Source: Eubacteriales bacterium (GTDB lineage Bacteria > Bacillota > Clostridia > Lachnospirales > Lachnospiraceae). Taken from it: DNA of 46,628 nt. A program made the translations under genes and the position numbers. Positions 1 to 46,628 of this stretch are shown piece by piece. Under the pieces are notes generated by a model. That model was given only the letters and a program-made list of their open reading frames with translations. It had not been told where the DNA came from and made no database searches. The stretch is taken from contig JAUNPS010000038.1 of assembly GCA_030536575.1 (NCBI GenBank), forward strand, positions 1 through 46,628. Reading direction: 5' to 3'. The stretch's first letter is position 1. The number at the start of each line of letters is the position of its first letter.

Positions 1-20
1 CAGTTATCAAGGTTCTTCGT
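1..20 (-). promoter_or_regulatory. boxA-like antitermination sequence of a probable rRNA leader
   Basis: On the minus strand this reads ACGAAGAACCTTGATAACTG. It resembles the boxA region that precedes 16S rRNA genes in Firmicutes (Bacillus form TTCTTTGAAAACT). It lies about 40 bases downstream of the nearer of two tandem minus-strand promoters and runs into the left edge of the window. The 16S gene itself is not in view, so this rests on resemblance and position. Confidence 0.5.
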
Positions 21-56
21 CACTGTTTCATTTTCTTTTTCATCAGCAACTCTGTT

Positions 57-115
57 ATCTTATCACACTGTTTGCTATTTGTCAACAGCTTTTTCATCTT
101 TTTTTGAAAAACTTT
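57..115 (-). promoter_or_regulatory. Promoter P2 of a tandem pair reading out of the left edge
   Basis: On the minus strand the -35 is TTGACA (85-80), followed by a 17-base spacer and a -10 TAAGAT (62-57). A/T tracts at about 86-115 lie directly upstream like an UP element. The segment 78-94 repeats 183-199 exactly, so both promoters share the sequence around the -35. No gene on this strand starts before the window ends. Confidence 0.65.
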
Positions 116-161
116 TGTATCGTCTTTCAAAAAACTCGCTGTATCGCTCACAGCGAATGTT

Positions 162-215
162 ATGATATCACCTGATTTTCGTTTTGTCAACAGCTTTTTT
201 CGAATTTTTCAAAAA
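162..215 (-). promoter_or_regulatory. Promoter P1 of a tandem pair reading out of the left edge
   Basis: On the minus strand the -35 is TTGACA (190-185), the spacer is 17 bases and the -10 is TATCAT (167-162). A-tracts at 191-215 sit upstream. Just downstream, 138-156 can form a 6-bp hairpin (CGCTGT/ACAGCG). Consensus -35, A-tracts and duplication about 105 bp apart are typical of rRNA operon promoters. Confidence 0.7.
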
Positions 216-233
216 AAATATTACAAAGAAACA

Positions 234-255
234 GTGCATACATTTCTGCATGCAC
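234..255 (-). terminator. Probable terminator of the surface-protein gene
   Basis: Arms 234-241 and 248-255 pair over 8 positions with one G-T wobble and a 6-base loop, 15 bases past the TAG stop at 271-273. On the minus strand the hairpin is followed by TGTTTCTTTG and then a T-rich stretch. The U-run is interrupted, so termination may be partial. Confidence 0.5.
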
Positions 256-270
256 CGTCCCGTTTTCTTC

Positions 271-2409
271 CTATTTCGTCTTACAGTTCATCACTTCCGT
301 ATACGCCGAATAGACCTTTTTCCCATTCACCGTCCGGTACGCCCGCACCTTATAGTAATAGGTCTTCTTCGCTTTCAGCTTTCCGCTGTCCTTATAGCTC
401 GTCCCCTTCACGGTTTTCACCAGCTTGAAACCGCTGCTCTTTTTCTCAGAACGATAAATCTCATACCCGGTCGCGCCGCTCACTTTTGTGATCTTTACGG
501 TTACGGCCGCTTTGCCCGCCGTCAGTTTTACCTTCGGCACGGACGGCGCCGGTTTCCCGCTGTTCGCGGCGAACTCCATGATGACCGTATCCTTTTTATT
601 GATCGTCTTGTAAGCCCGTACCTTATAATAATACGTTTTTCCTGTCGTCAGCTTCTTATCTGTGTAAGTAACCGTCGAGCCTTTCTTCACCGTGGCAAGT
701 TTCTTATAGCTTCCGCCCTTTTTATCCGCCCGGTAAATGATATAGCCGCTCGCACCGGAAACCTTTTTCCATTTCAGCTTCAGGGAATTGTAAGAAGCGT
801 TTTCTACCGTCACTTTCGACGCGCTTCCCGCAACAATCTGGAAAGTCGTCGTCTTCGTTCCGGTATAGTTGCCTTTCCCTTTGATCGTAATCGTGGCCGT
901 ACCGACATTGATATTATTTTTATAGGAAACCGTGTAGTCTGTTCCCTTTTTCAGCGTTGTGCTGCCGTCCTTAACCGTTACGGACGGAGTCAGCGCCTTG
1001 CCGGTATAGGTTTTCTTTCCAATTTTGGATACAGTGGTCTGGGACAAATTCGTCTTTGTGGTCGGCGTAGACGGTGTGGTCGTTTCTCCTGTCTGCCAGG
1101 AAATGATAACCGTGTCGTCCTTATTCGCCTTCAGCTTATCGGAAATAGAGGCCAGATTCGAAATCTGTCCGGTAGACGCATCCTTGTCGCCCCGCAGATA
1201 GACCACCCCGGTTCCCGTCAGCTTTCCGCTTCCGTCAAGCGTAACCCCTGCCTGTGCCACAATCCCAGCGTTCTCCGTAAAATGTACGGTTCCATCCAGA
1301 ACCGCCTGATTATAAAGTACCAGACTATGGCCAACATTCAGAACACCGCCCGTTTCAACGGTAAACACATTCCCCTTTCCCTGGTAATCCCGAAAAGAAC
1401 TCGACTTGTTGTCCTCTTTCAGATTCAAGTTCATGGTTCCGCCATTCTTTATGGTCGTCTGGCCACTGAAAGCGGCTCTCGCATTGACATTCAAAACGCC
1501 GCCGTTTTCGACGGTCAGATTTTCAAGGGAAAACTCCGAATCCAGATTGCAGGTACTTCCATTTGGAACAGCCAGTCCTCCTTGGTCGTTACTGATGGAC
1601 CCCTGTCCTCTCAGCGTCCCGTTCACCAGCAGACGTCCTTCGTAAAGGAAAATACCTTTTTGAATCGTCAGATCACCTTCTACGAAAGAATCCGCAATTT
1701 CCACATCTTCACCGGCCTCGTAGTCGAATTTGTTTCCATTCGCAACGTTTATCGCACAGGAAATTTCGCTGCCGTTCGTACTCCGAACCGTTCCCGCACG
1801 CAGCGCAACGGTTCCGATTCCTTCAATTTTTCCGCCCTGCAGATCAAGGGTTCCTCCATACACAAACAGCCAGTCATCTGAATTTAAATTTACGGTTCCG
1901 CCCTCTTTTACCGTGAGGACGCGGGATCTTCCATATGCGGTATCACGTAAAGACAGTTCGGCAGTCGCAATCACCTGGCCGCCGTTCTCCACGCTCATGT
2001 CCGGAAGCCGAACCTGCCGCGACCCGGTCTCATCGGCGTATTCCTCCAGCATAACCGTCCCTTTCACGATCAGTTTCGCGCTGTTCATTTCCGAGTTTTC
2101 CACACCGTTCACTTTCAACGTGACATTCGCCGGGATTTCCCAATCCGCCTCGATCTGAATCTCGCACTTTTTATTTGGCGTTTCGACGACGGTCTTTCCC
2201 GACGGCCAGCCGAAATCGCCGGTTCCGGTCGGAAGGTAGATGTAGGTTGTGTAATCCTTTTGGATCACTTCCATCAACTCTTCGTAGGTTCCGAAATAAT
2301 TGTCCTGGTCCGCCCTGGCCCCGGTGGGACGCAGGATGAAACAGAAGCAGACCAGGAACAGGATTCCCAGCAGCTTTTTCGTTTGAGATTTTTGTACTTG
2401 TTTTCTCAC
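271..2409 (-). CDS. Secreted fibronectin type III / beta-helix surface protein
   Basis: Predicted exported, non-enzymatic surface or adhesin-like protein of 712 residues. A signal peptide covers roughly residues 9-32 (Lys-Lys, then a Leu/Phe/Cys-rich core ending in ARA). Residues 33-445 are Gly/Asn/Val-rich with recurring GGTVNLN, GGVLNVN and GGTMNLN, as in right-handed beta-helix proteins. Residues 450-527 form a beta-domain common in clostridial surface proteins (KKTYTGKALTPSVTV). Two fibronectin III domains follow (528-619, 620-712), each with SGA(S/T)GYxIYR and TYYYKVRAY. No LPXTG anchor or other wall-binding module is seen, so it is probably released or held by its repeats. I chose the GTG at 2409 because GGGAGG lies 7 bases upstream; longer in-frame starts lack a ribosome site and lie upstream of or at the promoter. 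The gene has its own promoter and is separated from cvpA by a structured intergenic region. Confidence 0.8.
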   Translation of the reverse strand: MRKQVQKSQTKKLLGILFLVCFCFILRPTGARADQDNYFGTYEELMEVIQKDYTTYIYLPTGTGDFGWPSGKTVVETPNKKCEIQIEADWEIPANVTLKVNGVENSEMNSAKLIVKGTVMLEEYADETGSRQVRLPDMSVENGGQVIATAELSLRDTAYGRSRVLTVKEGGTVNLNSDDWLFVYGGTLDLQGGKIEGIGTVALRAGTVRSTNGSEISCAINVANGNKFDYEAGEDVEIADSFVEGDLTIQKGIFLYEGRLLVNGTLRGQGSISNDQGGLAVPNGSTCNLDSEFSLENLTVENGGVLNVNARAAFSGQTTIKNGGTMNLNLKEDNKSSSFRDYQGKGNVFTVETGGVLNVGHSLVLYNQAVLDGTVHFTENAGIVAQAGVTLDGSGKLTGTGVVYLRGDKDASTGQISNLASISDKLKANKDDTVIISWQTGETTTPSTPTTKTNLSQTTVSKIGKKTYTGKALTPSVTVKDGSTTLKKGTDYTVSYKNNINVGTATITIKGKGNYTGTKTTTFQIVAGSASKVTVENASYNSLKLKWKKVSGASGYIIYRADKKGGSYKKLATVKKGSTVTYTDKKLTTGKTYYYKVRAYKTINKKDTVIMEFAANSGKPAPSVPKVKLTAGKAAVTVKITKVSGATGYEIYRSEKKSSGFKLVKTVKGTSYKDSGKLKAKKTYYYKVRAYRTVNGKKVYSAYTEVMNCKTK

Positions 2410-2460
2410 ATATTTTCCTCCCTTTTCTCTTTCTTTTGCCATCTGAGAAATGGTAATTTT

Positions 2461-2489
2461 ATTATACCTGTTCCAGACTCTTACCGCAA
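2461..2489 (-). promoter_or_regulatory. Promoter of the surface-protein gene
   Basis: The minus strand carries TTGCGG (2489-2484), a 17-base spacer and a consensus TATAAT (2466-2461). It lies about 50 bases upstream of the GTG start at 2409 and supports independent transcription of the gene. Confidence 0.7.
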
Positions 2490-2642
2490 GCAAATTCCCG
2501 TCTTTTCGCATAGAAAAAGGCCCGGAATCGTTACAGTTCACACGTCACCAGCTGTTCCCATTTTTAACCACTAAGGCATAACCGGACGTCACCGTGCCGT
2601 CGAAAACCTTCCGGGGAACGGGGCAACGTCATCGTCAAACTT

Positions 2643-2804
2643 CCCCTAACTGCGACTAAGCCGCTCAGGAGAGCCTTCGCGGCTAAGTCTTAGTAAGGGG
2701 CGATTTCGACTCTTCCTAAACCCGCCCCTCGAAACACGTCCCCGGAAGCTTTCCGCCTTCCCGGTAACTGTATATAGATGACTGGAAAGTGCCAGAAGGC
2801 TGGC
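2643..2804 (-). other. Strongly structured intergenic element (possible RNA or repeat)
   Basis: The intergenic stretch (about 2490-2834) holds no convincing gene, but consecutive stems can be drawn. H1 is 2791-2804 (GCCAG/CTGGC). H2 pairs 2744-2748 with 2757-2761. H3 pairs TTTCGA (2704-2709) with TCGAAA (2729-2734). H4 pairs 2643-2664 with 2679-2700: 22 positions, four mismatches, 14-base loop. None is followed by a T-run on either strand, so these are not ordinary terminators. The one long reading frame here (2690-2899, minus) has no family features. I have an unverified recollection of similar text between genes in other gut Lachnospiraceae. It could be a dispersed repeat, a structured leader for the downstream surface-protein gene, or a small RNA. 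Confidence 0.45.
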
Positions 2805-2834
2805 GATATGTGAACAGTAACTCGGAATCCGAGC

Positions 2835-3524
2835 CTATTTCGCAAGCAATCGCAAAAAGATATTCGTATCATACAAATAGCACAGCACATCGCTTTCATA
2901 AATCATATTCAGCAGTTTTCTTCCTCCTTCAAACCCTGTAAGCATCGTAAGCACCAGGAACACCAGCCACACAAACACCACGCCCTGCGCCGCCCCCAGC
3001 ACAAATCCCAAAATCCGGTTCAAACTGTGCAGCACCGGAAGTTCCGCAAGCGCACTCAGCGCAAAAACCGCCACTGAAAGAACGATCCGCACCAGCAAAA
3101 ACGTCACCACATAGACCAGAATCGTCAGGATCACATTCGCCAGAAAGCCCGCCAGATACTCCAGAAAACTATCCACCGCCATGGCGGCATAATTCTCCTG
3201 GTTATTATTTTCAATGAGCTGCTCTTTCAGAAATTCCGGCAATTTCAGGCTTTCAATGTACTGTTCCTGAGCGGTCGTATCGCTTAACCGCTCCTCTCCG
3301 GCGCTCCCCACCAGCGCCTCACAGCGCTCCTCCACATACGTATAAACCTCCGTGTGCTCTTTCAGGAAATCCCGCACATAGGGCGTCGTAAAATAAACCA
3401 GCACCAGCGTCAGGATCAGAAAAACCATCGACGTCAGCGTCTTGATAAATCCTCGTCGGTAACCTCTGACCGCATCCAGCAGGATGATCAGAAGCACGAT
3501 CACTGTCAGTAAATTAATCTCCAT
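2835..3524 (-). CDS. CvpA family membrane protein
   Basis: Integral membrane protein of 229 residues in the CvpA (colicin V production) family. In other bacteria the family is tied to envelope homeostasis, but the biochemical role is unknown. The N-terminus has a hydrophobic helix, then the family-typical GYRRGFIK and a second helix. After a soluble loop (about 60-115) come further hydrophobic segments, including GFVLGAAQGVVFVWLVF. I chose the ATG at 3524 because AAGGAG precedes it closely and overlaps the stop of the upstream gene; the ATG at 3539 lies inside that gene. The 8-base gap suggests co-transcription with the DUF5711 gene. LysM, DUF5711 and CvpA genes in a row suggest a shared envelope task (inference). 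Confidence 0.8.
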   Translation of the reverse strand: MEINLLTVIVLLIILLDAVRGYRRGFIKTLTSMVFLILTLVLVYFTTPYVRDFLKEHTEVYTYVEERCEALVGSAGEERLSDTTAQEQYIESLKLPEFLKEQLIENNNQENYAAMAVDSFLEYLAGFLANVILTILVYVVTFLLVRIVLSVAVFALSALAELPVLHSLNRILGFVLGAAQGVVFVWLVFLVLTMLTGFEGGRKLLNMIYESDVLCYLYDTNIFLRLLAK

Positions 3525-3532
3525 CGTTCTCC

Positions 3533-4729
3533 TTACCAAATCTGTATCAAATCCGTGGACTCTGAGGTAGCTACCAGGTAGGTGCTCAGTCCGTTCACCT
3601 TCACCACGTCCGCAATGGGCTTGTCGTAGGTGACGGATGCCTTTTTCCGTCCGCCGGATGTGTAGATTTCAAACATTTTCTCGTTGTAAACAATGACGTT
3701 TCCGCTTTGGATGCGGATTCCGGTGTAATCCTGGGTCAGATAGCGCTGCATGACCAGTTTTCCGCTCAGGTTATAGAGCTGGATCTTATACTTATATTCG
3801 TCCCGGTCGCTGGCGAAAACGAAGCCGATGTAGCTGTCGTCATGGAACGTGCTCAGGATTTCTTCCGTGAAAGTCTTATGCACCTTCACTTCCGGAATCT
3901 GGCTGCCCCGGTAAACGGAAAAGCCATCGTGGTGAATGGCCACCGAAACCGAGGTGCTCACGAAATAGGTCTGGGGAATCACCGCGTTTTCGTAGTCGGC
4001 GCTGCTGACCAGGTTATTGATCTCGGCCTGTCCGACGGAGTCGAAATTGTAGAACGCAATTTTCGAGCTCATCGTCCCTTCCGTGGCGAGCAGGTAGGAA
4101 ACCATGATCTTTAAGCCGTCCGGAGACAGGGCCATATCCATAGGATACCCCGAATCGTTGATCGTAGTCCGGTTTGTGGCAATTTCTGTGCCGTCTGTCT
4201 CGTAAAAATCAATCCAGGTCACGTCGTCGTCTTCCAGTACCACGGACACGACGCCCTGTTTCGCCACCTGGATTTTCAGAATCGGCAGGGTGGTTTCGAA
4301 CTGGCCAGTCAGGCCGGTTTCATTAAAAATGTAAACCTGGGTGCCCTGCTGCTCCGCGACGGCGGCCGTAGTACCGCAGACGGCTGCAATGGGGGTCTGC
4401 ATGCTGTAGGTTGTGCTCCATTTTACTTCACCTTTGGACGTGATGCAGGAGACGCCGTCCGGGCTGTATTTCAGCAGGTTTTTGCCAAAGGTTTCGTAGG
4501 AAGTGCCGTTTACGTCCGTCCAGCCGTCTCCTGACACAATCCGATACGAGGAAGCCGGCTTAAAATAAAGTACCAGAGCCACGAGCAGGCAGACCAGCAC
4601 CACGCCTCCGGCTGCGAGGAGTTTCTTTTTGTGTTTCATTCTCTGATAAACCCGGAGATCTTTCGCCTCTCCCTGCTTCGTCCGCAGGGTTCTTCCGAGC
4701 TTTCCGAAGAAGGCTTTGATTTTATTCAT
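3533..4729 (-). CDS. DUF5711-type single-pass membrane protein with beta-propeller-like domain
   Basis: 398 residues. A basic cytoplasmic tail (1-36) is followed by one transmembrane helix (about 37-56, core GGVVLVCLLVALVL). The outside domain has repeated strand patterns such as KNLLKYSPDGVSC, MDMALSPDGLKIMVSY and GNVIVYNEKMFEIY, as in PQQ/WD-like propellers. I assign DUF5711 from memory of this architecture; the function is unknown. No enzyme motif or signal-peptidase site is visible, so it should stay anchored with the propeller outside. The start is the ATG at 4729, which fits the promoter just upstream; the ribosome site is weak. Upstream extension would run through the promoter. It lies between the LysM and CvpA genes on the same strand. 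Confidence 0.65.
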   Translation of the reverse strand: MNKIKAFFGKLGRTLRTKQGEAKDLRVYQRMKHKKKLLAAGGVVLVCLLVALVLYFKPASSYRIVSGDGWTDVNGTSYETFGKNLLKYSPDGVSCITSKGEVKWSTTYSMQTPIAAVCGTTAAVAEQQGTQVYIFNETGLTGQFETTLPILKIQVAKQGVVSVVLEDDDVTWIDFYETDGTEIATNRTTINDSGYPMDMALSPDGLKIMVSYLLATEGTMSSKIAFYNFDSVGQAEINNLVSSADYENAVIPQTYFVSTSVSVAIHHDGFSVYRGSQIPEVKVHKTFTEEILSTFHDDSYIGFVFASDRDEYKYKIQLYNLSGKLVMQRYLTQDYTGIRIQSGNVIVYNEKMFEIYTSGGRKKASVTYDKPIADVVKVNGLSTYLVATSESTDLIQIW

Positions 4730-4768
4730 ACTGTTTTTCTTTCGTCCTTTGTATTTTGGAATAGTATC

Positions 4769-4797
4769 AGTATAACACAGAGAAAAAAAACTGTCTA
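4769..4797 (-). promoter_or_regulatory. Promoter of the DUF5711-cvpA operon
   Basis: On the minus strand: TAGACA (4797-4792), a 17-base spacer with eight consecutive T, and TATACT (4774-4769). The -35 coincides with the stop codon of the LysM gene (4797-4795). The downstream pair can therefore be transcribed independently of the LysM gene. Confidence 0.65.
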
Positions 4798-6300
4798 TGG
4801 AAGCACTATTTTTTGTCCGGGTAAAATCTGATTGGGATTTTCGATATTGTTTACCTGACAGATCTGGTCGATCATATCCAGGGAACCGTAATACATTTCG
4901 CATACGTCTGCCAGCGTATCTCCTTCCTTGATCACGTATTGGGCCTGGGTGGAGCGGGAAAGGGCTTCTTCGGTCTCGGATAAGGAGGGCGCTTCGGTTT
5001 CGGAGGTCGCGGCCGTTTCGGAGGAATCCGTAGATGTAGTGCTCTGATTCGACTGGCTGGTTCCGGTAGCCGCGGTGCTCTGGTCGGCCTGGCCCGTTCC
5101 AGCAGAATCGGTCGCTGTGGTGCCCTGTCCCGATTGGTCAGCCGCGCCTGTTCCAGCGGAATCGGTGGCTGTAATTCCCTGCCCCGACTGGGCGGCTGCG
5201 GCCGTTCCAGCGGAATCGGTGGCCGTGGTGCCCTGTCCCGACTGGTTAGCCCCAGTCGCACTAGCGGAATCAGTGGCCGTGGTTCCCTGCCCCGACTGAT
5301 CGTCCGTGGCCGTTCCGTTAGAATTGACGGCGCTGCCGCTGTCCTGCCCGGATTGCCCCTCATTATCAGCAGACTGTACCTGAATATTACTTTGGATTGT
5401 ATTATCCGCCTGCACATTGCTCGAACCCGCCTGGGCTAACTGTGTATCCTCCGGCAGATTCATCGAAGCCAGCAGCCCCGCCGAAGTCTCCGTCTCCTCT
5501 GTCTCCGTCATCAGCGCCGCCGTCACCTGAATCGACGGCTCCGTAGCCCCCTGCGCCATATTTTCCACCGCCTGTTCTACTTCCTTCATTTTATCATAAT
5601 TTTGTATCATCGTCATACCAATGGCAAAGACCGTCAGCACAAGGAACGCCCCCGCGCCATACACCAGCCTGGAATGCTGCGTCTTTTCCCGCACGCCCTC
5701 CGTCTTAGCCTCAATGATCTTCCGAAAACTCTTGATCGCGCTGTCGCTGACCTGCGCCTCCTTCTCCACCGATTTCCCCGTATTTTTCCAGACCATATAG
5801 TCCTGCATCAACTGGTTTTTCTCATAATAAATATAATACCCCTTCTGCCGGACCAGAGTCCCGTTCTCCGCCAGAAAAATGCCTTCCTCTTCCTCATCTT
5901 CATCATATAGGATCAGAACCGGCTGCTCCCCCTCGAAATGCTCCCGGTAAACCCGCTGCATTTCTTCCGTAATCTTCCAGGAACCTCCCATAGACCGCGT
6001 ATACCAGCCGATCACGTCCCGGCCCTCAAAGTATTCCTTCGCCTCCCGGTAAACCTGCTCCCAGATCTCCTCCGGAAAGCCCGCGTCAGCGACTTCCAGC
6101 GCTCCATTGATAAAATAATACGTGCGGCCGCCGCATTTTCTGATCTCCCCCAGCAAAACGGCCGCTTTCACCTGATGCAGATACGTCACCGCATAATCTT
6201 CCAGGTAAACGCGGTCAATGCTTCCGCTTTCGCCGATCTGCCGGATGTTTTTCGGCAGCCTGATCTGTTCGCTCTCTGTTCCAGTTCCCCTGTAATCCAT
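4795..6300 (-). CDS. LysM membrane protein with MPN/JAB-like cytoplasmic domain
   Basis: 501 residues. Residues 27-167 read like an MPN/JAB fold: VKAAVLLGEIRKCGGRTYYF, then DVIGWYTRS where active JAMM proteases have GWYHTHP, then LILYDEDEEEEGIFL and GYYIYYEKN. The two metal-binding His residues are absent (Tyr-Thr-Arg), so the domain should be non-catalytic. One transmembrane helix (211-232) leads to a low-complexity Ser/Thr/Gln/Gly linker with an 18-residue repeat. A C-terminal LysM domain (about 456-501, KEGDTLADVCEMYYGS to PGQKIVLP) would bind peptidoglycan outside. Of two close ATGs I chose 6300, with AAAAGGGG at good distance; 6306 would leave one base. It is divergent from yyaC and upstream of DUF5711 and cvpA. 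LysM and helix are confident; the MPN fold is my inference from sequence pattern. Confidence 0.7.
   Translation of the reverse strand: MDYRGTGTESEQIRLPKNIRQIGESGSIDRVYLEDYAVTYLHQVKAAVLLGEIRKCGGRTYYFINGALEVADAGFPEEIWEQVYREAKEYFEGRDVIGWYTRSMGGSWKITEEMQRVYREHFEGEQPVLILYDEDEEEEGIFLAENGTLVRQKGYYIYYEKNQLMQDYMVWKNTGKSVEKEAQVSDSAIKSFRKIIEAKTEGVREKTQHSRLVYGAGAFLVLTVFAIGMTMIQNYDKMKEVEQAVENMAQGATEPSIQVTAALMTETEETETSAGLLASMNLPEDTQLAQAGSSNVQADNTIQSNIQVQSADNEGQSGQDSGSAVNSNGTATDDQSGQGTTATDSASATGANQSGQGTTATDSAGTAAAAQSGQGITATDSAGTGAADQSGQGTTATDSAGTGQADQSTAATGTSQSNQSTTSTDSSETAATSETEAPSLSETEEALSRSTQAQYVIKEGDTLADVCEMYYGSLDMIDQICQVNNIENPNQILPGQKIVLP
5101..5316 (-). repeat. 54-bp tandem repeat in the LysM protein linker
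   Basis: The unit AGCGGAATCGG recurs at 5101 (one change), 5155, 5209 and 5263 (one change), exactly 54 bp apart. This gives about four copies of the 18-residue unit QSGQGTTATDSAGTGAAD with small variations. It encodes the flexible linker between the membrane helix and LysM domain. Copy number could vary in frame between strains. Confidence 0.85.
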
Positions 6301-6537
6301 ATCCATACCCCTTTTCTGTCTACAAATGCCTTCCGGACGCGGCCTGACCGGCAGACTGCGCCCGTTTTCTGTACCGCGCGGCACATTTTGGCCTTTACCG
6401 GAATATCCTATCACGGAATCTATGCGGATTTTAGCAATCGGTGGCAGAAAACCGGAAAGTTTTGCGACATTTTCCGATGTATATTCGGACTCCGGGATGG
6501 ATACAATTTACATGGAAACCAAGAAAGGAACCGGACT

Positions 6538-7179
6538 ATGAATCCCCAGGAAATTGAAGAACTGTACTATATTGATTCGAAAGAGAAAGAAGCCGCCGGA
6601 AAGCTCGCCGGATACCTTCAGGAAATGTTAAACGCCCTGCCAAGCCGCCCCGTCTTTCTGTGCATCGGCAGCGACCGCGTCACCGGGGACAGCCTTGGGC
6701 CAATGATCGGCAGCCACATAAAGCAGGAACTCCAAAAAGAAACAGGCATCTCCGTCTATGGAACGCTGGAAATGCCTGTGCATGCCTTGAATTTAAAAAG
6801 TACCCTGGAACGCATCCGCTCCGCCCACACCGCCCAGCCCCTCGTCGCCATCGACGCTTCCCTGGGCGTCCGGGAACACCTGGGCTACATCACGATCAGC
6901 CGTGGAAGCCTCGCGCCGGGCGCAGGCGTCAACAAAGAACTGGAATGCGCCGGGGATATCTCCATCACCGGAATCATCGGCGTTTCCGGGCCTTTTTCAC
7001 ACATTACGCTGCAAACCACGCGGCTTTCTGCCGTGATTCCGGTCGCCGAACAGATTGCCCGCGGAATCTGCCTGGCCTGTCAGCGCCCGGTTTCGTCGGT
7101 GGAATCCGGATTCTCTCCTTCCGGCGTCTTCCCAATCGGTGGGAGCCATCTGGCAGCCAGCCGGTACATGCTGCGGTAG
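6538..7179 (+). CDS. yyaC: Spore protease YyaC (DUF1256 family)
   Basis: 213 residues. YyaC/DUF1256 proteins are spore-associated proteins related to the germination protease fold. Family features are VFLCIGSDRVTGDSLGPMIG (about 40-59), YGTLEMPVHALNL and VAIDASLG, then GVNKELECAGDISITGIIGV. I chose the ATG at 6538 because AAAGGAA lies just upstream; the open frame extends further 5' across the divergent intergenic region without a start signal. Family length is about 200 residues. The last 30 or so here (from about residue 181, QRPVSSVESGF) lie opposite the end of the HD-domain gene and look like an acquired tail. The gene implies that the host forms spores. It is divergent from the LysM gene; 6301-6537 between them shows no promoter I can call. 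Confidence 0.85.
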   Translation: MNPQEIEELYYIDSKEKEAAGKLAGYLQEMLNALPSRPVFLCIGSDRVTGDSLGPMIGSHIKQELQKETGISVYGTLEMPVHALNLKSTLERIRSAHTAQPLVAIDASLGVREHLGYITISRGSLAPGAGVNKELECAGDISITGIIGVSGPFSHITLQTTRLSAVIPVAEQIARGICLACQRPVSSVESGFSPSGVFPIGGSHLAASRYMLR

Positions 7180-7688
7180 CCAAAGGGCAGCCGGATCTTC
7201 GGCGGCTTCACCTTGCCCGCATAGTATTCGGCCAGTTCCAGCGCGCCGGAGTATTTGTCGGTCATGCAGATCACGTAGGCCTCCGCATATTTCGGCGGCA
7301 CGATGGTGATCGGCCACATATGCTTTAAAATGATATCCCGTTCCAGCGGTGAAAGCTCGAAATAGCGCTGTGCATTGCGCAATGCAACTTTCGGATGGGT
7401 CAGCCCATGGAAATGCTCCCCCGTTTTCCGGGCATGGGTATGCCAGTCGTAGAGAAACAGGTCATGGAGCATCCCGGCCCTGGCGGCGGCCTCGGCGTTC
7501 AGCCCCAGGGTCCTGCAGATTTCGTAATTATAGTAAGCAACGTTCAGGCAATGATCATAACAGGTCGTGTCCGCATGGTGCGGAAAGTCCTTCATGGCCT
7601 GCACGGCCGGATGCTCCAGAAGGTCGCGGACGCACGCATAGAACTCCTGGTTTTCCAGCATTTTCTGTTGACGGATCGTGGTGCTCAT
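7080..7688 (-). CDS. HD-domain phosphohydrolase-like protein
   Basis: 202 residues. An HD metal-binding fold is indicated by H(H)ADTTCYDHCLNVA (about 37-51), MLHDLFLYDWH (about 73-83) with the HD pair, a later HFHGLTHP, and DKYSGALELAEYY as the distal Asp region. Such proteins act on nucleotides or phosphoesters; the substrate cannot be read from sequence. The start ATG at 7688 has AAAGGAG at good distance. It follows the terminator of the transketolase operon on the same strand. The 3' end overlaps the convergent yyaC gene by 100 bp, so each codes antisense to the other's C-terminus. Confidence 0.75.
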   Translation of the reverse strand: MSTTIRQQKMLENQEFYACVRDLLEHPAVQAMKDFPHHADTTCYDHCLNVAYYNYEICRTLGLNAEAAARAGMLHDLFLYDWHTHARKTGEHFHGLTHPKVALRNAQRYFELSPLERDIILKHMWPITIVPPKYAEAYVICMTDKYSGALELAEYYAGKVKPPKIRLPFGYRSMYRLAARWLPPIGKTPEGENPDSTDETGR

Positions 7689-7708
7689 CGATTCTCCTTT
7701 TCGGCTGC

Positions 7709-7739
7709 CAAAAACACGCGCCCCGGCTCAGCCCGGCGC
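7709..7739 (-). terminator. Terminator of the transaldolase-transketolase operon
   Basis: GCGCC (7718-7722) pairs with GGCGC (7735-7739), with an inner GGCT/AGCC that could extend the fold. On the minus strand the hairpin is followed by GTGTTTTT (plus A-run at 7711-7714 and 7709-7710). It sits about 65 bases past the stop of the transketolase C-subunit gene and before the HD gene. Confidence 0.6.
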
Positions 7740-7803
7740 AGCGTGAAATCGTTTTCGGGTTTACGCAAATGGAGGACAGGCTCTTGCCCGTCCCCCTATT
7801 CGG

Positions 7804-8742
7804 TTATGCAAATGCTTTTACTTTTTCGTAGATGCCTTTCGCGTCCAGTCCGTATTTCTCAAGCAGGGCTGCTGCCGGGCCGGATTCGCCGAAGGTATCC
7901 TGGATACCGATCCGCAGAACCGGGGTCGGCGCTTTTTCGCTCAGGGTCTCGCAGACTGCGCTTCCCAGTCCGCCGATGACGGAATGCTCTTCCACCGTCA
8001 CAACTTTTCCGGTCTCTTTCGCGGCTGCTACGATCAGCTCCGTATCCAGCGGCTTGATGGTGTGAATGTTAATCACTTTGGCGGAAATGCCGTCTTTTTC
8101 CAGCATTTCGGCGGCTTCCAGAGAAGCGGCTACCGGAAGGCCGGAAGCGATGATGGTCAGGTCTTTTCCTTCTTTGAGGACAACGCCTTTTCCGATTTCA
8201 AATTTATAATCCGGGCGGTCGTTAATCACCGGAACGGCCAGACGACCGAAACGGAGGTAGACCGGGCCGACATATTCTACGGCGGCTTCTACGGCGGCTC
8301 TTGCTTCCACGTCGTCGGAAGGATTGATCACAACCATTCCCGGAATGGAGCGCATCAGGGCAATGTCTTCGTTGCACTGATGGGTCGCGCCGTCTTCTCC
8401 TACGGAGATGCCTGCGTGGGTCGCGCCGATTTTTACGTTCAGGTGCGGGTAGCCGATGGAGTTGCGGACCTGCTCGAAGGCACGGCCTGCCGCGAACATT
8501 GCGAAGGAGCTTACAAACGGAATCTTGCCCGTAGCCGCGAGGCCAGCGGCGATACCGGTCATGTTACATTCTGCGATACCGCAGTCAATGTGGCGCTCCG
8601 GGAAAGCCTTTTTGAATACGCCGGTTTTGGTGGCGGCGGCAAGGTCAGCGTCCAGAACAACCAGATTTTCGTGCTTTTTCCCCATTTCTACCAGGGCGTT
8701 TCCGTAACTGTCCCGTGTAGCGACTTTCTTTACTTCTGACAT
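7804..8742 (-). CDS. Transketolase, C-terminal subunit (general type)
   Basis: 312 residues. It carries the pyrimidine-binding and C-terminal domains of a split transketolase, which moves a ketol unit between sugar phosphates in the non-oxidative pentose phosphate pathway, with thiamine diphosphate. Features are NLVVLDADLAAATKT, HIDCGIAECNMTGIAAGLA (the Glu that activates the cofactor), IGATHAGISVGEDGATHQ, and a C-terminal VVTVEEHSVIGGLGSAV. The start ATG at 8742 overlaps the 3' end of the N-subunit gene by 13 bp, so the two are translationally coupled. The operon order is transaldolase, N-subunit, C-subunit. A second, more divergent pair lies at 12933-14685. Confidence 0.9.
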   Translation of the reverse strand: MSEVKKVATRDSYGNALVEMGKKHENLVVLDADLAAATKTGVFKKAFPERHIDCGIAECNMTGIAAGLAATGKIPFVSSFAMFAAGRAFEQVRNSIGYPHLNVKIGATHAGISVGEDGATHQCNEDIALMRSIPGMVVINPSDDVEARAAVEAAVEYVGPVYLRFGRLAVPVINDRPDYKFEIGKGVVLKEGKDLTIIASGLPVAASLEAAEMLEKDGISAKVINIHTIKPLDTELIVAAAKETGKVVTVEEHSVIGGLGSAVCETLSEKAPTPVLRIGIQDTFGESGPAAALLEKYGLDAKGIYEKVKAFA

Positions 8743-9569
8743 AATGCTTCACCTACCTTTTCCAGATCTGCCATCGCGATGGCGTATTCTTCGTCATTCG
8801 GGGCTTTTCCATGCCAGCCTACCTGGCCTTCCATAAAGGATACGCCCTTGCCTTTCAGGGTGTGCATGATAATGGCCGTCGGCATGCCCTTGGTTTCTTT
8901 CGCTTCGTCGAATGCGGCTTTTAACTGATCGAAATCGTTTCCGTCCGCAACGTTGATCACATGGAAGTTAAAGGCTTCGAATTTTTTATCAATTGGGTAG
9001 GGAGAACATACGTCTTCGATCTTTCCGTCGATCTGCAGGCCGTTGTTATCCACGATCACAACCAGGTTATCCAGCTTTCTGGCGCCTGCGAACATGGAAG
9101 CTTCCCAAACCTGGCCTTCCTGGATCTCGCCGTCGCCCAGCAGGGTGTACACGCGGTAGGAATCCCCGCTCAGTTTCGCGGAAAGCGCCATACCAACGGC
9201 TGCGGAAATGCCCTGGCCCAGAGAGCCGCTGGACATATCAACCCCAGGAATGTGCTTCATATCCGGATGGCCCTGCAGATAAGAACCCAGATGACGCAGC
9301 GTCTTTAAGTCCTCGACCGGGAAATAACCTCTGTTCGCCAGCGTGGAATACAGGCCCGGCGCGGTGTGGCCCTTGGACAGGACGAAACGGTCGCGGTCCG
9401 GCTTCTTCGGGTCTTTGGGATCGATGTTCATTTCTTCAAAATACAGATAGGTAAACAGTTCGGTGGCCGAAAGGGAACCGCCCGGATGGCCGGCTTTTGC
9501 GCTGTGAACGGCGGTCACGATGCCTTTGCGGATCTCGTTGGCTGTTTTTTGAAGTTCTAATTTATTCAT
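8730..9569 (-). CDS. Transketolase, N-terminal subunit (general type)
   Basis: 279 residues, the diphosphate-binding half of a split transketolase. Typical features are AKAGHPGGSLS (about 24-34), DRDRFVLSKGHTAPGLY, and the thiamine diphosphate motif beginning GDGEIQEGQVWEA and ending VDNNGLQ. A canonical GHPGG and NN motif distinguish it from the second copy (GHIGG, RN). The start ATG at 9569 has AAGGAG 9 bases upstream. It lies 15 bases after the transaldolase gene and overlaps the C-subunit gene. As the more canonical copy next to transaldolase it is the likely housekeeping transketolase. Confidence 0.9.
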   Translation of the reverse strand: MNKLELQKTANEIRKGIVTAVHSAKAGHPGGSLSATELFTYLYFEEMNIDPKDPKKPDRDRFVLSKGHTAPGLYSTLANRGYFPVEDLKTLRHLGSYLQGHPDMKHIPGVDMSSGSLGQGISAAVGMALSAKLSGDSYRVYTLLGDGEIQEGQVWEASMFAGARKLDNLVVIVDNNGLQIDGKIEDVCSPYPIDKKFEAFNFHVINVADGNDFDQLKAAFDEAKETKGMPTAIIMHTLKGKGVSFMEGQVGWHGKAPNDEEYAIAMADLEKVGEALCQK

Positions 9570-9584
9570 GCTTTTTCTCCTTGA

Positions 9585-10238
9585 TTATTCGCCGAAGACT
9601 GCTTTGTAGTCTGCCTGGAATTTCGCGATGCCGGCGTCGGTCAGCGGATGTTTGGTCATCTGCTCGATTACCGCATAGGGTACGGTGGCAATGTCAGCGC
9701 CTGCCAGTGCGCAGTCGGTTACGTGGATCGGGTTCCGGACGCTGGCTGCGATGATCTCGGTTTCGATACCGGCTACCGCAAAGATGTCGGCGATCTCACG
9801 GATCAGGTCGGTTCCTCTTACGGAGATATCGTCCAGACGGCCCAGGAACGGAGATACGTAGGTAGCGCCTGCTCTGGCTGCCAGAAGAGCCTGGTTCGCG
9901 GAGAAAATGAGGGTTACGTTGGTCTTGATTCCTTCGGAGGACAGCACTTTGGTAGCTTTCAGGCCTTCGACGGTCATCGGGATCTTAACGACCATGTTCG
10001 GGTGGATTTTCGCAATTTCACGGCCTTCAGCGATCATGCCTTCCGCATCGGTGGTGGTCGCTTTTACTTCGCCGCTGATGGGGCCGTCTACGATGGAGGT
10101 GATCTCTTTAATAACTTCTACGAAGTCTCTGCCTTCTTTGGCAATCAGAGACGGATTGGTGGTCACGCCGCAGATCACGCCCATGTCATTGGCTTTGCGG
10201 ATATCTTCTACCTTGGCTGTGTCGATAAAAAATTTCAT
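9585..10238 (-). CDS. Transaldolase / fructose-6-phosphate aldolase-like protein (TalC family)
   Basis: 217 residues, matching the short transaldolase family (about 215-220). It would link sedoheptulose 7-phosphate and glyceraldehyde 3-phosphate to erythrose 4-phosphate and fructose 6-phosphate, or act as a fructose 6-phosphate aldolase; sequence alone does not decide. Features are MKFFIDTA at the start, [19 protein letters not shown] with the Schiff-base Lys, [28 protein letters not shown] and ASVRN. The start ATG follows AGGGAGG. It is the first gene of the operon with the general transketolase pair and has a strong promoter with a palindrome upstream, so control by a pentose-responsive repressor is likely. 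Confidence 0.88.
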
Positions 10239-10291
10239 GGTTTTTTCCTCCCTAAGCTTAGCTTAATGTGATTGAGTTCTTGTTAGTTTTT

Positions 10292-10320
10292 AGTATAACA
10301 AAAAACACAAATTTATTCAA
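10292..10320 (-). promoter_or_regulatory. Promoter of the transaldolase-transketolase operon
   Basis: Minus strand: TTGAAT (10320-10315), a 17-base spacer and TATACT (10297-10292). It lies about 55 bases upstream of the transaldolase start and directly downstream of the 25-bp palindrome at 10325-10349. Confidence 0.75.
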
Positions 10321-10324
10321 TAGT

Positions 10325-10349
10325 AATTTGTTTAATAATTAAACAAATT
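10325..10349. promoter_or_regulatory. Perfect 25-bp palindrome, candidate operator
   Basis: AATTTGTTTAAT and ATTAAACAAATT are exact 12-bp reverse complements around one central base. The site ends 4 bp upstream of the -35 of the transaldolase promoter. The half-site TTTGTTTA resembles operators of ROK-family XylR repressors, so xylose-type control is an inference. It is unlike the AAACGTTT sites at 16147 and 16290. No T-run follows, so it is not a terminator. Confidence 0.6.
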
Positions 10350-10382
10350 CAAAGGCGCTACTTGGTGATATCGCCCTGACTC

Positions 10383-10410
10383 CACAAAAGCAGCCTAGCC
10401 CCGGCTGCTT
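10383..10410 (-). terminator. Terminator of the isomerase-kinase-lacI operon
   Basis: AAGCAGCC (10388-10395) pairs with GGCTGCTT (10403-10410) around a 7-base loop, followed on the minus strand by TTTTGTG. The lacI stop codon (10397-10395) falls at the loop, so the 5' arm is coding. Confidence 0.8.
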
Positions 10411-11408
10411 TCGCTTAAGTCTTTCACGCTTCCCCGCTCCACGAACTGGGTGCAGATCTGGATCTTCAGGCGTGAATCCTCCCCCTGGATCAGCTCCCGC
10501 AGGCGGCGCACCGCCGCCTTCCCCATATCCCGTTTGGACACGCGCAGGGTCGTCAGTCCCGGAGAGGAGATCGAGGAAAAGGACAGGTCGTCGAAGCCGA
10601 TTAAGGACACGTCGTCCGGAATCCGGTAGCCCGCCTCGGTCAGGGCTTTCATCGCCCCCAGGGCAATCATGTCATCATCCGCAAAAAACGCGGTGGGAAG
10701 CTCCGGCTTTTTTTCCAGATACTCTTTCATTCCCTGATAAGCGCCGTCCATCGTCGTCGGAAGGGTCACGGTATATTTCTTTTCCGCGGCAAGCCCGGCC
10801 TTGTTCAGGGCGACCTGATAGCCTACGGCCCTGGAACGGAAGGCTTTGATCCGGAAATTTCCCCGGAGATAGCCGATGCGTTTGTGGCCTTTTCCGACCA
10901 GGTATTCGGTGGCCATCCGGGCGGAATCGGAATTGTTGATCAAAACGCCGTTAAAGCTCATATCCGCAGACCAGTTGTCCAGCAGAAGCAGCGGGCAGGC
11001 CGCGCCCCGGTAGATATCCAGGTCTTCCTCCATCAGCTCGGTTCCCAGAAGGATCACCGCCGAGGCCTTGTCGTTTAACAGCCAGCGAACCTGCTCTTCG
11101 TAGTTCTCATCCCGGCTGTCCAGGGTGCAGACCGTCATTTCCAGGCCGTTTTCCCGGCATTCCTGCTCCACGCCGTCGATCAGCAGCGGAAAGAAAGGCG
11201 TATCGTCCACGATCAGGCCGTTTTTCTTGTATTTCGCAAGTTTGACCTTGGTGATGCGGTTTTCTTCCAGGTAGCCCAGCTCCTGGGCCACCTGAAAGAT
11301 TTTTGCGGCCGTGTCTTTATTCACGCCTTTTTTGTAGTTCAGGGCATTGGACACGGTTGCTGGTGAGAATCCGGTTATTTCGCTGATTTTCTTTATGCTT
11401 ACCTTCAT
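10395..11408 (-). CDS. LacI family transcriptional regulator
   Basis: 337 residues. An N-terminal LacI helix-turn-helix (1-24: KKISEITGFSPATVSNALN) and hinge (about 45-60) precede a periplasmic-binding-protein-like sensor domain with GLIVDDTPFFPLLIDGVEQ, KGHKRIGYLRGNF, PTAFFADDDMIALGAM and VSLIGFDDLSFS. The start ATG follows GGAGGGG. It is the last gene of the isomerase-transketolase-kinase operon. The promoter of that operon is covered by a perfect LacI-type palindrome, so the simplest reading is that this protein represses its own operon until the pathway sugar, or a phosphate of it, is present. Confidence 0.9.
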   Translation of the reverse strand: MKVSIKKISEITGFSPATVSNALNYKKGVNKDTAAKIFQVAQELGYLEENRITKVKLAKYKKNGLIVDDTPFFPLLIDGVEQECRENGLEMTVCTLDSRDENYEEQVRWLLNDKASAVILLGTELMEEDLDIYRGAACPLLLLDNWSADMSFNGVLINNSDSARMATEYLVGKGHKRIGYLRGNFRIKAFRSRAVGYQVALNKAGLAAEKKYTVTLPTTMDGAYQGMKEYLEKKPELPTAFFADDDMIALGAMKALTEAGYRIPDDVSLIGFDDLSFSSISSPGLTTLRVSKRDMGKAAVRRLRELIQGEDSRLKIQICTQFVERGSVKDLSESSRG

Positions 11409-11450
11409 GTTTCCCCTCCGTCCGGATTCAGGCTGCGGCTTCCTGGGGGA

Positions 11451-12932
11451 TTACGGGCGGGTCAAGACCATCCCGACTGCCTTTTTCCAGCCTTCATATT
11501 TCTCTTTCTTCACAGCTTCCGCCATCTGGGGCCGGAAGGCTTTCCGTTTCATCCGTCCAAACACATCCTGGCTGTAAATACCCATGGAAAGCCCTGCCGC
11601 GTAGGCCGCTCCGATGCCGGACAGCTCTTCCGCATCCGGGATCTGAACCGGGATTCCCAGCATATCGCTCTGGAACTGCATCAGGTAGCCGTTTCGGGTG
11701 GGGCCGCCGTCTACGCGCAGCTCGGCGATGGAAATGCCGGAAGCTTCGCTCATGGCTTTTACAATGTCCGTGATCTGATACGCAATGCAGTCCAGGGCCG
11801 CGCGAACCACTTCCGCCTGTCCGGTGGTTCTTGTGATGCCGCTGATGACGCCGGTCGCATTGCTGTCCCAATAGGGGGCCCCAAGGCCCGTAAAGGCCGG
11901 AACCAGATAGGTTTTATCCGCCGGATTCGCCGATTTCGCCAGGTCTTCCGTTTCTTTCGCGCCTGCGATCAGCTTCAGGTCGTCCTTCAGCCAGGTGATC
12001 ACCGCGCCGGTATAGTTAATGTTTCCTTCCAGTACGTAGTTGACTTTTCCGCTCATCGACCATGCCAGGGAAGTCACGACGCCCAGATCACTGAATACGG
12101 GCTTTTCGCCGATGTTCATCATAATGGAGGAACCCGTTCCGTAGGTGGTTTTGATCATGCCTTTTTCCAGGCATCCCTGTCCGAACAGCGCGCCGTGGGA
12201 ATCGCCCAATACGCCGCGGATCGGGATCGGTTTGTCCAGATAGCCGTCAAAATCCGTCTCGCCGAAATCGCCGTCGGAATCGGTCACCTTCGCCAGGCAG
12301 GCGGTGTTAATGCCGAACAGGCCGCAGATTTCCGCGTCCCAGGAAAGGGTACGGATGTTGAACATCTGGGTTCTGGAAGCGTTCGAATAGTCGGTGGCAA
12401 ACAGTTTGCCTTTCGTAAGACGGTACACCAGCCAACTGTCAATGGTTCCGCAGGCCAGCTTTCCGGCTTCGTTCTTCTCTTTGGCCCCTTCCACATTTTC
12501 CAGTACCCAGGCGATTTTCGCCGCGGAAAAATAGGGAGAGAGCTGAAGCCCGGTGCGCTCCTGAATCATGGGCGCATGGCCTTCTTTTTCAATGCGTTCG
12601 CAGATTTTCGCGCCGCGGGCACATTGCCACACAACGGCGTTGTAAACCGGTTTTCCGGTTTCCCGATCCCACACAAGGGCGGTTTCCCGCTGGTTGCTGA
12701 TACCAAGAACCGCAATTTCCGACTTGTCGATTCCGGCTTTTTCCACCAGGTTTTTCACCACCTGCACAGTATTGCGGTAAATTTCTTCCGGGTTATGCTC
12801 GACCCAGCCCAGTTCGTTGATGATCTGCTCGTGGGGCAGATCTGTCCGGCAGAGGAGGCTTCCCTCCTCGTCGAACAGAAGGGCTTTTGTGCCCTGGGTA
12901 CTCTGGTCGATTCCCAATACATAACGTGCCAT
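11451..12932 (-). CDS. FGGY carbohydrate kinase, glycerol-kinase-like
   Basis: 493 residues, full length for the FGGY family. It transfers phosphate from ATP to a polyol or ketose. MARYVLGIDQSTQGTKALLFDE starts the first actin-like domain. NQRETALVWDRETGKPVYNA and VVWQCAR match the glycerol kinase substrate loop. GVLGDSHGALFGQG carries the catalytic Asp, but the Gln that follows it in E. coli GlpK is Ser here. GGPTRNGYLMQFQSDMLGI and ELSGIGAAYAAGL belong to the C-terminal ATP domain. The start codon directly follows the TAA of the transketolase C-subunit gene, so the genes are coupled. Context with an isomerase and a specialised transketolase argues for a ketose kinase, for example apulose, rather than glycerol; that is inference. 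Confidence 0.85.
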   Translation of the reverse strand: MARYVLGIDQSTQGTKALLFDEEGSLLCRTDLPHEQIINELGWVEHNPEEIYRNTVQVVKNLVEKAGIDKSEIAVLGISNQRETALVWDRETGKPVYNAVVWQCARGAKICERIEKEGHAPMIQERTGLQLSPYFSAAKIAWVLENVEGAKEKNEAGKLACGTIDSWLVYRLTKGKLFATDYSNASRTQMFNIRTLSWDAEICGLFGINTACLAKVTDSDGDFGETDFDGYLDKPIPIRGVLGDSHGALFGQGCLEKGMIKTTYGTGSSIMMNIGEKPVFSDLGVVTSLAWSMSGKVNYVLEGNINYTGAVITWLKDDLKLIAGAKETEDLAKSANPADKTYLVPAFTGLGAPYWDSNATGVISGITRTTGQAEVVRAALDCIAYQITDIVKAMSEASGISIAELRVDGGPTRNGYLMQFQSDMLGIPVQIPDAEELSGIGAAYAAGLSMGIYSQDVFGRMKRKAFRPQMAEAVKKEKYEGWKKAVGMVLTRP

Positions 12933-13862
12933 TTATACCAACTCCATCGCTTTCTTTGCAATGCCTTCCGCATTCAGTCCGTAGTAATCAAATACTTCCT
13001 TGGAAGTTCCGGTGATGACCGGAGCGTCCGGCAGGGCCATTGTGATGACCTTCTTCGGGCATTCTCTGCCGACTACCTGGGCTACCATAGAGCCAAGGCC
13101 GCCGTAGGGCGCATGCTCTTCTACGGAAATGACGGCTTTCGCGTTCTGGGCCGCTTTTACAATCGCCGCTTCGTCCAGCGGTTTCACGCAGTACATATCC
13201 AGAACCGTGGCGCTGATGCCTTTTTCTTTCAGGATAGCGGCTGCCTCATAAGCAGGACGTACCATTTCGCCGCAGGCAATGATCGCAACGTCCGTGCCTT
13301 CGCACAGGACGGTCGCCTTATCCATTTCAAACGGGCAGTTTTCTTCCGTATAAATATCTTCTACCGGATTCCGTCCGACGCGGATGTAGGCCGGTTTTTC
13401 ATCCTGGAGCAATGCTTCGATCAGATGAGCGGTCTGGAAGCGGTCGCTGGGGAGGTAAACTCTCATGTTCGGCACAGAAGCCATTGCCGCAATATCCTGG
13501 GCAGAATGATGGCTCATTCCCAGTGCGCCGTAGCTGACGCCGCCGCTGATTCCGATCAGGGTTACGTTCGTGTTCGAGTAGGCTACGTCGATCTTCGCCT
13601 GCTCGTAGCTTCTGGTGGACAGGAAGCAGGCCGGGGATGCGGCGAAGGGTTTCTTTCCGCATTTTGCAAGGCCGGCGGAAATGCTGACCAGATCCTGTTC
13701 CGCAATGCCAACTTCTACGAACTGCTCCGGATATTCGTTGGCAAAGGGTGTCAGGGATGCGCTTCCTCTGGAATCACTGCAAAGGACTACAATATCTTTA
13801 TCTGTTTTTGCTTTCTCCATCAGCACATCGCAGATGGCCTGGCGATTCGGGATCTTATTCAT
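12933..13862 (-). CDS. Transketolase C-terminal subunit, specialised (AptB-like)
   Basis: 309 residues. It is the C-terminal half of a second split transketolase: IVVLCSDSRGSASLTPFAN, EVGIAEQDLVSISAGLAKCGKKPF with the cofactor-activating Glu, LIGISGGVSYGALGMSHHSAQDIA, and AVISVEEHAPYGGLGSMVA. The sequence clearly differs from the copy at 7804-8742. I chose the ATG at 13862, with AAAGGAGG 9 bases upstream; it overlaps the N-subunit stop by 8 bp. It lies between its partner and the FGGY kinase. In the D-apiose transketolase pathway a split enzyme of this size acts on apulose 4-phosphate; this assignment is inferred from gene content. Confidence 0.8.
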   Translation of the reverse strand: MNKIPNRQAICDVLMEKAKTDKDIVVLCSDSRGSASLTPFANEYPEQFVEVGIAEQDLVSISAGLAKCGKKPFAASPACFLSTRSYEQAKIDVAYSNTNVTLIGISGGVSYGALGMSHHSAQDIAAMASVPNMRVYLPSDRFQTAHLIEALLQDEKPAYIRVGRNPVEDIYTEENCPFEMDKATVLCEGTDVAIIACGEMVRPAYEAAAILKEKGISATVLDMYCVKPLDEAAIVKAAQNAKAVISVEEHAPYGGLGSMVAQVVGRECPKKVITMALPDAPVITGTSKEVFDYYGLNAEGIAKKAMELV

Positions 13863-14685
13863 GGAGAGCAGCCTCCTTTCTGGCTTCAAGGTCTTTCATA
13901 ATCTGATCGTATTCTTCCTGGGTCGGCACTTTGTGATGCCAGTTTGCTTTGTTCTCCATGACGCTGGAGCCGCAGCCTTTCGTGGTGTTCGCGATCACAA
14001 CGGTGGGTTTGCCCTTTAACTCTTTGGCTTCTTCGAAGGCGTCGTGAAGGGCGTCGATGTTATTTCCATCGGTGCTGATCACGTACCAGCCAAAGCTTTC
14101 GAAGCGCGCGGCCAGGTCGTCGTGATGCATCACGTCTTCGGTGCAGCCGGAAATCTGCAGGCGGTTCCGGTCTACAACGGCGCAGAGGTTGTCCAGTTTA
14201 TACTGGCTTGCCGCCATCGCGCCTTCCCATACGGAGCCTTCGGCCAGCTCGCCGTCGCCCATAACGGTGTATACGCGGTAATCCTGTTTGTTCATCTTGC
14301 CTGCCAGTGCCATTCCGACGCAGACCGGAAGGCCGTGGCCAAGGGAACCGGAGTTCATCTCAATGCCCGGAAGTTTGTTGTTCGGGTGGCCGATGAATTT
14401 GGAACCGAATTTCGAGAATTCTTTAATCACCTGCTCGATGGGGAAGAATCCTTTCGCAGCCAGAACTGCATACAGGGCTTCCACGGAATGGCCTTTACTC
14501 ATTACGAAACGATCCCGGTTCGGGTCGTCCATATTTTCCGGGCTGATATTCATCTGGTCGAAATACAGGGTAACCAGAATGTCCATAACGCTCATGTCAC
14601 CGCCGATATGACCGCCTTTGCCTTCCACGATCATATTGACCACGTCTTTTCTAAGGTCATAGGCCTTGGCTTTTAAATTTTCCAT
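13855..14685 (-). CDS. Transketolase N-terminal subunit, specialised (AptA-like)
   Basis: 276 residues. It has the thiamine-diphosphate half of a split transketolase: GKGGHIGGDMSVMD, DRFVMSKGHSVEALYA and GDGELAEGSVWEGAM, ending VVDRNRLQISG. The usual GHPGG is GHIGG and the usual NN of the cofactor motif is RN. Both changes fit a paralogue with another acceptor or donor than the housekeeping enzyme at 8730-9569. It starts 4 bases after the isomerase gene and overlaps its C-subunit. A split enzyme for apulose 4-phosphate is the favoured role; other four- or five-carbon ketose phosphates are possible. Confidence 0.8.
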   Translation of the reverse strand: MENLKAKAYDLRKDVVNMIVEGKGGHIGGDMSVMDILVTLYFDQMNISPENMDDPNRDRFVMSKGHSVEALYAVLAAKGFFPIEQVIKEFSKFGSKFIGHPNNKLPGIEMNSGSLGHGLPVCVGMALAGKMNKQDYRVYTVMGDGELAEGSVWEGAMAASQYKLDNLCAVVDRNRLQISGCTEDVMHHDDLAARFESFGWYVISTDGNNIDALHDAFEEAKELKGKPTVVIANTTKGCGSSVMENKANWHHKVPTQEEYDQIMKDLEARKEAALHE

Positions 14686-14689
14686 GTTC

Positions 14690-16090
14690 TCATTCTCCTC
14701 TTAAATATGCCTTTACGTCTTCTTCGATGGGATCATACAGATCCGGTTTTACGCCAATGTATTTGCATGCTTCGTAGAGTACCGGAACAACGTCTTTGTG
14801 GATGCCGACACAGTGGTGGATGTAGGGGCCTTCTACGATTTTGGCTTCCAGACGTTTGATGTTTTCCACTTCTACCCACAGATAGGTACCCATGCCTTTG
14901 GGGCCGTCCACGCCTTTGGCGTTTCCAAGAAGCATGGAGTATTCGCCGTTGTCACCGTCGAAGCGGCAGAGGGTTACGTTGCCGTGTTTGGCTTCCGCGG
15001 TGATGCTGCCCGGATGGTCGAAGGCCAGCGGATAGGTCAGCTTCGGGGTTTCTTTGGCTACGGAAATGGGCCACGGGCCGCAGTGCTGCAGCAGTTCGCC
15101 GTTGGGGATATCCGGATGGCGGATCGTCCAGTCTGCGAAGAAGCTTCTCGTTTCGCCCATGCCTGCGGCTTCTACGAGCAATGCGGTGATCGCGCCGTGG
15201 ATATCGGTTTCACAGACCACCGGAATGCCTTCTTCGTTCAGAAGGGAGTTGGCGGCGCAGGGCATGATGCCGAGTTCGGACTGGAGCTGGTTCCAGCACT
15301 GGATGGCAATGGCCTGACATCCGTATTTCGTGGCCAGACGTTTCATGGCGACTTTCAGTGCGGCTACGTTTTCCAGTTCGTTGTCTTTAATGCAGATTTC
15401 CATGTTCTTTCTGCAGTATTCCATGACTTCCGCTACTTCGGTGCCTTCTTCTTTGGCGGCTTTTACGACGTCGGTCAGTTCGGGCATCGGAATGGGGGAA
15501 AGCTGGATGTTGAATTTTTCAAGCAGTTCGCCTTCGTTGCACATGGTGGTCCAGAAGTCGAAGGGTCTGGTGGAGATCTGGAGGATGCGCATGTTGCGGA
15601 AGGTCTTTACGACGTTGCAGACAGCCAGGAAGTCCCGGATACCCCGTTCGAAGACCGGGTCGTTTAAGCGACAGTTGGTCATGTAGGTAAAGGGGATCTG
15701 GAAGCGGCGGAGCACTTTGCCGGTGGCGAAGAGGCCGCACTGGGTGTCACGGAGACGGACGCCGTTGGGTTCGGGACGTTCGTCCAGGGGGCCCCACAGG
15801 AGAACCGGCACGTTCAATTCTTTGGCCAGGCGGGCGCATTCGTATTCGGTTCCGAAGTTACAGTGAGGCAGGAACAGGCCGTCTACTTTTTCGGCTTTGA
15901 ATTTTTCGGCGATTTTTTTCATGTCGTCGTCGTTGTAGAGGAGGCCTTCTTCGTTGATGTCGGTGATGTCAACGAAGTCGATGCCGAGTTCGGTCAGGCG
16001 CTGGGCGGTGAGACCGCGGTATTTGATGGCGTCGGGGGCGCTGAAGATGCTGCGCCGGGTGGGGGCGTAGCCGAGTTTGATGTGTGCCAT
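14690..16090 (-). CDS. L-fucose/L-arabinose isomerase family protein
   Basis: 466 residues. It resembles the fucose/arabinose isomerase fold: an N-terminal nucleotide-binding-like domain (HIKLGYAPTRR, VDGLFLPHCNFGTEYECARLA, VLLWGP), a middle domain (ATKYGCQAIAIQCWNQLQSELGIMPCAANSLLNEEGIPVVCETDIHGA), and a C-terminal barrel-like region (GNVTLCRFDGDNGEY, GPYIHHCVGIHKD). The Glu-Thr-Asp and His-His-Cys segments are at places where this family binds metal. It would interconvert an aldose and a ketose. The start ATG follows AAGGAGG. It is first in the operon with specialised transketolase, FGGY kinase and LacI. D-apiose to apulose is a candidate reaction; L-arabinose or L-fucose are less likely given the missing partner enzymes. 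Confidence 0.75.
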   Translation of the reverse strand: MAHIKLGYAPTRRSIFSAPDAIKYRGLTAQRLTELGIDFVDITDINEEGLLYNDDDMKKIAEKFKAEKVDGLFLPHCNFGTEYECARLAKELNVPVLLWGPLDERPEPNGVRLRDTQCGLFATGKVLRRFQIPFTYMTNCRLNDPVFERGIRDFLAVCNVVKTFRNMRILQISTRPFDFWTTMCNEGELLEKFNIQLSPIPMPELTDVVKAAKEEGTEVAEVMEYCRKNMEICIKDNELENVAALKVAMKRLATKYGCQAIAIQCWNQLQSELGIMPCAANSLLNEEGIPVVCETDIHGAITALLVEAAGMGETRSFFADWTIRHPDIPNGELLQHCGPWPISVAKETPKLTYPLAFDHPGSITAEAKHGNVTLCRFDGDNGEYSMLLGNAKGVDGPKGMGTYLWVEVENIKRLEAKIVEGPYIHHCVGIHKDVVPVLYEACKYIGVKPDLYDPIEEDVKAYLRGE

Positions 16091-16144
16091 GGTTTATTCC
16101 TCCTTAGATTTGGTGTGGTTTTTTTAATATTTTTTCTGATTTTT

Positions 16145-16172
16145 ATTATAAACGTTTATATGAAAATTTCAA
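16145..16172 (-). promoter_or_regulatory. Promoter of the isomerase-transketolase-kinase-lacI operon
   Basis: Minus strand: TTGAAA (16172-16167), a 16-base spacer and TATAAT (16150-16145), 55 bases upstream of the isomerase start. The operator 16147-16160 overlaps the spacer and the -10, so a bound repressor would exclude RNA polymerase. Confidence 0.75.
16147..16160. promoter_or_regulatory. LacI-type operator O1 over the promoter
   Basis: TATAAACGTTTATA is a perfect 14-bp palindrome with the central CG typical of LacI/GalR family sites. It overlaps the -10 of the isomerase operon, whose last gene encodes a LacI family protein. Confidence 0.7.
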
Positions 16173-16480
16173 TAGGTTTTTTGAAATTCGGGGATGGATG
16201 GGGAGTTTTTTTCTGTTTTTCACAATTTCTTGGGGTGTATTTTAGAGATTTCGCTGGGATATGTAAATGAATTATGTAAATATTTATATAAACGTTTTTG
16301 TAACTGGGTGGGATGCGCAGGCAGACTGCGCTCTGGAATCTCGATGTGGTTTCTGCACATGCCAGTCCGGCTTCCCTCATGGATCTGCTGCTCCCGGAAT
16401 GCTCGATGTTGTCTCGGCGCATACCCGCCCAGCGGCTCGCACGATACGAGCGCGCGTGGGTGAGTGATGCTTGCGTTCGG
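16161..16480. other. Intergenic region between GH31 gene and isomerase operon
   Basis: About 390 bases separate the two genes. The isomerase side is AT-rich and holds the promoter and two AAACGTTT sites. The GH31 side (16300-16480) is GC-richer with short open frames that show no ribosome site or family features. I see no gene and no convincing terminator for GH31 here. Confidence 0.5.
16287..16300. promoter_or_regulatory. Second LacI-type site O2
   Basis: TATAAACGTTTTTG contains the same AAACGTTT core (16290-16297) as O1. Its centre is 140 bp from that of O1, upstream with respect to the operon. The outer half is imperfect. Two sites could allow looping by a tetrameric or paired repressor; this is inference. 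Confidence 0.55.
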
Positions 16481-18859
16481 TTATGCCTGAAGGATTTCGC
16501 ATAATTCTCCGAAGACAGCCGGGTTTAAGTGCATCGCGGCCAGAGTGGCTACGGCGCTGGCGCCTTGCTTTTCGATTACGGACATGACGCGGCTTTTGAG
16601 GTTGTATTCAATCTGGGCTTTTTCCAGAAGCTTATAGCAGCGTGCGTTCAGGGTTTCGGCGGCAAGGCTAAGGCCGTTCGGGTAGGTTACGCGGATTTCT
16701 TTACCGACAGGTACATCGGTTATTGTCAGGATTTGAGCGGCGGTTTCTTTCTGGTAGGAGCAGGCGAATGCTGCTTCTGCGCCGTCTATGGTTACCTGGC
16801 AGGGGCTTTCTGTGATGCCAATAAACGCGAGTTTCCAGCTCCGGGTTTTGGGAAGGACGGATACATTTCCCTGGGCGGGGCTGATATGGAAACTGCTGGT
16901 TTCCTGGTTCCAGGCCAGTTCTGTAGCGGCCCAGTTTTCGTCGGCATCTGTCGGCGTGTCTCCCGCGTCTTCCCAGAGGGTGAATGCGCCATCCTCGGCC
17001 GGAAATATCCGCACTTCCATAGCCTGCGGATTCTCAATGCTGTTATCAAAGGTACTCATGTCTTTCATCGGAACGATCGCGCCCGCTTTCATGAGGACCG
17101 GAAGCTGCTCGACGCCGCGCCAGAGTTCCAGAAGGCGGTCGCCGTGGTAGATCATACCGGTGAAAAAGTCCGCCCAGAGTCCTTTCGGAAGCCAGGCTTG
17201 TGCTTTTCCGGCGCGTGCGATCCGATCCTGGGGTTCCGTGATCGGGGAAACGATCAGTTCCGAGCCGAAGTAGTATTCGTTTGGCACTTCGTAGGTTTCC
17301 GCCTGTTCCGGTTCCAGATAATACATTGGCAGGATCAGGGGGATATTTTCCCGGCTGGCTCTGCGGTTCATGGTGTACAGGTAGGGTACCAGGGCATGGC
17401 GCAGGCTTAAATATTCTTTCATCACGCTTTCGGTGATTTTGTCGTATTTCCAGGGTTCTTTCCCATTAAAAGGATTTTCGGAGCTGTGCAGGCGGTTAAT
17501 CGGGGAGAACACTCCAAGCTGTACCCAGCGGGCCATCAGCTCGTCGTCCCGCACGCCCATCATGTGGCCGCCAATGTCGTGGCTCCACCAGCCATAGCCG
17601 ACATTGCTCGCCGTACTGGTGAAATAAGGCTGGAACTGAAGGCTGTCCCAGGTTATGACCGTATCGCCGGAAAAGCCTACCGGGTAGCGGTGGCTTCCCA
17701 CGCCCGCATAACGGGAAAAGGTCATCGGCCTGGTTCCTTTCCAACGGCTGTCCAGGAAATGGTAATGGTTCAGCATCCATAAGGGGTCCAGTCCCGGAAT
17801 TTTCGTCGCGGTTCCCTGCTGCCAGTCCAGCCACCAGAAGTCTACGCCTTCTTCTTCCAATGGATGGTGCAGTTCCTTGAAATAGATTTCCATGAATTCC
17901 GGATTGGTGGCGTCGAACTGAACCGGGAGCCCGTCTTCCGGATTCATGCCCATGGCTTTCGCGACCCGCGGATACAGGTCTTCGTAGGCGCGCACGCCGT
18001 CGGCCGGATGGACGTTCAGGGTGATTTTCATGCCATGTTCATGGAGCCAGGCCATGAAGGCTTTCGGGTCCGGGAAGAATTTCCGGTTCCAGGTGTAGCC
18101 TGTCCAGCCGCTTCCGTATTTCGGGTCTACGTCGTCTACCAGATGCCAGTCCATATCCACAACGGCCACGGAGAACGGAACGTGCTCCGCTTCGAAGCGC
18201 TCGATCAGTTCTTTATATTCTGTCTCGGTGTAGCGGTGATAACGGCTCCACCAGTTTCCGAGGGCATAGCGGGGCAAAAGCGGCGTTTTCCCGCACAGGT
18301 AATAAAAATCGTTCAAGCAGTCCAGGTAGCGGTGGCCGTATCCGAAGAAATACAGATCCGCAATGCCCTGTTTCCTGGGCGCTACCCAGCCGTCGTCCGT
18401 CAATGCCATGGAGCGGCTGTCGTCCACAACAGAGAAACCGTTCCGGGAAATGAGGCCATGGCCCAATGGAATCGGCCCGTTGGCTTCGTCCAGGGTGCGG
18501 GCGGTGCCGCGAAGATCTCTGGGTTCTTCGCCGTAGTGCCAGGTGCCTTCGGAAGCGATTCCGCCGGATACTTTGATGCAGAGGCCGTTCGGCGCGAAGG
18601 GTTTTCGATTATAATGGAGCTCCAGGGCGTCGGTATAGACGGAGAGTTCTTCCGGCGTGTCGTCGACGCGGAAGGAGCATGGCGGAAAGTCGCGGTTCAG
18701 GACGCTTTGGGTGGCGCGGTCTTCGAAGACGCCGTCCTCGGCGTATTCCAGGCGGATCAGGGCCGGGGTTAGAATGGTGATGCGGTAGTGCTCGCCTTGC
18801 AGGACGGATTCCGGATGGCAGAGCGGGTGGGATTCCAGTTGGTAGTTTTCCATTCCCAT
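16481..18859 (-). CDS. GH31 family alpha-glucosidase
   Basis: 792 residues, no signal peptide, so cytoplasmic. GH31 features are the N-terminal beta domain, then the barrel with SVAVVDMDWH (about 230-239), SGWTGYTWNRKFFPDP, ITLNVHPADGVRAYED, the nucleophile in VDFWWLDWQQGT (Asp about 345) and the acid/base Asp in VGFSGDTVITWDS (about 399). These segments resemble the isomaltose-preferring alpha-glucosidase described from Ruminococcus (Blautia) obeum. I do not see the residues I would expect for a sulfoquinovosidase. I chose the ATG at 18859 with AGGAGGAG 10 bases upstream; a frame start at 18934 lies inside the promoter. It lies upstream of the isomerase operon on the same strand but has its own promoter. 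Confidence 0.85.
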   Translation of the reverse strand: MGMENYQLESHPLCHPESVLQGEHYRITILTPALIRLEYAEDGVFEDRATQSVLNRDFPPCSFRVDDTPEELSVYTDALELHYNRKPFAPNGLCIKVSGGIASEGTWHYGEEPRDLRGTARTLDEANGPIPLGHGLISRNGFSVVDDSRSMALTDDGWVAPRKQGIADLYFFGYGHRYLDCLNDFYYLCGKTPLLPRYALGNWWSRYHRYTETEYKELIERFEAEHVPFSVAVVDMDWHLVDDVDPKYGSGWTGYTWNRKFFPDPKAFMAWLHEHGMKITLNVHPADGVRAYEDLYPRVAKAMGMNPEDGLPVQFDATNPEFMEIYFKELHHPLEEEGVDFWWLDWQQGTATKIPGLDPLWMLNHYHFLDSRWKGTRPMTFSRYAGVGSHRYPVGFSGDTVITWDSLQFQPYFTSTASNVGYGWWSHDIGGHMMGVRDDELMARWVQLGVFSPINRLHSSENPFNGKEPWKYDKITESVMKEYLSLRHALVPYLYTMNRRASRENIPLILPMYYLEPEQAETYEVPNEYYFGSELIVSPITEPQDRIARAGKAQAWLPKGLWADFFTGMIYHGDRLLELWRGVEQLPVLMKAGAIVPMKDMSTFDNSIENPQAMEVRIFPAEDGAFTLWEDAGDTPTDADENWAATELAWNQETSSFHISPAQGNVSVLPKTRSWKLAFIGITESPCQVTIDGAEAAFACSYQKETAAQILTITDVPVGKEIRVTYPNGLSLAAETLNARCYKLLEKAQIEYNLKSRVMSVIEKQGASAVATLAAMHLNPAVFGELCEILQA

Positions 18860-18904
18860 AGTTTGATGTCTCCTCCTGTATGGTTCTGTTTTTTCGTAAT
18901 GATT

Positions 18905-18934
18905 ATCATAGCACACTTGGCCGGTTTGTTTCAA
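18905..18934 (-). promoter_or_regulatory. Promoter of the GH31 gene
   Basis: Minus strand: TTGAAA (18934-18929), an 18-base spacer and TATGAT (18910-18905), about 45 bases upstream of the chosen start. No AAACGTTT operator is present, so control should differ from that of the isomerase operon. Confidence 0.6.
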
Positions 18935-19013
18935 TCCGCCCGCGGCAATTTCATCGAATACGGCTTATGGAATTTATCCGGACGGGCTTTTTTCCGGCAG
19001 TTTTCATATGCGG

Positions 19014-19940
19014 TTAGTCTTCGTCCTTCGGGCGCACAAGGTCGTAAATCTCGTCGAGGTCGTATTCCGGGGCGCATTTTTCAGCAGCTTCATAAAGCGG
19101 AAGGATGGTTCCCAATTCTTCTTCCAATATATCCGCAATCTGTTCCGGTGTTTTTCCTTTCTGCATTTTTTTGCAAATCTGTTGGATGAGTTTTTTGGCT
19201 TCTCCTTCTGCTTTTCCAGATTCTTTTATCAGCCGGTCTCTTTCTTCCATCTTCATGTAAGTCACTCCCATCTGCCTGTTTGATTTTATCCCGTTTACCT
19301 TTTTATGCAGACGTTTCAGGCGCTCATCGCAGTCTTCCTGCACGTTGGATGCTTCACTCTCTGCAACATAGTGCAAAAAATCTACCAGTGAACGTTCTAC
19401 TTCCGAATCATTTTTCCCCTTTGTATTCAAAATCACTTTTGTACACGCGTCCCCCATTTTCAGTCCAGGCACCTCATTGCAGCTATTTTCGAATGTATAG
19501 CGGTATTTGCCGAAGCCATACAGGTCGAAGCCGCAAATGATGACGATATAGGTTGGCTTTAGACTGTCAAAGCTTTTTTCTCCGCTTTTCAAAAGGGGCG
19601 CGTCATTTAATGCCTGATAGAACCGGGTGCGTTTCGGAACATGGCCTTCCTTGCGTTTTTGCATCTCAACGTCAAAAATTCGGCCTTCGTCATCCTCTAC
19701 GTAGAAATCCATACGGATTCCCCGGCGGCCGGGAAGGTTATGGATTACTTTCTGTCCTTCTTTCCAGCGTATTTCCCGGATCTGAATCCCAAGGGATAAT
19801 TCAATCAGGATCTTGCAGACTTCCAAGTCCACGGTGGCTACGTCGAACAGGAAATCATCGATCAGATTCATGTGACGCAGTGGGAGCAGGAAGTCGTCAG
19901 ATTCTGCCGTCTGCATTGCCTGAGTTCGGGTTTCTTTCAT
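19014..19940 (-). CDS. Rpn family / PD-(D/E)XK nuclease-type protein
   Basis: 308 residues. The order HMNLIDDFLFDVA, then GRRGIRMDFYVEDDEGRIFDVEMQKR, then FYQALNDAPLLKSGE and TYIVIICGFDLYG is that of Rpn (recombination-promoting nuclease, transposase_31-like) proteins. The Asp in RMDFYV and the (D)VEMQ strand match the PD-(D/E)XK core. The C-terminal third is charged and helical (RLIKESGKAEGEAKKLIQQICKKMQKGKTPEQIADILE), as is usual for the family. Rpn proteins are DNA endonucleases linked to recombination or phage defence and often occur in many copies. The start ATG follows AAAGGA, with a consensus-like promoter just upstream. It stands alone between recR and GH31. Confidence 0.8.
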   Translation of the reverse strand: MKETRTQAMQTAESDDFLLPLRHMNLIDDFLFDVATVDLEVCKILIELSLGIQIREIRWKEGQKVIHNLPGRRGIRMDFYVEDDEGRIFDVEMQKRKEGHVPKRTRFYQALNDAPLLKSGEKSFDSLKPTYIVIICGFDLYGFGKYRYTFENSCNEVPGLKMGDACTKVILNTKGKNDSEVERSLVDFLHYVAESEASNVQEDCDERLKRLHKKVNGIKSNRQMGVTYMKMEERDRLIKESGKAEGEAKKLIQQICKKMQKGKTPEQIADILEEELGTILPLYEAAEKCAPEYDLDEIYDLVRPKDED

Positions 19941-19957
19941 AGGCTTTTTTCCTTTCT

Positions 19958-19986
19958 ATTATAATATGCATAATTCATGTTTGCAA
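19958..19986 (-). promoter_or_regulatory. Promoter of the Rpn-type nuclease gene
   Basis: Minus strand: TTGCAA (19986-19981), a 17-base spacer and TATAAT (19963-19958), ending 17 bases upstream of the ATG at 19940. A transcript starting here would have almost no leader. A second, stronger promoter lies at 20112-20140. Confidence 0.65.
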
Positions 19987-19989
19987 TCC

Positions 19990-20105
19990 TATTCTTTCTT
20001 TTTTATTCCACCTCCTTCGCCTGCTGCATTTTATCACTTGAGAAATTCGGCCGAAACGGCCATGAAAAAAAGAATTTGCCCGATTCTTTCAGAACAAGAA
20101 TCGAT
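19990..20105 (-). ncRNA. Hairpin-bearing leader or small transcript between recR and the Rpn gene
   Basis: A transcript from the consensus promoter at 20140-20112 would begin near 20105. It would first form an 8-bp hairpin (CGATTCTT/AAGAATCG with a 7-base loop, about 20081-20103) followed after ten bases by a run of seven T. A second hairpin (GGCCG/CGGCC, about 20050-20062) follows. The first hairpin with the T-run could act as a terminator or attenuator, giving a short RNA of about 50 nt, or the region is a long leader of the nuclease gene. No coding frame with a usable start was found. Confidence 0.35.
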
Positions 20106-20111
20106 GGTCTT

Positions 20112-20140
20112 ATTATACTGCACCGCTTTTCAAATGTCAA
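20112..20140 (-). promoter_or_regulatory. Full-consensus promoter downstream of recR
   Basis: Minus strand: TTGACA (20140-20135), 17 bases, TATAAT (20117-20112). All twelve positions match the sigma-A consensus. It begins right after the recR terminator and points towards the Rpn gene, about 165 bases away. Confidence 0.75.
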
Positions 20141-20177
20141 ACAAAAAACGGACAGCCGAAAAAAAATCGGCCGTCCG
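20141..20177 (-). terminator. Terminator of the pfkA-dnaX-ybaB-recR operon
   Basis: Arms 20149-20159 and 20167-20177 pair over 11 positions (one G-T) around a 7-base A/T loop, followed on the minus strand by GTTTTTTGT. The hairpin starts 4 bases past the recR stop. Confidence 0.9.
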
Positions 20178-20181
20178 CCCA

Positions 20182-20778
20182 CTATAACTCCACCCGTCCC
20201 TCCAACGCCCTCAGCAGCGTCACCTCATCAATATACTCCAAATCTCCCCCCACCGGAACCCCGCTCGCAATCCTGCTCACCTTAATCCCCGTAGGCTTAA
20301 TCAGCTTACTGATATACATCGCCGTCGTCTCCCCTTCCAAACTGGAATTCGTGGCAATGATCACTTCCTTCACATCACCCTGCAGGCGCTGCATCAGCTC
20401 CTTGAGCTTAATATCATTCGGCCCAATCCCCAGCATCGGCGAAATCGCCCCATGAAGAACATGGTACACCCCTTCAAACTTTCCGGTCTTTTCATAGGCC
20501 GCCAAATCCCTGGTATTCTCCACCACCATAATGGTACTCTGATCCCGCTTGGGATTCCGGCAGATCGGGCACAGCTCCTGATCCGTCAGCGTATAGCACT
20601 GCTTGCAGTACCGGACATTCTTCCTGGCATCCAGAATCGCGTCCGCCAGCCGCTCCACCTCTTCCATCGGCCGGTTAATAATATGAAAAGCCAGCCGCTG
20701 GGCGGATTTCGCACCCACCCCCGGAAGCTTGGACAGCTCCTCAATCAGCCGGCTGATCTGTTTACTGTAATAATCCAT
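20182..20778 (-). CDS. recR: Recombination mediator RecR
   Basis: 198 residues, normal length. RecR works with RecF and RecO to load RecA at gaps. It shows the helix-hairpin-helix region ([19 protein letters not shown], about 15-33), a zinc finger with CKQC and CPIC (about 57-72), a Toprim domain starting [14 protein letters not shown], and a C-terminal Walker-B-like region ending [22 protein letters not shown]. Its start codon shares one base with the stop of ybaB (TGATG), giving tight coupling. It is the last gene of the operon and is followed by a strong terminator. Confidence 0.95.
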
Positions 20779-21143
20779 CAGAACGGAAGGCCTCCGCCCA
20801 AACCGCCAAGTCCGCCCATACCTCCGGTCATCTTGGACATCACCGCGCTCGCTTCCTCATCCACCTTGCGCAGGGCTTCATTCGCCGCCGCCACAATCAG
20901 GTCTTCCAGCATCTCGATATCATCCGGGTCCACCGCCTCTTCCGACAGCTTCACCTTCAAAAACTCCCGCTTTCCGGACACGGTCACTTCCACCGCGCCG
21001 CCGCCGGCGGTCGCCGTAAACTCTTTCTCCTCCAGCGCTTTCTGGTTTTCTTCCATCTGGCGCTGCATTCTCTGAGCCTGCTTCATCAGATTGTTCATGT
21101 TGCCGGGCATTCCGCCGCCCGGATAACCTCCACGTTTTGCCAT
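20778..21143 (-). CDS. YbaB/EbfC family nucleoid-associated protein
   Basis: 121 residues. YbaB/EbfC proteins are small dimeric DNA-binding proteins, nearly always between dnaX and recR, as here. The family core is [29 protein letters not shown], then [21 protein letters not shown] and [16 protein letters not shown]. The N-terminus ([12 protein letters not shown]) and C-terminus ([15 protein letters not shown]) are Gly-rich. I chose the ATG at 21143 with AAGGAGG upstream; the start at 21173 lies inside dnaX. Confidence 0.92.
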
Positions 21144-21156
21144 GGGAATTTCCTCC

Positions 21157-22797
21157 TTAATCTTCCATTTCAATCTCTGCGTGGATCTGCTTTAAAGCGT
21201 CATCCACATTTATTTTTGAAAGTTTTCCCGCACTCAGGTGTTCGTCTGCCTGCAGGACAAACTTTACTTCCACTTTTTTGCCGATTTTTCCGGCAATGAT
21301 GGTTTCCAGTTCCTCTTTTTTCTCCGGGTTCTGGAGATAGGGTTCTCCGAGGAAATCGGAAAAGACCACAAAGAGCCGGTCGTCGTCCCCTTCACTGTTA
21401 TACTTCGGGACGGCGCTGGCCAAAACCACTTTAAAGCGTCCGGATGTGGCGCTGACAATACTCCGCCAGTTCTGCATGACTTTCTGCAAATCCTCCGGCG
21501 CGGCTTTTTCCATCCCGCTGACAGCCTCTGCCGAAACAGGCTTGGCTGCCGGGGCATCCTCTGTAATGCCAAATTCCGACCAGTCTCTTCCGCCGTAGAC
21601 GTCTTCCGGGCCAGGACTTGCCGGAGCTGCCTGCACTCTGACGCCTGACTCCATCTGTTTTTCCAGCCTGCGGAGCCGTTCCAGAACCGAAATCTCGTCG
21701 GATTCCGTCTCCGGCCTGCACATTTTTATCAATGCGATTTCCAGGATCACCCGTTTGGACGACGCGTTCCGCATCTGGTTCGACAGTTCGGATAGAATCC
21801 GGATAAAACGCATCAGGGTATCCTCGCGCACCATCCCGGCTTCTTCCTTTAGCTGTATCAGGTTTTCCGTGGAAACGTCCAGCACATCCTCGCAGTCGTC
21901 CGAAGCCTTCAGCAGCAGCAGATTTCGCAGATACCAGGTGAAATCGATTACAAACTGCCCCAGATCCCGGCCCTGCATCACCAGTTCTTCCAGGTGGGCC
22001 ATGACCTGTGGCACCTGGGACTTCAGAATCTCGCGCAGAAGGCGGCTGAATTCATCTGTATCCACCGCGCCCAGGACTTCCAGGACATTGTCATAAGTCA
22101 GCTTCTGCCCCAGGTAGAAGGCAATGCATTGATCCAGAAGGCTTAACGCGTCACGCATGCCGCCGTCCGCTTTTTTCGCAATGTAGCGCAGAGCCTTTTC
22201 TTCCACTTCCACCTGCTCTTTTTCCACCAATTCTTCCAGGCGCTCCACGATGGTCTCCATCGGAATCCGCCGGAAATCGTAGCGCTGGCAGCGGGACAGA
22301 ATCGTAACCGGGATCTTATGCGCCTCCGTAGTCGCCAGAATAAAGATCACATACGAGGGCGGCTCCTCCAGGGTTTTCAGCAATGCGTTAAACGCCCCTA
22401 TGGAAAGCATATGCACTTCATCGATAATGTAAACCTTGAACCGTCCGCTGGTGGGAGAATAGGCCACCTCGTCCCGGATCTCGCGGATGTTATCCACGCC
22501 GTTGTTGGACGCTGCGTCAATCTCGATCACATTCATGGACGCGCCTGCGGCAATCGCCTTGCAGGTGGGGCATTCGTTGCAGGGATTCCCATCAACGGGA
22601 TGCTCACAGTTTACGGCCTTTGCCATGATTTTGGCAATGGTGGTCTTTCCGGTGCCTCTCGTACCGCAGAACAAATAGGCGTGGCCGATGCGGTCCGCCT
22701 TGATCTGATTTTTTAAAGTTGTCACAATAGGGTCCTGACCCTTCACGTCTGCGAAGGTGTCAGGACGAAATTTGCGGTATAACGCGGTATAGCTCAT
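21157..22797 (-). CDS. dnaX: DNA polymerase III subunit gamma/tau
   Basis: 546 residues. It is the clamp-loader ATPase of the replicative polymerase. The AAA+ domain has Walker A GTRGTGKT (45-52), a four-Cys zinc module starting at CEHPVDGNPCNECPTC (64-79), Walker B with VYIIDEVHML (about 122-131) and sensor residues ILATTEAHKIPVTILSRCQR. Domain III and a shorter tau-specific tail follow. I saw no obvious slippery site for a gamma form but did not examine this exhaustively. The start ATG has GGAG upstream and lies 3 bases after the pfkA stop. Unlike Bacillus, no SRP RNA gene precedes it. Confidence 0.95.
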   Translation of the reverse strand: MSYTALYRKFRPDTFADVKGQDPIVTTLKNQIKADRIGHAYLFCGTRGTGKTTIAKIMAKAVNCEHPVDGNPCNECPTCKAIAAGASMNVIEIDAASNNGVDNIREIRDEVAYSPTSGRFKVYIIDEVHMLSIGAFNALLKTLEEPPSYVIFILATTEAHKIPVTILSRCQRYDFRRIPMETIVERLEELVEKEQVEVEEKALRYIAKKADGGMRDALSLLDQCIAFYLGQKLTYDNVLEVLGAVDTDEFSRLLREILKSQVPQVMAHLEELVMQGRDLGQFVIDFTWYLRNLLLLKASDDCEDVLDVSTENLIQLKEEAGMVREDTLMRFIRILSELSNQMRNASSKRVILEIALIKMCRPETESDEISVLERLRRLEKQMESGVRVQAAPASPGPEDVYGGRDWSEFGITEDAPAAKPVSAEAVSGMEKAAPEDLQKVMQNWRSIVSATSGRFKVVLASAVPKYNSEGDDDRLFVVFSDFLGEPYLQNPEKKEELETIIAGKIGKKVEVKFVLQADEHLSAGKLSKINVDDALKQIHAEIEMED

Positions 22798-22800
22798 GCG

Positions 22801-23874
22801 TCAGTCTCCAAAGCTGATTCCGATCATTTTCGCTTCCTGGATGAGCTGGTCGTCCGGGGAAACCATCTTCAGCTTTCCGGCCACTTCCCCGAGGGGAACT
22901 TTCTTGACTTTGCCGTTTACGATGCCGACCATGTAGCCGTAGTCTTCTTTCATGATCAGGCGGGCCGCTTCCGCGCCCAGTCTGGTGGAAAGTACGCGGT
23001 CATAGGGGCAGGGGCTGCCGCCGCGCTGGGTGTGGCCCGGAACGGTAATGCGGACTTCTACGCCGGTTTTCTTAAAGATCTTGTCCGCCAGTTCGTAAGA
23101 AACGGAAGGATATTTGTAATCTTTCATCTTTTCCTTCAGTTCTTTTTTCGAAAGTTTGGCGTCTTCTTTCGAGATCGCGCCTTCGGCTACGGCCAGGATG
23201 GTGAATCCCTTGCCGGCTTCGGTACGCTTGTTAATCGCTTCGATGACTTTGTTAATGTCATACGGAATTTCCGGAATCAGGATAATGTCTGCGCCGCCTG
23301 CGATGCCTGCATGCAGGGTCAGCCAGCCGACCTTATGGCCCATGACTTCCACGAGGAATACGCGGTTATGGGAAGCGGCTGTGGTGTGGATGCAGTCGAT
23401 GGCGTCGGTCGCGATGTTTACCGCGCTCTGGAAGCCGAAGGTCATATCGGTGCCGTAGATGTCATTATCAATAGTCTTCGGCAGGTGGATGATATTTAAG
23501 CCTTCTTCTCTCAGGAGATTCGCGGTTTTCTGGGTGCCGTTTCCGCCCAGGATCACCAGGCAGTCCAGACGGAGCTTGTAGTAGTTCTGCTTCATGGCTT
23601 CTACTTTATCCAGGCCTTTTTCGTCCGGGGTACGCATCAGCTTAAAGGGCTGGCGGGAGGTGCCGAGGATCGTGCCGCCTTTGGTGAGGATTCCGGAGAA
23701 ATCCGAGGAGGTCAGCATCCGGTAGTCGCCGTAGATCAGGCCCTTATAGCCGTTCATGAAGCCGTAGACTTCCAGTTCCTTCACATTCGAGCTTAAGCCC
23801 TTTACCACGCCGCGCATGGTCGCGTTTAATGCCTGGCAGTCGCCGCCGCTTGTAAGCAAACCAATTCGTTTCAT
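22801..23874 (-). CDS. pfkA: 6-phosphofructokinase (ATP or pyrophosphate donor uncertain)
   Basis: 357 residues. It phosphorylates fructose 6-phosphate at C1, the committed step of glycolysis. RIGLLTSGGDCQALNATMRG is the N-terminal donor loop, LGGNGTQKTA stands where E. coli PfkA has GGDGS, and LPKTIDNDIYGTDMTFGF is the catalytic region with the base Asp. Gly after GGN favours ATP, whereas Lys in PKTIDND is typical of pyrophosphate enzymes, so the donor is undecided. MGHKVGWLTLHAGIA and VPGHTQRGGSPCPYDR complete the sugar site. I chose the ATG at 23874 with AAGGA about 10 bases upstream over a GTG at 23883 with no spacing. It is first in an unusual operon with dnaX, ybaB and recR. Confidence 0.9.
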   Translation of the reverse strand: MKRIGLLTSGGDCQALNATMRGVVKGLSSNVKELEVYGFMNGYKGLIYGDYRMLTSSDFSGILTKGGTILGTSRQPFKLMRTPDEKGLDKVEAMKQNYYKLRLDCLVILGGNGTQKTANLLREEGLNIIHLPKTIDNDIYGTDMTFGFQSAVNIATDAIDCIHTTAASHNRVFLVEVMGHKVGWLTLHAGIAGGADIILIPEIPYDINKVIEAINKRTEAGKGFTILAVAEGAISKEDAKLSKKELKEKMKDYKYPSVSYELADKIFKKTGVEVRITVPGHTQRGGSPCPYDRVLSTRLGAEAARLIMKEDYGYMVGIVNGKVKKVPLGEVAGKLKMVSPDDQLIQEAKMIGISFGD

Positions 23875-23912
23875 GAGATTCACATCCTTCTCTCTTATTT
23901 TATTTAACTCTT

Positions 23913-23941
23913 ATTATAGCCTATTTTTTCCGCAACCACAA
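23913..23941 (-). promoter_or_regulatory. Promoter of the pfkA-dnaX operon
   Basis: Minus strand: TTGTGG (23941-23936), 17 bases, TATAAT (23918-23913), about 40 bases upstream of the pfkA start. It is back-to-back with the tRNA-Ser promoter. Confidence 0.65.
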
Positions 23942-23964
23942 CAGAAAAACGCACGAGTTTTTAC

Positions 23965-23993
23965 TTGACTTCGGCGCGCTTCCGCTATATAAT
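23965..23993 (+). promoter_or_regulatory. Promoter of the tRNA-Ser gene
   Basis: TTGACT (23965-23970), a 17-base spacer and TATAAT (23988-23993), ending 17 bases before the tRNA. Confidence 0.8.
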
Positions 23994-24010
23994 TAAGGAC
24001 GGTACTGTTT

Positions 24011-24098
24011 GGAGATGTACCCAAGTGGCTGAAGGGTCCGCACTCGAAATGCGGTAGGTCGGGTAACCGGCGCGAGGGTTCAAATCCCTCCATCTCCG
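24011..24098 (+). tRNA. tRNA-Ser (anticodon CGA)
   Basis: 88 bases, with a long variable arm as in class II tRNAs. Acceptor arms GGAGATG (24011-24017) and CATCTCC (24091-24097) pair, with discriminator G at 24098. The anticodon loop CTCGAAA gives CGA, which reads the Ser codon UCG. The T loop is GGTTCAAAT. The 3' CCA is not encoded. It has its own promoter and terminator. Confidence 0.95.
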
Positions 24099-24102
24099 TC
24101 CA

Positions 24103-24136
24103 CAAAAAGAGACAGCTTTTTCGGCTGTCTCTTTTC
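24103..24136. terminator. Bidirectional terminator between tRNA-Ser and the ABC transporter operon
   Basis: AGAGACAGC (24108-24116) and GCTGTCTCT (24124-24132) pair perfectly over 9 bp with a 7-base loop. A T-run follows on plus, and the A-run at 24103-24107 gives a U-run for minus transcripts arriving from the binding-protein gene. It therefore serves both convergent units. Confidence 0.88.
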
Positions 24137-24145
24137 TTATCCCCT

Positions 24146-25834
24146 TTACTGAAGAGAATCGCGCGTCGTCATCGCATTTTCCAGGTCCGCAAGTCTCCAT
24201 TCAATGATCTCCTGCGCTCCCAGTCCTTCACAATCCGCAACCATCTGATCCCAAATCGCTTCAAACTCGGCTTCATCTTCCGCATAAACCATCTTCCAGC
24301 TTGCATTCACCACTTTATCCTTAATCGCATCAATGGTAAGCTGCATCATATCATCCGGCAGAGAAGTGAATGTAAAGACATCATCCAAGACGCTTTCCGA
24401 CGTATAAGCATTTTCACTCTCAAGCCATTCTTTCCAGTTTGTGAACCCGGTGGTTTCCTGCCACTGACGGAACACTTCATTATCCGTACTGATCTCATTC
24501 ACCTCCTGCCATCCAATGGTCGAAGCCGAACGGTAATTGCCCTCACCGTCTTTATAGCTGCACAGCACGCCATTTTGAATGATAAACGGCGTATTCCAGA
24601 TTTCCAGTGTCTCTCCGGTCGAAAGCGCAAAACCGGTATAATCGCCGTGGCCGCTGTTTAACCATTCCAGCGCCGCATCCGTAAAGTAAGCATTTTCGCC
24701 ATCCGCATACCAGTATTCTCCTTCCGGGCCGGAATTGATGATCAGATACGCATCCGGATCGGCCAGCATATCCAGGTAAGCCAGGCAGGCATCCAGGTTT
24801 TCCGTCTTCGCGCTGATCCCGATCATATAACGGGTATCGCCGTAGGTCGAACTGTAGTTATAATAAACCTGATTTCCAGGAATCAAATATTCCAGATAAG
24901 TCGGAGCCCAGCCAGGAAGATATCCGGAGGGAACCTGTGCATAGCCGCCGTCCACTTTTACTTTCTGGGTCGGACGGTCGTTGTTGATGGAATCCGGATC
25001 CATCAGGCCCCGGCTGTTGACTTCGTTGTACCATTTCAGACCCTGGTAGTACATGCTGTCCCGGCTCAGGATGGAGGTATACGTTCCCTCAACCATATTG
25101 GTCTCCAGCAGGTACGGAAGCTGATTTTCCAGGTATCCCTGCATCCGATACCACATCGTCATACAGCTCCAATAGGTGGAATCCGAGCCATTGTTCAGAA
25201 CCGTTCCATAACAGGGGGTTCCGTCTTCCTCTGTCGGATGCGCTTCCTGCATCTGCTCCATAACGTCAATCAGGTCATCCATACTGTTGATTTCCGGCGC
25301 GCCGATTTCCTCGTACACATCCCAGCGCAGACGAACCGCATTCCGCTCCGTGGAATCTACCCATTTATAACGGGCATAGTTGTCACCGATACTGGTCGGA
25401 ATCCCGTAAACGCTTCCGGTTCCCGCGCTCTTGAACTCGCGCACATAATTCAGCGCCGGTTCCACTTCCTCGAATGCCTGGAGGTGAGGCATATCATCCA
25501 GATATTCATCCAGATTCAAAAGCATTCCGTTCTGAATCATAATATCCAGGCTCTGCTCCGGAATAAACATCACATCCGGCAGGTCGCCGCTGGCCAGAAT
25601 CGCGTTGGTCTTTTCATCGGAATAAGACCATACGTCCAGATTAAACCCGCGGGAAGCGAAATATTCCCCCTTGAAGCCTCCTACGACACCGCTGGATACA
25701 TTGGCGTCACGGGGATAAAAGGTAATGGTCGGCACGTTCCCGGAGGCGTTCTCCTGTTCCGCGCATACGGCCATCGGCAAGGTCATTGCGCCTGCCAGAC
25801 TACAGGCAATTACACGTTTCCACATTTTTTTCAT
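24146..25834 (-). CDS. Extracellular solute-binding protein of sugar ABC transporter 1
   Basis: 562 residues, in the long LplA/family-1 class that works with LplB/LplC-type permeases. It binds an oligosaccharide outside the membrane. The signal peptide has KKMWKR then CSLAGAMTLPMAVCAEQ. The Cys near residue 24 is preceded by AV rather than a good lipobox, so lipid anchoring is uncertain and signal peptidase I cleavage is possible. The mature part has ILASGDLPDVMFI and GMLLNLDEYLDDMPHL, as in such proteins. The start ATG follows GAGAGG. It is last in the order permease, permease, binding protein, next to a YesM/YesN pair and divergent from rhamnogalacturonan enzymes, so a pectin fragment is the likely ligand (inference). 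Confidence 0.85.
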   Translation of the reverse strand: MKKMWKRVIACSLAGAMTLPMAVCAEQENASGNVPTITFYPRDANVSSGVVGGFKGEYFASRGFNLDVWSYSDEKTNAILASGDLPDVMFIPEQSLDIMIQNGMLLNLDEYLDDMPHLQAFEEVEPALNYVREFKSAGTGSVYGIPTSIGDNYARYKWVDSTERNAVRLRWDVYEEIGAPEINSMDDLIDVMEQMQEAHPTEEDGTPCYGTVLNNGSDSTYWSCMTMWYRMQGYLENQLPYLLETNMVEGTYTSILSRDSMYYQGLKWYNEVNSRGLMDPDSINNDRPTQKVKVDGGYAQVPSGYLPGWAPTYLEYLIPGNQVYYNYSSTYGDTRYMIGISAKTENLDACLAYLDMLADPDAYLIINSGPEGEYWYADGENAYFTDAALEWLNSGHGDYTGFALSTGETLEIWNTPFIIQNGVLCSYKDGEGNYRSASTIGWQEVNEISTDNEVFRQWQETTGFTNWKEWLESENAYTSESVLDDVFTFTSLPDDMMQLTIDAIKDKVVNASWKMVYAEDEAEFEAIWDQMVADCEGLGAQEIIEWRLADLENAMTTRDSLQ

Positions 25835-25873
25835 TGGAAAGCCCTCTCTTTCTTTTTTATGATAAAATTTTTA

Positions 25874-26761
25874 TCATCCTTTTACAGCTCCCACCATAAT
25901 CCCTTTGACATAAAAGCGCTGAACAAAGGGGTACACACAGATAATGGGAATTACTACGACCGCCGTCAGGGTCAGCCGGATGCCGGTAGGCGTAATCGTG
26001 GCGTAGGGATTTTCGTTGGTAATCTGTTCTGCCGCGGCCGTCACCTTGTTAAGCATTTCGTACAGTAAGTATTGAAGCGTATAAAGTTTCGTATTGGTAA
26101 TATAAAGCTTCGTAGTAAAGAAGTCATTCCACTGGTTCACCGCCGTGAAGAGACTGATCGTCGCCAGAATCGGCACCTGCAAGGGCAGCACGATCTTAAA
26201 AAACCTCGTCAGATATCCGGCTCCATCCAGATAAGCGGATTCTTCCAGCTCCGGGCTCATGGCTTCGATGTTGGTCTTCACCAGAACCATATTATACACC
26301 GAAATACTGGAGGGGATGACATAAATCCAAAAGGTATTGGTCAGGCCCAGCATCCGGTTATTCAGATATTCCGGAATCAGGCCAGCGGAAAAATACATCG
26401 TAATTACAACAAACCGATACCAGAAGGTATGACCCCACATTTTCTTCTTTGTAAAAAGGTAGGCCATGTAGGAGGTACAGACCAAACTCACCGCCGTTGT
26501 GCAGACCGTCCGCAGCACAGAGATCACCGCCGCATTGCCCAGATTCTGGATTTTAAAAATTTCAATGTAATTCTGGAAATTAATTCCTTTGGGGAGCAGC
26601 CGAATTTGATTCAGATCCACCGCCTTCTGCTCACTGATCGTACAGATAATCAGGTAGTAAAACGGATAGAAACAGATTAATCCAATGATGGTAAAAATCA
26701 GCGTTCCCACGATCTGAAATGTCCATTCGCTTCTGCTTTTCTTTTTTTTCGATGCGCTCAT
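25874..26761 (-). CDS. Sugar ABC transporter 1 permease, LplC/CarB type
   Basis: 295 residues. A basic N-terminus (SASKKKKSR) is followed by about six membrane helices. The cytoplasmic EAA loop is ESAYLDGAGYLTRFFKIVLP, where the ATPase docks. A C-terminal PFVQRFYVKGIMVGAVKG is typical of the LplC group. The start ATG follows AAAGGAG. It lies 17 bases after the LplB-type gene. No ATPase gene is present in the locus; a shared MsmK-type ATPase elsewhere is the usual arrangement. Confidence 0.9.
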   Translation of the reverse strand: MSASKKKKSRSEWTFQIVGTLIFTIIGLICFYPFYYLIICTISEQKAVDLNQIRLLPKGINFQNYIEIFKIQNLGNAAVISVLRTVCTTAVSLVCTSYMAYLFTKKKMWGHTFWYRFVVITMYFSAGLIPEYLNNRMLGLTNTFWIYVIPSSISVYNMVLVKTNIEAMSPELEESAYLDGAGYLTRFFKIVLPLQVPILATISLFTAVNQWNDFFTTKLYITNTKLYTLQYLLYEMLNKVTAAAEQITNENPYATITPTGIRLTLTAVVVIPIICVYPFVQRFYVKGIMVGAVKG

Positions 26762-26778
26762 GTTCCCTTGCTCCTTTC

Positions 26779-27702
26779 TCAGAAAACGCTTTCGCCGCGG
26801 ACTTTTTTCGACGCGAAGTTCGCTGTTGCGAAGAGGATTACCGCCACGATGGATTTCATGATACCCACGGCCACGCCAAAGGAAATCTGCCCGCTTCCAA
26901 TACCCAGATTATACACATACAGATCCAGCACTTCGATGTATTCCTTGTTCAGCGCGTTTCCAAAAGCCAGGAACTGGTCTATTCCGGAATTCAGGAAATT
27001 TCCGATATTCATAATCAGCAGCACGAAGAAGGTCGGAATCAAAAGCGGAATCGTGATGTGGCGAATCTTCTGCCATCTGGTCGCGCCGTCCACCATGGCC
27101 GCTTCGTAAATTTCCTGATCCAGCCCGGTAATCGCCGCAAAATAGATAATGGCGTTCCATCCCATCGTCTTCCAGAGATTCAGCAGCGCCTGCGTTATCC
27201 ACACGTGCTCATCCGTGGTAAGAATATTGATGGTCTTTTCTACCCCCATTTCCTTCAGCATCGAATTAATCATTCCGGTCGATCCGAAAATGCTGGAAGC
27301 CAGGGAAAACATGATGACCCAGCTGATGAAATGGGGCAATGTCGTCACGGTCTGGATCGTTTTCTGAAAGCGTTTGCTCTGCATCTCGCTCAGGAAAATG
27401 GCAAACAGCATAGGAATCGGCATCAACAGGTAATTGAGAATTTGAATGCCGAAAGTGTTCCGCAGAACCCGGAACAGGTTGTTCCGCATGACCACATTGC
27501 CAAACAACTGTTTGAAGTTTTCCAGTCCCACAAAGTTACAGTCCCTCAGGGACATGCCCGGCTTATACTGGAAAAATGCGAAGGACCAGCCCCACAGCGG
27601 CATGTACTTGAAAACGAAGATGAACACAATGCACGGCAGCAGCATGAGGAATAATTTTCGTCCTTCCCGGTTCGGCTTTGCGGCTCTGATTTTCTTTCCC
27701 AA
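26779..27702 (-). CDS. Sugar ABC transporter 1 permease, LplB type
   Basis: About 307 residues with six predicted helices. The opening LMLLPCIVFIFVFKYMPLWG and the EAA loop EIYEAAMVDGATRWQKIRHITIP are typical of LplB-type permeases. The start is unsure: a TTG at 27702 has AAGGAG 8 bases away, whereas the GTG at 27711 touches the ribosome site. It is first in the transporter operon, after a terminator that separates it from the sensor kinase gene. Confidence 0.85.
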   Translation of the reverse strand: MGKKIRAAKPNREGRKLFLMLLPCIVFIFVFKYMPLWGWSFAFFQYKPGMSLRDCNFVGLENFKQLFGNVVMRNNLFRVLRNTFGIQILNYLLMPIPMLFAIFLSEMQSKRFQKTIQTVTTLPHFISWVIMFSLASSIFGSTGMINSMLKEMGVEKTINILTTDEHVWITQALLNLWKTMGWNAIIYFAAITGLDQEIYEAAMVDGATRWQKIRHITIPLLIPTFFVLLIMNIGNFLNSGIDQFLAFGNALNKEYIEVLDLYVYNLGIGSGQISFGVAVGIMKSIVAVILFATANFASKKVRGESVF

Positions 27703-27740
27703 ATCAATCACTCCTTTTTGTTTTGCTCTTTCTGTAAAAA

Positions 27741-27803
27741 ATTATATCTGGCCGAAATCGGAAAGTATATGAAAAAAATTTCAGATAATATCAGAAATTA
27801 TAG
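27741..27803 (-). promoter_or_regulatory. Promoter region of ABC transporter 1 with direct repeats
   Basis: A TATAAT (27746-27741) lacks a good -35, as expected for an activated promoter. Upstream, CTGAAATTT (27784-27776) and CTATAATTT (27803-27795) repeat 19 bases apart (7 of 9 identical). The near edge lies 30 bases from the -10. A similar arrangement occurs before the GH105 gene (31278-31305), so both may be targets of the adjacent AraC-type response regulator. Confidence 0.45.
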
Positions 27804-27830
27804 TTGTGTTTTTTCCTGTTCATGCCGCAA

Positions 27831-27871
27831 AAAAAGCCCGCTGCCCATACCATTTCGTATAAGACAGCGGG
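27831..27871 (-). terminator. Terminator of the first sensor-regulator operon
   Basis: CCCGCTGCC (27837-27845) and GACAGCGGG (27863-27871) pair over 9 positions with one G-T and a 17-base loop, followed on the minus strand by CTTTTTTTG. It lies just past the sensor kinase stop. Confidence 0.85.
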
Positions 27872-27886
27872 AATTTTTTCCCTTTT

Positions 27887-29662
27887 TCAGGAATCTTCAC
27901 AACGCTTCCGCCGGATCAGAATCTGAATCACCAGTCCTCCGCTTTCTTTTGCGCAAAGGGTCAGCCCGCACGGCTCCCCGTAGAACAGCCGAAGGCGCTG
28001 ATGCAGATTCTTCAGCCCGTAGCTTTCCTTTTCGGTGGCGATCTGCTCCCGCAGACTGGCGTTTAATTCTTCCAGTTTCTGCGGCTCCATCCCGGTTCCG
28101 TTATCATCCACTGTAATTAGGATCATGTCCGCACCCTCCAGCCTTCCCTGGAACCGGATATAGTTATCCTCTCTGGAAGGGTCGATTCCATGGACAAAGT
28201 AATTCTCGATCAAGGGCTGAAACACATTCCGGATAATCCCATATTCCAGAACCTCCGTATCAAAATCATACAGCACTTCCACTTTATCCCCATAACGGGC
28301 ATGAAACAGCGCCAGGTACCGTTTATTAAACGCCAGTTCCTCCTGCAGCGGGATAAACGTCCGGCCAGCCAGGAACCCTCGGAAAATCGACGCCGTCTGC
28401 GCAATCAGCTCCGCCGTCTCCTCATCTTTGTTCTGATAGCAGCGGGCACGGAACATTTCCAGCGAATTGTACAGGAAATGCGGGTTAAACTTCGCCTGCA
28501 GCTCCTGCATTTCCGCCTCTTTCTGACGCAGCTCATACTCATAGGCCCGTTCAATATTCTCCTTCAGGCTCTGAGCCATATCGTTAATGGAATCTGCAAT
28601 TTCCGCGAAGCCGCTTTGCTGGAAATTCCCCTCAATCCGGTAATCCAGATTTTTCTGGCCGATCTGCCACAGCCCGGTACGGATAATTCCCACCTCCTTG
28701 GAAAGCATCCGAAGGATCATGCCGTAAACCACAAAAGAAAAAATGACCAGCCCGGCCACGAGAAGCAGCAGCAGGGGCGTATTCCGGTTCGAGAGCCGGA
28801 AAAGCTCCTTCCATTCGACCGAATAGTAAACACGCGCCCTGTTTTTCCCTTGATCCGACACCTTCACATACCGCTTGCCGCTCTCGGTATCAAACACTCC
28901 GCTGCTTCCCAGGGCCAGAGACGAGTCTGGCAGATAAGGTTCACTTCCAGAGGAAAAAATACTCTTCCCTTCCACCGTGATGTCAAACTGCAAGGTAGAA
29001 AAACGCTGCTGGTCGCTGCAGATCTGCTGCAGTTCGCTGCTGTCATATCCTACCAGCAGCGCGCCGCTTCCGGAGCTCTCAGGCACGCCTCCTGCAATCG
29101 CAATCCCGTTGAAACTGCCGTTTACCATATTAAACCGTTTCTGTCCATAAATCTCCATCACATCCTGTTTTTCCTGAAGTTCTTCCAGATAGGGGAAATC
29201 TGCCTCCAAAGGCTGAAGGGTATTTTGACCCACATAGTAAATATAATTTTTCTCCCGTTTTTTTGTATAAAGCGCAATCCACTGAACCCGCCCATCTCGT
29301 GTCGCCATGTCAAACAGCACTTCCCGCAGTTCAAATTTTTCAAAGGGCGTCAGTTCTTTTTCTTCTTCCGTCATATAATAAGAACGCAGGGTGAGCTGGC
29401 CGTTTCCCCCATTTTCAAAAATGGGGATATAAATACTCCAGAAATTTTCCGTCAGATTTTCATACTCGGTCGCCGCCCGCACCAGCGTCATATCCATTTC
29501 GGACAGAAGTTCCAGCCTGCGCTGATTGTAAACGGCACTGCTGGCCGCCAGGCTGATGACTATGATGATGACCAGATAAACGCTCATCAGGGCCAGCGTG
29601 ACCCGGTTCTGCCCCAGTTTTTCCGTTTTTTCCTGCTCTGGGTGGGTTTGTCTTTTTTTCAT
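27887..29662 (-). CDS. YesM-type sensor histidine kinase 1
   Basis: 591 residues. An N-terminal membrane helix (about 26-45), an extracytoplasmic sensor domain, a second helix (LLLLLVAGLVIFSFVVYGMIL), a HAMP-like segment and a His_kinase domain follow one another. The phosphoacceptor is in AKFNPHFLYNSLEMF; the ATP-binding lobe has RNVFQPLIENYFVHG and DDNGTGMEPQKLEELN, then SYGLKNLHQRLRLFYG. Such kinases sense oligosaccharides or the loaded binding protein and signal to a YesN partner. The start overlaps the stop of the regulator gene by 4 bp (ATGA). It is transcribed after the regulator. Confidence 0.9.
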   Translation of the reverse strand: MKKRQTHPEQEKTEKLGQNRVTLALMSVYLVIIIVISLAASSAVYNQRRLELLSEMDMTLVRAATEYENLTENFWSIYIPIFENGGNGQLTLRSYYMTEEEKELTPFEKFELREVLFDMATRDGRVQWIALYTKKREKNYIYYVGQNTLQPLEADFPYLEELQEKQDVMEIYGQKRFNMVNGSFNGIAIAGGVPESSGSGALLVGYDSSELQQICSDQQRFSTLQFDITVEGKSIFSSGSEPYLPDSSLALGSSGVFDTESGKRYVKVSDQGKNRARVYYSVEWKELFRLSNRNTPLLLLLVAGLVIFSFVVYGMILRMLSKEVGIIRTGLWQIGQKNLDYRIEGNFQQSGFAEIADSINDMAQSLKENIERAYEYELRQKEAEMQELQAKFNPHFLYNSLEMFRARCYQNKDEETAELIAQTASIFRGFLAGRTFIPLQEELAFNKRYLALFHARYGDKVEVLYDFDTEVLEYGIIRNVFQPLIENYFVHGIDPSREDNYIRFQGRLEGADMILITVDDNGTGMEPQKLEELNASLREQIATEKESYGLKNLHQRLRLFYGEPCGLTLCAKESGGLVIQILIRRKRCEDS

Positions 29663-31179
29663 GGCCGGCTTCCTTTCTTCTGCATCCCCAGAAGCTCCTG
29701 GCGGTATTTAGCTGGTGAGATCCCTTTCTGCTCCCGGAAGCATTTTACAAAATAGCTGGTGTTGGTAAAGCCTACCTCTTCCGCAATGTCCTTGACCATC
29801 CGGTTCGGATTGCGCAGCAGCACAATGGCCCGTTCAATCCTGCACCGGTTCAGGTAGTCGTTAAAAAATACGCCCGTCTCTCCCTTAAACATGTGACCGA
29901 TATAAGCCGGGTTCATCCCGTTCTGGCCGCAGAATTCTTTCAGTGAAACGCCTTCCCCGCCAAGCACGCAATTTCGGATATACAAAACCACCCGCCGTAC
30001 AATCGGGGTGTAGGCATCAAAACATTCCGCAAAAATCCCGTAAACTTTCTGAAGGAAAACCACGGCTGCCTGTTCCAAATGCGCTTCTTCTCCGTCCCAT
30101 ACGCCGGAAACAGAATGGTGGTAAACCTTCTCCTGAATCCCGCCGTAATTTGGAAATTCATTCACCAGCACATAGAGGCATCCCTGAACCAGCCTCGCAA
30201 AAGCCTCTCCGCCGGATGTTCCCAGCGCCAGCTTATGGGCCAGATGGCGGTAGCCCTGCAAGCGGCTCTCTTCCTCCGGAAGGAAAAAGAGAATTTTGAT
30301 CTCCTCTGCAAGCAAGTCCGCATTCGTGCCCCGGACATCTTCCCGGCTTCCCAGCACCACGCCCGCCGTCTGCAGATCCACAAGTTCGATGGCATCGCAG
30401 GCCGCCTGGTAGCTCAGACGGACATTCAGCGCCTGCCGAACCGGAGTGCCAATGGCTGCGGAAACGATCTGCTCCGTCTCTGTTTCCCACGCCAGTCTCT
30501 CCAGCGTGTCCGTAAGGGCTTTCGTGTCAATTTCCCGGCCGCCCAGGATCATCACATAGTTCCCTTTTTCATCCCAAAAACGCCATACATCGTATTCCTT
30601 CGCGAAAGTCTCCGCACATGCCGAACACATTCCGGCCATCGAGCCGCGCGCACGCTTTACAAGACAGACCACGCAGTATGCTTTCTGATACAGATTCATG
30701 CCGAGCATCGCCGCCCGGTCGCTTAATTCCTCATCCCCGATGTTTCCGGCCGTCCAGCGGCGCAGCACATTTTCCTGCAGCAGGCTCTCGCTGTTTTCCC
30801 GTTTCCGGTAAATGTTATCCAGCGTATTGCGGATATTCTGTTCCACTTCTTCCCGTGCTACGGGCTTCAGCAGATAGTTTTCCACGCCCAGCGCAATCGC
30901 CTGTTTCGCGTACTCGAATTCCCCATACGCGGTCAGCAGAATCGTATGGGTATCCGGGGAAATGTCCCGCACCCGCCCGATCAGTTCCAGCCCGTTCATC
31001 CGCGGCATCCGGATATCCGTAATCAGCAGATCAATATGCTGCCGTTCAAAGCAGTCCAGCGCAGTCAGGCCGTCAGAAACCGCCAGCAGCTTATCTACGC
31101 CAAGCTCCTGCCAGTGAATGCTTTTTTTCAGGACTTCCAGCACGCTGTCCTCATCATCCACAAGAAGAACCGTATACAT
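29659..31179 (-). CDS. YesN/AraC-type response regulator 1
   Basis: 506 residues. A receiver domain (1-120: TVLLVDDED, phospho-Asp 55 in LLITDIRMPRMNG, KPVAREE) is followed by a middle region and a C-terminal AraC helix-turn-helix pair (NPAYIGHMFKGETGVFFNDYLNRCRIERAIVLL and VKDIAEEVGFTNTSYFVKCFREQKGISPAKYRQ). It should activate the neighbouring transporter and/or the divergent GH105-PL26 unit. The start ATG follows GGGAGGAG. It is co-transcribed with kinase 1. Confidence 0.92.
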   Translation of the reverse strand: MYTVLLVDDEDSVLEVLKKSIHWQELGVDKLLAVSDGLTALDCFERQHIDLLITDIRMPRMNGLELIGRVRDISPDTHTILLTAYGEFEYAKQAIALGVENYLLKPVAREEVEQNIRNTLDNIYRKRENSESLLQENVLRRWTAGNIGDEELSDRAAMLGMNLYQKAYCVVCLVKRARGSMAGMCSACAETFAKEYDVWRFWDEKGNYVMILGGREIDTKALTDTLERLAWETETEQIVSAAIGTPVRQALNVRLSYQAACDAIELVDLQTAGVVLGSREDVRGTNADLLAEEIKILFFLPEEESRLQGYRHLAHKLALGTSGGEAFARLVQGCLYVLVNEFPNYGGIQEKVYHHSVSGVWDGEEAHLEQAAVVFLQKVYGIFAECFDAYTPIVRRVVLYIRNCVLGGEGVSLKEFCGQNGMNPAYIGHMFKGETGVFFNDYLNRCRIERAIVLLRNPNRMVKDIAEEVGFTNTSYFVKCFREQKGISPAKYRQELLGMQKKGSRP

Positions 31180-31218
31180 ACCGTACTCCTCCCTCTTTCC
31201 GAAACAAATCTTTCGTTT

Positions 31219-31248
31219 ACTTTAACAAATGGATATTTGGAATGTCAA
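31219..31248 (-). promoter_or_regulatory. Promoter of the first regulator-sensor operon
   Basis: Minus strand: consensus TTGACA (31248-31243), an 18-base spacer and TAAAGT (31224-31219), about 40 bases before the regulator start. Confidence 0.55.
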
Positions 31249-31277
31249 CCCGTCCGGAACCCGAAACAGACAGAAAA

Positions 31278-31339
31278 CTGCAATAATTAACACAATCTGA
31301 TATTTTTAATATGGATTTCTGCCCGCTGCTTTTTATAAT
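31278..31339 (+). promoter_or_regulatory. Promoter of the GH105-PL26 operon with direct repeats
   Basis: A TATAAT (31334-31339) has no recognisable -35. CTGCAATAA (31278-31286) and CTGATATTT (31297-31305) repeat 19 bases apart with the near edge 29 bases from the -10, matching the geometry before transporter 1. Activation by response regulator 1 is the likely reading. Confidence 0.45.
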
Positions 31340-31381
31340 AAAAGCAAAGGCAGACACTGCCGTTTTAGGAGGATTTCGACT

Positions 31382-32485
31382 ATGAAGAAACTGCAATCAC
31401 CACTTTGTTACGCACAGGCGGCCTGCGACACCATGATGCGCCGCTATCCGGCACCGGATCTGCCCCCGAAAGGCCATTTTCATTACCACCAGGGCGTTTT
31501 TTTATCCGGCATGCTGAACACCTGGAAATTATGCAAAGACAGCCGCTATCTGGACTATGCCGCCCAATGGGTACGCGCGGTCTTTACCCCGGAAGGCGAA
31601 ATCCGGCAGTATGACCATGCAGATCTGGACGATATTCAGCCCGGCATTCTTCTGTATTCCCTGTACGATGCCACCGGCGATGCCTTTTATCTGCGCTGCA
31701 TCGAATCTACGGCCAAACAGATTCCAGATATTCCGCGCTGTGCATGCGGCGGTTTCTGGCACAAGGTTTCCATGCCAAACCAGATGTGGCTGGACGGTCT
31801 TTACATGGCAGGCCCCTTTCTTGCGGAGTATGCCCGCCGCTTTGATCGGCCCGAATGGCGGGAGCTGATTGTAAAGGAAATTCTGCTGATGCGGGAACAT
31901 ACCTGCGATCCGGCCACCGGGCTTTGGAAACATGCCTGGGATGAAAGCCGCCAGGCCGAATGGTGCGATCCTGCCACCGGGCTTGCTCCGGAATTCTGGG
32001 GGCGTTCCATTGGATGGGTGCCCGTGGCCGTTCAGGATGTGCTTCGCCAGATGGAACCTGCAGACAGGGGATTCGAAGAGCTTCAGGCGCTGACACGCAG
32101 CCTGCTGCTTTCCGTAAGGAAATACCAGAGCGCGGACGGACGCTGGTATCAGGTCGTAGACAAGGGCGGACAGCCCGGAAACTGGTTGGAAAATTCCTGC
32201 TCCTGTCTCTTCAGTGCCGCACTTTCCAGGGCTTATATCACCAGGCTGATGGGCCAAGAAGCGCTGACAGATGCAATGCGTGCTTTTGTAGGTGTGCGGG
32301 ATAGTCTGGAATGGGACGGGGAGAACCTGCTGATTGGAAATGTCTGCATCGGAACCGGGGTTGGCGATTATACGTTTTACTGTGAACGTCCCTGCTCGGT
32401 CAATGATCTGCATGGGGTAGGGGCATTTTTGCTGATGTGCACAGAACTTCAACAAGCGCTGGATCAAGCGGCGCCGGAAAACTGA
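31382..32485 (+). CDS. Unsaturated rhamnogalacturonyl hydrolase (GH105, YteR/YesR-like)
   Basis: 367 residues, the usual length for GH105, with no signal peptide. It removes the unsaturated galacturonyl residue left by rhamnogalacturonan lyases. Family features are HYHQGVFLSGM, GFWHKVSMPNQMWLDGLYMAGPFL with the catalytic Asp of the LDG motif, PEFWGRSIGWVPVAVQDVL and NWLENSCSCLFSAALSRA. All fit an alpha/alpha barrel. The start ATG follows TAGGAGG. It is first in a plus-strand pair with the PL26-type lyase and divergent from the regulator-sensor operon. The two enzymes act in series on imported rhamnogalacturonan oligosaccharides. Confidence 0.88.
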   Translation: MKKLQSPLCYAQAACDTMMRRYPAPDLPPKGHFHYHQGVFLSGMLNTWKLCKDSRYLDYAAQWVRAVFTPEGEIRQYDHADLDDIQPGILLYSLYDATGDAFYLRCIESTAKQIPDIPRCACGGFWHKVSMPNQMWLDGLYMAGPFLAEYARRFDRPEWRELIVKEILLMREHTCDPATGLWKHAWDESRQAEWCDPATGLAPEFWGRSIGWVPVAVQDVLRQMEPADRGFEELQALTRSLLLSVRKYQSADGRWYQVVDKGGQPGNWLENSCSCLFSAALSRAYITRLMGQEALTDAMRAFVGVRDSLEWDGENLLIGNVCIGTGVGDYTFYCERPCSVNDLHGVGAFLLMCTELQQALDQAAPEN

Positions 32486-32521
32486 AAATTGGAATCTTGA
32501 AATAGAAGGGATGGTTTGGTT

Positions 32522-35101
32522 ATGGAACTACATTGTCTGGAGAATCGAAGGGCGGAGGGGTATACTACGTTCGGCGGCTGCTGGAATCCGGGACAGGTTC
32601 GGTTCCCGGCATTTACGCTGCGAAACGTCCGGGGAGATGCCGTTCCGGTTCAGTCAAAGCCGCTGGCTTTCTGGCCGGACGGCAGCGTGAAATGGAGTGC
32701 GCATACGGCGGACGCCGGGAAAATCGCGGAAGGTGCACAGCTTTTACCGGCCCCGGAAGACAGAAACGAGCCGGATGGACATTTGGTCACGGAAGGACCG
32801 GCCGCGTACTATGCTGACACAGGAGCGCTTACGTTTACCGTACCCAAAGCCAGCGGCAAAAATACGCTGGCTGAGAAATTTTCCCTGAACGGCCAGCTCC
32901 TCATCCGCCGGATTTTTCCCGTCTTCGTGCTGGAGCGGCACACGGAGGAAGACGGTTCTTTCTGCACGGCCGCCAGGGAGCACCAGGGCCTGATCAATTC
33001 CGTGTCTTTGGAAGAAAATGGGCCGCTGCAGGCCGTCTTCTGCTTTCACGGATATCATGTGCAGGGCGATGCATGCGCAATGCCTTTTGTCCTGCGCATG
33101 TATCTGTGGAAAGGCAGCCCAGAGCTGAAATTTGTTCATACATTTCTGTTCGACGGAAAGGAAAGCCGGGATTTTCTGAAAGGAATGGGAATCCGTTTTG
33201 AAACCGCCCTGGACGGAACGCCTTACGAACGCCATATCCAGTATCTGCGGCCGGACGACGTTTTTCACGAGGCAGGACAGATTCTGGATTCCTGGAAACC
33301 GCGCCTTTCACCGGAAGACCGGGATGCGCAGCTGCACGGAACCGAGTCCCCCTATCAGGCATCCGCCGAAACGCTCCGGCTCGCTGCCGCTGACCTGCCT
33401 ATCTGGAATCACTACCATCTGCTCCAGGACAGCGCATTTCACTATCGGATTTCCAAACGCACGAAACCTGCCTGCTGTTGGCTAAGCGCCTGCGAAGGGA
33501 AGCACTCTCCCGGCGTGATGGCTGTTTCCGGGAATGCGGGTGGATTTCTGCTGGGAATCCGGGATTTCTGGCAGAAATATCCCGGCGGACTGGCCGCAGA
33601 CGGCCTGGGCGGGGAGAAGGGCTCCTGTACCGCATGGTTTTATTCGCCGATGGCAGCGGCCTTTGATTTTCGTCATTACGATACCAGAAGTTATCCGCAG
33701 ACTTGCTACGAAGGATTTGCGGATTTGGGCGCCAGCGCTTATGGGATTGGGGTGACGAGTGAGTGCCGGGTAATGCTGACGAAGGAGCGGCCGGGGAATG
33801 CGGCGCTACGCGGATTTGCGGCGCGGCTTGCCAAGCCGCCGCTGTTTGCGGCCGCGCCCGCCTATTATCATGCCAGGGGCGCGTTTGGGGCCTGGAGCCT
33901 TCCGGGCGGGGCCGAGGCCCGCCCGGCCCAGGCCCAGCTCGAATCCGCCCTGGCCCGTGCCTTCGACTTCTACCAGCAGGAAGTCGAGCACCGCAGCTGG
34001 TACGGCCTGTTCGACTACGGCGATGTCATGCACACCTACGACCCCGTCCGCCACACCTGGAAATACGATGTAGGCGGCTATGCCTGGCAAAACACCGAAC
34101 TGGTTCCCACCTACTGGCTGTGGCTGTATTTCCTGCGCACCGGCCGGGAAGACGTCTTTACCATGGCGGAAGCCATGAGCCGTCACACCAGCGAAGTGGA
34201 CGTTTACCACTTCGGCCCATTAAAAGGCCTGGGTTCCCGGCATAATGTGCGCCACTGGGGCTGTTCCTGCAAGGAACCCCGCATTGCTATGGCCGGTCAT
34301 CACCGGTTCCTGTTCTATCTGACCGGGGATGCCCGCCTGGGTGACGTGATGGAAGACGTCCTGGATGCGGATCTTTCCATGAGCCAGAACCCTCACAGCC
34401 GTGAAACGCTTCCAGACGGCCGCAGCATCGCCGCTGCCCGCAGCGGCCCGGACTGGTCTTCCTACGTCTCCAACTGGATGACCCATTACGAACGTACCCT
34501 GGATGAAACTTACCGTAAAAAAATCGAGACCGGCATGCGCGATATTGCCAATACTCCCTATGGTCTCGCTTCCGGCCCCGATTATTATTACGATCCTGCA
34601 ACGGCCCATTTGATCTATCACGGCGAGATTGAAAACACGCCGAACCAGCATTTGCAGATCTGTATGGGCGGCCCCCAGATCTGGCTGGAAACCGCTGACC
34701 TGTTACAGGACGACACACTGAAAACCCTCCTGATCCGTCTCGGAAAATTCTATTACCTTCCGGCCGAAGAAAAGGCGGCGCTTACAAACGGCCAGATCCG
34801 AAACCGGCCTTTCTCCTGGCCCATGTTTGCAGCTGCCGTATCGGCCTACAGCGCCTGTGCCGAAAAAGACGCGGCTCTGGCACGTCAGACCTGGGAAGTT
34901 CTGATGGACACCGTAACTGAAAATGTAGGCGAAGGCGGTTTTCATCCGGTTTCTTATGTGGCCGGCCAGCCCGCGCAGACCTATCCGGAGCTTCCCGCGG
35001 TTTCAACCAACTGGGTGGCGCAATGGTGTCTGAATGTCATCCTTTGCCTGGAATTCATTCCGGACGCTTTACCGGAAGCTGGCTTTCCATGCCTTTCATG
35101 A
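32522..35101 (+). CDS. PL26-type exo-rhamnogalacturonan lyase (PcRGLX-like)
   Basis: 859 residues without a signal peptide. From the order of domains I assign it to the PcRGLX/PL26 group: an N-terminal RIFT-barrel-like part (RFPAFTLRNVRGDAVPVQSKPLAFWPDGSVKW), a central beta-rich domain (about 240-430) and a C-terminal alpha/alpha toroid (YGLFDYGDVMHTYDPVRHTWKYDVGGYAWQNTEL to the end). It should cleave rhamnogalacturonan I chains by elimination from the chain end, giving the substrate for the GH105 enzyme. The ATG at 32522 is preferred over a TTG six bases earlier; AGAAGGG lies 11 bases upstream. Codon use shifts from G-ending to C-ending near 33900. The 3' end overlaps the convergent URO-D gene by 47 bp. 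Confidence 0.78.
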   Translation: MELHCLENRRAEGYTTFGGCWNPGQVRFPAFTLRNVRGDAVPVQSKPLAFWPDGSVKWSAHTADAGKIAEGAQLLPAPEDRNEPDGHLVTEGPAAYYADTGALTFTVPKASGKNTLAEKFSLNGQLLIRRIFPVFVLERHTEEDGSFCTAAREHQGLINSVSLEENGPLQAVFCFHGYHVQGDACAMPFVLRMYLWKGSPELKFVHTFLFDGKESRDFLKGMGIRFETALDGTPYERHIQYLRPDDVFHEAGQILDSWKPRLSPEDRDAQLHGTESPYQASAETLRLAAADLPIWNHYHLLQDSAFHYRISKRTKPACCWLSACEGKHSPGVMAVSGNAGGFLLGIRDFWQKYPGGLAADGLGGEKGSCTAWFYSPMAAAFDFRHYDTRSYPQTCYEGFADLGASAYGIGVTSECRVMLTKERPGNAALRGFAARLAKPPLFAAAPAYYHARGAFGAWSLPGGAEARPAQAQLESALARAFDFYQQEVEHRSWYGLFDYGDVMHTYDPVRHTWKYDVGGYAWQNTELVPTYWLWLYFLRTGREDVFTMAEAMSRHTSEVDVYHFGPLKGLGSRHNVRHWGCSCKEPRIAMAGHHRFLFYLTGDARLGDVMEDVLDADLSMSQNPHSRETLPDGRSIAAARSGPDWSSYVSNWMTHYERTLDETYRKKIETGMRDIANTPYGLASGPDYYYDPATAHLIYHGEIENTPNQHLQICMGGPQIWLETADLLQDDTLKTLLIRLGKFYYLPAEEKAALTNGQIRNRPFSWPMFAAAVSAYSACAEKDAALARQTWEVLMDTVTENVGEGGFHPVSYVAGQPAQTYPELPAVSTNWVAQWCLNVILCLEFIPDALPEAGFPCLS

Positions 35102-36071
35102 AAAGAATCTCCTTTTCTAACTGGCTCTCCGGCATCCGGATCGCCACCGGCTGGGGGTAGGATTTATAAATAAATCCTCCCTCCGGCGTCCCCAGCCGCC
35201 GCACCATTTCCCTGGCATAATCCCCCAGCTCCGCCTCCGTCATCCCAACGCTGTGCTGGATATCCACCGGGCACATAAAACAGATCCTCCCGCTCCATTG
35301 CTCCAGCAGGTCAAATCCCATATTCCTCTGCTGATCCATCTGAATCGCATCGATCCCAAACTCCACAAACGTATCCATCAAATACGCAATATGCCCGCAG
35401 GAATGCAGAAAATATTTCATTCCTTTCTTGTGGATATAATCCACAAAATCCTTCATCCGCTCCGCGTAAAACTCCTCCCACAGCCCGTAGCTCATCATCG
35501 GCCCTGTCTGCAGTCCCCAGTCCTCCCAGGCCATAATCCCATCCATTCCAGCCCCGGCAAACCCGTCCACCATCTTCTTCCCACAGTCATACAGACAGTC
35601 GATCAGCCGGTTCAGCGCCTCCTCTTCCTCAAAATAATCAATCATCGTATTCTCGTAGCCCCGCAGGTTCAGAATCGTCTCCATCATCATCCCCACGCCG
35701 CCCACCAGAAACTTATCCGGATTCTGCTCCCGCAGTTTCCTTGCATTTTCATATCCACGCCTTGCAGAATAGTCCGGCAAATGCGACTTCCAGAAATCAA
35801 ACCTTCCCCAGTCCTTCAGCGGGAAATCCTTCACCTCCCCCATGGTCTCCCCGAAATTCTCCATCTTATAGCCCCACTCAGAAAATCCCTCTCCCAGCGG
35901 GACAAATTCCGGGTCTGAAAAATTTGCAAACACAAAGTCCGATTCATAGCGCTTCGCAATCTCTTTCGTCCGTTCCATGTTCTGTTCATCCTGCTGAAAA
36001 TCCAGGCAGAGCGGAATCCGCTCCGGCTTCCGAAATTCCACCGCGCGCAGCACCAGTTCTTTCGACGTCAT
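35055..36071 (-). CDS. Uroporphyrinogen decarboxylase (URO-D/MtaA) family protein
   Basis: 338 residues. The start (TSKELVLRAVEFRKPERIPL) and the TIM-barrel pattern are of the URO-D superfamily. In this context the relatives are corrinoid-dependent methyltransferases (MtaA, CmuA) rather than heme enzymes. A metal motif HSCGH (in MKYFLHSCGHIAYLMDTF) matches the His-x-Cys of MtaA. At the place of the distal Cys the sequence is GGFIYKSYPQPV, with no Cys. The start ATG follows GGGAGGAGG. It is the last gene of transporter operon 2, 18 bases after the permease. A role in handling methylated sugars or pectin methyl groups is speculative; no corrinoid protein gene is nearby. Confidence 0.75.
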   Translation of the reverse strand: MTSKELVLRAVEFRKPERIPLCLDFQQDEQNMERTKEIAKRYESDFVFANFSDPEFVPLGEGFSEWGYKMENFGETMGEVKDFPLKDWGRFDFWKSHLPDYSARRGYENARKLREQNPDKFLVGGVGMMMETILNLRGYENTMIDYFEEEEALNRLIDCLYDCGKKMVDGFAGAGMDGIMAWEDWGLQTGPMMSYGLWEEFYAERMKDFVDYIHKKGMKYFLHSCGHIAYLMDTFVEFGIDAIQMDQQRNMGFDLLEQWSGRICFMCPVDIQHSVGMTEAELGDYAREMVRRLGTPEGGFIYKSYPQPVAIRMPESQLEKEILFMKGMESQLPVKRPE

Positions 36072-36089
36072 AAAAGCCCTCCTCCCTTC

Positions 36090-36917
36090 TCATTTCAATA
36101 CCGCGCCCGCGGCAAAACTCTTCTCCACCTGCTCGCTGAAAATACAGTAAAAAATCAGCAGCGGCACGCTCGCAATCAGAATCGCCGCCGCCAGCGGCCC
36201 CATTTCCGACCCATGCGCCCCCTTAAACGCCGTCAGCCCAAGGGGCAGCGTATAAAGATCCGTCTTCTGCAAATACGTGCTCGCCATGATAAATTCGTTC
36301 CAATTCGACATAAACGTGAAAATTGCCACCGTCGCCACCGCGGGCTTCAAAGACGGGACAATGATCTGGACAAAAGCCCGGATAATCCCGCACCCGTCGA
36401 TAAACGCCGCCTCTTCCAGCTCCCGTGGAATGCTCCGCAGGAAATTGCTGAAAATAAACACCGCCAGCGGAAGCCCCACCGCAATATACGGAATGATAAT
36501 GCTCCACCGCGTACTGTACAGCCCGATTTTCTGCAGAAGGACGAACAGCGGGATCAGGGTCGCATGGATCGGGATCATCATTCCCACCATCAAAAACCCC
36601 AGCACCACGCCGCTGAATTTCCAGCGCATCCGCGTGATCGCATAGGCCATCATCGCTGCCAGCACCAGCGTCGCCACAACGCTCACAAGCGTCACAAACA
36701 GGCTGTTCCCGAAATATTTCGCGATCGACCCCTTTACCCAGGCGGCGATGTAATTCGTCGCGTCGATGTTTTCCGCCAGCGCAAAAGAACTCTTCGTATA
36801 AATTTCCGCATTGCTCTTAAAAGAATAATTCAGCAGCCAGATCAGCGGAAAAATCTGGATCACCGCAAATACGCCCAAAACCAGATACAGCAGGGTCTTT
36901 TTGACCTTCTTTTTCAC
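36090..36917 (-). CDS. Sugar ABC transporter 2 permease, MalG type
   Basis: 275 residues, six helices. The opening KKTLLYLVLGVFAVIQIFP and LIWLLNYSFKSNAEIYTKSSFAL are typical. The EAA loop is EEAAFIDGCGIIRAFVQIIVP. I chose the GTG at 36917 with AAAGGAGG 7 bases upstream; the ATG at 36947 lies inside the partner gene. It follows the MalF-type gene and precedes the URO-D gene. Confidence 0.9.
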   Translation of the reverse strand: MKKKVKKTLLYLVLGVFAVIQIFPLIWLLNYSFKSNAEIYTKSSFALAENIDATNYIAAWVKGSIAKYFGNSLFVTLVSVVATLVLAAMMAYAITRMRWKFSGVVLGFLMVGMMIPIHATLIPLFVLLQKIGLYSTRWSIIIPYIAVGLPLAVFIFSNFLRSIPRELEEAAFIDGCGIIRAFVQIIVPSLKPAVATVAIFTFMSNWNEFIMASTYLQKTDLYTLPLGLTAFKGAHGSEMGPLAAAILIASVPLLIFYCIFSEQVEKSFAAGAVLK

Positions 36918-36930
36918 AGGCAGCCTCCTT

Positions 36931-37812
36931 TCAGTATTCGATCGCATCGCCCGCCATCAATCGGTTAATCACCAGATACACCAGCATACAGATCACGCAG
37001 AGTACCACCGCAATGGCGCTTCCATATCCGAAATTCAGCTTCAGGAACGCCTCTTTATACATGTCAATGGCGATCGTGGACGTCATATTGTAGGGGCCTC
37101 CGCTGGTCATAATGTAAATATTGTCAAAAATCTTAATGCTGCCAACCGCCGCCAGGACAATACAGACTTTCAGAATGTCCCGCAGCATCGGCAGAATGAT
37201 GCGGGTCACGAGCTGGACGGCATTTGCGCCATCCAGCTTCGCCGCTTCCACATATTGGTCCGGAATCGCCTTCAGCCCTGCGTATAAGATAATCATGTGG
37301 TAGCCAATCCATTGCCAGATCACCGGAACCACCACCGCCACCCGGCACGTGGCCTCATCCGAAAGCCAGTCATGCGTCCAGCTCTCCAGTCCCACAAGCG
37401 TCAGGATCTCATTCAGCATTCCGTAGGAAGAACTGTAAATCCGCTCCCACATCAGCGCAATGGCCGTGGAGGACAGCAGCACCGGAATAAAATACGCAAT
37501 CCGAAACACCCGCGTCCCCCGCTTAAGCCCCGACAGAAGCAGCGCAAACACCAGAGCCGGAACAAGCTGGCCCACCATTGCCACCGCCAAAATCAGGAAC
37601 GTATTCTTCACAGACTGCACAAACACCTCATCCTGAAGCAGGCGGCTGTAATTCTGAAGGCCAATGTATTCCTTCGGCCCGATTCCCTTCCAGGACGTCA
37701 GGCTTAAATTCAGCGTATAAAACATCGGATAAATGAAGATCAGACAGAATACCAGCAGGCCCGGCAGCACAAACAGTGCAATAACCGGCTTATTCGACAG
37801 AATTTTTTTCAT
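36931..37812 (-). CDS. Sugar ABC transporter 2 permease, MalF type
   Basis: 293 residues with six helices. N-terminal VIALFVLPGLLVFCLIFIYPMFYTLNLSL and the EAA loop VEAAKLDGANAVQLVTRIILP identify a CUT1 permease. The start ATG follows GGGGGAAC, 21 bases after the binding-protein gene. The pair would form the channel for the ligand of the binding protein at 37834; the ATPase is not in the window. Confidence 0.92.
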   Translation of the reverse strand: MKKILSNKPVIALFVLPGLLVFCLIFIYPMFYTLNLSLTSWKGIGPKEYIGLQNYSRLLQDEVFVQSVKNTFLILAVAMVGQLVPALVFALLLSGLKRGTRVFRIAYFIPVLLSSTAIALMWERIYSSSYGMLNEILTLVGLESWTHDWLSDEATCRVAVVVPVIWQWIGYHMIILYAGLKAIPDQYVEAAKLDGANAVQLVTRIILPMLRDILKVCIVLAAVGSIKIFDNIYIMTSGGPYNMTSTIAIDMYKEAFLKLNFGYGSAIAVVLCVICMLVYLVINRLMAGDAIEY

Positions 37813-37833
37813 ACGTTCCCCCGTTCCGGCAGG

Positions 37834-39072
37834 TTATTCGCCTTTGATGATCTCCTGAAGCTGCTCGGTGAATTCCTTCGCGTCAATCTGCCCCGCGAAT
37901 TGCTTATGGGAAAGGTCGCGCATCGGCTCTCCGATCTCCGTATCCAGATAGGTATACCACCAGAGCTGCGTTTTCTCCAATTTCGCGAAATTCTCGTTAT
38001 AAGTCTGCCGCACCTCTGTCACATCCTTGCTCTCGATCTTGGTCGCATAGCACGGACGCTCTCCTTCTTCCGTCGTGTGGTCGCTCAGAAGTTTCGTATA
38101 TTCCACCGCAAATTTCGCCGCATATTCCGACTTCTCCGACACGCTGACACAGATTCCCGCATCCGCCGCATTTCCGCAGCAGGACAGGTAGGGATCTTCC
38201 GCGCCCGTTCCCGGAAATACCGCGCATCCGATGTTTTCGTCCCCTTCGAAAGTCGCTACATTCCAGGAACCCGTCGGGTACATGGCCACCAATCCGGCCC
38301 GAAGCAGCTCGATACATTCGTTTGGCCCGGCCTGCATATAGCCTTTATGAAATGCTTCCAGTTCCACCAGTTCCTGTACCTTCTCCGCCGCCGTCAGAAA
38401 CGCGTCGTCCGTAAAGGCCCCGTCGCCTTCCACCGCATTTTTAAAGGCATCCGCATCCTCCCGCAGAACCATCATATTGTAGAAAAGGTCGCCCTCCCAG
38501 CGGTCTTTATTTCCGAGGGCAATGGCCCCGATTCCGTTTTCTTTGCAGGCATCCACGACCGCCAGCAGTTCCTCCCAGGTTTCCGGCACCTCCATTCCGA
38601 TCGTCTCAAACACGTCCTTATTATAGAAAACCGCATAGGTTTCCAGCGGATTGGTCGGCAGGGCATAGAGGTGGCCGTCCTCATCCGGCTGCGCGTAAAC
38701 GTCCAGCAGCTCATAGCCCGATTCTTCCAGGGCATCCTCTAACGGATAGAGCATCCCTGCATCCAGAAACGGCGTGCTGTACGAGCCGCCCCAGGTGTAA
38801 AACACATCCGGCAATTCGTTGGCCTGCAGCATGACCCGAATCTTCGTCTTATAGGTCGCATCGTCCACGCTTTCCACTTCCAGTTCATAGCCCAGCGCAT
38901 CCGCCGCTTCCTGCAGGCAGTCCGCTTTCCAGTGTGTATCCGTCGCCGAGTCGAACTGCCACATCACGGTCAGCTTCACCTTTTCTTCTTCCGATTGCGC
39001 ATTTGCCGTCAATCCCATTGAAAAAATCATACATCCGCCCAGTAAACATGCCATCCATTGTTTCCGTTTCAT
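37834..39072 (-). CDS. Extracellular solute-binding protein of sugar ABC transporter 2
   Basis: 412 residues, the normal length for CUT1 binding proteins. The signal peptide runs MKRKQWMACLLGGCMIFSMGL and ends TANA. The Cys at 14 is too early for a lipoprotein, so signal peptidase I cleavage after ANA is likely, though secreted binding proteins of Firmicutes are usually lipid-anchored. Ligand-domain features are LQANELPDVFYTWGG, LYALPTNPLETYAVFYNKDVFE and AMYPTGSWNVATFEG. It is first in the operon with MalF, MalG and URO-D genes, behind a promoter with 14-bp direct repeats. Confidence 0.88.
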   Translation of the reverse strand: MKRKQWMACLLGGCMIFSMGLTANAQSEEEKVKLTVMWQFDSATDTHWKADCLQEAADALGYELEVESVDDATYKTKIRVMLQANELPDVFYTWGGSYSTPFLDAGMLYPLEDALEESGYELLDVYAQPDEDGHLYALPTNPLETYAVFYNKDVFETIGMEVPETWEELLAVVDACKENGIGAIALGNKDRWEGDLFYNMMVLREDADAFKNAVEGDGAFTDDAFLTAAEKVQELVELEAFHKGYMQAGPNECIELLRAGLVAMYPTGSWNVATFEGDENIGCAVFPGTGAEDPYLSCCGNAADAGICVSVSEKSEYAAKFAVEYTKLLSDHTTEEGERPCYATKIESKDVTEVRQTYNENFAKLEKTQLWWYTYLDTEIGEPMRDLSHKQFAGQIDAKEFTEQLQEIIKGE

Positions 39073-39105
39073 TGAAAAGCCCTCCTTTTGTCTATTTATA
39101 ACAAA

Positions 39106-39134
39106 AGTATAGCATTTTCTCGTTTTTCTTTATA
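39106..39134 (-). promoter_or_regulatory. Promoter of ABC transporter 2 operon
   Basis: Minus strand: TATAAA (39134-39129) as a poor -35, 17 bases, and TATACT (39111-39106). The weak -35 abuts the direct repeats at 39134-39167, the layout of an activator-dependent promoter. Confidence 0.6.
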
Positions 39135-39167
39135 TGGAATATCTTACCACTACATGAAATATCTTAC
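39134..39167. promoter_or_regulatory. 14-bp direct repeats, candidate response-regulator site
   Basis: ATGGAATATCTTAC (39134-39147) and ATGAAATATCTTAC (39154-39167) differ at one base and are exactly 20 bp apart, about two helical turns. AraC-type regulators often bind such repeats next to the -35. The regulator gene at 39213 is directly upstream. Confidence 0.7.
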
Positions 39168-39185
39168 GGACTTTTGTGTTTTTTC

Positions 39186-39217
39186 ACAAAAATAAAGAGG
39201 CTTCCCGCCCCTTTATT
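39186..39217 (-). terminator. Terminator of the second sensor-regulator operon
   Basis: Arms 39191-39201 and 39207-39217 pair over 11 positions with one G-T wobble and a 5-base loop, followed on the minus strand by TTTTTGTG. The stop codon of the regulator gene (39215-39213) lies in the first arm. Confidence 0.88.
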
Positions 39218-40790
39218 CACATTCCAGGTAAATCTCCCGGTATTCTGCCGCCGTCACACCCACACTCTTTTTAAATACCTGCGCGAAATAGGCGTAATCC
39301 GAATACCCGGTTTTTTCCGCAATCGTATAGACTTTGTAGTCCGTTTCCTTCAAAAGCTGCTTTGCCTTTTCCATCCTGGCCGTTGTCAGATATTGGAAAA
39401 ATGTCTCGCCGCGCTCCTTCTTAAAAATGCTGCACAGATAATTTTTGCTCAGATGAACCGCATCCGCCGCGTCCTGCAAAGTAATTTCCCGTCCAAGGTT
39501 CTGCTCCACATACGCCGTCACCTGCGCGACCAATTCCTGATTCCGGCTCCCTTTTTTCCGGTCGGCCGTTTGAATCACCTTCCGCATCCATTCGATCACA
39601 AGTTCCATCAGCGCGTCCGCCGTCTTATAGTCTGAGAGCCGGGAAAATGCCTTCTCCAGCCCTTTTTGAACCGTCCCATCCTCTCCGGCCAAATTATAAA
39701 GCTCCAGAAGAATCCGCATAGTCTGGCTGTAGAACTGCTGGTAAATGGCCTTTTCACTCTTCATTTTCTCATACAGTTCCCGAACCATGGTTTCCGCCGC
39801 TTCCTGGTTCAAGGCTCGGATCTTCACGCAAATAGCATTCCGTAATTCCTGGTCGAAAGCCTGCATATCTTTCTCAAACAGGCGGACTTCTTCATACGGG
39901 ATACAACTGTTTTCGCCCAAATTGCAGCGTTCTTCCAGGGCAATTTCACAGTCCCGCCTGGCCGCCGCCAATTGCCCCAGTTCCCGGTACTGCCTGCTGA
40001 TCCCCACCGAAACGCTGACCCCGGTCAGCCCTCTCAACTCCTGAATCGCTTCCGTCAAAACCTGTTCCAGTCCGTCCTCCGTCTCAAAAATATGATACAG
40101 GCTAAGCCCCCGCTCAAAGTATTCGAAATACTCCATTTCCGTCATCTTCGCACTCAGGATCAGATTGAGCTGGAGCCACAGAAGCGCTCTCTTTTCCGGC
40201 AGGGCCTTTTCCGGGCCGTCCTGGTCGAGGTCAAAACAGCACAGATAATAGGGACGTCCCTGCAAGGGGCTGCGGTACTCCCGAAGCGCCGCGAAAAGAT
40301 CCGTCTCCCCCGCCGCGCCGTAGGTCAGATCGCAGAAAAACTGGTTTTTCATCACCTGCATCTGCTTCTGAACCTCCCCTTTCAGCTTTTCCATGTTCTC
40401 CTGAAAAGCCCTTTTCTGGGAAATGCGTCCGTGAATCCGCTGCAATGCCGCCACAAGCTCCGCCTTCCGGGTGGGTTTCAGCAGATATTCCACAACGCCC
40501 GCGCGCATGGCGGACTGCGCATAATCGAACTCGTCATAGCCGCTGAGAATCACGATTTCAATCCCCGGAAACTGGTTCCGAAGCTTCTTAGCCAACTCGA
40601 TCCCGTTCATCCGCGGCATCATCACGTCGGTAATAACCAGCTCCGGCTGTCTTTGCTGCGCGAACGCCAGGGCTTCCTCCCCGTCGGCGGCCGTTCCGAT
40701 GATCTGAAATCCCAGTTCTTCCCACGGAATCACCTGCCGCATACTCTTTAAAATCACCGGTTCATCATCCACCAGCAAAACCGTATGCAC
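39213..40790 (-). CDS. YesN/AraC-type response regulator 2
   Basis: 525 residues. The receiver domain has TVLLVDDEPVIL, phospho-Asp 55 in LVITDVMMPRMNG and LLKPTRKAELV. A middle GGDEF-like or linker region is followed by AraC helices: TLQDAADAVHLSKNYLCSIFKKERGETFFQYLTTARMEKA and VYTIAEKTGYSDYAYFAQVFKKSVGVTAAEYR. It should activate the transporter 2 operon through the direct repeats. The start is a GTG at 40790, directly after the kinase stop codon (TAAGTG), with GGAGGTGAGG upstream. The genes are coupled in the order HAD, kinase, regulator. Confidence 0.92.
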   Translation of the reverse strand: MHTVLLVDDEPVILKSMRQVIPWEELGFQIIGTAADGEEALAFAQQRQPELVITDVMMPRMNGIELAKKLRNQFPGIEIVILSGYDEFDYAQSAMRAGVVEYLLKPTRKAELVAALQRIHGRISQKRAFQENMEKLKGEVQKQMQVMKNQFFCDLTYGAAGETDLFAALREYRSPLQGRPYYLCCFDLDQDGPEKALPEKRALLWLQLNLILSAKMTEMEYFEYFERGLSLYHIFETEDGLEQVLTEAIQELRGLTGVSVSVGISRQYRELGQLAAARRDCEIALEERCNLGENSCIPYEEVRLFEKDMQAFDQELRNAICVKIRALNQEAAETMVRELYEKMKSEKAIYQQFYSQTMRILLELYNLAGEDGTVQKGLEKAFSRLSDYKTADALMELVIEWMRKVIQTADRKKGSRNQELVAQVTAYVEQNLGREITLQDAADAVHLSKNYLCSIFKKERGETFFQYLTTARMEKAKQLLKETDYKVYTIAEKTGYSDYAYFAQVFKKSVGVTAAEYREIYLECE

Positions 40791-42536
40791 TTACCTCACC
40801 TCCAGTTTGTCCTTTTTCAATACGATGCTGACCTTTGTCCCTCCATTGGCACGCCGGGAAAAATGCAGGGTGCTCTCTTCGCCGTAGCGCATTTTCAGCC
40901 GTTCATTGACATTATAAATGCCGTGCCGGTGCTTCTTTCCGCCGGATTCGTCCCGGCTGCCGTTCATAATTTCCGCAATGCGTTCTTCGTCGATCCCAAC
41001 GCCGTTATCCAGCACAAGCAATTCCAGCGTGTCCGGATTTTCCTTCACCATCACGCTCACGTAGCCCTTTCCGCCCTTTGCCTGCAAGCCGTGAATGATA
41101 CTGTTTTCTACCAATGGCTGTAAAATAAATTTCATGATCCGGTAATTTCCCACCGCCGGAGGCGCGTCGATCAGGAACGAAAACTGCTCCTCGAAACGCT
41201 TCTGACAGAGCATAAGATAACAGCGGATATTTTCCAGTTCTTCGGAAAGCAGCACTTCTTTTTCGCCTTTTCCGAGGCTGAAACGGAACATTTTCGACAG
41301 GCCGACGATCATTTCGGAAATTTCGTCCTGGCCGTTGGCCATGGCTTTCCAGTTGATACAGTCCAGGGTGTTGTAGAGGAAATGCGGGTTGATGCGGGCC
41401 TGGAGATTGTCGAGCTGTGCCTGTTTGGTGTTCAGTTTTTCCTGCATGACCTGATTGACGAGCACGTTGACGCTGCGGATCATGCGGTTGTATTCTTCGA
41501 CCAGCATGGAAAATTCGGTGGTTTCGGTGGGAACCCGGATTTCTTCTTTGTAACGCTGTTCCTCTGCGTTTCGCATGGCGCGGATCAGCGTTTGGATAAT
41601 GCCGTTGATGTTTTTCGCAAAGCGGCTGTAGACAATCACCGCCAGAATGATCGCCGTCACGCTGGCCAGAAAAATAATCAGCAGATCCACATACCAGCTT
41701 TGGCTGACCACGGATGTTTTATTCAGGCAGAGGAAGATCCAGCCCAGATTTTCCGCCGGGTAGGACGTAACGTGATATTGTCCGTTCTGGGCGGACGTTT
41801 TTCCGGTTTCCTGAAGCGTCCGATACTGCCCCGACGCGGTTTCCAGATAAGTCGTTTCGGCAGTATCCGGGGAAAAGAGGACTTCGCCCGTGTCGTCCAG
41901 GATGAACATGCTGCCGATTTCCGGGGTGCAGGCCTCGGTGAGCATCTGGGTAAAGTATTCATTTTTCAGAATAAAAACCAGGATTCCTACCGGGTTTAAC
42001 GTGTCGGTTTCATTAATGACCCGCGCCAGAATGAGCCGCTCCCGGTCTTCGCTGATTCCCTGGAAGGTTGCTTTGACCCACACATACATGCCCTGTTTTT
42101 CCAGAACTTCCGGATACCATTCCTGGTTCTGAAGAACCGAATAATCGGAAATGGTGGAATCGCCGTCTCCGCTCATCAGGCCGTTCCCGTTCTGGCCGCA
42201 GACAACCACGGATTCCACGTATTTTCGATCCATGACGAGCTTCTGGAGGATTTCCCGCGCGGCGCGGGTAGTCGCATTGTAGCTGCTTTCCTCCTCCCCC
42301 ATCGTCAGGTATTCCTGAATCCGGTCGTCCGAGAGGACGAACCGCGAGATCACTTCAATGTCGTTCAGGATCACTTCTGTGCTGCGGTCCAGGCCTTTTA
42401 GGGCCTGCTCGGCGTAGGATTCGTAGTTGTGAATCGTTACCCGCCGCGTCACCAGCGCGGAGGTAACGGCAATCGCCAGCACCGCCCCCAGGAAAATCCC
42501 GGCGAACGTCAGCATGAGCTTTTTATAAAATGTCAT
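40791..42536 (-). CDS. YesM-type sensor histidine kinase 2
   Basis: 581 residues. An N-terminal helix (about 7-29), an extracytoplasmic cache-like sensor, a second helix (WYVDLLIIFLASVTAIILAVIVY) and a HAMP-like stretch precede the kinase. The phosphoacceptor is in ARINPHFLYNTLDCINW; the ATP lobe has FILQPLVENSIIHGLQ, LELLVLDNGVGIDEE and GIYNVNERLKMRYG. It partners with the regulator that follows. The start ATG follows GAGGAG, which overlaps the HAD gene stop. Confidence 0.9.
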   Translation of the reverse strand: MTFYKKLMLTFAGIFLGAVLAIAVTSALVTRRVTIHNYESYAEQALKGLDRSTEVILNDIEVISRFVLSDDRIQEYLTMGEEESSYNATTRAAREILQKLVMDRKYVESVVVCGQNGNGLMSGDGDSTISDYSVLQNQEWYPEVLEKQGMYVWVKATFQGISEDRERLILARVINETDTLNPVGILVFILKNEYFTQMLTEACTPEIGSMFILDDTGEVLFSPDTAETTYLETASGQYRTLQETGKTSAQNGQYHVTSYPAENLGWIFLCLNKTSVVSQSWYVDLLIIFLASVTAIILAVIVYSRFAKNINGIIQTLIRAMRNAEEQRYKEEIRVPTETTEFSMLVEEYNRMIRSVNVLVNQVMQEKLNTKQAQLDNLQARINPHFLYNTLDCINWKAMANGQDEISEMIVGLSKMFRFSLGKGEKEVLLSEELENIRCYLMLCQKRFEEQFSFLIDAPPAVGNYRIMKFILQPLVENSIIHGLQAKGGKGYVSVMVKENPDTLELLVLDNGVGIDEERIAEIMNGSRDESGGKKHRHGIYNVNERLKMRYGEESTLHFSRRANGGTKVSIVLKKDKLEVR

Positions 42537-42545
42537 TTCGTCTCC

Positions 42546-43226
42546 TCACACACAGCGGTAAAACTGCTCTTCAATATAGGGAATCACATCCGAAAGCGAT
42601 TCCAGCGCCGCTTCCAGACGCGGACGCGGTTCCGGGAGCGTTTTCACAATGTCCGGGATCATGATCGGCAGCATCCCGGCATCCTGGGCCGCCCGCAGGC
42701 CATGCGGCGAGTCTTCCAGCGCAATCGCCTGCTCCGGGGACACCTCCAGCATCTCGCACGCGAGCTGATAAATCTGCGGATGCGGCTTCGAAAACTGCAC
42801 CTGGTTCCCCGTAATGACCCCCTGGAAATAAGAATCCGTCCCGGTTCTCTGCAAATTTTCCCAGGCGTGCTGCGTACTGGACGACGTGGCCACCGCCATC
42901 CGGTAGCCCTTCTCCCGCAAATAGTCCAGCAGTTCAAAAAGCCCCGGCTTCAGCGGGATTTCCTCCGCCAAAATCCCCCTCGAAATCTTCCGGTAGGCCT
43001 CGGTAAATTCGTCAAACGGGAAATCCGCCCCGCAGGTTTCCTTAAAATATCTCCTCCTGCGCTCCAGATTCATCCCAAGCGTATTTTCAATATGATATCC
43101 CAGCGGTTCATACCCAAGTTCCGGCCCCGCCAGATCCCAAGCCTTCTGCACGATCCGTTCTGTGTCAAACATCAGGCCGTCCATGTCGAAGACGACGGCG
43201 CTTAGAGGGCGTTTTTCGGTTTTCAT
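42546..43226 (-). CDS. HAD family phosphatase, beta-phosphoglucomutase-like
   Basis: 226 residues. Motif I is VVFDMDGLMFDTE with the nucleophilic Asp, motif II is MAVATSSS, motif III includes SKPHPQIYQ and motif IV is ALEDSPHGLRAAQDAGM. The helical cap fits subclass I sugar phosphatases or phosphomutases; the substrate is not readable. I chose the ATG at 43226 over one six bases earlier because AGGGAAGGG is better spaced. It heads the operon with kinase 2 and regulator 2. Confidence 0.85.
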   Translation of the reverse strand: MKTEKRPLSAVVFDMDGLMFDTERIVQKAWDLAGPELGYEPLGYHIENTLGMNLERRRRYFKETCGADFPFDEFTEAYRKISRGILAEEIPLKPGLFELLDYLREKGYRMAVATSSSTQHAWENLQRTGTDSYFQGVITGNQVQFSKPHPQIYQLACEMLEVSPEQAIALEDSPHGLRAAQDAGMLPIMIPDIVKTLPEPRPRLEAALESLSDVIPYIEEQFYRCV

Positions 43227-43263
43227 AGGCATTTCCCTTCCCTTTTTTCCTGCATTTTCTTCT

Positions 43264-43292
43264 ATTATACTGTCCCATTCTCCCTAAATCAA
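43264..43292 (-). promoter_or_regulatory. Promoter of the HAD-kinase-regulator operon
   Basis: Minus strand: TTGATT (43292-43287), 17 bases, TATAAT (43269-43264), about 37 bases upstream of the HAD start. Confidence 0.7.
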
Positions 43293-43423
43293 CTGTTTCC
43301 ACGCGCCTGGAATTGTGCTAAAATAATAAATAAATCCGTTTTCACACCTATGAACCGTGCGCACAGACGCCGACACGGCGGCGTCCGTTTATAGTCTATC
43401 CATATTAAAAGGAGCATCCTGCC

Positions 43424-44356
43424 ATGTACTACTTTCTCATCAACCCCGCCTCCGGCTCCGGCCGCGGCCACTCCGTCTGGAACACCGTCCAATCCGAACT
43501 CGACCGCCTCCAGATCCCCTACACCCACTTCCTCCTGACCGGCCCCGGCGAAGCCCGCGCCCTTGCCCGCGCCCTCTCCGAAAGCCCCGCCCCCTGCACC
43601 CTGGTCGTCGTCGGCGGCGACGGCACCATCAACGAAACCCTAAACGGCCTGACCACCTTCAAAAACATCACCTTCGCCTGCATCCCCACCGGCTCCGGCA
43701 ACGACTTCGTCCGCGGCCTGAACCTCCCCACCGACCCCCTCAAAGCCCTGCACGCGATCCTGAAGCCCCGCCAAATCCAGAAAATCAACATCGGCGTAAC
43801 CCATTGTTTTGCGGGAAGCTCCTCAGCCGGCTCCTTCTCCTATGCCGTCAGCTCCGGCATCGGCTTCGACGCCGCCGTCTGCGACTCCGTCTTAAGCTCC
43901 CGCTTCAAGACCCTCTTAAACCGCTTCCATTCCGGCAAGCTCATCTACCTGGTCACCGCCCTCTGGCGGCTCTTCACCATGCGCCGCCAGCCCTTAGAAG
44001 TCTCCGTCGACGGCGGCCCGGTACAGACCTACCAGAAAGTCTATTTCGCGGCAGCCATGAACCTCCGCTACGAAGGCGGCGGCTTCTGCTTCTGCCCGGA
44101 AGCCCTTCCCGACGATGACCGCATCGATCTGCTGATCGCCCACGGCATCCCCCGCTGGCAGGTTCTGTATCTCCTTCCCCTCGCCCTGAAGGGAAAACAC
44201 GTAGGCCATCCGGGAATCGAGATCATCCGCTGCCAGAGCGTTTCCCTCCAAAGCCCCGAACCCCTCTGCGTCCACACCGACGGCGAAATCCCCGGCTTTT
44301 ACGATCGCGTCACCTTCTCCCTGCGCAAAGAAAAACTGGCTGTCATCCGCAAATGA
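43424..44356 (+). CDS. Diacylglycerol kinase family lipid kinase (DagK/YegS-like)
   Basis: 310 residues. It has the nucleotide motif VVVGGDGTINETLNGL (about 66-81), FACIPTGSGNDFVRGLNLP and VSSGIGFDAAVCD, with a C-terminal substrate region (GPVQTYQKVYFAAAMNLRYEGGGFCFCPEALPDDDRIDLLI). It would phosphorylate diacylglycerol or another lipid at the membrane. The start ATG follows AAAGGAG. A short hairpin (GACGCCG/CGGCGTC, about 43361-43385) lies in the leader. Codons are strongly C-ending, much more than in many neighbours. The stop codon lies inside the hairpin at 44336-44363. Confidence 0.88.
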   Translation: MYYFLINPASGSGRGHSVWNTVQSELDRLQIPYTHFLLTGPGEARALARALSESPAPCTLVVVGGDGTINETLNGLTTFKNITFACIPTGSGNDFVRGLNLPTDPLKALHAILKPRQIQKINIGVTHCFAGSSSAGSFSYAVSSGIGFDAAVCDSVLSSRFKTLLNRFHSGKLIYLVTALWRLFTMRRQPLEVSVDGGPVQTYQKVYFAAAMNLRYEGGGFCFCPEALPDDDRIDLLIAHGIPRWQVLYLLPLALKGKHVGHPGIEIIRCQSVSLQSPEPLCVHTDGEIPGFYDRVTFSLRKEKLAVIRK

Positions 44357-44363
44357 CAGCCAG
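44330..44363 (-). terminator. Minus-oriented terminator inside the lipid kinase 3' end
   Basis: CTGGCTGTCAT (44336-44346) and ATGACAGCCAG (44353-44363) pair perfectly over 11 bp with a 6-base loop. A U-run follows only on the minus strand (TTTTTC); on plus the next bases are CCATACGG. It would stop transcripts coming from the recombinase remnant before they run antisense through the kinase gene. Confidence 0.7.
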
Positions 44364-44408
44364 CCATACGGAAGTAATTTCATTCTTGCAGAGTGGCCTA
44401 GTCAAAAG

Positions 44409-44824
44409 CTATGCCGTTCTGCTTTTTCTCTGCCTTTCAACCGTTTGCTTGTCCTCGTCCTGTTCCAGTTCCCCGATAAAGTTCCAGACAATTTCTATCT
44501 TCTGTCTGCGGTATCCACTGGATTTGTCCGCGCATGGACAATGATTTTCTTTACAAACTCATTATCAGCGGCGGCTTGCTCTGCCTTGCCAAACTCTGTC
44601 AGTTCCTTTTGCTCTGCTTCATACTCGGCAGTCAAAAACCGTTCGTGACTGATTATTCCGTTGATGTCGTCCTCGTAAATCCGCTTAAAAATACGGTCAA
44701 GTTCGGCAATCCGTTTCTTTTCTTTTTCCAATTCTTTTTTACGCTGCTTTATTGCTTTTTCGACTTCCTCAAACTTCTGCTGATACACCATTTCCCTAAC
44801 CTTCTGGATGCTGGTGGTATTCAT
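44409..44824 (-). pseudogene. Decayed C-terminus of a DUF4368 large serine recombinase
   Basis: The minus-strand frame from about 44824 reads REMVYQQKFEEVEKAIKQ, ELDRIFKRIYEDDINGIISHE and RFLTAEYEAEQKELTE, the coiled-coil DUF4368 part of Tn-type serine recombinases. It then jumps to NEFVKKIIVHA, as if about 40 residues were deleted. The frame stops at VDTADRR, and the family ending QKIEIVWNFIGEL to TVERQRKSRTA continues in another frame to a TAG at 44411-44409. The catalytic N-terminal domain is absent. It is a relic of an integrative element; the frame is open upstream to 44953 but I do not recognise that part. Confidence 0.75.
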
Positions 44825-44951
44825 ACTGTCGCCCAACAAAGAGCGTATGACCAGTTCGATGTAGCTTTTGCCTTCGCCACCCTTGACGATGCCACGGACG
44901 GCTGATACAATGGTAAATATAGATGAATTACGAAACGAGGGGTACAGCGTC

Positions 44952-45872
44952 ATGAAGAATGTCTTTGAGCAGTCTCCTTCCCATTGGGTACGGTATGACC
45001 GCTACGAATTGAAAACCGCAGCAGACGGCAAGCGGTATATTACGCCGGGGAAGGATGCCAAGCCCGATGTTTATAACCCACTGAAAGAAGTAACGGACAT
45101 TGTGCTGGACGCGCTAAATGTGGGGATGCTGATGATGAACTGCAGTCTGGTGGACGAGGTGGAAAAGGCGATTATGGCCTTTGTAACCCATTACAGCCTG
45201 TTGGGACTGATGACGGCGTTGCCAACTGCGCCGTCTTTCATGGACTATGAGGCGGTTTATCTGCCGAAGAATCACTTCATCAGGAAAGAAAGCATGGATG
45301 CAGAGGATTACCTTGCTCTGTTCTATCCCTTTGACACGCTGGATGTATTAAAATGTGACGTTGAATCCAACTGGAACATCTCCGGAGACAGGACGATAAT
45401 CGCGCTGGCAATGACCTTCTGCAAGGAGCCGACTGCAAAAAACATGAGCTTCCAGCGGGAGTATGCCGAGCCATATGACTGGGTTGCCCAGCAGTTCAAA
45501 GATTGGGCGTTCACGCTGACCACTTCTATCCTATACTACAACGACTATGACAGCATCGACGAGGATACGAGGAACCTCTACTGCAAAGCCATGTCAGCCT
45601 TCGGCGGCATTGCATCCAGCTATCATATTGAGCTGCTGGATAAACCGATTATTTATTGGGACTTCCATTCGCTGCTTTTGGGTATCCAGATGATGTTCAG
45701 CTTCATGCTGGTGGACGATGCAAAACCTCTGCGGCTGTACAAGCACTGCCAGAAGGTGTTCCTCGGCAACCGGGCCAACTCCGCTTTTTGCAGCGCCCGG
45801 TGCAAGAATCAGTATAATGTCTATAAGAGCAGAGGGAAAAATAAGGGACAGGACGGTGAGGAGAATGATTGA
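44952..45872 (+). CDS. Unrecognised protein with C-terminal zinc-finger-like motif
   Basis: 306 residues, not assigned to a family with confidence (a DUF6076-type or CGNR-like protein is possible). The body is helical with many Asp/Glu and aromatic residues (DYLALFYPFDTLDVLKCDVE, AEPYDWVAQQFKDWAFTL). The C-terminus has HCQKVFLGNRANSAFCSARC then KNQYNVYKSR, resembling a treble-clef finger. The position where such fingers usually have the first Cys is Tyr (YKHC). I chose the ATG at 44952 with GAGGGG 10 bases upstream; the frame begins at 44868 within the recombinase relic. It overlaps the next gene by 8 bp, so the two are a translationally coupled pair in accessory DNA. Confidence 0.65.
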   Translation: MKNVFEQSPSHWVRYDRYELKTAADGKRYITPGKDAKPDVYNPLKEVTDIVLDALNVGMLMMNCSLVDEVEKAIMAFVTHYSLLGLMTALPTAPSFMDYEAVYLPKNHFIRKESMDAEDYLALFYPFDTLDVLKCDVESNWNISGDRTIIALAMTFCKEPTAKNMSFQREYAEPYDWVAQQFKDWAFTLTTSILYYNDYDSIDEDTRNLYCKAMSAFGGIASSYHIELLDKPIIYWDFHSLLLGIQMMFSFMLVDDAKPLRLYKHCQKVFLGNRANSAFCSARCKNQYNVYKSRGKNKGQDGEEND

Positions 45873-46628
45873 CCGCTGGATCGCAGAAGCGACTGAATGT
45901 GATTTCAAGGTAGCACTGGAGGTAAAGAAGCCGAAAAGTTGGCTCAAAAGCGTCAGCGCCTTTGCAAATGGCATCGGCGGAACGCTGTTTTTCGGTGTTG
46001 ATAATGACAGAAGTGTTGTCGGCTTAGCTGACGCACAGACCGACGCAGAGACAATCAGCCGGCTGATTAAAGAGCGGATCACACCTTATCCGAGTTTTAT
46101 CCTCGCACCAGAACGAGAGGACGGCAAGGATATTCTTGTGCTGTCTGTGTCCGCAGGGCGCTCCACACCGTATTACTACAAAGCGGACGGCATCATGGAG
46201 GCATATATCCGCATCGGTAATGAAAGCGTGATTGCCCCGTCCTATGTGCTGAATCAGCTTATTCTAAAGGGAATGCACCGCACCTATGACGAACTGGTTT
46301 CCGAGTATGATTTCAAGGATTACGCTTTTTCCAAGTTGCGTGAACGGTACAAGGCTTGGACAGGCAATAGCATGGAAGAAAAGCTGTTCGATTCCTTCGA
46401 TATGCGGAACGCAAACGGTAAACTGACCAATGCAGGCGCTTTGCTTGCGGACGATTCTCCCATCAGGCATTCCCGCCTGTTCTGCACACGCTGGAACGGC
46501 CTTGATAAAAGCGGCGGCATGGTGGATGCGCTTGACAGCGCAGAATACTCCGGCAGCCTGATTATTCTGCTCAATGAGGGCGTCAGCTTTGTCAAACGGA
46601 ATATGAAAACACGCTGGAAGAAAACCGC
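45865..46628 (+). CDS. AlbA_2 (Schlafen-type) domain protein, partial
   Basis: The frame is open to the right edge (254 codons visible), so the C-terminus is missing. The N-terminus has the AlbA_2 pattern: ECDFKVALEVKK, then SWLKSVSAFANGIGGTLFFGVDND and VVGLADAQTDAETISRLIKERITPYP. Strands ILVLSVSAGRSTPYYYK and AYIRIGNESVIAP follow, and a winged-helix-like part begins. These proteins are annotated as ATP-binding or RNA-binding; related domains act in Schlafen nucleases and some defence systems. The start ATG follows GGTGAGGAG and overlaps the previous gene by 8 bp. Sequence and codon use differ from the pectin locus, suggesting horizontal transfer. Confidence 0.8.
   Translation, partial: MIDRWIAEATECDFKVALEVKKPKSWLKSVSAFANGIGGTLFFGVDNDRSVVGLADAQTDAETISRLIKERITPYPSFILAPEREDGKDILVLSVSAGRSTPYYYKADGIMEAYIRIGNESVIAPSYVLNQLILKGMHRTYDELVSEYDFKDYAFSKLRERYKAWTGNSMEEKLFDSFDMRNANGKLTNAGALLADDSPIRHSRLFCTRWNGLDKSGGMVDALDSAEYSGSLIILLNEGVSFVKRNMKTRWKKT

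What the first reader, a model, noticed from the sequence alone, without database searches (positions are those of the whole stretch)
11451..16090. Candidate pathway for an unusual ketose, best guess D-apiose
One operon holds a fucose/arabinose-isomerase-like enzyme, a second split transketolase, an FGGY kinase and a LacI repressor. Isomerase, kinase, then transketolase is the logic of the described D-apiose transketolase route (apiose to apulose to apulose 4-phosphate, then transketolase AptA/AptB). Apiose occurs in the RG-II part of pectin, and the same window encodes rhamnogalacturonan breakdown. No transporter gene lies in the operon, so the sugar may be released inside the cell. A different substrate would make this a new pathway.
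Basis: inference. Interest (0 to 1): 0.7.

Follow-up and report, generated by a model that had tools for sequence, protein, structure and literature searches.

The report
Gut-bacterial operon for the sugar apiose
A four-gene operon in a gut bacterium most probably breaks down D-apiose, a rare branched sugar of plant cell walls, by the known isomerase-kinase-transketolase route; it is a new relative of a described pathway, hidden under names such as glycerol kinase.

Summary
In detail: window 16090-11451 (minus strand) holds a fucose/arabinose-isomerase-family protein, a split transketolase and a glycerol-kinase-type FGGY kinase; a LacI gene follows just outside the span. The apiose reading survives the tests run. 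(1) The transketolase groups with enterobacterial AptA/AptB and rhizobial relatives, apart from pentose-phosphate and sulfoquinovose-locus enzymes (99/95). (2) The kinase lies outside the GlpK group and shares with apiose-cluster kinases the replacement of two glycerol-pocket residues. (3) Of 21 relatives with the isomerase, 8 have beside it a transporter 40-55% identical to the E. coli apiose one; 12 of the other 13, and none of the 8, carry apiosidase-family genes. (4) A beta-glucoside PTS and an apiosidase lie beside the operon in Listeria and three other loci; a rhamnosidase follows it in three relatives. (5) The host genome shows no orthologue of that transporter's binding protein but has two strong apiosidase matches without an evident signal peptide, which fits intracellular release. 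Weak points: the isomerase is not orthologous to enterobacterial ApsI (27%), its 58-62% paralogues lie in other clusters, and nothing was assayed. New member of a known pathway; modest interest.

The parts
14690..16090 (-). L-fucose/L-arabinose-isomerase-family protein, proposed D-apiose -> apulose isomerase
   Evidence: E294 and H426 in 45 of 45 rows and D320 in 43 of 45, a plausible metal site (mapping to FucI recalled); next to TK2 and kinase in relatives
13855..14685 (-). transketolase N-terminal (ThDP-binding) subunit, AptA-like
   Evidence: Pfam Transketolase_N; joint tree with AptA/B 99/95
12933..13862 (-). transketolase C-terminal subunit, AptB-like; ATG start overlaps the previous gene by 8 bases
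   Evidence: Pfam Transket_pyr and Transketolase_C; Y, L, H shared with AptB where 19 of 19 pentose-phosphate rows have V, D, Q
11451..12932 (-). FGGY kinase of the glycerol-kinase type, proposed apulose kinase
   Evidence: 43-46% to four GlpKs from plasmid records, 37-40% to apiose-cluster kinases; pocket replacements shared with the latter
10395..11408 (-). LacI-family regulator, probable repressor of the operon
   Evidence: Pfam LacI and Peripla_BP; relatives beside the operon in many other loci
16152..16167 (+). palindromic LacI-type operator candidate, in the promoter spacer (one base into the first hexamer)
   Evidence: one of 2 matches in the window, 0.09 expected, 2 of 100 shuffles reach 2; the pattern was chosen from upstream regions that included this one
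16280..16295 (+). second operator candidate
16145..16172 (-). sigma-70-type promoter, TTGAAA-16-TATAAT, 11 of 12
9585..10238 (-). FSA/TalC-type gene, may take the product into central metabolism (inferred)
   Evidence: TIGR00875 309.8 bits, cut-off 245.95; same order in L081
8730..9569 (-). first transketolase, N subunit (ordinary pentose-phosphate type)
   Evidence: groups with the family's usual transketolases
7804..8742 (-). first transketolase, C subunit (ordinary pentose-phosphate type)
   Evidence: H and D kept

Best explanation
The operon is a D-apiose catabolic operon of the AptA/AptB transketolase type. Apiose, freed in the cytoplasm by the host's apiosidase-family hydrolases (in some relatives taken up free by an ABC transporter), is isomerised to the branched ketose apulose by the fucose-isomerase-like enzyme, phosphorylated by the glycerol-kinase-like enzyme to apulose 4-phosphate, and cleaved by the special transketolase, which moves a two-carbon unit to glyceraldehyde 3-phosphate and gives dihydroxyacetone phosphate and xylulose 5-phosphate (reaction recalled from the described route). 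Xylulose 5-phosphate is used through the pentose phosphate pathway, whose transketolase and an FSA/TalC gene follow downstream. The LacI protein probably represses from an operator inside the promoter. Shown: gene content, conservation, family placement, residue changes, genomic associations. Inferred: every substrate and reaction, cytoplasmic release and repression.
For: Conserved gene set. Transketolase with AptA/B 99/95 and shared Y/L/H residues. Kinase outside the GlpK group; GlpK-invariant Q and F replaced by S in 27 of 27 operon and 6 of 6 cluster kinases. Host has another, higher-scoring GlpK (753 bits). Rahnella, Klebsiella and Sodalis clusters place a fucose-isomerase-family gene between aptB and the kinase. 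In 8 of 21 relatives an ABC transporter of the E. coli apiose type lies beside the operon: SBP 40-46%, ATPase 46-49%, permease 50-55% where the contig reaches; DUF2291 protein confirmed in one; nearest solved chains to its SBP 5ibq and 4ry0, about 1e-108. Strong Pfam Apiosidase matches in 9 of 21 isomerase-carrying vs 1 of 128 other genomes, p 3.5e-8. PTS + apiosidase directly after the operon in Listeria and L101, directly before it in L112, before its LacI genes in L096. Rhamnosidase after the kinase in L048, with homologues there in L050 and L052; RG-II contains Rha-Api (PMC7939467 passages). Own C84 apiosidase: best solved match 8t9w 'Apiosidase' 3.7e-70. E. coli strains that carry the apt cluster grew on apiose, K-12 did not (PMC13001218 passages).
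Against: No assay. The isomerase is 26-28% identical to the enterobacterial ApsI candidates and lies in another subfamily; its nearest paralogues, 58-62% identical (L056, L057), lie in clusters without this transketolase pair, as do L058 (52%) and four 48-56% relatives elsewhere in the phylum. The kinase is nearer in identity to GlpK than to the cluster kinases, the join of the three groups is unresolved (86/43), and Listeria's kinase (38% to the window's) sits on a very long branch. Enterobacterial AptB rows have lost arginines that this enzyme and the ordinary ones keep. 27 of the 80 nearest named loci, the very nearest (L081) among them, show neither transporter nor apiosidase in the flanks. 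6 of those 80 lack the transketolase pair, and L152 has the isomerase alone; of 5 genomes searched, 4 had a 51-70% copy elsewhere, one only 38%. The host's apiosidases lie on other contigs.
Confidence: 0.86

Rival explanations
1. Same sugar, different order: the transketolase cleaves unphosphorylated apulose to dihydroxyacetone and xylulose 5-phosphate, and the glycerol-kinase-like enzyme phosphorylates dihydroxyacetone afterwards.
For: The kinase is nearest to GlpK, and glycerol kinases can act on dihydroxyacetone (recalled); the sulfo-TK route shows a transketolase working on an unphosphorylated ketose (PMC11659671 passages); the transketolase has lost the histidine that orients the donor.
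Against: The kinase shares altered pocket residues with the apiose-cluster kinases, described as acting on apulose (recalled); the loss of the histidine is shared with AptB.
Confidence: 0.08
2. Sulfoquinovose breakdown by the sulfo-transketolase route (isomerase of the SQ-isomerase superfamily plus split transketolase).
For: The only NCBIfam match of the isomerase is SQ isomerase SftI (110 bits); split transketolase.
Against: Far below the cut-off of 700; own genome has no SftI match at 1e-60; the isomerase lies outside the SQ-isomerase group; the transketolase is not with the one SQ-locus transketolase tested and lacks its D at the diagnostic place; no gene of the operon matched a sulfosugar isomerase other than weakly, or a reductase, and a kinase is not in the route as PMC11659671 describes it.
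Confidence: 0.01
3. Another aldose (a common pentose or hexose, or a tetrose) handled by isomerase, kinase and a transketolase with relaxed specificity.
For: The isomerase superfamily is broad, and 37-62% paralogues lie in clusters of other make-up; the nearest solved SBP is named 'probable ribose' binding protein.
Against: Apiosidase association and its complementarity with the transporter, and the AptAB placement.
Confidence: 0.05

Closest known systems
D-apiose transketolase pathway (ApsI, apulose kinase, AptA/AptB; Carter et al. 2018, not held, recalled; E. coli/Pectobacterium version in PMC13001218, passages seen)
   Same: Gene set isomerase + split transketolase + GlpK-type FGGY kinase; transketolase clade; kinase pocket residues; ABC transporter type in relatives
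   Different: Isomerase of another subfamily of the fucose-isomerase superfamily; LacI regulator where the enterobacterial records name a 'sugar-binding transcriptional regulator'; no transporter beside the operon here, apiosidases elsewhere in the genome; order isomerase-TK-TK-kinase
Sulfo-transketolase pathway (SqvD, SqwGH, SqwI, SqwF; PMC11659671, passages seen)
   Same: Superfamily of the isomerase; split transketolase after an isomerase
   Different: Other transketolase group, no SqwI/SqwF match in the operon, kinase present
Glycerol kinase GlpK
   Same: Closest general family of the kinase; passes the NCBIfam cut-off by 8 bits
   Different: Outside the GlpK group in the tree; two GlpK-invariant residues (glycerol contacts by recall) replaced by S; another, higher-scoring GlpK is present in the genome
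Rhizobial clusters (L203 annotated, L204 not) with apt-like transketolase and kinase
   Same: Same transketolase group, kinase type and transporter type
   Different: In L203 an AP_endonuc_2 TIM-barrel gene stands where the isomerase would be: the first step seems to have been recruited more than once

Membership tests
D-apiose AptA/AptB pathway | Split transketolase of the AptA/AptB clade | tested here: met
   99/95 in the joint tree of both subunits, with enterobacterial and rhizobial cluster members; shared residues
D-apiose AptA/AptB pathway | Apulose kinase of the FGGY family | tested here: inconclusive
   Shares pocket changes with 6 of 6 cluster kinases but does not form a supported clade with them
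D-apiose AptA/AptB pathway | D-apiose isomerase orthologous to ApsI | tested here: not met
   Same superfamily, 26-28% identity, different subfamily. Orthology seems not to be required: E. coli lacks apsI and still grows (SDRs proposed, PMC13001218), rhizobial L203 has a TIM-barrel gene
D-apiose AptA/AptB pathway | Supply of apiose (transporter or apiosidase) | tested here: met
   Own genome: 4 Pfam Apiosidase matches, 2 strong; no orthologue of the transporter's binding protein; relatives have one or the other
D-apiose AptA/AptB pathway | Conversion of apiose, apulose and apulose 4-phosphate | not testable with these tools
   needs enzyme assays
Sulfo-TK pathway | SQ isomerase above the curated cut-off | tested here: not met
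   110 bits against 700. The cut-off is a weak yardstick: 0 of 150 family genomes pass it
Sulfo-TK pathway | Transketolase with D in place of the donor-orienting H | tested here: not met
   S in 17 of 17; D in the one SQ-locus enzyme compared; motif from PMC11659671
Glycerol kinase GlpK | Curated family score | tested here: met
   598.7 against 590.35
Glycerol kinase GlpK | GlpK-invariant pocket residues and GlpK clade | tested here: not met
   Q and F replaced by S; GlpK group of 8 rows, 100/99, excludes it; that these are pocket residues is recalled

The most novel reading that the evidence does not exclude
The operon defines a widespread, so far mis-annotated apiose pathway of gut Bacillota with an independently recruited isomerase subfamily and two largely exclusive supply modes (free-sugar ABC import, or import of apiosides with intracellular apiosidase), in which the glycerol-kinase-like enzyme acts after the transketolase, on dihydroxyacetone, instead of on apulose.
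Probability: 0.08. Interest if true: 0.55.

Novelty: new member of a known kind. Interest (0 to 1): 0.36.

Why it matters
Genes that public records call L-fucose/L-arabinose isomerase family protein, transketolase and glycerol kinase can be re-read as an apiose pathway in many gut Lachnospiraceae, in Anaerovibrio, Monoglobus pectinilyticus and Listeria. That would make use of RG-II apiose and of apiosylated plant glycosides predictable from genomes, and gives a division between free-apiose importers and apioside hydrolysers that can be tested. It also suggests that the isomerase step was solved by several unrelated or distant proteins.

Tried and rejected
Rejected: sulfo-TK route and ordinary glycerol metabolism (see rivals and membership). 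GH31 at 18934-16481 as a sulfoquinovosidase: NCBIfam gives alpha-xylosidase and alpha-glucosidase matches below their cut-offs; it has no match beside the isomerase in the nearest relative L081, so I do not count it as part of the operon.

Led nowhere or incomplete: two structure predictions (isomerase; an SBP of a relative) were unfinished at the last polls, so no fold evidence is used. A profile of 25 close isomerases found no solved chain up to E = 1. Carter et al. 2018 is not held; what I say of it is recalled or taken from passages of PMC13001218. No held paper has a word beginning 'apulose'. The apiosidase/GH140 search listed 25 of 47 papers; of these I saw passages of PMC7939467 only. 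Passages of PMC6302742 concern other apiose routes. Other literature searches showed, in the rows listed, nothing on this operon beyond PMC13001218.

Limits and dropped rows: the transporter was scored only in the stretch fetched around the operon, the apiosidases over whole genomes, so 'either-or' is not a whole-genome statement for both. Three of the 12 apiosidase-positive relatives (G026, G084, G148) have only weak matches (1e-13 to 1e-17). Lachnospiraceae GlpK rows were wrongly cut for 3 of 7 loci; I required two GlpK-typical words in the ORF and only 4 of 10 loci gave a row; the own GlpK (L215) is not in that tree. The 80 named loci are the best of 497, not a random sample, and at least three (L123, L149, L156) repeat genomes of the family set. 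The operator consensus was chosen by looking at the same upstream regions, so the enrichment is partly circular: P1 in 11 of 41 loci with the window-type LacI and 0 of 36 with the other type, P2 in 15 of 36 and 0 of 41; 5 and 4 of 22 loci without a LacI in reach; 30 of 41 window-type loci, among them all 8 family-set loci, had no P1 match. Three duplicate loci were left out there.
Full report
What is there. On the minus strand lie, in order, an isomerase-family gene (16090-14690), two transketolase subunit genes (14685-13855, 13862-12933), an FGGY kinase gene (12932-11451), a LacI gene (11408-10395), an FSA/TalC gene (10238-9585) and a second transketolase pair (9569-8730, 8742-7804). The first four are separated by 4, -8 and 0 bases. 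A promoter match of 11 of 12 ends 54 bases before the isomerase start codon, and a LacI-type palindrome lies in its spacer, one base into the first hexamer. The window holds two such palindromes at up to 3 mismatches (0.09 expected; 2 of 100 shuffles reach two), both in front of this operon; the pattern had been read off upstream regions that included this one.

Conservation. Of 149 other genomes of the family, 21 have an isomerase of 70% identity or more; in the stretches fetched around it, 20 of 21 carry both transketolase genes and the kinase, 17 of 21 in the same unbroken order; the exception is G084, which has the isomerase alone. Of the best 80 of 497 loci in named genomes, 62 show all four; of the other 18, 8 have the transketolase pair but no kinase in the flank, 3 are cut by contig ends, 6 lack the pair (one of them also the kinase) and one (L152) has the isomerase alone. 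In 5 of the 6 pair-lacking genomes a search for the C subunit found a 51-70% copy elsewhere in 4 and only 38% in one. The set also occurs in Monoglobus pectinilyticus and Listeria. In a sample of 398 genomes of the phylum, 9 others match at 1e-140: the three at 83-86% have all four genes, so do two of one genus at 54-55%, and four at 49-56% do not in the fetched stretch (one, L305, at a contig end). Paralogues of 58-62% in G038 and G085 lie in other clusters, so identity alone does not fix the isomerase's role.

Transketolase. In a tree of 57 rows (both subunits), window TK2 and 16 relatives, 4 enterobacterial AptA/B pairs and 2 rhizobial pairs form one side of a branch (99/95), against 20 pentose-phosphate rows, the pair beside one SQ-isomerase gene (entered twice) and 12 others. 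The program warns of long branches, including the join of the enterobacterial and rhizobial rows; the grouping with TK2 is the point used here. In the active-site region 19 of 19 distinct pentose-phosphate rows have H, V, D, Q at four places; TK2 has S, Y, L, H (17, 17, 17, 16 of 17), enterobacterial AptB N, Y, L, H (4 of 4), rhizobial S, Y, L, H (2 of 2), the SQ-locus enzyme D, A, N, M; among 11 other rows one (L282) also has Y, L and H. PMC11659671 (passages) reports the H-to-D change in SF transketolase and links the altered motif to specificity. By recalled numbering the lost D is TktA D469, which contacts the acceptor's hydroxyl; its loss suits a reaction whose product is a ketone (DHAP). 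That last sentence is inference. Against: the enterobacterial AptB rows have also lost arginines that TK2 and the rhizobial rows keep.

Kinase. TIGR01311 calls it glycerol kinase by 8 bits, but the own genome has another at 753 bits. In the tree 8 GlpKs form one group (100/99), 6 cluster kinases another (100/99), and the operon kinases a third: 26 rows at 100/97, 27 with Listeria's long branch at 86/43; how the groups join is not resolved. In identity the window kinase is nearer to GlpK (43-46%) than to the cluster kinases (37-40%). Of 15 positions invariant in the 8 GlpKs and lost in both other groups, 7 carry the same residue in at least 26 of 27 operon kinases and 6 of 6 cluster kinases; two of them (Q to S, F to S) are, by recall, glycerol contacts of GlpK.

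Isomerase. It belongs to the superfamily of L-fucose isomerase, SQ isomerase and the genes that sit between aptB and the kinase in Rahnella, Klebsiella and Sodalis clusters. It is not orthologous to those: they join other 24-28% paralogues in the tree. Conserved E294 and H426 (45 of 45) and D320 (43 of 45) fit a metal site (mapping recalled). In E. coli apsI is missing and two oxidoreductases are proposed instead (PMC13001218); in Rhizobium L203 a TIM-barrel gene stands there. So the first step appears to vary.

Sugar supply. Eight of the 21 relatives have, by the operon, an ABC transporter with SBP 40-46%, ATPase 46-49% and permease 50-55% identical to the E. coli apiose transporter, where the contig reaches; its small extra protein is DUF2291 in L036. 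The L036 SBP's best solved matches are 5ibq and 4ry0 (that 5ibq is an apiose complex is recalled, not shown). Pfam Apiosidase (PF13204) occurs in 20 of the 149 other genomes: 12 of 21 with the isomerase, 8 of 128 without (p 1.4e-7); at E < 1e-60 in 9 of 21 and 1 of 128 (p 3.5e-8). None of the 8 transporter genomes has one, against 12 of the other 13 (p 4.4e-5); the thirteenth, G075, has a gene 34% identical to Monoglobus' apiosidase-like protein beside its kinase. These tests ignore shared ancestry, and the transporter was scored beside the operon only. Among the 80 named loci, 42 have the transporter, 3 a PTS plus apiosidase, 9 a gene of the DUF5060/apiosidase-like kind; one (Hespellia, L096) has both transporter and apiosidase, so the split is not absolute, and 27 have none in the flanks. 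In Listeria the order is LacI (opposite strand), isomerase, transketolases, kinase, beta-glucoside PTS, apiosidase (313 bits). In three relatives, each with a strong apiosidase match elsewhere in the genome, a rhamnosidase gene (Pfam in L048; 35 and 56% homologues in L050, L052) follows the kinase; RG-II contains Rha-alpha1,3-Api-beta1,2-GalA, cut by an alpha-rhamnosidase and the beta-apiosidase BT1012 (PMC7939467). The host's own genome (90.7% complete) has no orthologue of the binding protein (best 28%) and has apiosidase genes at C84 and C59 (about 311 bits each; best solved match of the first 8t9w 'Apiosidase'), without an evident signal peptide by eye.

Verdict. It is a new member of a described kind of pathway. 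What is new to me is the reach among gut Bacillota, the distinct isomerase subfamily and the two supply modes; PMC13001218 says that gut Clostridia had already been shown to degrade apiose by Carter et al., which I could not read, so priority cannot be judged.

Noticed in passing
L239 (own genome C84:1-16000): An apiosidase gene lies among two dehydrogenase-like (Gfo/Idh/MocA type by eye), a sugar-epimerase-like (by eye), a GH3 (Pfam) and a transporter-like gene (by eye): perhaps an apioside cluster with redox chemistry.
   Followed up: partly
own genome C34:24866-26311: A further GlpK-type gene with one in-frame TAA.
   Followed up: no
L302 and L303: Two genomes of one genus outside the family: one has the free-sugar ABC transporter after the four genes, the other three unannotated genes (446, 290, 291 aa) and an apiosidase-like gene.
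   Followed up: partly
L096, L083, L098, L106, L128, L157: Loci with the isomerase but without the transketolase pair (kinase next to it in five); a 51-70% copy of the C subunit lies elsewhere in 4 of 5 genomes searched.
   Followed up: yes
L070 (G088): An ApsI-type (27%) isomerase lies next to a weak Pfam Apiosidase match (G088:C1:895883-896692) and an FGGY kinase: possibly another apiose cluster type.
   Followed up: no
window 16481-18934: GH31 gene 390 bases before the operon; substrate unclear, no match beside the isomerase in the nearest relative.
   Followed up: partly
window 24146-25834: 562-aa protein without a Pfam match at 1e-5 beside two ABC permease genes and a two-component system.
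   Followed up: no
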